A stretch of 34,108 nucleotides of DNA from assembly GCA_003153435.1 (NCBI GenBank), contig PLYR01000034.1:1-34108 (forward strand), read 5' to 3'. Shown here piece after piece: positions 1-34,108 of this stretch. Every line of letters begins with the position of its first letter. Within the stretch, counting starts at the first letter, position 1. The notes under the pieces were generated by a model. It saw nothing but the letters and a program-made list of their open reading frames with translations, did not search any database and had not been told where the DNA came from. The DNA comes from Bacteroidota bacterium. Lineage in GTDB: Bacteria > Bacteroidota > Bacteroidia > Palsa-965. Both the position numbers and the translations under genes were made by a program.

Positions 1-159
1 TAACAATAAAAGGATCATTGGGTCTTTAAAAAACTTTTTTACTGCATTTAAAAGCTCCTGCTCCTTTTGATATTCCACTTTATTTTGCCCATACTTCTCT
101 CGAGCTGATTCGACTTGTTCAGTAGTAAGTCCGTGTATGTTAAAGTTTGTTGAAACCAT
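1..159 (-). CDS. P-type cation-transporting ATPase, N-terminal fragment cut by the window edge
   Basis: The first 53 codons are visible, from an ATG at 159 running off the left edge in frame. The peptide contains GLTTEQVESAREKYGQNKV followed by a basic amphipathic stretch and then FFKDPMILLLL. This layout (G-L-[ST]-x-E-x-V-x-x-x-x-x-x-Y-G-x-N, then an FKDP-like turn leading into the first membrane helix) is typical of the cation-ATPase N-terminal domain of Ca2+/cation P-type ATPases (P2 type). Such proteins pump cations across the inner membrane using an aspartyl-phosphate intermediate. The catalytic DKTG motif lies outside the window, so the ion and the integrity of the gene cannot be judged. 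It is transcribed away from the VTT gene at 380. Confidence 0.75.
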   Translation of the reverse strand, partial: MVSTNFNIHGLTTEQVESAREKYGQNKVEYQKEQELLNAVKKFFKDPMILLLL

Positions 160-306
160 TACTTGTTATTGAAATATTTATCAGGTGAGGTCTTTGCCAT
201 CTTTTTGATGGTTTTTGAAGGGTAAAATTAATTTAGCTCAAAGTAGGTCTTAATTTAGGAAAATCGCTTGTGCCTATATCATAACTGTTCGTGATCTTTA
301 TCATAG

Positions 307-314
307 TAATTTTG
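307..314 (+). promoter_or_regulatory. Possible -7 promoter box for the VTT membrane-protein gene
   Basis: TAATTTTG matches the TAnnTTTG -7 element of Bacteroidota promoters and lies 65 bases before the ATG at 380. No TTG element is present at the expected 17-23 base spacing upstream, so the assignment rests on one half of the consensus. Confidence 0.3.
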
Positions 315-379
315 CTGCCGTGAAGATACATTCGCTTGAATGTAAATTGTGGAAATTGCCAAGTGGAGGGTGAGCAAGA

Positions 380-979
380 ATGCTTGAATGGTTAAAATAT
401 TTATTGGTTTTTGGTGCTGCAATGGTGGTCGACATAGTTCCGTTACCACTTCCTCCGGCGTTTGTTATAATGATTTTTCTGCAAATAGAATTTAATCTCA
501 ATGTTTGGGTTGTTATTATAGTTGGCGTCGCAGGTTCCATTCTTGGGAGATATATTCTTACTTTATACATACCAAAAATTGCCGGACAACTTTTTAATCC
601 CCAAAAAAATGAAGACGTACAGTTTCTGGGAAATAAATTAAGCGAGAAGGGCTGGAAAAGTCACTTAGCCATATTTACTTATTCCTTACTTCCTCTGCCA
701 ACCACACCTTTGTTTGTTGCAGCAGGCATGGCAAAAATGAAACCCTATTTAATTATTCCTGCATTTTTTGCCGGGAAATTAATAAGTGACACCGTTGCTG
801 TTCTTATTGGAGAATATGCTGCTCATAATGCACCACTCGTTTTAAAGGGAGGTATTTCCTGGGAATCAATTTCTGGCTTACTATTAGGCCTTTTGCTTAT
901 TTCAGGACTCTTATTTATCGATTGGAGGGCTTGGTTCCAACTAAAGAAAATTAAAATAAATTTCAAAATCTGGAGGTAA
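380..979 (+). CDS. VTT/DedA-like integral membrane protein
   Basis: A 199-residue, strongly hydrophobic protein with about five membrane segments (roughly residues 5-33, 40-63, 95-120, 123-145 and 160-183). Two features resemble the VTT/DedA (SNARE-associated) fold: a small-residue membrane stretch GVAGSILGRY around residue 50, and a proline-rich re-entrant-like segment SLLPLPTTPLFVAAGMAKM around 103-121. Proteins of this fold act in the inner membrane and are linked to lipid scrambling or membrane homeostasis; the specific role here is unknown. A GGAGGGTGAG ribosome-binding stretch precedes the ATG. The gene converges with the STAS-like gene at 1014. The call is by motif resemblance only; the canonical DedA arginine motif is not evident. 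Confidence 0.6.
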   Translation: MLEWLKYLLVFGAAMVVDIVPLPLPPAFVIMIFLQIEFNLNVWVVIIVGVAGSILGRYILTLYIPKIAGQLFNPQKNEDVQFLGNKLSEKGWKSHLAIFTYSLLPLPTTPLFVAAGMAKMKPYLIIPAFFAGKLISDTVAVLIGEYAAHNAPLVLKGGISWESISGLLLGLLLISGLLFIDWRAWFQLKKIKINFKIWR

Positions 980-1013
980 TCTGTGAATAAAGAAGAGGAG
1001 TCCGGGTTTGCTT

Positions 1014-1406
1014 TTAATCTTTCATCTTAAATGTATCTAGCCAAACAAGGGCTTCTTCTTCAGTTGCAAACATCTTCATGGGGCTTTCTACTTTCTTAAT
1101 TTTACCTAAAAAATTTACAAGAAGGCGTGTTCCCAAACTGCTAGTTACGATAGCCGTAGCAATTCTGGATTTATTTAAAATACCACTCCTTAAATAATCG
1201 GTTGCCTCATTAGTAATAGTGTAATAATTACGCGCATCATACAACGCAAGGGCTTTTTTACCTCCTGTTAGCGGGGCATTCACTGCGTTATCGTCTATAA
1301 GGGAAGGTAAGTCTATATGAGCGCCTTCAATTACCTTAATCCAAAGTATCCCGTTTTCGTCCACCCACTTTTCATTAATCTTTGTACGTACTTTCTTTTG
1401 TGTCAT
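1014..1406 (-). CDS. Small STAS/SpoIIAA-like protein (DUF7793-like)
   Basis: A 130-residue soluble protein with no signal peptide or membrane segment. Alternating strands and helices are suggested: ILWIKVIEGAHIDL, ALALYDARNYYTI, ATAIVTSSLGTRLLVNFLG, then an acidic C-terminal helix FATEEEALVWLDTFK. The ending (a short strand, then MFATEEEALVWL) is characteristic of a family of STAS/SpoIIAA-like proteins common in Bacteroidota, in which the last helix packs against a small sheet. No enzymatic motif is visible. It starts at an ATG at 1406. The neighbours (P-type ATPase, VTT protein) do not indicate a pathway. The biochemical function is unknown; a role in protein-protein regulation or in binding a small lipid-like ligand is only inferred. 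Confidence 0.6.
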   Translation of the reverse strand: MTQKKVRTKINEKWVDENGILWIKVIEGAHIDLPSLIDDNAVNAPLTGGKKALALYDARNYYTITNEATDYLRSGILNKSRIATAIVTSSLGTRLLVNFLGKIKKVESPMKMFATEEEALVWLDTFKMKD

Positions 1407-1650
1407 ATAATCCTAAATATATTACTGTTCTGCCTGGCTGTGTATTGGTTCAGTTCTTGGAAATGCTGCAATTAGCCCGAAAATAAAACAATTTTTCTTT
1501 GGTCTCATTAAAGGACCTAATTATTTATCAATGGCTTCCAGCCTACAAATGCCCTGGGTGCCAAATTGATCCTTTTGGAACCAAAAATGATTTACTGACA
1601 TATTACAACCTGAGAAATAATATTGGGAGGAAGGTGTCTTTCCCCGATGC

Positions 1651-1690
1651 AGGTCGAAATATGCTCTGCTTCGACCTTAGTAAGCATATT
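1651..1690. repeat. Two interlocked 8-bp inverted repeats
   Basis: AGGTCGAA (1651-1658) pairs perfectly with TTCGACCT (1670-1677). AATATGCT (1658-1665) pairs perfectly with AGCATATT (1683-1690). The left arm of the second repeat sits inside the loop of the first, so in RNA they would form either a compact pseudoknot or two mutually exclusive hairpins. No poly-T tract follows, so a simple terminator is unlikely. Confidence 0.55.
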
Positions 1691-1849
1691 ATTTTATGGA
1701 GGTCCGACACTCAAATCCATTTCATAAAAAAAACACCCTCCAAAAAAGTGAAAAATAATCTCTCTGATTTTCAACCATCTAACATTTTTTTTCATCTTTC
1801 TTGTCTCGGGAATGCCATCTCGTTTGTTTAACCGTATATATCGCCCAAG

Positions 1850-1874
1850 TTTTTGCAACCGGCCGGTGCAAAAA
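1850..1874. repeat. 8-bp inverted repeat around a CCGGCCGG core
   Basis: TTTTTGCA (1850-1857) pairs with TGCAAAAA (1867-1874) and encloses ACCGGCCGG, which itself contains a perfect CCGGCCGG palindrome. The flanking T-run and A-run would let it act as a weak bidirectional terminator, or it could be a protein-binding site in front of the FN3 gene 58 bases downstream. Which of these applies cannot be decided from sequence. Confidence 0.35.
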
Positions 1875-1932
1875 ATGGAAGGTGGATATTAATTCACGAA
1901 AGCCGTGGATGTATTAACTAAAAACAAATAAA

Positions 1933-2565
1933 ATGACAACAGTAAAAAAGAACAGGAAGTTTGTAGCCGTTTTGGGCTTAGGTAAGCTCACTACGGTACA
2001 AATTTCAGCCAAAGCCAAACTGATTGTAAGCAAGATGACGGGGAATGTACATTTTCCAACCCCTACACCAACCCTTACGGCAGTTACGGCTCAGATTGCG
2101 GTGCTCGACGCCGACATCACCACTGCATTGACGAAGGCTAAGGGAACAGCCAGTCCGATGCACGTGGCGACCCAGGCGCTCGAATCACAGCTGAGAATGC
2201 TCGCAGGTTATGTACAAAACATAGCCAATGCCGATCAGGAAAATGGAGTATCCATTATCCAGAGTGCCGGAATGGATGTACGGAAACCGGCCGCACGAAC
2301 TCCAAAGACCTTCTCAGCGAAAGTTGAGAAAGTTCCGGGGGAGGTGCTGCTGAATACCAAAGCCGTTCCAAGGTCATCCTACATTTACCAGATGACTACC
2401 GACCCGACTTTGGTCTCGGGATGGAGCACGATGGCAATCAGCAACACGGCCAAGTACCTCAAAACCGGGCTTACTTCCGGTACGAAGTACTTCTTCCGTG
2501 TGGCGATTATTACCAAGTCGCTACAAGGTGATTGGAGTCCGGTGATTAGTGTAGTAGCTTCCTAG
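1933..2565 (+). CDS. Fibronectin type III domain protein without signal peptide
   Basis: A 210-residue protein. Residues 1-30 are basic (TTVKKNRKF). Residues 50-110 look helical (ALDADITTALTKAKG-like, LESQLRMLAGYVQNIAN). Residues about 120-210 resemble one FN3 domain: a strand-rich segment with YIYQMTTDP, then LTSGTKYFFRVAIITK, where the Y-x-F-R-V pattern matches FN3 strand F, and a W-S-P-x-I final strand. Proteins with this helical-plus-FN3 design are seen in Bacteroidota, but the role is not known to me. No signal peptide or T9SS tail is seen, so a cytoplasmic location is inferred. Its composition looks more GC-rich than the preceding genes. It starts at an ATG after an A-rich leader. A strong terminator hairpin follows the stop codon. 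Confidence 0.7.
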   Translation: MTTVKKNRKFVAVLGLGKLTTVQISAKAKLIVSKMTGNVHFPTPTPTLTAVTAQIAVLDADITTALTKAKGTASPMHVATQALESQLRMLAGYVQNIANADQENGVSIIQSAGMDVRKPAARTPKTFSAKVEKVPGEVLLNTKAVPRSSYIYQMTTDPTLVSGWSTMAISNTAKYLKTGLTSGTKYFFRVAIITKSLQGDWSPVISVVAS

Positions 2566-2593
2566 GTTTAGAAGTCAAGTGAGGGGTGATCGG

Positions 2594-2625
2594 GGCAGTC
2601 CGCCACGGCGGACTGCCTTATTTTA
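2594..2625. terminator. Bidirectional intrinsic terminator between converging genes
   Basis: A perfect 10-bp stem, GGCAGTCCGC (2594-2603) with GCGGACTGCC (2608-2617), closes a CACG loop and is followed by TTATTTTA. It lies between the FN3 gene (+) and the response-regulator gene (-), whose TAA stop sits in the T-rich tail. Confidence 0.8.
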
Positions 2626-2991
2626 GATTAACTGAAGACGGTCCATTACAAAATGCAAAAGCTCCTTTCCTTCAATAGGTTTGATCATGTAGGAGCTGTT
2701 GCTGACTTTATCGGAGAAGTCTCTGGTCACATTTTCAGCTCCTCCGGTGGTAAATAAGATTGGGGTTTGAATTCCCATCTTTCTAAGCTCTGAAGCCGCT
2801 TCAAATCCTGATTCTTTGTTCTTCAGATAATTATCCATGATGATATAGTCGGGCTCGAACCGGCTGACCAGGTTCCCTATATCTTTTGCATGGTCGGACA
2901 CTGAAACCGTAAATCCTTCTTTTTCGAACAAAAGAGAATACATTTTCGCGATCAGCAATTCATCTTCAAGGATGAGTATTTTTTTCTTCAT
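2623..2991 (-). CDS. Single-domain response regulator (receiver only)
   Basis: A CheY-like receiver with no output domain. The long reading (from 3000) begins with TTG; an ATG three codons on, at 2991, gives MKKKILILEDE and is preferred. Counting from the long form, the acidic pair E12-D13, phospho-acceptor D56 (IIMDNYL), T84/T85 (ILFTTGG) and K107 (MIKPIE) are all present, so the domain should be phosphorylatable. Only one base separates its ATG from the stop of the upstream histidine kinase gene, so the two form an operon and this is the probable partner of that kinase. Without a DNA-binding or enzymatic output, it would signal by protein interaction or by relaying phosphate. Confidence 0.9.
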   Translation of the reverse strand: MKKKILILEDELLIAKMYSLLFEKEGFTVSVSDHAKDIGNLVSRFEPDYIIMDNYLKNKESGFEAASELRKMGIQTPILFTTGGAENVTRDFSDKVSNSSYMIKPIEGKELLHFVMDRLQLI

Positions 2992-2992
2992 G

Positions 2993-4375
2993 CTATTCAA
3001 AAGGGAATGAGAGGTATATTTCTTTAGGAGGTCCCGGTCTGTACTCTATTTTACCATCCAGTTGCTTGATAAAGGTATTAAGCAGGATCATTCCTACCGT
3101 TTCAAGAGTTTCTTTGCCAATATCGGCAGGAAAAGGAATACCATCATCACGCAAGCTAATCCAGCATCGTTTATCTGAAGTTCCGGTGGTGGTCTCTATC
3201 GTTCCGGTTACCCCGTTTGGAAAACTATGTTTGAAAGCATTGGTGTATAATTCATTCATCAGCAAAGCAAAAGGAACCGCCCGGTCGAGGCTGAGGTTGA
3301 AATCGGTGCCGGACAAAACGATCTTCAGGGATTCAGAACTAAAGGTCTTCCTGATTTCTTCCAGTAAGGCTGAAAGGAATGTTTTAACACTGATGGAGTT
3401 AAACTGTTTTTGTTCGTAAAGAAGTTCGTGAACAATGGCAGCCGACTTGATCCGGAGGGTAGTATTATCAAGTATAGAGCTTATCTCCGGGCTTTTGTTG
3501 CAATGCGCCTGGATCTGAAGCATACTGGAGATGACTGCCAGGTTATTCTTGATCCGATGGTGAATTTCAGAAAGCATGACCTCTTTCTCATCCAGAGCCA
3601 TCTTCAATTTCCGGTCATGAAGCATTCGTTCGGTGATGTTGCGGGTGTAAATAGTAATCCCGTATATCTCGTTCAGATGATTGTAGAGTGGGTTGAAGGA
3701 TGCTTCAAAGTAAAAGGAAGGCAGATCCTTTCTGGAGAACTCTTCTATGTCGATAATCTTTTCTCCGGCAAAAATCCGTTCATAGATGGCCTTATACCTT
3801 TCGTGTTTGGAAGGATCTATGTATAAAAAGACATCCTCTCCTTTCACGACTTCCACTTTATGAGTCAACCTTAGAAGTTTCCGGAATACCTCATTGAACT
3901 CAATAAGCTTGCGGTTCCGGTCTATGGAAATGATAATATCATCGGTATTATTGATGATAGCCTCCAGGTTCCTTTGTTTGATAACAACCTCACGCTCTGC
4001 ATCCTTTTGTTCCGTAATATTTTCGGAAACGGAAAGAACCAGTTCTAACTCCCCGTCGGTGCCCAGCAAGGGGATCAGATGATTTTTGAACCATGCCAAT
4101 TTGGAGGGGTTGGCACTGCTGGGGATGCTAAGATCCATTTCTCCGCACTGTTTCAGTTGAATGACTTTCTTGATCAATGCCAGATACGAATCCTTAAATT
4201 CGGGCATGATGTGGTTCAAGATTGTTTTGTTCAGAACATCCTCAAACTTATAGTGTCCTGTAACCCGGTTAATATAGGTAACACTTAAATCATCGGGTTT
4301 AATCAAGAGTATGATCTGTGGGACGTGCTCAAATATATTCCGGGAAATTCGGGGGTCCATCGCTGTCATATACAT
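2993..4375 (-). CDS. PAS-PAS sensor histidine kinase (HisKA_2/HWE-like)
   Basis: A 460-residue soluble sensor kinase. Residues about 10-125 form a first PAS domain (ending LVLSVSENITEQ) and about 133-255 a second (NTDDIIISIDRNRKLIEFN ... YGITIYTRNITER). The dimerisation/phospho-acceptor region is EIHHRIKNNLAVISSMLQ, with the acceptor at H272 or H273; this H-H-R-x-K-N-N-L pattern is the HisKA_2 type rather than classic HisKA. The ATPase domain spans about 355-460, with N-box residues N374, N379 and H383 (MNELYTNAFKH) and D410-D411-G412. No membrane segment is visible, so it probably senses a cytoplasmic signal. Alternative ATGs lie at 4369 and 4360. It is followed directly by the stand-alone receiver gene. 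Confidence 0.9.
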   Translation of the reverse strand: MYMTAMDPRISRNIFEHVPQIILLIKPDDLSVTYINRVTGHYKFEDVLNKTILNHIMPEFKDSYLALIKKVIQLKQCGEMDLSIPSSANPSKLAWFKNHLIPLLGTDGELELVLSVSENITEQKDAEREVVIKQRNLEAIINNTDDIIISIDRNRKLIEFNEVFRKLLRLTHKVEVVKGEDVFLYIDPSKHERYKAIYERIFAGEKIIDIEEFSRKDLPSFYFEASFNPLYNHLNEIYGITIYTRNITERMLHDRKLKMALDEKEVMLSEIHHRIKNNLAVISSMLQIQAHCNKSPEISSILDNTTLRIKSAAIVHELLYEQKQFNSISVKTFLSALLEEIRKTFSSESLKIVLSGTDFNLSLDRAVPFALLMNELYTNAFKHSFPNGVTGTIETTTGTSDKRCWISLRDDGIPFPADIGKETLETVGMILLNTFIKQLDGKIEYRPGPPKEIYLSFPFE

Positions 4376-4554
4376 CCGGGTCTGAGCTTCAAAGAGAGTC
4401 TTGCTGAAATCAATATACTAAATTAATCATTTTTTGCTTGGGGCTCTTGAATGTGATCGGAGCTATGCCTTGCTTTCCTCTTCCATGCTTTGATTCCCCA
4501 TTCTTCCTTATATTCGTAATACCACATATAGTCCTATTTAACGAATTGATACTC

Positions 4555-6048
4555 ATGAGAGGAGCTCTATTCACGCTTCTGTTATCAACCCTTTTTGCCA
4601 GCGCGCAAAATGATACCACCCATATATATACCTATGGAGGAGGCAGGGATGAGAGTTGCAATCAGATTCGCAGCACTCCGGATAAAGGATACATCCTAAT
4701 TGGCACTACTTCCACCTTCGGAACCGGGAATACCAGTTTCTATGCTGTTAAAACAGACTCTCTTTGTCATCATCAATGGTCCAAAGTCTTTGGAGGGAGC
4801 CAGAACCAGGCAGGATGTGGGGTGACGGTTACGAAAGATAAAGGCTTCGCTTTTGTGGGTTATACCGATAGCTATGGCCACGGAGGTTATGACGCAATGC
4901 TGGTGCGCACGGATTCACTGGGTAACTTACTCTGGCAAAAATATTATGGGGGGCCCGACTGGGATTTTGGTTATTCCGTTAAACAAACCCGTGACGGTGG
5001 CTTCATCCTTTGTGGACTCACCTATAGCTCGGGCTCTGGCCAGGGAGACGTATATCTGGTCCGGACCGATAAAAATGGGGACACGCTCTGGACCAAAAGC
5101 TTTGGAGGAACAGGTTTCGATGCCGGGAACGCATTGATTAATGAAGGAGATTCTCTATACGTGATTGCGGGATCAAGCACAAGTTTCGGACCGGGTGACA
5201 CCAGCCTGTATTTTCTTCAGATCGATACGCTGGGCAATTTGCATAATGCCCGTCATTTTGGATGCTCCCATAATACCGTAGCCTATTCCATAGCACCCTC
5301 TTCAGGAAACGGTTATGTGATGATGGGCAGTATGGACAGCCTGACTCCAAGTGTCCGCGGGCAGATGTTGTTGTGTACCGATCATCAGGGTACTTTTTCC
5401 TGGCTCATGCCCCTTTCTTCTGCATCGTATCAGGACATAGGGAAAGATGTCATCCAGAATAAAGATTCCACATTTCTTGCGGTAAGCACTGCCGATGGAG
5501 GGGGTTATGGATCGTCTTCTATGCATATCATGCACCTGGATGCTTCCGGGTTTTGGCTGGCAGGTCCTTCCGTAGGAGGTAATAATGCGCAAAGTGGAAA
5601 CTCCGTTACGCTTGGGTTAAATGGCAATGTGCTCTATGCAGGAGGCACCAGCAGTTATGGAGCAGGAGGATTTGATATGTATGTGGTAAAATGGAAGAAC
5701 GACTCTATTACCCAGAATCCTCCTCTGGCTATTCATAATTTTACTGATTCCCTGATGCCAGCCGGAATCCGTGTGGAGCATTTCGGTGAGAGTGGGATAA
5801 AACTGTTTCCGAATCCGATGAGTGATGAAACAACTCTTCTTCTTCAAGATGCCGCTGCAGGGTCTTACACTTATTCCTTATTCGATGGATCCTCCAAGCG
5901 CTGCAGAGAAGAAGTAGTTTTGAAAAACACCGGTTATGGGCTCTATTCAGGAAAAATTCTTAGAGAGGCGCTCCAGGCGGGTATCTATACCGGAGTAATT
6001 CTGCGGGACCGGTGTGAAGTAGGAACATTTAAACTGGTCGTGTACTAA
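4555..6048 (+). CDS. Secreted propeller-like repeat protein with T9SS type A sorting domain
   Basis: A 497-residue secreted protein. The frame is open upstream to a TTG at 4438, but the ATG at 4555 gives a clear signal peptide (MRGALFTLLLSTLFASAQ) and is chosen. Residues about 25-383 hold seven consecutive units of about 50 residues with the pattern [YF]-G-G ... D-x-G-[FY]-x-x-x-G-x-[ST] ... G ... D-[AMV]-x-[LV]-[VL]-[RK]-T-D-x-x-G-x-x-x-W. Seven such units suggest a seven-bladed beta-propeller. From about residue 414 (IKLFPNPMSDETTLLL) a T9SS type A C-terminal sorting domain follows, so export across the outer membrane and surface attachment or release is expected. The ligand or enzymatic activity is unknown. 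It converges with the small gene at 6050, leaving one base between stop codons. Confidence 0.85.
   Translation: MRGALFTLLLSTLFASAQNDTTHIYTYGGGRDESCNQIRSTPDKGYILIGTTSTFGTGNTSFYAVKTDSLCHHQWSKVFGGSQNQAGCGVTVTKDKGFAFVGYTDSYGHGGYDAMLVRTDSLGNLLWQKYYGGPDWDFGYSVKQTRDGGFILCGLTYSSGSGQGDVYLVRTDKNGDTLWTKSFGGTGFDAGNALINEGDSLYVIAGSSTSFGPGDTSLYFLQIDTLGNLHNARHFGCSHNTVAYSIAPSSGNGYVMMGSMDSLTPSVRGQMLLCTDHQGTFSWLMPLSSASYQDIGKDVIQNKDSTFLAVSTADGGGYGSSSMHIMHLDASGFWLAGPSVGGNNAQSGNSVTLGLNGNVLYAGGTSSYGAGGFDMYVVKWKNDSITQNPPLAIHNFTDSLMPAGIRVEHFGESGIKLFPNPMSDETTLLLQDAAAGSYTYSLFDGSSKRCREEVVLKNTGYGLYSGKILREALQAGIYTGVILRDRCEVGTFKLVVY
4627..5703 (+). repeat. Seven tandem ~50-residue propeller-like repeats (coding)
   Basis: Units begin near YTYGGG, SKVFGG, QKYYGG, TKSFGG, ARHFGC, LMPLSS and AGPSVGG. 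The fifth and sixth are the most diverged. Each carries an internal G-[FY]-x-x-x-G core strand and, in most units, a D-x-x-G turn before a tryptophan-like closing position. Confidence 0.7.
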
Positions 6049-6049
6049 T

Positions 6050-6274
6050 TCATTTCTTTCGGTCTCCTGATAATCGGGTTTCATGTTCCTTGATCATTTT
6101 CATCATATGGCTGAAGGCCTTGCCGATCACGACTGTATATTTCGGATCCACAAAATCTACATGGCCTTTACCGGTTTTACTCGACAGACCCAGGTGAAAA
6201 GAGCCTTCCTCATCCATATCCAGGGAAATGGTGTACAATTGAAGTATATGTTTGAGTTTCGTAGTGTTCTTCAT
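6050..6274 (-). CDS. Small conserved-looking hypothetical protein
   Basis: A 74-residue protein with no signal peptide: a basic start (MKNTTKLKHILQLY), a central part predicted as strands (ISLDMDEEGSFHLGLSSK) and a C-terminal helix (YTVVIGKAFSHMMKMIKEH). The amphipathic helix and balanced composition support a real gene rather than a chance frame, as does a TATCTTTG promoter box on the same strand only four bases before the ATG. No function is recognised. It converges with the propeller-protein gene and is divergent from the small lipoprotein-like gene at 6397. Confidence 0.65.
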   Translation of the reverse strand: MKNTTKLKHILQLYTISLDMDEEGSFHLGLSSKTGKGHVDFVDPKYTVVIGKAFSHMMKMIKEHETRLSGDRKK

Positions 6275-6278
6275 GACT

Positions 6279-6286
6279 CAAAGATA
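6279..6286 (-). promoter_or_regulatory. -7 promoter box TATCTTTG close to a start codon
   Basis: On the minus strand TATCTTTG matches the TAnnTTTG element and ends four bases before the ATG at 6274. Transcription would start at or next to the ATG. No TTG -33 element is evident. Confidence 0.45.
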
Positions 6287-6396
6287 AGCTCAAATACTTC
6301 CGGAACACATTCGATGTTTCGGCCTGAATTTTCTTTCTGCTTCGAAAAATATTTTGTTTCTTTAGTCTCTAAATTAAGTCACCCCGAACCTAACTT

Positions 6397-6849
6397 ATGA
6401 AATTCATTAAAAAAGTTTTCCCTGCTGTAATAGTGTCACTAGGCATGCTTTCTTTTACCATTCAATCCTGCCCGGCATTTAAATTATTGTCAGCCGAGTC
6501 GCAGCGAGTCACTGCAGGGATTCCAGGAGGATCCGGAAGTATTGAATATACTTTTAAAGTGGTGGTTAAGACCAGTGATAAAATTCATTTCGACTCTGTC
6601 TGGATCAATAACAAGGCGCTTCCGATTAAAGTAGTGAAAGGAAAGGTGTTTACCGGAGAAGTGCAGATTACCCAAAATGACACACTGCGTCTTCGTGCCA
6701 GTGAGCTGATCCCGATGACGGGTGTTCGAAACGTAAAATCGAATGGAAGTCAAGATCCACTTTCCTACATTGGGTATACTAAAAATGACAGGAAGCTGTT
6801 TTATGTGGTCAAGGACATTCGGATCATGCCTGATCAAAACATGCAATAG
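6397..6849 (+). CDS. Small predicted lipoprotein, unknown function
   Basis: A 150-residue protein with an N-terminal signal MKFIKKVFPAVIVSLGMLSF followed by TIQSC, a plausible Bacteroidota lipobox with the lipidated cysteine at about residue 25. The mature part is strand-rich (YTFKVVVKTSDKIHFDSVWIN, then a short K-V-V-K-G-K-V-F-T-G-E-V-Q-I strand pair), suggesting a small beta-sandwich of about 120 residues. No catalytic motif was found. It starts at an ATG with an AT-rich leader and ends three bases before the stop of meaB on the other strand. The signal peptide could instead be of the signal peptidase I type if the cysteine is not lipidated. Confidence 0.75.
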   Translation: MKFIKKVFPAVIVSLGMLSFTIQSCPAFKLLSAESQRVTAGIPGGSGSIEYTFKVVVKTSDKIHFDSVWINNKALPIKVVKGKVFTGEVQITQNDTLRLRASELIPMTGVRNVKSNGSQDPLSYIGYTKNDRKLFYVVKDIRIMPDQNMQ

Positions 6850-6852
6850 GGA

Positions 6853-7749
6853 TTATTTATAAGTCCGGATAAAGCGGTAGAGGTTAAAGTCGCTTTTCTT
6901 TTCCGCCACCATCAGAGCCTCTTCCAGCGCGGTTCGCGAAACTCCTTTCATCTTATATTCCGCAAGCAGGCGATAAGCCTTTTCTGTCATCAGCCGGGGT
7001 TTCTTTTCACGGATATTCGCATTCCATAACCGCAAGATCGCTTCATTCAACTCAGCTATTCCTTTGCCATTGATAGCGGAAGTCTTGATGACAGGAGTAT
7101 CCAGAGCGTGTCTGGATTCAACCAGACTGAGCAGATTTTTTACGAAGAGGTCGGCCCCGTCCCGGTCGCTTTTATTGACTACAAAGATATTGGCGATCTC
7201 CATGATTCCCGATTTGAGCGTCTGGACCTCGTCTCCTGACTCTGGAACCAGCACCAGCACACATAAGTCGGCAAGCCCGGCAATCTCCACTTCACTCTGG
7301 CCTACACCCACGGTTTCCAGAATGATCAGATCGAACCCAAAGGCCCGCATCACATCGGTTACTTCTATAGATTTGGCTGATAAACCTCCGAGCGCACCCC
7401 GGGTTGCAAGAGAACGGATGAAAACAGATTCACTTGTAAAATGTTCCGACATCCGGAGCCGGTCGCCCAACAGAGAGCCTTGCGTATACGGGGAGCTGGG
7501 ATCCACGGCAACGACTCCTACCTTTTTTCCTTCTGCAACAGCTACCTGGATGAGTTGACTGATCAATGTACTTTTACCTGCACCAGGAGGGCCCGTGATG
7601 CCAATCACCGGAACCGGTTTAGGGAATTGGATGGAACAGAGCAGCTCTTCATAGCCTTCGAGTTCATTTTCCACCATCGTGATAGCCCGCGCCAATGCAC
7701 GCTTATCCCCCTCCAGCATTGCCCTTTGAATATCAGGGATTGTAGTCAT
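6853..7749 (-). CDS. meaB: Methylmalonyl-CoA mutase-associated GTPase MeaB
   Basis: A G3E/SIMIBI-class GTPase. Walker A is GPPGAGKST (residues 53-61). The Mg/base-switch region VDPSSPYTQGSLLGDR (about 82-97) and ETVGVGQSE (145-153) are family hallmarks, and the guanine-specificity motif is NKSD (192-195). MeaB guards and reactivates adenosylcobalamin-dependent methylmalonyl-CoA mutase by gating cofactor loading and removal. At 298 residues it is slightly short compared with typical members (about 320-330) but keeps all motifs. No mutase gene is next to it; the mutase must be elsewhere. It is divergent from the GT2 gene, with only 34 bases between the start codons. Confidence 0.93.
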   Translation of the reverse strand: MTTIPDIQRAMLEGDKRALARAITMVENELEGYEELLCSIQFPKPVPVIGITGPPGAGKSTLISQLIQVAVAEGKKVGVVAVDPSSPYTQGSLLGDRLRMSEHFTSESVFIRSLATRGALGGLSAKSIEVTDVMRAFGFDLIILETVGVGQSEVEIAGLADLCVLVLVPESGDEVQTLKSGIMEIANIFVVNKSDRDGADLFVKNLLSLVESRHALDTPVIKTSAINGKGIAELNEAILRLWNANIREKKPRLMTEKAYRLLAEYKMKGVSRTALEEALMVAEKKSDFNLYRFIRTYK

Positions 7750-7754
7750 TCAGG

Positions 7755-7762
7755 CAAAGATA
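7755..7762 (-). promoter_or_regulatory. -7 promoter box TATCTTTG for meaB
   Basis: The minus strand reads TATCTTTG, ending five bases before the meaB ATG at 7749, which suggests a leaderless or nearly leaderless mRNA. No clear TTG element sits 17-23 bases upstream. The box shares the 34-base divergent intergenic region with a similar plus-strand box at 7772. Confidence 0.45.
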
Positions 7763-7771
7763 GGAAATACT

Positions 7772-7779
7772 TACCTTTA
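7772..7779 (+). promoter_or_regulatory. Possible -7 box for the glycosyltransferase operon
   Basis: TACCTTTA differs from TAnnTTTG at the last base and ends four bases before the GT2 ATG at 7784, the same geometry as the meaB box facing the other way. Confidence 0.3.
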
Positions 7780-7783
7780 CATC

Positions 7784-8551
7784 ATGCCTGAAATTTCGGT
7801 TGTCATTATTACATTTAATGAAGAGAAAAATATCGGACGATGCCTCGATTCAGTAAAGGGTATTGCAGATGATATTATAGTGGTGGATTCCTTTTCAACC
7901 GACCGAACCAAAGCCATCTGCCTTCAGTACGGTGCACGTTTTGTGGAGCATGCTTTTGAAGGACATATTGAACAGAAGAACTGGGCCATTACCCAAGCCA
8001 AATACCCTCATATACTTTCCATCGATGCGGATGAGGCACTTGATGAAACGCTGAAGGAGTCTATACGAGTTGTAAAAAATAACTGGACCCAAGATGGATA
8101 TGCCATGAATCGCCTTACGAATTACTGCGGAACATGGATTCATCATTGTGGATGGTACCCGGATACAAAACTCAGGCTTTGGGATTCGCGTAAAGGGTCG
8201 TGGACGGGAATAAACCCACACGATGAATACCGGCTAACAAGCCCAGACTCCACGGTTGGATTTCTGAAAGGGGATCTGCTTCATTACAGTTATTATACCC
8301 GGGATGATCATTACCGGCAGGTCAATTATTTTACCGACATCCTGGCCAGAGAATACAATAAACGGGGACGAAAAGGGAGCCTGGTTAAATTGACGCTGAA
8401 CCCCATTGCTAAATTCCTGGGTGATTATTTTCTCAAGCTTGGCTTCCTTGATGGGAAGGCAGGATTTACAATCAGCCGCATTTCTGCCTATGCTACCTGG
8501 TTGAAGTATTCCAAACTTCGAAAACTACAGCATGGCAAAGTCAATGAATAA
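7784..8551 (+). CDS. Family 2 glycosyltransferase (WaaE/KdtX-like)
   Basis: A 255-residue GT-A glycosyltransferase. The N-terminus ISVVIITFNEEKNIGRCLDS is the nucleotide-sugar binding start of GT2. DDIIVVDSFSTDRT and the DxD-like SIDADEAL (residues about 84-91) bind the metal and nucleotide. FEGHIEQKNWAI and the histidine/tryptophan-rich WIHHCGWYPDTKLRLW are typical of the LPS-core WaaE/KdtX branch. The C-terminus has a moderately hydrophobic segment (FLGDYFLKLGFLDG). It probably adds a sugar to LPS core or another envelope glycan on the cytoplasmic face of the inner membrane. It overlaps the next gene (GT9) by 20 bases, showing a two-gene operon. Confidence 0.88.
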   Translation: MPEISVVIITFNEEKNIGRCLDSVKGIADDIIVVDSFSTDRTKAICLQYGARFVEHAFEGHIEQKNWAITQAKYPHILSIDADEALDETLKESIRVVKNNWTQDGYAMNRLTNYCGTWIHHCGWYPDTKLRLWDSRKGSWTGINPHDEYRLTSPDSTVGFLKGDLLHYSYYTRDDHYRQVNYFTDILAREYNKRGRKGSLVKLTLNPIAKFLGDYFLKLGFLDGKAGFTISRISAYATWLKYSKLRKLQHGKVNE

Positions 8552-9572
8552 ACCATTCACGGTTATTATTAGCCGTACCGACAGTCTCGGGGATGTGATG
8601 CTTACACTTCCCTTGGCCGGAATCATTAAAAAATTCATTCCAGGTTCAAGGATTGTGTTCCTTGGAAAGGAGTACACAAAAGACCTGGTTACCTGTTGCG
8701 GAAACATAGACGAATTCCTGAGCCTGGAAGAACTCCGGAAATTGAAGACGAAGGAAAGACCTCTCCGCTTAAAGTCATTAAATGCCAATGCCATTCTACA
8801 TGTTTTCCCGGATAAGGAGCTGGCAGCTATGGCGAAAGAAGCAGGGATCCCTATTCGCGTAGGAACGAGCCACCGGATCTATCACTTTCTAACGTGCAAT
8901 CACCTCATCAATTTTTCGAGACGTAAATCGGACCTGCATGAATCGCAGTTGAATCTGAAATTGCTTTCGGGTATCGGTATCGAGCAGGAATTATCAACCC
9001 GGGAAATCAATGCCTTTAGCGCACTCACCGAAGTACACTCCAAAAAATATCCGGCATCAAACCTGCCGACACGAGATAAGTTCAACCTCATTATCCACCC
9101 CCGGTCAAAAGGGAGTGCGAGGGAATGGGGTCTGGATAATTTCACAAAGCTGATCCAGCTCTTACCAACGGAGACTTACAAGATCTTCATCACCGGCACT
9201 CTCCAGGAAGGAGAATCGATGAAAGCTTTTATAGAATCCAATCCTTCAGTGGTCAACCTCTGCGGAAAGTTGTCGCTGAAAGAATTCATAGCTCTCATCG
9301 ATTCCTGTCAAGGTCTTGTGGCTGCCAGTACCGGCCCCCTGCATATAGCTTCTGCCTTGGGGAAAAAAGCTATCGGCATTTATGCGCCTATGCATCCGAT
9401 TGATCCCGGCCGATGGGCTCCGATAGGGGAACAAGCGGAGTACCTGGTAAAGCAGGTGGACTGTTCTGATTGCCGCAAGAGTATGGATTGTCATTGCATC
9501 CGGGAGATTAAGCCTGAGACTGTTTATGATATCATACGTTTAGCACAGTCTAAAGCTAGCGGTCGTGTTTAA
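8532..9572 (+). CDS. Family 9 glycosyltransferase (heptosyltransferase-like)
   Basis: A 346-residue GT-B enzyme. The N-terminus TVIISRTDSLGDVMLTLPLAG is the classic heptosyltransferase start (R-x-D-x-x-G-D). The C-terminal donor-binding motif is ASTGPLHIASALGKKAIGIY (about residues 265-284), preceded by FNLIIHPRSKGSAREWG. Family members transfer heptose from ADP-heptose to LPS core, though Bacteroidota enzymes may use other sugars. The ATG at 8532 lies inside the end of the GT2 gene (20-base overlap), implying translational coupling. Its 3' end overlaps by 17 bases the 3' end of the opposing beta-helix gene. Confidence 0.88.
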   Translation: MAKSMNKPFTVIISRTDSLGDVMLTLPLAGIIKKFIPGSRIVFLGKEYTKDLVTCCGNIDEFLSLEELRKLKTKERPLRLKSLNANAILHVFPDKELAAMAKEAGIPIRVGTSHRIYHFLTCNHLINFSRRKSDLHESQLNLKLLSGIGIEQELSTREINAFSALTEVHSKKYPASNLPTRDKFNLIIHPRSKGSAREWGLDNFTKLIQLLPTETYKIFITGTLQEGESMKAFIESNPSVVNLCGKLSLKEFIALIDSCQGLVAASTGPLHIASALGKKAIGIYAPMHPIDPGRWAPIGEQAEYLVKQVDCSDCRKSMDCHCIREIKPETVYDIIRLAQSKASGRV

Positions 9573-11169
9573 CGATTACTACCTGCGTCGTCTGCTCCTC
9601 TTGTTCATTCCTCAACCTCACATAATAAAATCCTTCCTGCAAACCACTGACATCGAGTTGAGGAAGTGATAAACAATTTATTTCCCTGGTGGAAATAATA
9701 CGCCCGCTTGGGTCAATCAGTTCCAGTATTGTACCTGGAGCCAGCTCATCGGTATCAATGGTAATCCCTGAACTGGCTGGATTAGGAAAACAGACAACGT
9801 CCTTGCCTCTTCCATGTTTTTTATGATATCCATTCGTGGGAGTGACCACGCCGGTAATGACAGGAGGGCCAACCACTGTGGAAGAGAGGGGGTGAGGATA
9901 AGGATAGGGAGTATAGGAAGGCTTAGCGAAAAGATGGTAATCCCGGTCTTGTACAAAATATTGAGGCTGAAAATTATAAAATACCGAAGAGCTATAGGTT
10001 CCGGCATAAGGAGTAAATGCATTGTTCCAGGTGAAGAGGTCCCCATCTCCATCCTGACCGGTTACGCCAGTGTTGGAAGGACCATACCAAAGTCCGCTTA
10101 GATAACCGGGTTGAGTAAAGATGGGATAAGCTTGGGTGCCACTGACCTGATCGTCTATGATCCCAACTCCAAAACGGAAGCCCTGGATATAATTATCATG
10201 GATCACTGCATCACCAGACTTTATGAGAACCCCATTGTTGGAGAGATTTTGAGCGCTTTGTCCCGGAATAATCGGTGTCCCGTCTTTGAAAGTGGTGTTG
10301 ACAATAGAGTCATTATACACTTCTACGGCCCGCGTTCCATAATAGTTCAGCCCTGGGGTCATTCGTGCCGCATGTGCATCAACGGCATGATCTCCACCTC
10401 CTGCTATATTATTGATGACCGAATTATGTCTGAACACATAGAGCCCGCATCCCCCTGCAGCAATCGAGTGCCGGTGATAATCGAAGGTGTTATTCTCCAC
10501 AAAAATGAAGTTGGAAGTGCCCAGTCGGGGATTCGCAATCCATTTGTTGTTGGTGCCAAATACCGCAACGCCATAGCCTTCCCCCAGTGCATCGGGCCCT
10601 TTGGCGTTATGATAGAATTGATTCCGTTGAATCAATCCTCCTACGATACTGTCATCATGGATTACATAAATGCCGGCTGATCCAAAGTACTGGAAGCGAC
10701 AGTCGGAGATCACAAAATCAACACATTGAATCATCTCAATCCCAATATCTGATGCGCGCGAGAGTCCATCCCCCAGTGTTACACAAGGCTGCTTGCTTTT
10801 GAAGCAGATTCCTGTAACCTGAATGCCTGAAGGAGCAGGGCTGTTGATATTAAAATAAAGAATCCCTGCCCAATCGGGGCTTGCTGAAAGAAGCGTGTCG
10901 AGTGTGCTCTCCGAACGGAATAAGATGGTCTTGTCCAGTCCCTGTCCTCGAATTGTAACAAACTTTGTAATGACCACATGCTTATTTACGATAAACTGAC
11001 CTGCTGGGATATCTACTTCATCTCCATTCTGAGCTGCGTTTACGGCAGCCTGTAGATTCGGTTGAATATCCGCATTGTTTCCGGGATTCTGCACTGTGAT
11101 GACTGCAGCCTGTGTGGAGGCATGGCACAAGAGTGCCGCAGACACCAAGCTAAGTAGCTTCGTTCTCAT
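9556..11169 (-). CDS. Secreted right-handed beta-helix protein with T9SS type A sorting domain
   Basis: A 537-residue protein from the ATG at 11169, chosen over an upstream in-frame ATG at 11250 because it gives a signal peptide (MRTKLLSLVSAALLCHASTQA). Residues about 35-340 show the pectate-lyase-like beta-helix pattern: LQAAVNAAQNGDEVDIPAGQF, VVITKFVTIRGQGLDKTIL, then repeated short strands with asparagines (FIFVENNTFDYH, YVFRHNSVINNIAGGGDH, AVIHDNYIQGF). Such folds often bind or cleave polysaccharides; no catalytic set could be assigned. The T9SS tail runs from about residue 458 (VVCFPNPASSGITID ... LQEGFYYVRL). A promoter matching the Flavobacterium consensus precedes it. It overlaps the opposing GT9 gene by 17 bases. 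Confidence 0.85.
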   Translation of the reverse strand: MRTKLLSLVSAALLCHASTQAAVITVQNPGNNADIQPNLQAAVNAAQNGDEVDIPAGQFIVNKHVVITKFVTIRGQGLDKTILFRSESTLDTLLSASPDWAGILYFNINSPAPSGIQVTGICFKSKQPCVTLGDGLSRASDIGIEMIQCVDFVISDCRFQYFGSAGIYVIHDDSIVGGLIQRNQFYHNAKGPDALGEGYGVAVFGTNNKWIANPRLGTSNFIFVENNTFDYHRHSIAAGGCGLYVFRHNSVINNIAGGGDHAVDAHAARMTPGLNYYGTRAVEVYNDSIVNTTFKDGTPIIPGQSAQNLSNNGVLIKSGDAVIHDNYIQGFRFGVGIIDDQVSGTQAYPIFTQPGYLSGLWYGPSNTGVTGQDGDGDLFTWNNAFTPYAGTYSSSVFYNFQPQYFVQDRDYHLFAKPSYTPYPYPHPLSSTVVGPPVITGVVTPTNGYHKKHGRGKDVVCFPNPASSGITIDTDELAPGTILELIDPSGRIISTREINCLSLPQLDVSGLQEGFYYVRLRNEQEEQTTQVVIVKHDR

Positions 11170-11219
11170 GGGTTTTGGTTTTAGGATGTGTGAAAAAACT
11201 AAATCGAGTCTGTTGATAT

Positions 11220-11250
11220 CAAAAATAATTTGAATGCAACTTATTCCCAA
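11220..11250 (-). promoter_or_regulatory. Promoter for the beta-helix gene
   Basis: On the minus strand TTG (11250-11248) is followed after 20 bases by TATTTTTG (11227-11220). This matches the known Bacteroidota layout TTG-N17-23-TAnnTTTG. The start codon at 11169 is about 50 bases downstream. The box also supports the ATG at 11169 over the one at 11250, which lies upstream of the promoter's -7 element. Confidence 0.55.
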
Positions 11251-11315
11251 TTCAAAATCATCCTAAAAGACCCTGTCATCTTTTCCTGTACCAGCCAGAT
11301 GCCGTTAGTGGCGGA

Positions 11316-12272
11316 CTATGGCCCCATCAATTTCAAGGTGATGGGTGTCTTCCCGTCTGAAATAATCAGCTTACTGCTGGAGGATTCTCCCAAAGCTTTC
11401 ATAGCTTCAATGGTTTTAAGTTTGAGCATCATCTCCGAGATGGAGGAGTTGGTGAGTTCCTGTGTTTTTTTCTGAGCAGTGGCTTCGATCACACTTCGTT
11501 CGGCTTCTTTCTTTTGTTTCTCGACGGCAAAATCCTGTTCAAGCCTTTCGCGTTCTATGTTAGATTGAATTTCTCTCTTTTGTTTTTCAAAGCTGAACTC
11601 CATCTCCTTTCTCTGCTTCTCAATATTAGCTTCCGTTTCTTTTTTCTGACGAAGGATATCTACATCCTGTTGCTTGGCCTGTTGTTCGGCAAGGACTTTT
11701 TTCTCAATCACCCGGTCGATATCATCCGGCACATCAATGTCTCTCACCAGTACCTGGTCTATCACAAACCCATAGTGGCCCAGATCCGCATTCATGTCTC
11801 TGAAAATGGCTATCTCCAGTGAATCGCGTTGTACCATCAGGTCAATCACCTTGTAATTAAGACAAGTTTCCCGGGCTATCGCAGTGAAGTTGTTCATGAT
11901 GATTGATTTTTCGTATCCCAGACCGATAGTCAGATAAATATCCCGGATGGCTTCAGGCTTAATATGATATAACAGCGTGAGGTCTGCTTTGGCTTCCACT
12001 CCTTCTTTGGTAGGTAAGGTCATCTTTAAGGAGACTTCCGTCAGGCGTGTTGTAAAATGGATATAATGCCTTCCGAAACCAATGGCATGACGTCCTTCAC
12101 CGTAATTGCCGGGTTGCAGTTTGCCACGGACTACTTTTAATCCAACCTCTCCGGGATGGATAGTCGTGCAGCTCTCCGCACTTAGAATAATAAAGAGTAA
12201 TAGAGTGAAGCAGGAAAGGACGGGGTAGGGCAGAGTCATCCTACGCAGGAAATTCTGGCTGGCATGTTTCAT
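11316..12272 (-). CDS. SPFH/Band 7 (prohibitin-like) membrane-anchored protein with hendecad coiled coil
   Basis: A 318-residue protein. Residues 12-35 are a hydrophobic signal or anchor ending SAESC, a possible lipobox with C35. Residues about 37-195 are the SPFH domain: HPGEVGLKVVRGKLQPG, KEGVEAKADLTLLYHI, then the conserved FRDMNADLGHYGFVIDQVLV and IDVPDDIDRVIEKK. Residues 195-275 are a highly charged helix containing five 11-residue repeats (204-258). SPFH proteins form ring or cage oligomers that organise membrane domains or control proteases. If C35 is lipidated the protein would sit on an outer or inner membrane surface facing the periplasm. The start is ATG 12272 or, less likely, 12239. 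It lies downstream of the moa operon, with 139 bases between. Confidence 0.8.
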   Translation of the reverse strand: MKHASQNFLRRMTLPYPVLSCFTLLLFIILSAESCTTIHPGEVGLKVVRGKLQPGNYGEGRHAIGFGRHYIHFTTRLTEVSLKMTLPTKEGVEAKADLTLLYHIKPEAIRDIYLTIGLGYEKSIIMNNFTAIARETCLNYKVIDLMVQRDSLEIAIFRDMNADLGHYGFVIDQVLVRDIDVPDDIDRVIEKKVLAEQQAKQQDVDILRQKKETEANIEKQRKEMEFSFEKQKREIQSNIERERLEQDFAVEKQKKEAERSVIEATAQKKTQELTNSSISEMMLKLKTIEAMKALGESSSSKLIISDGKTPITLKLMGP

Positions 12273-12291
12273 GAGGAAGGGGATTTAGGTT

Positions 12292-12317
12292 TGCGTTTAA
12301 TCTGTTACCTAAACGCA
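12292..12317. repeat. 8-bp inverted repeat upstream of the SPFH gene
   Basis: TGCGTTTA (12292-12299) and TAAACGCA (12310-12317) are perfect reverse complements separated by 10 bases. The site lies 20-45 bases before the SPFH ATG and downstream of the molybdenum operon. With no T-run it resembles an operator more than a terminator; the binding factor is unknown. Confidence 0.35.
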
Positions 12318-12411
12318 TACACGAATTGTGCCCTTCACCGAAAAATCATTTTATCTAATCGGATTATAATTTGTAAGAGGCCCGGAAGCGCCGGTTCTAA
12401 TTGGTTTTTAA

Positions 12412-13323
12412 TCACTCGTGCTTCATGGATTCTAGTATCCGGTACACATGAAGTACGAAAGGGAAGAGTGCATCCATGCTTTCGAGCGCACCACGGGTGG
12501 AACCGGGAAGGGTCAGAATAAGAGAGTTTCCTCTTAATCCGGCCACCCCTCTGGAAAGCATTGCGAAAGGCATACGCTCCTGGCCATAGCTTCTGGCTGC
12601 TTCCATTATTCCGGGAATTTCACGATCGAGTAATGGTTTGATCGCTTCCGGTGTGATGTCTCTGGGAGAAAGACCCGTCCCACCGGTTAAAATGATGAGG
12701 TCTGTTGCTTTGCTAACCAGATCAAGTGTTTTATGCTGGATCTGTTTTTCCTCATCCGGAATGATGGAATAATCGCTGATGGTGATTCCCAGGCTTTCCA
12801 GTTTTTTGATAATGGTTTTTCCTGCTTTGTCTTCTTTAGTCCCTGCTGAAACACTATCAGAACATACAATGACACCGGCCTTCAGATCTTTCCGGAATTT
12901 GTCGGTAAAGTCTGATTTGCCTCCTTTTTTCTCCAGCAATTTAATACTGCATATTTCCAGCTTTTTGTCAATCGGTTTAAGCATATCATACATCGTAAGT
13001 GCAACAACCGATGCCCCATGCATGGCCTCCACTTCAACACCGGTTTTATAAACCGTATGTACTTCCACCTCAATATGAATCTCCAGGCCCTTGATCTCAT
13101 AGCGGATTTGAGAGAACTCGACAGGCATTGGATGACAATCGGGAATGAGATCGCTGGTCTTCTTGATGCCCAGCAGTCCCGCTGCTTTGGCCATTTCAAA
13201 TACATCGCCCTTAGGCACCTTTTTGTTAACGAGGGCTTCGATCGTAGCCTCCGAGCTGGTTTTAATAATGGCTCCGGCAATAGCTTTACGATGCGTATGT
13301 ATTTTATGAGTGATGTCTACCAT
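12412..13323 (-). CDS. moaCB: Bifunctional molybdenum cofactor protein MoaC-MogA/MoaB fusion
   Basis: A 303-residue fusion. Residues 1-145 are MoaC (cyclic pyranopterin monophosphate synthase, acting with MoaA): MVDITHK start, P-D-C-H-P with H64, the catalytic-type [20 protein letters not shown] with E97, E99, D113 and then K116, and EKKGGKSDF. Residues about 148-300 are a MogA/MoaB domain that adenylylates molybdopterin before Mo insertion: [35 protein letters not shown] and [15 protein letters not shown]. It is the last gene of the molybdenum operon, 33 bases after mobA, with a possible internal promoter box at 13343. Fusing an early step to a late one in one polypeptide recurs in Bacteroidota. 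Confidence 0.93.
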
Positions 13324-13342
13324 AGTGATTCAGGAATGATTA

Positions 13343-13350
13343 CAAACTTA
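13343..13350 (-). promoter_or_regulatory. Possible internal -7 box before moaCB
   Basis: The minus strand reads TAAGTTTG, a TAnnTTTG match in the 33-base mobA-moaCB gap, ending 19 bases before the moaCB ATG at 13323. It could give moaCB expression independent of the molybdoenzyme. The spacing of a -33 element was not confirmed. Confidence 0.3.
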
Positions 13351-13356
13351 CATTAT

Positions 13357-13923
13357 TTAGTTTTCCGGAAGGTCTTCCCGGGAATTCATATTCTTCAAAA
13401 GAAAGCCAGCATCAAAACGGACCTGCTGTGTAAGATTCATTTTTTTTGCATTAAAGTGAGCAAGAAATTCAGTCATCTTTCGGTCACCTGCTTGAAGCTT
13501 CTTTTTCCATTCACTCAGCACCGTTCTGGAATAAAATCCGCAAAGAGGATGAATGCCATCAGCCGAAACAGGAACAGTAATGAGAGATCTTTCTGATTCA
13601 AGAAGCAGGTATTGCAAAAAGTCAGTATTCAGGTTCGGAGTGTCGCAAGCCAGCACCAGGTTCTTTTCAGTAGGAGAGTGGAAAAGGCCGGTATAGATTC
13701 CTCCAGCAGGACCACAATCGGGAAGGAGATCGGGATAGACCGGATAGCCGAGAAAGCGGTATTCTGGATTCGATGAAATAATGAGGATATTGGAAACAAG
13801 GGGTTCGAGGACTTTTGAAATCAGCGTGATCATTTTTTGACCTCTTACTTCCAGGAGTCCTTTCTCAGATCCCATTCGGGTACTTTTCCCTCCAGCAAGT
13901 ATGATTCCGCTAACTGCTTCCAA
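13357..13923 (-). CDS. mobA: Molybdenum cofactor guanylyltransferase MobA
   Basis: A 188-residue nucleotidyltransferase. The N-terminal signature GIILAGGKSTRMGSEKGLL (about residues 6-24) binds the nucleotide phosphates. PDCGPAGGIYTGL (about 70-82) and LVLACDTPNLN (about 90-100), whose aspartate binds Mg, are diagnostic. MobA transfers GMP from GTP to Mo-molybdopterin, making the MGD form used by DMSO-reductase-family enzymes. This fits the molybdoenzyme gene at the head of the same operon, which belongs to that family. Two bases separate it from the moeA stop, indicating tight coupling. The length is normal for the family. Confidence 0.92.
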   Translation of the reverse strand: MEAVSGIILAGGKSTRMGSEKGLLEVRGQKMITLISKVLEPLVSNILIISSNPEYRFLGYPVYPDLLPDCGPAGGIYTGLFHSPTEKNLVLACDTPNLNTDFLQYLLLESERSLITVPVSADGIHPLCGFYSRTVLSEWKKKLQAGDRKMTEFLAHFNAKKMNLTQQVRFDAGFLLKNMNSREDLPEN

Positions 13924-13925
13924 GA

Positions 13926-15143
13926 TTAAGATCTGATCAGGTGTACTTCCACCAGGTCATTGGTGGCATATGCTTTCTTTCCCGGGTGTAGAAAAACCAA
14001 ACAATTGCCCAGAGCGAATGAGTGCATGGAATCGCTTTCCTGACCCTCCAGAATATGAACTTTATTCCCGTCTATCCTGCCTTTCAAAAAAAGAGAGAAC
14101 TCAGGATTCTTCAAGTAACCTTCTGCAAGAGGCAGGTGGATCTTCTGCAATGCCGAATCCTGCCCTCCCTGCATGCATTGAATGGCGAGGGAGACATATT
14201 CATAAAAACAAGTAAGTACACTGGCCGGATTTCCGGGTAGGGCAAATACCAATGTCTTTTTCTTTTTCCCGAAAAAGAGAGGCTTCCCGGGCTTTTGTGC
14301 GAGCTGGTAAAACAAACACTTCACTCCGGCTTTAGGAAGAGCGGTCTTTACAAAATCAAGATCACCTGCGGAGATCCCTCCGGTAAGTATAATAAGGTCG
14401 GAAGATTTGAGGGCTTTACGGATTGCTGCAAGCACTCGTATCTCGATATCCTTTACACCTGTACAGGAAACAGGTTTAAGGTCCATCACTTTCAGTGCGG
14501 CTTTCAGTGCACCGGAATTGGATTCGAAGATTTGCCCGGGTCTTAGACTGGATCCGGGACGAACTAATTCATCTCCGGTAACGATCACAGAAATTTTAGG
14601 TTTATCGAACACCTTGACCTTTGCAATGCCCAGAGAAGACAGAAAACCAATACTTCCGGCATTGAGTCTGTGCCCCTTTTCAAGAATTACATCTCCTTTA
14701 TGAATATGCCGACCTTGTTTCCGGATATTGGCCCCTTGTTGGAGGGAAGGATTCTGTATGAGGAGGCTATTCTTTTCTTCTACCACCTGCTCCCGCATGA
14801 TAACCGTATCGGCACCGGTGGGAATAGCCGCTCCGGTAAAAATTCTATAGACCTCCCCTTTACCGAGTGGCTCCAGAGGCTTCGTCTTTCCCGCAGAAAC
14901 AGTTCCTCTTACGCTATACTGTCGTATGTCGCCTGCATAGTCAGAAAATTTCAATGCATAACCATCCATCGCACTGTTATCAAATAATGGAAGGTTGATG
15001 GGTGATTTAAGTGGCTCTGCAAGTACATATCCTAACGCAGCCTCGGTGGTGCGAATCACTTTCGCGCAAAGCGGAGCAGAAGCTTGAATGATTTCCCAGG
15101 CCTGCTCCGGGGTGATTAATGATATTTTTTCCGGTTGCTTCAT
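13926..15143 (-). CDS. moeA: Molybdopterin molybdenumtransferase MoeA
   Basis: A 405-residue protein with the full MoeA layout. The N-terminal part has LPLFDNSAMDGYAL and the second-domain segment YRIFTGAAIPTGADTVIMRE. The central MogA-like domain has VSVIVTGDELV-type VIVTGDELVRPG, ILTGGISAGDLDFV and QKPGKPLFFG. ALPGNPASVLTCFYEYV and a small C-terminal beta domain follow. MoeA inserts molybdenum into adenylylated molybdopterin, the product of the MogA activity encoded two genes downstream. Its ATG at 15143 directly abuts the TAG of the upstream molybdoenzyme gene (no bases between), so translation is probably coupled. Nothing essential appears to be missing. Confidence 0.93.
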   Translation of the reverse strand: MKQPEKISLITPEQAWEIIQASAPLCAKVIRTTEAALGYVLAEPLKSPINLPLFDNSAMDGYALKFSDYAGDIRQYSVRGTVSAGKTKPLEPLGKGEVYRIFTGAAIPTGADTVIMREQVVEEKNSLLIQNPSLQQGANIRKQGRHIHKGDVILEKGHRLNAGSIGFLSSLGIAKVKVFDKPKISVIVTGDELVRPGSSLRPGQIFESNSGALKAALKVMDLKPVSCTGVKDIEIRVLAAIRKALKSSDLIILTGGISAGDLDFVKTALPKAGVKCLFYQLAQKPGKPLFFGKKKKTLVFALPGNPASVLTCFYEYVSLAIQCMQGGQDSALQKIHLPLAEGYLKNPEFSLFLKGRIDGNKVHILEGQESDSMHSFALGNCLVFLHPGKKAYATNDLVEVHLIRS

Positions 15144-17306
15144 CTACACAATTACTTTTACGGCAACGGCTTTGAACGAGGGGGTCTTACTACGCGGATC
15201 AGTGCTGTTCGGAATCAGGATATTCGCTTCCGGATAATAGGCAGCCAGATTGCCGGCGCAGATGGCAAACGATCTCACCTTCACTTTTTCCATTTTCCCG
15301 GTGCCATTTTCCAAAGTAACCAGATCATTTTCTTTAATTCCAAGTTTATTGATATCGTTAGGGTTCATGAGTACGATCCAGCGCTCTTCCTGTTTTCTAA
15401 ACAAATCATACTCTTCGTAAACAATGGAATTAAATTGCCCTTCGCTGCGAATGCTCATCAGCCGGAATTCTCCGTTCACTCCTTTCAAAGGAGGAATAGG
15501 TATCGTTTTGAAATTCGCTTTTTTATCGGGAGTAGAAAAAACCGGTTCATGGAGTATACGGCCCGGAATCTGAAATTCTTTTTTACTCTCACCAATCTCT
15601 CCTAATTTTTCCATCCCAGGAATAGAAGCGGCAATGGCCTTTCTCACCTGGTTGTGTTTTTTATATTCGGAAAATTTTACCTGTTTTTCTCCAAGCACAC
15701 CCATTGCAATATCGCAGATAATATCATTCTCCGAGCGGACATTACTGAGCCTGACAATTCCGCCGTCGCTCAGACGAACAAAGCTGAACATACTTTCCTG
15801 AGTGGTGCTTTGTTTTTCCTCATCTCTGGCAGCAACCGGCAGGATGATCACTTCTTCATCCACACCAAACAAATGTCCCTGATTCAGTGTGGTGTTGAGG
15901 AAAACTTTAAAAGGAATAGCGTTCAATGCTTTTTCGGAAAAAGAGCTATCCGGATTAGAGGCATAAAGATTACCACCCAACAAAAATGCGGTTTCAATCT
16001 TTCCATCGAAAGCGGCCTGCATGCATTGCATGGTATCCATCCCCGGAGTGGAGGGGAGCTTGACTCCAAGATTTTTTTCAAGGTTTTGGAGCACTTGCTC
16101 CTTCAGCACCGGGGTCACCCCAACGGTGCCAATGCCCTGAACATTACTATGCCCGCGAAGAGGGAGTAACCCGGCATGATTTTTACCGACCATACCCCTG
16201 AGTAAAGCGAGATTGATGATGCTTTCCACATTGTCTACCCCATGATCATGATGGGTTATTCCCATGGCCCAGGAAAAGATTACCTTTTTAGAGCTGATGT
16301 ATTTCTTTGCTACTTCCTGGATGACACTCTTTTCAATTCCACTATGCGCAATAATCTCCTCCCAGGTAGTATCCTGCAAGTCCTGGATATACGAATCAAA
16401 ACCATTGGTGTAGAGCTCTCCGTATTTACGGTCCTCCCCGTTCATCTCAACGACTGATTTAGCGATTCCTTTGAGTAGGGCAATATCACCTCCTATATGA
16501 GGTTGTATATAAGTACCGGCAATGTTGGTGCCTGCAGTAATCATGGATCGGACACTGCTGGGGATACTGAAACGGACCAAGCCCGGTTCTATCAGCGGAT
16601 TGATGACGACTACATGTCCACCATCCCAGTTGCATCTCATCAGTTCTTTTAAAAAGCGAGGGTGGTTGGAGGCGGGGTTGGCACCGATTACGAAAATGAG
16701 GTCCGCATGCTTGAGGTCTTCCAGTTCAATAGTAGCGGTACTGGTGCCAAGTGACGAGCTCATCCCTACACCGGAAGCCTGGTGGCAGTAATAAGAACAG
16801 TTGTTTACATTGTTGGTTCCGAATAAACGAACAAAGAGCTGCAGCAGGAAGGCTGCTTCATTAGAGGAACGTCCGGAGCAGTAAAAGAAACTTCTATCAG
16901 GAACGGTGCCTTTTATTTTCTCAATGATCGTTTCCAGAGCCTGGTTCCACTCAATCGGTTGATAGTGGGTGGCACCTTTCTTTTTTACTAAACAATTATT
17001 GAGCCTGCCCAGCCTTTCAAGGTCCACCGGTTTCATTGTCTTGAGCTCTGCGATGCTGTTATCCCGGAAGACGGTAAGAGGTATTTCCGGTTGGATGTCA
17101 GTAAGCTGGGCTTGTACGCTTTTCTTACAAACCTCCGGGTATTCTCCGGCTTCGTTCCGCATCCCGCCCTGTTGTCCTCCCATACCGAGTGCACAGGTTT
17201 TGCAGGTGTTCTTCGACGAGAGAGCCAGATACAGGTTCTTATAACCGGTAGACCTGCCTACATTCAAAGCATACTTGATAGAGGTAAGTCCCCCGACAGA
17301 TTTCAT
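15144..17306 (-). CDS. FdhF/YdeP-family molybdopterin oxidoreductase (formate dehydrogenase alpha-like)
   Basis: A 720-residue enzyme of the DMSO-reductase superfamily. An N-terminal iron-sulfur site has C35-x2-C38 and C60, with no obvious fourth cysteine. LFGTNNVNNCSYYCHQAS (about 161-178) aligns with the E. coli FdhH Sec140 region and puts Cys174-His175 at the Sec-His position. IFVIGANPASNHPR and SWAMGITHHDHGVDNVESI are cofactor-binding segments, PLRGHSNVQGIGTVGV follows, and the C-terminal molydop-binding domain ends near residue 720 (VRSFAICAGNLAAYYPEAN). No Tat signal is seen, so it is cytoplasmic. YdeP relatives have an uncertain substrate; formate oxidation is possible but unproven. 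It heads the operon with moeA, mobA and moaCB. Confidence 0.88.
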   Translation of the reverse strand: MKSVGGLTSIKYALNVGRSTGYKNLYLALSSKNTCKTCALGMGGQQGGMRNEAGEYPEVCKKSVQAQLTDIQPEIPLTVFRDNSIAELKTMKPVDLERLGRLNNCLVKKKGATHYQPIEWNQALETIIEKIKGTVPDRSFFYCSGRSSNEAAFLLQLFVRLFGTNNVNNCSYYCHQASGVGMSSSLGTSTATIELEDLKHADLIFVIGANPASNHPRFLKELMRCNWDGGHVVVINPLIEPGLVRFSIPSSVRSMITAGTNIAGTYIQPHIGGDIALLKGIAKSVVEMNGEDRKYGELYTNGFDSYIQDLQDTTWEEIIAHSGIEKSVIQEVAKKYISSKKVIFSWAMGITHHDHGVDNVESIINLALLRGMVGKNHAGLLPLRGHSNVQGIGTVGVTPVLKEQVLQNLEKNLGVKLPSTPGMDTMQCMQAAFDGKIETAFLLGGNLYASNPDSSFSEKALNAIPFKVFLNTTLNQGHLFGVDEEVIILPVAARDEEKQSTTQESMFSFVRLSDGGIVRLSNVRSENDIICDIAMGVLGEKQVKFSEYKKHNQVRKAIAASIPGMEKLGEIGESKKEFQIPGRILHEPVFSTPDKKANFKTIPIPPLKGVNGEFRLMSIRSEGQFNSIVYEEYDLFRKQEERWIVLMNPNDINKLGIKENDLVTLENGTGKMEKVKVRSFAICAGNLAAYYPEANILIPNSTDPRSKTPSFKAVAVKVIV

Positions 17307-17310
17307 CTTC

Positions 17311-17318
17311 CTAAGATA
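17311..17318 (-). promoter_or_regulatory. Possible -7 box for the molybdenum operon
   Basis: The minus strand reads TATCTTAG, one base off TAnnTTTG, and ends four bases before the molybdoenzyme ATG at 17306. The whole gap to the upstream GH44 gene is only 36 bases, so this is the only visible candidate if the operon is not read through from GH44. Confidence 0.3.
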
Positions 17319-17342
17319 GGGAATTTTGATTTAGGGGAAGCC

Positions 17343-19250
17343 TCACATCCTCACCACTCTGGCGTTCCAGGAGCGTGAGGTGGAGTCCTGAATCCGCACG
17401 GTATACAATCCTTTTGGAAGAAACGCACAGGGGATTTCGAGCGGACCAGAGGCCCTGCCATGCAAATTAGTGGAGTAAACAATTTCCCCTAGGCTATTAA
17501 AAAGCTGAATTTGGAGTTCGGTTGCAGACTCTTTGGAAAGATCTATAAAGAAAGAGGACCCTCCTGCTGGATTAGGATAAAGAGAAGCATTCAGGGGGAG
17601 GGTCTTTTCTTTTATTCCCGTGATGGTAGAACCTTTCACCAGAATGGCGGTGGTGGAAAGTGCCGGGAGACTGATATTGAAAACATTTCCTGAAGCAGTT
17701 GCGATACTGGTATGGATTGCATTGACCGCATGCGAAACAAATGTTTCTGTGGAAGGGAGACTAGAAAGTTGCAGGGTTTGATAAGCGCCATTGGCCACCG
17801 TAAAGTTATTCAGCGAAATATTTGTAGTGCGGGAAGTAGTCAGATTTCTGTTAACGAGGATCAGGGTTAATGAATCGCCAGCGGCATTCACCGAAGAGTA
17901 AGCAGACACATCATGCTCCATGCTGGAACTGGATTGTACCCGGGTTGATTTTCCATAGCGGCTGAAGAGATGCAGCGTTTCCCACATGCCCGGATACCAG
18001 TACCAGGGAGTGAAGTATTCCACTCCATTATCTGCAAAGGTTCCGAGAACAGATGCGTAGCTATTTGCAGTCACATTTGCGCTATTGTTGTTGGCCCCAT
18101 ATTCCGAAACACTGAACGTGACTCCATGATTGGGTCCCATATATTGGGTCAGCCATTTGCTACATCTGCCAAATACATTTTCGTTGGTTATGGAATTGTC
18201 CCAACCGGCGGCTGAAGTGGTTTTAACACCATTGGCTCCAGGGTACGCATAAACAGTGTCGAAATAAATTCTGTTGAGTTGTACAATATCCGAATCCCGA
18301 CTCTCATTCGGGTAGCTGTGGAGATCAATCACATCCAAAAGCCTTATGCCGGTAGCGGTTTCTTCTTCGGAACAGCGTTTGATAAAAAATTCAAGCCAGG
18401 TATAGGAACCTCCTCCGGAGGAAATTTTGTTATTGTTCCAGCTATACCATTGCCATTCTGATGCAGGTACCGGTCCGCAAAGTTTAATGGCAGGATACTT
18501 AGCACGAGCCTTTTTTGCCACTGCAAAATATAATTGCATGAACGCTTCCGCAGTAGGTTGCGTGGGCCAGACATCATCATGAGTCCCGTTCCAGATGTCG
18601 GGTTCATTGTCCATACTCCAGTATTGAATTGTGTTTTTGTTGAGCCCCAGTCCACCTGTTCCAAACCAGTGATCAAGGATGGCAGTAGTAGAATCTGCAG
18701 TCCAGTTTTCGAGGTAAAGATTGATATTCCCATTGGCCGTAGCTGCGCAACCACCGGATGCATTTACAGTGCCACCACCTGCCAGATTCTGACAGACCCC
18801 ACTCCAGTAAGAAGACCCATTGTAAGCCCAGTCGTTAAAATTATTAGTAAGATTGGAGGCAGCATAACCTCCCAGTTGAAAGGCCCACATTCCCTGAACG
18901 CCCGGGAGACTATCGCGCAGTGTTGTGGCAGCGTAATCCCAGTCGTGATTATAAATATTGTTATACCAGTCGGGGTGACTTGAGATCTTTTTCCTCCAGT
19001 TGTATTTACTTGCATTGTTCCCTCCGTTTTCACGGGTGAACCGTAGCCCTGCTTCACGCATCAATTTCCAGCTGGCAGAAGAAGTGGGAGATCCAGGAGC
19101 ATCCGACACATTATTGTTTTTCCCAAAGATATACGGTGAGATTTGCTTTCTTCCCTGATTCACATCCACTAGCACATTGACGGTTTGTGCGTTTAGTGAA
19201 TTGGCGATAAGCAGAGCGCTGATAGAACAAACTCTATAAAAAGTGTTCAT
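17343..19250 (-). CDS. Secreted glycoside hydrolase family 44-like enzyme with T9SS type A sorting domain
   Basis: A 635-residue secreted enzyme. Signal peptide residues 1-21 (SISALLIANSLNAQ) are followed by VDVNQGRKQISPYIFGKN, typical of GH44. The acid/base glutamate is in YWSMDNEPDIWNGTH (E216) and the nucleophile candidate in VTFSVSEYGANNN (E383). HSYPNES (311-317) is also family-like. A beta-sandwich (about 455-540) follows the TIM barrel, and the T9SS type A tail starts near 552 (LNASLYPNPAGGSSFFIDL). GH44 enzymes hydrolyse beta-1,4 glucans such as xyloglucan or CMC, so a secreted plant-polysaccharide hydrolase is likely; the exact substrate is not visible. No SusC/SusD or other CAZyme genes lie beside it. 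A consensus promoter lies upstream. Confidence 0.82.
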   Translation of the reverse strand: MNTFYRVCSISALLIANSLNAQTVNVLVDVNQGRKQISPYIFGKNNNVSDAPGSPTSSASWKLMREAGLRFTRENGGNNASKYNWRKKISSHPDWYNNIYNHDWDYAATTLRDSLPGVQGMWAFQLGGYAASNLTNNFNDWAYNGSSYWSGVCQNLAGGGTVNASGGCAATANGNINLYLENWTADSTTAILDHWFGTGGLGLNKNTIQYWSMDNEPDIWNGTHDDVWPTQPTAEAFMQLYFAVAKKARAKYPAIKLCGPVPASEWQWYSWNNNKISSGGGSYTWLEFFIKRCSEEETATGIRLLDVIDLHSYPNESRDSDIVQLNRIYFDTVYAYPGANGVKTTSAAGWDNSITNENVFGRCSKWLTQYMGPNHGVTFSVSEYGANNNSANVTANSYASVLGTFADNGVEYFTPWYWYPGMWETLHLFSRYGKSTRVQSSSSMEHDVSAYSSVNAAGDSLTLILVNRNLTTSRTTNISLNNFTVANGAYQTLQLSSLPSTETFVSHAVNAIHTSIATASGNVFNISLPALSTTAILVKGSTITGIKEKTLPLNASLYPNPAGGSSFFIDLSKESATELQIQLFNSLGEIVYSTNLHGRASGPLEIPCAFLPKGLYTVRIQDSTSRSWNARVVRM

Positions 19251-19285
19251 GAATGTGGATGTTTAGGAAATGTAAACAGATCATT

Positions 19286-19315
19286 CAAATGTAACTGAAA
19301 AAGGCCTTGAATCAA
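19286..19315 (-). promoter_or_regulatory. Promoter for the GH44 gene
   Basis: On the minus strand TTG (19315-19313) is followed after 19 bases by TACATTTG (19293-19286), a full match to TTG-N17-23-TAnnTTTG. The ATG at 19250 lies about 35 bases downstream. Confidence 0.6.
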
Positions 19316-19447
19316 ATGGATAAATGGGTGAATCGTTTTTTTTATTGAAAATGTAATAAAAGATATCTGAGATTTAACGGTGCATGAAAACATTTAATGG
19401 AGGTTCTGACGGATCAGATTAGATACAATGAGAGAACATAATGTTCT

Positions 19448-19455
19448 TATCTTTG
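19448..19455 (+). promoter_or_regulatory. -7 box TATCTTTG that decides the CDF start codon
   Basis: TATCTTTG overlaps the first codons of the longer possible reading (ATG at 19441) and ends six bases before the ATG at 19462. If it is used, the mRNA starts just before 19462, so the shorter protein is made. Confidence 0.45.
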
Positions 19456-19461
19456 AAATTC

Positions 19462-20343
19462 ATGAGCAATAAACTGCATCCGGCACTTCTTGGTGCCAAA
19501 ACAACGATACTTGGTATTCTGGCCAATCTCATGCTTTTTATATTGAAGATCTTTGTCGGGTTTGCGGGAAATTCTTCCGCCCTTATCGCCGATGCCATCG
19601 AATCAGCAGGAGATTTTCTGACTTCCATTATATTATACTTTGGATTGAAAGCATCCGCTCAGCCCCCGGATGAGGATCACCCATACGGCCATGGAAAAGC
19701 GGAACCGCTGGCAGCAATGGTTGTTGGGGTTGCACTCTTCGGGGCGGGGATTTATATTGGAGTTGAAAGTATTCTCGCTTTGCAACTGCCAAGACCCATG
19801 CCGAAGGCTTATACTTTGTATTTTTTGGGTGTGGTAATCATTGTGAAAGGATTATTATTCAGATATATTGATAAGCGGGGAGCGGATATCAAAAGTGCTG
19901 CTGTGAAAGGTGATGCACTTCACCATCTGAGTGATGTAATTGTATCTGTAGCTGTTTTCACGGGTATTTCTATTGCGCTTTTAGGCGGACCGGCCTATGC
20001 TAGTGCCGATAACTGGGCTGCGCTTGTTGCCAGCGTCGTTATACTTTATAATAGTTATAAGATCTTTCTGCCTGCCTTTTCAGAGGTGATGGACAAGGCT
20101 CAACCCCAGGAAGTAGTTGAGGATATTAAAGCGATTGCAATGAAGGTTGACCGGGTAAAAGAAATAGAGAAATGCTTTGTAAGAAAAATGGGTTTTGAAT
20201 ATTTTGTCGATATACATATTGTTGTAGATGGTAATCTGAGTGTAAAGGAAGGACATGATATAGCGCATCGGGTGAAGGATAAAATCAGGGAAGAGCGACC
20301 AAACGTTTATGATGTCCTGACCCATATAGAGCCTGATAATTAA
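19462..20343 (+). CDS. Cation diffusion facilitator (CDF) family transporter
   Basis: A 293-residue transporter (300 if the ATG at 19441 were used; the promoter box at 19448 argues against that). In the longer numbering, membrane helices lie at about 17-42, 46-70, 90-113, 123-142, 163-183 and 188-207. The zinc/iron site residues are in ALIADAIESAGD (D51, D58), with DEDHPYGHGKAEPL (H80, H84) and GDALHHLSDV (D158, H161, H162, D165) forming the second half. The C-terminal cytoplasmic domain (about 210-300, with FVDIHIVVDGNLSVKEGH) is the regulatory dimer interface. It exports divalent cations (Zn, Fe, Mn or Co) from the cytoplasm in exchange for protons; the metal cannot be told. A strong hairpin terminator follows directly. 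Confidence 0.92.
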   Translation: MSNKLHPALLGAKTTILGILANLMLFILKIFVGFAGNSSALIADAIESAGDFLTSIILYFGLKASAQPPDEDHPYGHGKAEPLAAMVVGVALFGAGIYIGVESILALQLPRPMPKAYTLYFLGVVIIVKGLLFRYIDKRGADIKSAAVKGDALHHLSDVIVSVAVFTGISIALLGGPAYASADNWAALVASVVILYNSYKIFLPAFSEVMDKAQPQEVVEDIKAIAMKVDRVKEIEKCFVRKMGFEYFVDIHIVVDGNLSVKEGHDIAHRVKDKIREERPNVYDVLTHIEPDN

Positions 20344-20386
20344 AATCCCTGAAGCTGCACCTATCTGGTGATGCTTCAGGGATTTT
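20342..20386. terminator. Bidirectional intrinsic terminator
   Basis: A perfect 14-bp stem, AAAATCCCTGAAGC (20342-20355) with GCTTCAGGGATTTT (20373-20386), overlaps the CDF stop codon. It sits between the converging CDF and lipoprotein genes. The 17-base apical part contains a further CACC/GGTG pairing. Confidence 0.85.
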
Positions 20387-20403
20387 GCTATTGAAAAGGA
20401 AAA

Positions 20404-21024
20404 TTACTTTGCTTTTGCAGATCCTTTTACCAAAGCATAAAGCTGCTTAGCGATATCTTCAGGGTAGGCAGATCCAGCCAGGCTGTAGTTATCCAGAGGA
20501 CGCATATCCTGAATAGAATAGATTGCACCATCCTTTTCTACATAATAAACGAAATGTGCTTCCGGCTCATATTTTGTTCCGTTGGCTTCATCATTCATCT
20601 GCATAGAATATACCAGGCCATTCGGCTCTTCGCTGATGACTTTTCCGTTTTTATAACTCTTGTTGTTTATGGTCAGTGATTTATCAGATTCCATTGCTTC
20701 TTTGATGCTGGAAACGGCCAGAGTACTTACGGTAAATAAATGGGCAGCATCGATACGAATATCAGCTCCACCATTTCCGTTCTTCTCCATTTTCACACCT
20801 TTAGGTACTCTCATGCTCACATGAACCATCGGTGCTACCGTGCTCAGGTCTGTATCAGACCAATCAGCTTCAACGATAACAGTTTTTGGAGCTGCCGGAG
20901 CAGTCTCGGTAGTCTTACCTGATTCTGATGTTGCGTCTGCAACTTTTGCATCCTTGGAGCCTCCGCCGCAGGAAACCAGAAATAAGGAAATTACAAGTGA
21001 CAAGGCTAAATTGATTTTTTTCAT
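20404..21024 (-). CDS. Predicted lipoprotein, unknown function
   Basis: A 206-residue protein from the ATG at 21024. An upstream in-frame ATG (21069) would put 15 residues before the signal peptide and is rejected. The start MKKINLALSLVISLFLVSCGGG is a clear lipoprotein signal, with the cysteine at about residue 19 followed by GGGSKD. A low-complexity linker rich in A, T, E and P follows. The mature domain (about 50-200) is mixed alpha/beta: VIVEADWSDTDLSTVAPMVHVSM, then VYSMQMNDE, HFVYYVEKDGAIYSIQDM and a C-terminal helix EDIAKQLYALVKG. No enzyme motif was recognised. A TACTTTCG sequence on the minus strand, 25 bases before the ATG, is a near match to the -7 box. It converges with the CDF gene across a terminator. 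Confidence 0.8.
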   Translation of the reverse strand: MKKINLALSLVISLFLVSCGGGSKDAKVADATSESGKTTETAPAAPKTVIVEADWSDTDLSTVAPMVHVSMRVPKGVKMEKNGNGGADIRIDAAHLFTVSTLAVSSIKEAMESDKSLTINNKSYKNGKVISEEPNGLVYSMQMNDEANGTKYEPEAHFVYYVEKDGAIYSIQDMRPLDNYSLAGSAYPEDIAKQLYALVKGSAKAK

Positions 21025-21133
21025 TTTTTTAAGTTTAAGTTGGAAGGCACGAAAGTAGGGGATTTTCATGACTAAATAAGGTTTATTTTAGATAAAACCA
21101 TGTTATTATAAGATTAAGCTTGTTTGAGCCTAT

Positions 21134-21162
21134 AAAAAAAGCCACCCGGTAGGTGGCTTTTT
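21134..21162. terminator. Intrinsic terminator after the outer-membrane barrel gene
   Basis: GCCACC (21141-21146) pairs with GGTGGC (21152-21157) around a CGGTA loop, and the stem is extended by flanking A7 and T5 runs. On the minus strand it ends in seven T residues, 22 bases after the stop of the gene at 21185. Confidence 0.8.
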
Positions 21163-21184
21163 ACTGTATAAATGATTCTCTTAG

Positions 21185-21856
21185 TTATCTGCAGATACGG
21201 TAGCATAAACCGAATTCAACGGTAGATCCGGTAATAGAGGTGGAGGCTGATTTGCCAACTGTATTATCCTTCACTCCGACAGGGGAGGAGTTAGCAGCAA
21301 AAAGCGACCCCATGGAAGTCACCCCAAGGCGTCTCCAGAAATAGTAACGGGTTCTGAGTGCCAGTCGTGCCATATTTCCATTAGAAGTATAACGGTACGA
21401 ATAATCATTATTAGTTCCGTTCATAGCTATGGAGAAAGTACCCAACGAACCCACCAAAGCGAAATCGGCTTTCTTAGTTACCAGGAAATGGTAGCTTCCA
21501 TCGATTGTATATTCAGAGGTTTTCACACCCGCATTCTTGCCAGACAGGTTGAAACCGTAAAAGGAAGTTGGATTTACATTGTAAATATCATTCCCCCAGG
21601 TGCTGCCTATTCCCCAACGGTTAGAGATGCCGTATTCAATAATGATCGGATCACGCACTCCCGTTTCGTCCCCACGATGTCCTCTGAATTCAGACGTCCC
21701 TGTTGAATAAGTAGTATAGACACTTTGGTTGGAGCCTTCTGAAAGGCTAACTACGAAAGAGCCTCTTTTGAAGCATTGAGCCAGCATGGAATTAGAATCC
21801 AGAATGGAAAAAAGAACCATGCCGATACAAAGGCTAAGGGTGTATGTTTTTTTCAT
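21185..21856 (-). CDS. Putative outer-membrane beta-barrel protein
   Basis: A 223-residue protein with signal peptide MKKTYTLSLCIGMVLFSIL and a cleavage site near SMLAQ-C. The mature part alternates short amphipathic strands with turns: GSFVVSLSEGSN, IIIEYGISNRWGIGSTWG, YTIDGSYHFLVTKKADFALVGSLG, MARLALRTRYYFWRRLGVTSMGSLFAAN and a final TGSTVEFGLCYRI. This pattern (strands of 8-12 residues rich in Y, F, W and G) suits a small outer-membrane beta-barrel of about eight strands. The last residue is not aromatic, which weakens the call slightly. The function is unknown. It is a monocistronic minus-strand gene with its own terminator. Confidence 0.65.
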   Translation of the reverse strand: MKKTYTLSLCIGMVLFSILDSNSMLAQCFKRGSFVVSLSEGSNQSVYTTYSTGTSEFRGHRGDETGVRDPIIIEYGISNRWGIGSTWGNDIYNVNPTSFYGFNLSGKNAGVKTSEYTIDGSYHFLVTKKADFALVGSLGTFSIAMNGTNNDYSYRYTSNGNMARLALRTRYYFWRRLGVTSMGSLFAANSSPVGVKDNTVGKSASTSITGSTVEFGLCYRICR

Positions 21857-21980
21857 GGGAGAGTTGTTAGTAATAACGAATATAAATCATTTTTTTTGAT
21901 TAGACAAGCCCTGCCTAAAGCTTAATTTCATCCTAATTTTTAATAAAAATTTCCCACCTTTGCTACCCAACCTGAAAAAC

Positions 21981-22502
21981 ATGACTCCAACTGAAGAGAC
22001 CCTTTCCGAAATTCATAAAAATACCGATGCAGTACTGAAAGAATTTTTGGAGTTCGACGGCGACTCCTTCTTCCTTAAACCATCGGCCCAGGAATGGTCT
22101 GCCGCAGAGGTCGGAGAACACCTTGTTCTCGTTGGGAAACATGTCCTCAAAGCACTCATTGGCAGTGCATTACCAACCAATAGGGGATTTGATGAGAAAC
22201 TTGCTCTACTCCGCCCTGCAATGGCCAACCAGGATCAGAAATTCGAAGCTCCCGCTATAGCTATTCCGCAGTCCATTCATCAAAACCGCCATGATATTGT
22301 AGATGAGCTGAAAAGTGTAAGGCAGGAAATCACCAAACTCGTACCAGGGATGGATCTGAGTCTTACCTGTATGGATGCCAAACACCCCAGGGTTGGGAAT
22401 CTGACCCGTTACGAATGGATCTATTTCGACATCTATCATGCCGAGCGCCACCTTCACCAGCTCCGGACGGTTGCTCAAAAACTGAAAGAGCAGTCGGTTT
22501 AA
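21981..22502 (+). CDS. DinB/YfiT-like four-helix protein
   Basis: A 173-residue protein from the ATG at 21981; the frame extends upstream only to a TTG at 21960. It shows the DinB superfamily pattern: a first helix (SEIHKNTDAVLKEF), then SAQEWSAAEVGEHLVLVGKHVLKAL with the first metal-ligand histidine of the W-S-x-x-E-V-x-x-H-L type, and a last helix YEWIYFDIYHAERHLHQL carrying the H-x3-H-type ligands. Family members bind a metal and are thought to be thiol-dependent transferases or stress proteins; the substrate here is unknown. It has no signal peptide, so it is cytoplasmic. A CACCTTTG sequence near 21952-21959 is a one-mismatch -7 box. Confidence 0.8.
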   Translation: MTPTEETLSEIHKNTDAVLKEFLEFDGDSFFLKPSAQEWSAAEVGEHLVLVGKHVLKALIGSALPTNRGFDEKLALLRPAMANQDQKFEAPAIAIPQSIHQNRHDIVDELKSVRQEITKLVPGMDLSLTCMDAKHPRVGNLTRYEWIYFDIYHAERHLHQLRTVAQKLKEQSV

Positions 22503-22525
22503 CAAATTTCTTGATCTATGTTATT

Positions 22526-22553
22526 TTGACACACAGAGTATAATGTACTTTTG
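22526..22553 (+). promoter_or_regulatory. Promoter for the first YceI gene
   Basis: TTG (22526-22528) is followed after 17 bases by TACTTTTG (22546-22553), a full match to the Bacteroidota consensus TTG-N17-23-TAnnTTTG. The ATG at 22598 lies 45 bases beyond. Confidence 0.6.
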
Positions 22554-22597
22554 TGGTAGGATGTATATTGTTTTTTTAAACCTTTAAAAAACTTAAA

Positions 22598-23173
22598 ATG
22601 AAAAAGATTATTCTCTTCAGTACTACTGCACTACTATTATTTGCTTTCCGGGCAGTTGATTCAACAACATGGACCGTCGACAAAGGACATTCCCGCTTAG
22701 GATTCAGCATCACACACTTAGGTGTAAATGAGATTCAAGGTGATTTCAAAAAGTTTGAATGTGCCATTACCACTTCGAAGGAAGATTTCTCGGATGCTTT
22801 GGTTGAAGCCTCTGCTGAGATTTCCAGTATCAATTCAGGAAACGAAAAACGTGATGAGCACCTCAAAAGTGCCGATTTCTTTGATGCGGCAAAGTTCATG
22901 ACCCTAACTTTCAAGAGCAAATCGGTGAAAGTGATGGGCGATAACAAGCTTAAAATCAGTGGTGATCTTACTTTGCACGGGGTGACCAAACCGGTTGATC
23001 TGGATGCATCATACCGCAAAGGGATGAACCCTATGTCCAAAAAGGATATTGTTGGTTTTCATATCAGCGGAACCGTTAAGAGAAGTGATTTTGGAGTCGG
23101 TGCCACTTTCCCGGCCCCGATGCTGAGCGACGAGGTTATGCTTGTTGCCGACGGCGAATTCGGAAAAAAATAA
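22598..23173 (+). CDS. YceI family periplasmic protein
   Basis: A 191-residue secreted protein with signal peptide MKKIILFSTTALLLFAFRA. The YceI lipocalin-like signature is complete: TTWTVDKGHSRLGFSITHLG near the N-terminus, GDFKKFECAI, a central KRDEHLKSADFFDAAKFMTL (residues about 87-106), the strand GDLTLHGVTKPVDL, and a final GFHISGTVKRSDFGVG. YceI proteins are periplasmic beta-barrels that bind long isoprenoid or amide lipids. A consensus promoter lies upstream. A second, more diverged YceI-like gene follows 82 bases downstream across a hairpin repeat, suggesting an old duplication. Confidence 0.92.
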   Translation: MKKIILFSTTALLLFAFRAVDSTTWTVDKGHSRLGFSITHLGVNEIQGDFKKFECAITTSKEDFSDALVEASAEISSINSGNEKRDEHLKSADFFDAAKFMTLTFKSKSVKVMGDNKLKISGDLTLHGVTKPVDLDASYRKGMNPMSKKDIVGFHISGTVKRSDFGVGATFPAPMLSDEVMLVADGEFGKK

Positions 23174-23182
23174 TTAATTAAT

Positions 23183-23245
23183 CTTTGCGCTTTTTGCGTC
23201 TTTGCGGTTGAAGTAAATTCACCGTAAAGGCGCAAGGACGCTTAG
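23183..23245. repeat. REP-like imperfect palindrome between the two YceI genes
   Basis: The left arm (23183-23212, containing TTTGCGTCTTTGCGGTTGAA) and right arm (23218-23245, containing TTCACCGTAAAGGCGCAAGG) are imperfect reverse complements separated by a 5-base spacer. TTTGCG/CGCAAA-type submotifs recur within each arm. The unit resembles the TTTGCGTCTTTGCGGTT-type intergenic repeats I recall from Bacteroidota genomes. It ends 10 bases before the second YceI ATG and could limit read-through or translation. Confidence 0.6.
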
Positions 23246-23255
23246 GGCTGGCAAA

Positions 23256-23798
23256 ATGAAAAAGATATCCTATCTGATCCTCCTGATCATTTCCCTTACC
23301 GGATATGCATTTGTCTGTCTTTTAACACAGAACTGGGACCTGAACACCGGATATGTTGTGAAGTTCGTCAACCCGGAAGCAACAGGTACGTTTGAGAAGA
23401 TGACAGCGGAAATCAGTTTTGATGAAAAAGACCTGCCCAATTCTCATTTTGATGTTCGTATTGATGTGAATTCAATTAATCTGGGAAGCCCGGAATTAAG
23501 TAAACAAGCTTTAAGTCCGGATATGCTTAATGCCCATAAATTCCCGCTGATTCACTTTGTTTCTTCAGCAGTTCAGAAAGCTGGTACTGGATATATTGTC
23601 AAAGGAAGCCTGGAGCTGCATGGTGTTAAAAAGGATATTGAGATACCTTTTACTTTCCTGACTAAAGTTTTCAAAGGAGGATTTGAAATAAAAGCCAAAG
23701 ATTACGGAATCAACAGTCTTGGCAATGGTCAGGAAGATATTCTGAAGTTAGATCTATCGGTTCTAGTCAAAGAAGCCCCTGCCCAATCAGGGAAATAA
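23256..23798 (+). CDS. Second, divergent YceI-like protein
   Basis: A 180-residue secreted or anchored protein. Signal segment residues 1-24 (LILLIISLTGYAFVCLL) contain a cysteine at residue 21 without a typical lipobox context. YceI-like features are NWDLNTGYVVKFVNPEATGTFEKM, LSPDMLNAHKFPLIHFVSSAV (matching the central D-x-L-x-A-x-K-F-P-x-I-x-F pattern), GSLELHGVKKDIEIPFTF and the terminal KAKDYGINSLG. It is clearly more diverged than its neighbour at 22598 and lacks the K-R-D-E-H-L wording. It may bind a different lipid, and read-through from the first YceI gene is possible despite the hairpin between them. A terminator follows. Confidence 0.8.
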   Translation: MKKISYLILLIISLTGYAFVCLLTQNWDLNTGYVVKFVNPEATGTFEKMTAEISFDEKDLPNSHFDVRIDVNSINLGSPELSKQALSPDMLNAHKFPLIHFVSSAVQKAGTGYIVKGSLELHGVKKDIEIPFTFLTKVFKGGFEIKAKDYGINSLGNGQEDILKLDLSVLVKEAPAQSGK

Positions 23799-23844
23799 GC
23801 CTAATTTCTAATAAAAAGGCAAGATTTGCAGAACATATTTTGAG

Positions 23845-23864
23845 AGCCCGGAAGGGCTTTTTTT
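23845..23864 (+). terminator. Intrinsic terminator after the YceI pair
   Basis: AGCCC (23845-23849) pairs with GGGCT (23854-23858) around a GGAA tetraloop, followed by a run of seven T residues. It lies 47 bases after the stop of the second YceI gene. Confidence 0.75.
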
Positions 23865-23989
23865 GTGGAATGCATTTCGAACTTTTTTTTACTGAAATTC
23901 CCCTTTTTCAGGCGTTTTAGGCTTAGTTTATGAAGAATTGTATGTTGAAAGGATTTCAGTTTGCCTAGTGTATTAAGGAAAAAATAGCT

Positions 23990-23997
23990 TAAATTTG
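23990..23997 (+). promoter_or_regulatory. Possible -7 box for the 13-PKD gene
   Basis: TAAATTTG matches TAnnTTTG and lies 18 bases before the ATG at 24016. The nearest upstream TTG (23961-23963) is 26 bases away, slightly more than the usual 17-23. Confidence 0.4.
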
Positions 23998-24015
23998 TTT
24001 AGAACCCCTGATAAC

Positions 24016-27000
24016 ATGATGAAACGAGTACCTCGTTTATGGCTTTTCTTTGCTATTTTCTTGTTATCCGTGTCCCCGATGATGGGAGGGGTCGTGGCCA
24101 ATTTCTCGTCAAACGTTAATTCTGGTTGCAGTCCCCTTACCGTTAATTTCACAGATCACTCTACAGGAGGACCTACTTCCTGGCACTGGACTTTCGGTAA
24201 CACCAATAACTCGAACAGCCAGAATCCATCTGCTGTTTATAGCTTACCGGGTACTTACACTGCAACTTTGGTTGTTACTAATGGTCCTTCGACTGACTCT
24301 ATGAAGGAAGTGATAACCGTTTATGCAAACCCGGTTGCTGCTTTTTCAAATACATCCCCGACCTGCGTCGGTCAGAATATTACATTTACGGACCATTCGG
24401 TTGCAGGAAGTGGACCGATTTCAAGCTGGCACTGGGATTTTGGAGACGGAAGCAATGCCAATACGGCTAATACAGCAAACCATATATACTCCTCTCCCGG
24501 AAACTACCCTTCCAGCCTGATCGTTACCGATACTCATGGTTGTAGCTCCAGTGCTGTGGTTTCTGTAGTTGTGAATGCAATTCCTGTCGCCGCTTTTTCA
24601 GGTACCCCTTTAACTTCTTGCACGGCACCGCTCCTCGTTACTTTTACGAATACCTCTACCGGAGGAGGGGCTACCTATTCCTGGAATTTTGGGGATGGAG
24701 GCAGCTCGGTACTTACAAACCCTACTCATACGTATAATGCAATAGGAAGCTATGCCGTTACACTTTATGTGACACAAAATGGATGTGTAGATTCCCTGCG
24801 CCAGCCCAATTATGTGATCATACAACAACTGGTAGCTGATTTTAAGGCCGATACTACCCGAATTTGTCTGGGTCAGAGCATCTCGTTTACGGATCTTTCT
24901 GTACCGTCTCCTTCAATATGGAACTGGTCATTTGGAGACGGGACGAATTCGGCCATACAGAACCCGGCTCATATCTACCTCGCTGTGGGCACCTATACGG
25001 TATCGCTGGCAGCATCAGATCCGGGAGGTTGTGCAAGCAATCAAGTGAAAAATAGTTATATCACCGTGTTGCCTAATCCCATTGCCGGATTTAGCAATAC
25101 CGCTACTTCTTCCTGTTCTGCTCCTTTTAGCGTAACATTTACAGACACGACGGTGGGAGCAGTATCCTGGGCATGGAGCTTTGGAGATGGAGGCACTTCC
25201 AATGCATCAAACCCTTCCCATACTTATCTTAGCAATGGAAATTATTCTGTGAAGCTGGTCATCAAAAATGCAAATGGATGTACCGACTCCATTATAAAAC
25301 CAAATCTGATTAACATTTCCCCCACCCCAGCATTTTTTATCGCGAATCCAACCCTTGGATGCATTCCTCTTACTGTAAACTTTATGGATACAACCACTAC
25401 CGGGTTCGTTCCTGCGGCCAGTTATATCTGGGATTTTGGAAATGGTACTGTAGTTACGACCGGTGTACCCACGGTTTCCAATACTTATACCTTAACCGGA
25501 GTATATACTGTTAAGCTGACTGTAATTACTTCAACCGGATGTCGCGACAGCAGCACGTTGGTTGTGAAGACTGGCACTCCTCCTGTAGCGAATTTTACCG
25601 GGGCTCCAACTACCATTTGTTTTGGTCAATCGGTTTCATTTACGGATCTGAGCACTGGAGGTGCAAACCAATGGTTGTGGACTTTTGGAGATGGAGGAAC
25701 TTCTACGGCTCAAAACCCGGCACACGTATTTACAGATACCGGTACTTTCACTATTCAGCTGATAGCCATGTTCAATGGTTGCCCGGATACGGTGAAGAGA
25801 ATAAATTACATTCAGGTAAATCCTCCTATACCAAAGTTTACGTTCACGCTGAGTTGTGTTTCGAACTTTACCGTTCAGTTTACGAATACTTCCATTGGTG
25901 CAGATTCTGTAACCTGGGATTTTGGTGACGGAACATTCGACAATACCAATAATAATTCCCCAACTCATATTTATCTCACCCGGGGTACCAAGACTATAAT
26001 TCTTACTGCTTATAATAAAGTCACGGGATGCTCTTTTTCCATTACGCATTCACTAGTGGTGGCTTTGCCTATAGCCGCATTTTCCTCCACTCCAAACCCA
26101 CCTAATGGATGTATTCCGCTTGCTATTGTCTTTCCCAATACCTCTCAGGATGGAGTCCAGTTCTTATGGAACTTCGGTGATGGGGGAACCTCCACTCTTG
26201 CATCTCCGCCACATACTTATCTGACAAAAGGTACCTATACGGTGAGCCTGACCGTGACCGATACGAATGGCTGTACAAACACTCTCACGATTCCCAATTA
26301 TGTACATGCTCTTGGTATTACTACTCCAAACTTTACGGCCACCCCTCTGACCGGATGTGCCCCGCTTTTTGTAACCTTCCAGGATTCAACCGTTTCTGAC
26401 TCGACTCTGGTACGATGGACGTGGACATTCGGAGATGGAACTCCTCCGGTTGTGTTCGGACCCACTCCGGTTAATCCGAGCCACGAATATATGCTAAGAG
26501 GAAATTATAATGTGACCTTAACAGTGGTGGATACAGATGGATGTACGGCTACCGTTACCCGCTTGAATTATATCAATCCTACAAAACCTTACCCCTCGCT
26601 CAATGTGGATACGTTTGCCTGCAAAGGAAACTCCCTCCCTTTTGATGCAAGTGCTACGACCGGAACTTCTCCGCTGACCTATAGCTGGGACTTTGGTGAC
26701 GGGAACACCGCTACTACCGCTGCCAGTTTAACGACACATACGTATGCGTCAGATAATGTCTATACGGTGACGCTTACGGTAAGTGATCCGAACGGGTGCG
26801 ACAGTGTGATCAAAAAGACAATCCGAATCCTGCAGCCAGTGGCTTCTTTCCGGGATTCTGTATTAAGCTTCGGTTGTGGAACAGAGCAGGTGCAGTTTAT
26901 TAACCAGTCGACCGGATTCGTTAACTCCTGGCAGTGGAGCTTTGGGAATGGGGCAACCTCCACCCTTCAAAACCCTGCGTATACTTATACGAGTCCTGGA

Positions 27001-27879
27001 ACTTATCAGGTAAAGTTAACGGTACATAATTTGGGTGGATGTGTCGACTCTATTGTTAAAGACAGTATTGTTGTTGTACCCGGGCCCCTCGGAACATTTA
27101 CATTTGCTCCTAAGATCGGTTGTGTACCACTGACCGTTCATTTTATAGCCTTATCGGGCAATGCAACTTATTTTACGTGGGACTTTGGTGATGGAACCGT
27201 CATCTCTCAATCACATTTTACGTCCATTTCACATACCTATACACATCCTCTGATTGTTACACCGATATTGCTTATTGGAGATACCTTGCCGAATCACAGC
27301 ATCTGTGAGCTGCCGGCAACAAATCTTACAGGAACAGTTACGGTCACTCAAAGTGTCAACCTGACGATTATCCCCGGCGGACCCATTACTATTTCGGATG
27401 ACCAGTTGCAACCCCTCAATACGGTTATTACCAGCACTACAAACAACCTGACTTATTCCTGGGGTCCGTCGCAGGGGTTGAACTGCACAAATTGCCAGGA
27501 TGTATTAGTGTCTTCGACAGGTCAGAATATGACTTATTATTTTACGGTCATAGATATTGGAAATGGAGGTTGTACCAATACGGATTCAATCCAGATTATC
27601 TATCAGAACTGTGACGCAAATCCTTTCATTCCGAATGTATTTAGTCCGAATGGAGATGGAGTGAATGATGTCTTTTATGTGGATGGAATTTGTTTCAAAA
27701 CCACCTACCGCTTTACGGTTTACGATAGGTGGGGGGTTGAAATGTTCAGTACCAGCACCCGACGTGAAGGCTGGGATGGAAGGACCACCTCCGGAGAAAA
27801 TGCACAGCCGGGAGTATACTACTACCTGGTCAATGCAGATGATAAAGTCTTTAAAGGATTTATTGAATTGATCAGATAA
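24016..27879 (+). CDS. Secreted protein of 13 PKD domains with T9SS type B (CHU_C) sorting domain
   Basis: A protein of about 1,287 residues. The ATG at 24016 (or the adjacent one at 24019) is chosen; the frame otherwise begins only with a TTG at 23995. A signal peptide (RLWLFFAIFLLSVSPMMGG) is followed by 13 tandem PKD domains of about 84 residues, each with W-x-[WF]-x-F-G-[DN]-G and a later [HY]-x-Y-x-x-x-G-x-[YF] strand. A linker with TYSWGPSQGLNCTNCQ precedes the CHU_C domain (FIPNVFSPNGDGVNDVF ... YDRWGVEMF ... GWDGR ... GVYYYLVNA). Such proteins are exported by T9SS and act as surface stalks or adhesins. No catalytic domain is present. It converges on the SprB-repeat gene with 6 bases between the stops. 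Confidence 0.92.
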   Translation: MMKRVPRLWLFFAIFLLSVSPMMGGVVANFSSNVNSGCSPLTVNFTDHSTGGPTSWHWTFGNTNNSNSQNPSAVYSLPGTYTATLVVTNGPSTDSMKEVITVYANPVAAFSNTSPTCVGQNITFTDHSVAGSGPISSWHWDFGDGSNANTANTANHIYSSPGNYPSSLIVTDTHGCSSSAVVSVVVNAIPVAAFSGTPLTSCTAPLLVTFTNTSTGGGATYSWNFGDGGSSVLTNPTHTYNAIGSYAVTLYVTQNGCVDSLRQPNYVIIQQLVADFKADTTRICLGQSISFTDLSVPSPSIWNWSFGDGTNSAIQNPAHIYLAVGTYTVSLAASDPGGCASNQVKNSYITVLPNPIAGFSNTATSSCSAPFSVTFTDTTVGAVSWAWSFGDGGTSNASNPSHTYLSNGNYSVKLVIKNANGCTDSIIKPNLINISPTPAFFIANPTLGCIPLTVNFMDTTTTGFVPAASYIWDFGNGTVVTTGVPTVSNTYTLTGVYTVKLTVITSTGCRDSSTLVVKTGTPPVANFTGAPTTICFGQSVSFTDLSTGGANQWLWTFGDGGTSTAQNPAHVFTDTGTFTIQLIAMFNGCPDTVKRINYIQVNPPIPKFTFTLSCVSNFTVQFTNTSIGADSVTWDFGDGTFDNTNNNSPTHIYLTRGTKTIILTAYNKVTGCSFSITHSLVVALPIAAFSSTPNPPNGCIPLAIVFPNTSQDGVQFLWNFGDGGTSTLASPPHTYLTKGTYTVSLTVTDTNGCTNTLTIPNYVHALGITTPNFTATPLTGCAPLFVTFQDSTVSDSTLVRWTWTFGDGTPPVVFGPTPVNPSHEYMLRGNYNVTLTVVDTDGCTATVTRLNYINPTKPYPSLNVDTFACKGNSLPFDASATTGTSPLTYSWDFGDGNTATTAASLTTHTYASDNVYTVTLTVSDPNGCDSVIKKTIRILQPVASFRDSVLSFGCGTEQVQFINQSTGFVNSWQWSFGNGATSTLQNPAYTYTSPGTYQVKLTVHNLGGCVDSIVKDSIVVVPGPLGTFTFAPKIGCVPLTVHFIALSGNATYFTWDFGDGTVISQSHFTSISHTYTHPLIVTPILLIGDTLPNHSICELPATNLTGTVTVTQSVNLTIIPGGPITISDDQLQPLNTVITSTTNNLTYSWGPSQGLNCTNCQDVLVSSTGQNMTYYFTVIDIGNGGCTNTDSIQIIYQNCDANPFIPNVFSPNGDGVNDVFYVDGICFKTTYRFTVYDRWGVEMFSTSTRREGWDGRTTSGENAQPGVYYYLVNADDKVFKGFIELIR
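24091..27360 (+). repeat. Array of 13 PKD domains (coding)
   Basis: Thirteen beta-sandwich units average about 84 residues. In units 2-12 an early cysteine (before the [PQ]-x-x-[VI]-x-F strand) is matched by a late G-C, consistent with one disulfide per domain. Unit 1 lacks the late cysteine and unit 13 has it displaced. Two subtypes mix: GC-x-P-L-x-V-x-F and IC-x-G-Q-S-[IV]-S-F. Confidence 0.85.
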
Positions 27880-27885
27880 AGATTT

Positions 27886-30800
27886 TTAATCCCTCATTAG
27901 CATGAGGAACCCTGTAAGGTCATAAGAAACTCCATCATCCCCTTGCGCTTTCAGGATATAGTAGTAAGTTCCATTAACAGCTTTTAACCCAGCCAGCGTA
28001 TATCCATCCCAACCTTGCGAAGGCGCATAAAGCTCGGCCATCATCACTCCCCATCGATCATAGATCTTGCAATTGAAAGTTGAAATCCCTCTGGAGTTGA
28101 TCTGGAAAACATCATTGGAGCCGTCTCCATTCGGAGTGAACACGTTCGGGATAATTACCCAGGATTTAACGTCTGTCACAACAATTACTCGGGTATAAAC
28201 ACTCGTGCATCCATTTGGATCGGTTACGGTTTCTGTTACCGTATAAGTACCGGCTGCTGTATAGGTATGTGTTGGGTTTTGTCCTGTTCCTGTAGAGCCT
28301 TCTCCGAATGCCCATGCCCAGGAAGTTACACCTACACTGCTGCTATCCATAAAATTGACAGCAAGGGGAGCTGTGCCTGTTACCACGTTCGGGGTAAAAT
28401 GTGCCATAACCGTATAAACGGTAACAGAGTATGTGGAGGTGGTGCTTCCGCATTGATTGCTCACCGTCACAGAATAAGTTCCAGAATTAGAAGCGTAGAT
28501 GCTGTTCGTTGAACTTCCTCCAGGGTTCCAGGAATAGGTGTAAGGAGGGCTTCCTGTGGCTTGTGCCATGAGCTTAGCAGAATCTCCTGCACATAGTGTA
28601 TTCAGTCCGGTGATCGTTACACTGGGTTGAGCAATCAATGTCACAGTTACTTTTGAGCTGTCTGTACCACAGGCATTGGTCGAATAGAGCGTATAGATCC
28701 CTGCAGCGGTAACCGTGATTGAGTCTGCAATTGAACCGGTACTCCAGGAATACGAACTTCCTCCTGAAGCGCTTAGGATGACACTTCCTCCGTTACAGAA
28801 ATTGAGGGGACCCGAATTTGCGATTACAGACACAGGGGCTATGCCGTTGTTCAGAATGGTAACAGTGGATAACGTGCTACATCCATTTGCATCCGTAACG
28901 GTGCATGTGTAAATACCCGGGCTCAGGTTTCCAGCTGATGCCGTATTTTGTCCAGTTCCTGGTGCCGGATTCCATGAATAAGAATAAGCTGCGGTGCCTC
29001 CTGAAGCCGCAATAGATGCCGCCCCGTTATTTTTTTGACAGGTAGCATTAGACGGTGTCCCGGCAGAAGTAAGAACTGGAGGTTGAGTGATGTTGAAGGT
29101 TTGAACAAGTGAACAACTGGAAGAATCAGTAATGGTGCAAGTCCAGGATCCCTGACTAAGTCCTCCCACACTGCCTGTTCCTTGTCCGCTTGCAGGTGCG
29201 GGATTCCAGGAATAAGAATAACCAGAACCTACAGTCCCTCCAGACACCGTGACCTGTGCAGTTGCATTTGAATTTCCATTACAAGAAACATTGGTATTGT
29301 TGCTAAGGGCAGAGAGTGCTCCTGGTTGTGTCAGTACAAATGTTTTTAGAACGGTACAGCCATTTGCGTCGGTGATGGTACAGCTATAAGTATTTGGACA
29401 AAGGCCAGTAAGGGAGTCGACAGTAACAGGAGAGCCTGCCCAGGAATACGTATATGGAGCGGAACCACCTGTTGCCATTGCAATAGCCTTTCCGTTACAG
29501 GCGGCATTGCAAGTAACATTGTTTTGAATGGGGACTGCAGCCAGGGGAGCTGGCTGGATAAGGGTATCAATCTGTGTAATTAGACAATTGTTATGATCGT
29601 ACACATAGCAGGTATAAGTACCCGCGCAAAGACTGCTGGCGGAATTTGTGGTATTTAAAGGATCGTTAGACCAGGAATAGGTATACGGACTTATACCACC
29701 GGATGCAGTAACGCTCATCGTTCCGTTGCAGACTCCGTTACAAACCAGATTGTTGTGTACCGCTGTTGCTGAAGGTCCTCCTGAATTGTTCACTGCTATT
29801 GTAAATTGTTGTACACAGCTGTTCTGATCAGAAACGAAAAGCGTATAGGTGCCTGCGCTTAATCCTCCGGCCAGGGTTGTGCCTTGTCCAGTGCCTGGAG
29901 CAGGATTCCAGCTATAAGTGAGTGTGCCAGTTCCGCCAGAAGCAATTCCGGTGGCACTTCCATTAGACATCCCACAGGAAGCGTTTGTGGAACTTGGTGT
30001 GGCCGTAATTGCAGGAGCTGGGGCAAGTGTTACATTCTGTGTAGTGGTACATCCATTCTGATCAGTAATATGACAAACGTAAGATCCTGCACAAAGAGAA
30101 CCAGCTGTTGCTGAAGATCCTCCGGTAGGAGACCAGGAATAAGTAAGTGTACCCGTTCCACCTGAACCATTTACCTGAGCAGTTCCGGTACAAGCTCCGT
30201 TGCAGGAGGGCGAAGCGGAGGAGGTGAGGCTGGCAGTGGGCCCCCCCGCAGTAGTAATATTTGCAGTAGTGGTTTGGCTGCATCCGTTTGCATCGTGCAC
30301 AGTAACTGAATAAGTTCCGGGGGCTAAGCCACCCGCAGTTGCAGTGCCTTGACCACTTCCAGGGGCAGGTGTCCACACATAGGTATAAGCAGGATTACCT
30401 CCTCCGGTAGTTACAGAGGCTGTTCCGGTTGAACCTGAACAGGCCGATTGGGTAGTTCCTGAAACAGAAAGTGTCAACAGAGCGGGTTGTGTAATAGTAT
30501 AAGGTGCAGAGGTGAAGGTGCATCCCTTAGAATCCGTTACCGTGCACGTATAATTCCCCGAGCAGAGTGAGCTTATCACAGATGTTGTGCCGGGGTTACC
30601 AGTCCAGGAATAGGTATAGGGTGCGGTTCCGCCAGAGCTGGAAGCTGTAGCAGTACCATTACAAACACCGTTACAACTCAAATTGGTCTGAGAAGGAGCG
30701 GTGCTAAGCGCTGAGGCAGGTTGCGAAATAGTGAATACATGGTTCACTACGCAACCCTTTGAATCATTGGTAGTACAGGTATAGGTCCCGGCTGAAAGTC

Positions 30801-33465
30801 CACTTACAGAATTGGTTCCCTGCCCAATTGGAGGGGAGCCGGTCCAGGAATAGGTATAAGCAGAGGTTCCTCCACTTGCAGTTACAGTGGCAGTGCCGGT
30901 TGTGTTTCCAAAGCAATTCACATTGGTTTGTGCAGGGGCTACAGAAAGCGTACCGGGTTGTGTAATCGTTGCACTCTTGGTAGTCGTACAACCATTGTGA
31001 TCTGTAATGGTGCATACATATGTATTCGGACAGAGGGAAGATGCTGTTACCGCCGTACCCCCTCCATTCGTCCAGGCATAGGTATAGGGAGCAGTTCCTC
31101 CGGATGGGGTAACGGTGGCAGTTCCGTTACATAAACCGTTACAGGAAATATTTACAGGACTAATTCCGGAGCTTAGTGCTGCCGGAGGAGCGTTAATAGT
31201 GACTATAACGGTATCTCCTGCATCACTTGGACAAAGCAGGGACCCTTTTACAATAACGGTATAGGAACCTGCACCAAGACCTGAGATCGTTTGGGTAGTC
31301 TGTCCGGTGTTCCAGGAATAGGAGTATGGCGCTCCGCAGAAGGTTGGATTGGCAGTAATGGAACCGGTATTGCCTGCACAAAGAGGTTGAGTGACAGAAG
31401 CGGTTAGAGCACTTGGCGGGGTACAAACCGAAACAGTAATCGCGGAGACAAATGAAGTGGCATCCGTTGCACCTCCGCAGGCATAGAGTGTTCCATTAGT
31501 TCCCAGTGCAAGGTCGAAGACCATATCGGGTAACCCGCTTATGGTTGCTATGAGGTTAAGGTTTTGATCATACTCGTAAATATTAGTGTTGGAACCTACG
31601 AACACATTTCCACACTTGTCGACAAGCAGTCCTCCATTAATCTGGAAATTAGTACTGCTTCCATTGGAGGCAACATTCTTACCGCCGGTAATAGTAGTTG
31701 TGTGAATGTGTGCTCCATTGGCTGCATCCCACTGATCGAGATTGAGTCCATCGGTCGTGTAGATATAGGCACAGGACCCCGTAAGGGAATTCATACCTGC
31801 TGAGTTCGGTGCTTTTTTATCGAAATCTCTGAAACTATATCCTGTAGGGATTGTAAAGATCCTCAATCCTGTTGCCGGATTGACACAAACAAGCTTGTCA
31901 TTGGGCCCACTGGTGTATTTAGGAACCGTTACCGGGTTCTGTTGTGCTTTGTAGTTACTATCCGAACTGAGGTGATAAATCATTCCGTTAGGTGCCCAGA
32001 AGGAGGAGATAATATCTCCTAATGTATCATTTACATGAAAGGAGGTCTCTGCTCCGGTGGAGGTATTAACGGACTCCCAGTCGCCAAGATTGTGATATCT
32101 GCTTACTCCGTTATACGTTCCGCCACCCGACTGAATAAGTTGTGTGTTATCGCAGTTGAATGAAAGGTTCCACGTTTCATAAATGTCAGTCGTCCCTGAT
32201 CCAGGAGCAGCACTACCCCATAGCCGGGTTGTACCGGTCGGATCTACCTTAACGGTATTGTAATAGTTAGGGAAGTTCCCCAAGCCAATTGTGAGATAAA
32301 CATTTCCAGCAGGATCTGCTTTGACATCTCCCTGATAAATCTGATTATATCCAAATTTGGTGATCAGGTCGAGCGTCCACTGTTGAACTCCTGCAGCATT
32401 GAATTTTGTGACGTGAGACCTTCCACCGGTAGTGGTGTCTATGGAATAGACGAGGGTGTTACCAGCTCCATCAACAGCTATGTCATCGGCAGCTTCATTG
32501 ACCGCAATGGGTGGACCTACAGTCCATGGATCAATAACCAACACGTTTTTTATTTCACCTTTGATCAGACTCAGATCGAATCCAACGAGGTTAGGAGTGA
32601 GCAGAACAAAATGGGAAGGTGTTGGTAGTTCGGGACTTTGAAAATAGGATGAAGGTGCATGATCAATCAGATTGCCTTGTGCAGTTTGAATAACTATGTT
32701 CTTGTCTGCATCAAGTCTCACGGTTTTATCCGGATATTTCATTCGGATAACGGAAGCATCTGCTCCTGGGTGAAGGATGAACGCATATTTAATTCCTCTA
32801 TCAGGATGAATAGAATACTCAAGATCGATGTGTGGATAAAGATTTTTATAAACCAGCTTTTTAAACCCCTTTGCATGACCGATAATTTCTGCTTTTTTAG
32901 AAAGCATCAGGTAATTAAAATAATTGCCGGCTTCTTCGGATGCTAAAATTTCCGGTTCGGGATTAGCTCCTTGCCATTGCATGATCACATCTTCCCTCGT
33001 TGGTATAAATCGTTTTCCTGCTATTTCCTCTTCTGCGTCACCGCTTTCTTCAAGGATAACTTGTGTCTTTGCGAACGAATTCCACTCTTCTTCAGAAGCT
33101 TGTTTTTTTCCGGAAACACGGTAGATCAGTCCTTTCTTGGTAAAGAATATGTCCGTAATCCCATCCCGATAGGTATATAGAATATCTTTCTCAGAGACGT
33201 TATCGGGTGCATCGCATTGACCTTTGTTCTCAATAAAAAGTCTGTTGTTGGAACTTCTGATTGGCTTCAACCAGGTAATTGTGCCGGATGCCTGTTGGTG
33301 TCTTCTTGCTGCCTCTTCAGCCCTTTTGCTACCTTGAGAGAATACAACAAGTTGCTTAGGTTTTGAGGTATTGATTTGTTGTGCATGATAAACAGGGATC
33401 CATAACAGGACCACCAATAAGGTCGGCAAAAGTTTTGTAAATTTTCTTCCCACGTATGATTCCAT
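27886..33465 (-). CDS. Giant SprB-repeat surface protein with T9SS type B (CHU_C) sorting domain
   Basis: About 1,859 residues from the ATG at 33465 (the codon before it is a TTG). Signal peptide: LLPTLLVVLLWIPVYHAQ. Residues about 70-315 hold the Bacteroidota surface-protein domain starting RLFIENKGQ, similar to DUF7948. Residues about 315-680 are a propeller-like region (DDIAVDGAGNTLVYSID, VKADPAGNVYLTIG, DKCGNVFVGSNTNIYEYD). Eleven SprB repeats run from about 684 to 1,542, then two Ig/PKD-like domains and one PKD with FGEG. The CHU_C domain ends the protein (IPNVFTPNGDGSNDVFQIN, YDRWGVMM, GWDGYTLAG). SprB repeats occur in the gliding adhesin of Flavobacterium, so a surface adhesin role is likely but not proven. 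No gld genes are in the window. Confidence 0.92.
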   Translation of the reverse strand: MESYVGRKFTKLLPTLLVVLLWIPVYHAQQINTSKPKQLVVFSQGSKRAEEAARRHQQASGTITWLKPIRSSNNRLFIENKGQCDAPDNVSEKDILYTYRDGITDIFFTKKGLIYRVSGKKQASEEEWNSFAKTQVILEESGDAEEEIAGKRFIPTREDVIMQWQGANPEPEILASEEAGNYFNYLMLSKKAEIIGHAKGFKKLVYKNLYPHIDLEYSIHPDRGIKYAFILHPGADASVIRMKYPDKTVRLDADKNIVIQTAQGNLIDHAPSSYFQSPELPTPSHFVLLTPNLVGFDLSLIKGEIKNVLVIDPWTVGPPIAVNEAADDIAVDGAGNTLVYSIDTTTGGRSHVTKFNAAGVQQWTLDLITKFGYNQIYQGDVKADPAGNVYLTIGLGNFPNYYNTVKVDPTGTTRLWGSAAPGSGTTDIYETWNLSFNCDNTQLIQSGGGTYNGVSRYHNLGDWESVNTSTGAETSFHVNDTLGDIISSFWAPNGMIYHLSSDSNYKAQQNPVTVPKYTSGPNDKLVCVNPATGLRIFTIPTGYSFRDFDKKAPNSAGMNSLTGSCAYIYTTDGLNLDQWDAANGAHIHTTTITGGKNVASNGSSTNFQINGGLLVDKCGNVFVGSNTNIYEYDQNLNLIATISGLPDMVFDLALGTNGTLYACGGATDATSFVSAITVSVCTPPSALTASVTQPLCAGNTGSITANPTFCGAPYSYSWNTGQTTQTISGLGAGSYTVIVKGSLLCPSDAGDTVIVTINAPPAALSSGISPVNISCNGLCNGTATVTPSGGTAPYTYAWTNGGGTAVTASSLCPNTYVCTITDHNGCTTTKSATITQPGTLSVAPAQTNVNCFGNTTGTATVTASGGTSAYTYSWTGSPPIGQGTNSVSGLSAGTYTCTTNDSKGCVVNHVFTISQPASALSTAPSQTNLSCNGVCNGTATASSSGGTAPYTYSWTGNPGTTSVISSLCSGNYTCTVTDSKGCTFTSAPYTITQPALLTLSVSGTTQSACSGSTGTASVTTGGGNPAYTYVWTPAPGSGQGTATAGGLAPGTYSVTVHDANGCSQTTTANITTAGGPTASLTSSASPSCNGACTGTAQVNGSGGTGTLTYSWSPTGGSSATAGSLCAGSYVCHITDQNGCTTTQNVTLAPAPAITATPSSTNASCGMSNGSATGIASGGTGTLTYSWNPAPGTGQGTTLAGGLSAGTYTLFVSDQNSCVQQFTIAVNNSGGPSATAVHNNLVCNGVCNGTMSVTASGGISPYTYSWSNDPLNTTNSASSLCAGTYTCYVYDHNNCLITQIDTLIQPAPLAAVPIQNNVTCNAACNGKAIAMATGGSAPYTYSWAGSPVTVDSLTGLCPNTYSCTITDANGCTVLKTFVLTQPGALSALSNNTNVSCNGNSNATAQVTVSGGTVGSGYSYSWNPAPASGQGTGSVGGLSQGSWTCTITDSSSCSLVQTFNITQPPVLTSAGTPSNATCQKNNGAASIAASGGTAAYSYSWNPAPGTGQNTASAGNLSPGIYTCTVTDANGCSTLSTVTILNNGIAPVSVIANSGPLNFCNGGSVILSASGGSSYSWSTGSIADSITVTAAGIYTLYSTNACGTDSSKVTVTLIAQPSVTITGLNTLCAGDSAKLMAQATGSPPYTYSWNPGGSSTNSIYASNSGTYSVTVSNQCGSTTSTYSVTVYTVMAHFTPNVVTGTAPLAVNFMDSSSVGVTSWAWAFGEGSTGTGQNPTHTYTAAGTYTVTETVTDPNGCTSVYTRVIVVTDVKSWVIIPNVFTPNGDGSNDVFQINSRGISTFNCKIYDRWGVMMAELYAPSQGWDGYTLAGLKAVNGTYYYILKAQGDDGVSYDLTGFLMLMRD
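28844..31419 (-). repeat. Eleven SprB repeats of two alternating subtypes (coding)
   Basis: Eleven units of about 78 residues (about 234 bp). Subtype A has CNGxCNG near its start and SLC-x4-Y-x-C later. Subtype B has P-A-P-x-x-G-Q-G-T and G-L-x-x-G-[ST]-[YW]. From the N-terminus the order reads B-like, A, B, A, B, A, B, A, A, B, B. DNA similarity between units is visible by eye (the GGAATAGGTATA-type core recurs on the plus strand), so slippage or recombination is possible. Confidence 0.8.
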
Positions 33466-33502
33466 CAAGTCCTGATTTTAATATCTGTAATAAAACCAGC
33501 CC

Positions 33503-33517
33503 CTGAACCTCGTTCAG
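33503..33517. repeat. Short hairpin in the leader of the SprB-repeat gene
   Basis: CTGAAC (33503-33508) and GTTCAG (33512-33517) form a 6-bp stem with a 3-base loop, 38-52 bases before the ATG at 33465. It could be a leader element or chance. Confidence 0.25.
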
Positions 33518-33678
33518 TATGAGGCTTTCAGTTGGTTCTTTGCACTAACAGTTATGAATTCGGAGTAAAGAGCAGTAATTGGTCTTACAAAGTAAGGAAA
33601 AATAGAGCAAAGATTACTATATCCCGTATTTAGTTTAGGCTACGGATCGGGTCGGAAGTATAACAGGAAAAGACATAA

Positions 33679-33711
33679 AAAAAGTGTGGCTCCACAGAAG
33701 CCACACTTTTT
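33679..33711. terminator. Intrinsic terminator after the partial CHU_C gene
   Basis: A perfect 13-bp stem, AAAAAGTGTGGCT (33679-33691) with AGCCACACTTTTT (33699-33711), closes a 7-base loop. It lies 14 bases past the stop of the minus-strand gene at 33725, with an A/T run giving the minus-strand T-tail. It insulates that gene from the SprB-repeat gene downstream. Confidence 0.85.
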
Positions 33712-33724
33712 AGGATAGAAATAA

Positions 33725-34108
33725 TTATCGAATCAGAGATACGTGACCAATATAGTTGTGATTGAGGCCGAACACATCTTTCAGGCTGACTTTCCAAACA
33801 TACACATCTTCCTGACATAGGGTTCCGCCGGTACCCTGAACCGTACCGTTCCATCCTTCATAGAGGTCATTCGTTGTAAAGATGTGGTTACCCCAACGGT
33901 CAAAAATGATTAATTCATATTTGTCAATTCCTACCCCATATCCATAGAAGAGGTCATTATGTCCATCTCCGTTAGGTGTGTAACAATTTGGAATAAAGAA
34001 GGTGAAAATGGGGCCAATAACAACGGGCTCATAGGCTGTATCCATACATCCATGAGGGCTGGTAACGATGAGTTGAACCGTATAGGTGGCTGGGTTTTCA
34101 CCATTGTA
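33725..34108 (-). CDS. T9SS type B (CHU_C) protein, C-terminal fragment cut by the window edge
   Basis: 127 codons and a stop are visible, open in frame to the right edge. The first part (YTVQLIVTSPHGCMDTAYEP) is the end of a PKD-like domain with its usual late G-C. CHU_C follows: FFIPNCYTPNGDGHNDLFYG, IFDRWGNHIF, EGWNGTVQG and YVWKVSLKDVFG, ending YIGHVSLIR. It is therefore another T9SS-exported surface protein, in the same orientation as and upstream of the giant SprB-repeat gene. Cysteine replaces the usual valine in the first CHU_C strand (IPN-C-YTPNGDG). The N-terminal architecture is outside the window. A strong terminator follows the stop, so it is not co-transcribed with the next gene. 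Confidence 0.9.
   Translation of the reverse strand, partial: YNGENPATYTVQLIVTSPHGCMDTAYEPVVIGPIFTFFIPNCYTPNGDGHNDLFYGYGVGIDKYELIIFDRWGNHIFTTNDLYEGWNGTVQGTGGTLCQEDVYVWKVSLKDVFGLNHNYIGHVSLIR

Follow-up and report, generated by a model that had tools for sequence, protein, structure and literature searches.

Cysteine co-variation suggests that SprB repeats of a Bacteroidota surface protein are chained from domain to domain by disulfides

The repeat array of a large surface protein encoded by a Bacteroidota bacterium is, in our judgement, probably a rod in which Ig-like SprB domains are fastened by disulfides of two kinds, one joining neighbouring domains (C1–C5, named below) and one formed inside a subset of domains, called type A (C2–C3). 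This reading comes from the pattern of cysteine losses and replacements, from residue coupling and from a fold model. The gene lies in a stretch of 34,108 nucleotides (contig PLYR01000034.1 of assembly GCA_003153435.1), hereafter the window. In gliding Flavobacterium the adhesin that moves is SprB, and SprB-related repeats occur on T9SS-exported proteins of many Bacteroidota. We know of no settled account of how so long a filament bears force at its domain junctions, and in the full-text literature that was searched, mostly outside subscription journals, we found no report of C1–C5 wiring between domains in SprB repeats.

The open reading frame occupies 27886-33468 on the minus strand with a TTG start; an ATG lies at 33465, and residues are counted from it throughout. 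We read the N-terminus as signal-like and followed by a propeller-like stretch. After DUF7948 come the eleven SprB repeats and two shorter units related to them, and a PKD domain and a T9SS sorting domain of type B complete the protein (Table 1). The SprB repeat profile (PF13573) matches ten stretches of the protein, with 247.1 bits against a cut-off of 28, and the array itself (28840-31419, minus strand) is made of eleven tandem units of 76–81 amino acids each. The protein carries a type B sorting domain and its genome a T9SS translocon, as expected of a type B T9SS substrate: the SprA model matches the genome in two parts, at contig ends, with 1519 and 740 bits. A profile search for GldK in the same genome gave a match under the cut-off, and of the 11 PorP-family matches found there as candidates for a PorP/SprF-like gene, none lies on the window's contig (C75). 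On the plus strand, a convergent neighbour (window 23995-27879) encodes 1,294 residues with 13 PKD stretches and a type B sorting domain of its own, and two adjoining YceI-like genes are found at 22598-23173 and 23256-23798. Upstream of the SprB-repeat gene, the window edge truncates another gene, whose end (33725-34108, minus strand) encodes a CHU_C sorting domain.

Table 1. Features of the SprB-repeat gene and its product (positions in the window)
Feature	Position	Strand	Basis or remark
SprB-repeat surface protein gene	27886..33465	minus	1,859 residues from ATG, stop included
DUF7948 (PF25778)	32524..33237	minus	138.7 bits, cut-off 27
Cys681, linker cysteine ahead of array	31423..31425	minus	proposed partner Cys745 (C5 of U0), putative pairing
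U0, divergent B-like (C1, C5, one extra Cys710)	31180..31419	minus	cysteine content
U1, type A	30949..31179	minus	cysteine content
U2, B with long C1 loop	30712..30948	minus	cysteine content and loop length
U3, type A	30478..30711	minus	cysteine content
U4, B with short C1 loop	30238..30477	minus	cysteine content and loop length
U5, type A	30010..30237	minus	cysteine content
U6, B with short C1 loop	29773..30009	minus	cysteine content and loop length
U7, type A	29545..29772	minus	cysteine content
U8, type A	29317..29544	minus	cysteine content
U9, B with long C1 loop	29074..29316	minus	cysteine content and loop length
U10, B with short C1 loop; conserved last unit	28840..29073	minus	cysteine content, tree
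b11 and b12, two shorter related units	28417..28800	minus	C1 present; C5 two columns earlier
PKD domain	28180..28386	minus	C5 present (Cys1753), without C1
T9SS type B sorting domain (CHU_C, TIGR04131)	27898..28155	minus	CHU_C 64.6 bits, cut-off 27; TIGR04131 49.3, cut-off 35

We named the cysteines of a unit after their motifs, C1 (SCNG), C2 (CNGxC), C3 (SLC), C4 (YTC) and C5 (NGC); C2, C3 and C4 stand at alignment columns 13, 47 and 53. Five units of the array (U1, U3, U5, U7 and U8, type A) carry both C2 and C3, the latter in an SLC or GLC motif and the former, in U5, as CNGACTG. The other six (U0, U2, U4, U6, U9 and U10, type B) carry neither. An earlier, sequence-only reading of the window had described a B-like unit followed by A B A B A B A A B B, with C2 and the SLC cysteine always together in A and always missing from B, and the cysteine content bears this out in 5 of 5 A units and 6 of 6 B units.

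For comparison we sampled 35 stretches of the protein's own genome and 39 of relatives, next to three named loci, and added 40 stretches each from a draw over the phylum and a draw over the class, together representing 95 genomes (1 own, 27 relatives, 30 from the phylum draw and 40 from the class draw, with three in two sets). The relatives set was retrieved with the SprB-repeat protein itself and is biased toward its unit types, while the two draws were retrieved with PF13573 and consist of chosen high-ranking matches, a non-random sample. A total of 2,600 units was detected in the four sets, 2,292 of them usable, with a readable C1–C2 stretch and column 47. The unit counts exclude the PKD protein encoded on the plus strand of the window, and one unit is counted twice because the L088 stretch repeats part of L055. 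The own genome is rich in SprB repeats: its SprB matches number at least 150, as many as were scored out of 527 candidates, and its 35 stretches together with the window contain 471 detected units in 53 open frames.

C1 and C5 are lost in register with the neighbouring unit. C1 of unit i and C5 of unit i+1 are both present at 2,150 junctions and both absent at 11, where 0.11 co-losses were expected, and C1 or C5 stands alone at 2 and 8 junctions, respectively. The 11 co-losses are spread over 6 proteins of 6 genomes; one protein (L162) accounts for five of them, and excluding it leaves 6 (p 1.5e-13). At other offsets co-losses number 0 in the same unit, 4 at i-1, 7 at i-2, 1 at i+2, 1 at i-3 and 0 at i+3, and the 7 at i-2 belong to three arrays with a period-3 loss pattern, which aliases i+1. 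L162, L165 and L192 show a succession of C1-less unit, C5-less unit and complete unit, recurring roughly once in three units in L162. Taken by itself, the class draw shows no co-loss and five C1-less junctions that retain C5, four with a cysteine in the linker and one (L222) likely an alignment shift.

When gapped rows are included, 31 of 2,170 junctions are without C1, and 17 of these are also without the next C5. The 14 C1-less junctions that retain the next C5 have a linker cysteine in nine cases, against 31 of the 2,139 junctions with C1; of the other five, four look like an alignment-shifted or cut C1 (L099, L095, L222 and L229) and one (L215) is unexplained. The opposite situation, C1 present and next C5 absent, is found at 16 of 2,139 junctions with gapped rows and at 2 in the strict count. 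Linker cysteines following C1-less units, in contexts such as PSC, LSC, PDC and TCN, appear as if replacing C1 in L213, L214, L233, L207, L208 and L113. At the start of arrays, a linker cysteine precedes the first unit in 61 of the 113 arrays whose first unit has C5 and in 1 of the 7 whose first unit is without it (p 0.056); in the other 52 of the 113 there is no cysteine within the stretch of linker searched. The joint loss of C1 and the C5 of the following unit, and the linker cysteines that replace a missing C1, make it probable, in our view, that disulfides link each domain of an SprB array to the next. Applied to the window's protein, this scheme uses every C1 and every C5, with 14 C1-type cysteines (Cys681 plus one C1 in each unit from U0 to b12) for 14 C5 cysteines (U0 to PKD). 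From the computed positions, the proposed inter-domain pairs would be 681-745, 696-826, 775-905, 851-982, 931-1062, 1009-1139, 1088-1217, 1164-1294, 1242-1370, 1319-1451, 1395-1529, 1476-1599, 1557-1672 and 1625-1753.

The two cysteines of type A go together within a unit. Both C2 and C3 are present in 567 of the 2,292 units and neither in 1,701, while 21 have C2 only and 3 have C3 only. In the same order (both, C2 only, C3 only, neither) the counts are 85, 12, 1 and 314 in the own genome, 341, 7, 2 and 408 in relatives, 9, 0, 0 and 428 in the phylum draw and 132, 2, 0 and 551 in the class draw; type A, frequent among the relatives, is thus rare in the phylum draw, with 9 of 437 units. Discordance between C2 and C3 is 1.0% in the same unit and rises to 16% when one of them is compared with the neighbouring unit. 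Even the 24 units with a single cysteine mostly conform, as in 22 of them another partner is present or the alignment is shifted: 18 have another cysteine at columns 43–45 replacing C3 (VCP type), three have a shifted C1, one has a shifted C2 and two are unexplained (L124 and L094). The 12 C2-only units of the own genome make up a third kind of unit, which combines CIGQC with VCP..TTTYT (for example in L030, L026 and L025), the partner lying three columns before the place of C3, and all 12 of these VCP-type units are second from the end of the detected array.

Additional cysteines were seen outside these two pairs. In the own genome a rare pair occupies columns 19 and 43, with both cysteines in 10 units and one of them in 6 and 5 (n=403). 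For C4, no partner was found among the cysteine columns tested, in the same unit or the next. It occupies what we take to be the place of the F-strand cysteine of Ig domains, and is probably a buried thiol; C4 is shared by adjacent units slightly more often than in within-protein shuffles (119 vs 108.1 +/- 4.4 in 57 proteins).

A structural model agrees with the pairing of C2 and C3. The segment U3-U4-U5, modelled from 40 aligned segments, is all beta (mean pLDDT 90.4, pTM 0.58) and resembles an Ig-like beta-sandwich of two sheets and about seven strands, with matches to the Ig tandems of NCAM and titin at Z 9.6–10.5; searched against the PDB by phmmer, the repeat region gave only two weak matches to decoration proteins. 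In the model, C2 (segment residue 17) is just before a strand (19–26) and C3 (residue 50) just after another (45–49), strands that we read as B and E by Ig order. Columns 13 and 47, those of C2 and C3, are the top coupling of the single-unit analysis (rank 1 of 2,149 pairs), and the coupled pairs 18-42, 15-45 and 13-47 each sum to 60, as in an antiparallel ladder. Since the pair is in register with the B–E strand ladder of the Ig-like fold, C2 and C3 very likely form a disulfide within the type A unit. The bond that the sequence-only reading had placed inside A units therefore finds strong support in co-variation, coupling and strand placement. In the window's protein its candidate pairs are 779-812, 935-968, 1092-1125, 1246-1280 and 1323-1356. 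As for C1 and C5, a two-unit analysis ranks C1(i)-C5(i+1) 5 of 9,328 pairs, C5(i)-C1(i+1) 116 and C1-C5 within the unit 1,019.

The textbook guess would be that C1 bonds to C5 inside each unit, with the pair of A units as the only extra. Certainly, both cysteines are found in 2,337 of 2,411 units, and in the single-unit analysis they couple at rank 30 of 2,149. However, the other 74 units are without one of the two (42 without C5, 32 without C1) and none is without both, the losses pairing with the next unit instead. A bond within the unit would also leave Cys681 and Cys1753 partnerless and, going by the Ig order of the model, the C1 loop and the F–G turn would be at opposite ends of the domain. 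With no co-loss in the same unit and losses that pair with the next, we reject this arrangement as improbable. Alternatively, the cysteines might mark a metal site or mere packing, with contacts that co-vary for other reasons. Columns 13 and 47 do couple at rank 13 of 2,149 among 1,808 units that have neither cysteine, so that the two positions touch anyway; but the cysteines occur in pairs of which one partner at a time changes its place (to columns 43–45 or to the linker), which fits disulfides in an exported protein, and we consider this explanation very unlikely.

The sequence-only reading, for its part, had the disulfide of A units alone and an array that grew as A–B pairs, each some 156 residues long, were copied, with slippage close to the A A B B end. 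It had the unit order and the cysteine pair right, the units do cluster by subtype in three trees, as it required, and copying of this kind is found in a paralogue (L043, see below). Against it, the 8 switches in 11 units are matched or exceeded by 41 of 462 arrangements (p = 0.089), and there is no excess of switches elsewhere: A/B switches are close to shuffles in the own genome (91 vs 89.0 +/- 4.8) and fewer than in shuffles over 63 proteins (268 vs 301 +/- 10), which indicates that unit types come on the whole in blocks. Alternation was accordingly rejected as a significant pattern. The orthologue L055 (59% identical, JABDCB010000001.1), which also has 11 units, has them in the order BAAABABAAAB, differing at 2 of 11 positions (U2 and U9), and the end units are common to paralogues. 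Taken as a whole, we find that proposal quite improbable, and prefer the inter-domain C1–C5 chain with its additional C2–C3 bonds.

The history of the array was further examined through unit identities and trees. Different units are 40–58% identical in DNA and Tandem Repeats Finder reported no array, so recent copying shows no sign. With the orthologue, identity is only 45% at U2 and U9, whose units are not each other's best match, so that whole units differ there, beyond two residues. At the other nine positions identity is 49–78%, and the same position is the best match for seven. Trees were made of 86 units from ten proteins (large) and of 22 units (small). With trait columns kept, the large tree sets short-loop B units (U4, U6 and U10) apart from A and long-loop B units (U2 and U9) with support of 95/93; with trait columns removed, this split is unresolved. 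In the latter case label A needs 8 changes, against 28.8 in shuffles, with at least 3 forced by well-supported branches, and U2 joins U3, O3 and P91.3, all three type A, in a supported group (95/85). The small tree, on the other hand, gathers every B unit but U0 into a single clade (90/95), U2 and U9 included. B units are not clearly one lineage, and in our reading C2 and C3 were acquired or lost together on more than one occasion.

Copying of an A–B pair thus has no support in the window's protein, where alternation is within chance and B units fall in several groups, and it was rejected there by unit identities and trees. Nor does the A A B B end look like the product of slippage: in both large trees U7 groups with units from the matching position of other proteins, and U10 does so fully with trait columns and partly without them, so that a conserved architecture seems the better description. 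In paralogue L043 (3365-7222, plus strand, contig C140 of the own genome) the sequences make it clear that A-B pair copying occurred. Its order is BABABABABABB (alternation p 0.0076, the best of 40 proteins tested), and its A units 2, 4, 6 and 8 form a supported clade, as do its B units 1, 5 and 7, joined by B unit 3 when trait columns are removed. Other arrangements were also seen: L120, L200, L201, L197 and L209, from five genomes (G014, G363, G311, G252 and G283), share an order of 17 B units, five A, one B and then a run of A, and on contig C34 of G037 SprB-like repeats lie in an open frame 11,129 residues long, of which the part fetched has B units only.

In the proposed architecture, C1, carried by the loop that precedes strand B in unit i, would bond with C5 in the F–G hairpin of unit i+1, producing a head-to-tail chain. 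The C2–C3 bond of type A would span the end of the B–E strand ladder and pin the C1-bearing loop to the E–F loop at the next junction. Domains would presumably fold and oxidise in the periplasm before export by the T9SS. With the C1 loop tied to the F–G turn of the next domain, bending and twisting may be limited and the filament stiffened; since type A ties the C1 loop to its own E–F loop, an A junction should be stiffer than a B junction. It is about as likely as not that this can be generalized, such that SprB-type arrays across Bacteroidota are covalent chains, each domain bonded to its neighbour, to which lineages near this genome add an optional type A staple at particular junctions, the A/B order setting the stiffness of each stretch of the filament. 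If true, the way the filament bears force would be explained simply, by a disulfide joining each domain to the next, and the making of SprB-type proteins would be tied to periplasmic disulfide formation.

Among known systems, SprB of Flavobacterium johnsoniae is described as a T9SS protein of large size and repetitive sequence that bears a type B sorting domain (PMC9143113). The window's protein shares these features and the SprB repeat (PF13573), but has other N-terminal domains and no PorP/SprF-like match on its contig. The best solved relative by sequence (2.5e-16) is grappling hook protein A (GhpA) of Aureispira (PDB 9flp, 9flw, 9flx, 9fls and others), whose matched stretch has C1-like (ICEG, PICEG) and C5-like (NAQGC, DANGC) cysteines. 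GhpA is also the first fold match of our model (9flw_A, Z 10.8, rmsd 6.0 over 221 residues), tied with the unrelated Ig tandems of NCAM (10.5) and phage Hoc (10.0), and is reported as a T9SS-secreted heptamer (PMC11205867). The extenders of RTX adhesins, described as tandem beta-sandwich repeats with junctions stiffened by calcium (PMC7493085), differ in having calcium clamps where we propose disulfides. In the giant adhesin of Mobiluncus mulieris, an account of tandem Ig-like domains gives covalent cross-links that include disulfides (PMC10619420); as described there, these lie within domains separated by a flexible linker, whereas the main bond proposed for the SprB array is between domains. 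A disulfide between SprF and GldK (PMC12635249) indicates that such bonds carry load in the gliding export and motility system, although that one, according to the same source, anchors the adhesin carrier to its track and is outside the repeats. If the C1–C5 chain is true, disulfide-chained repeats would join the calcium-clamped and the cross-linked adhesins.
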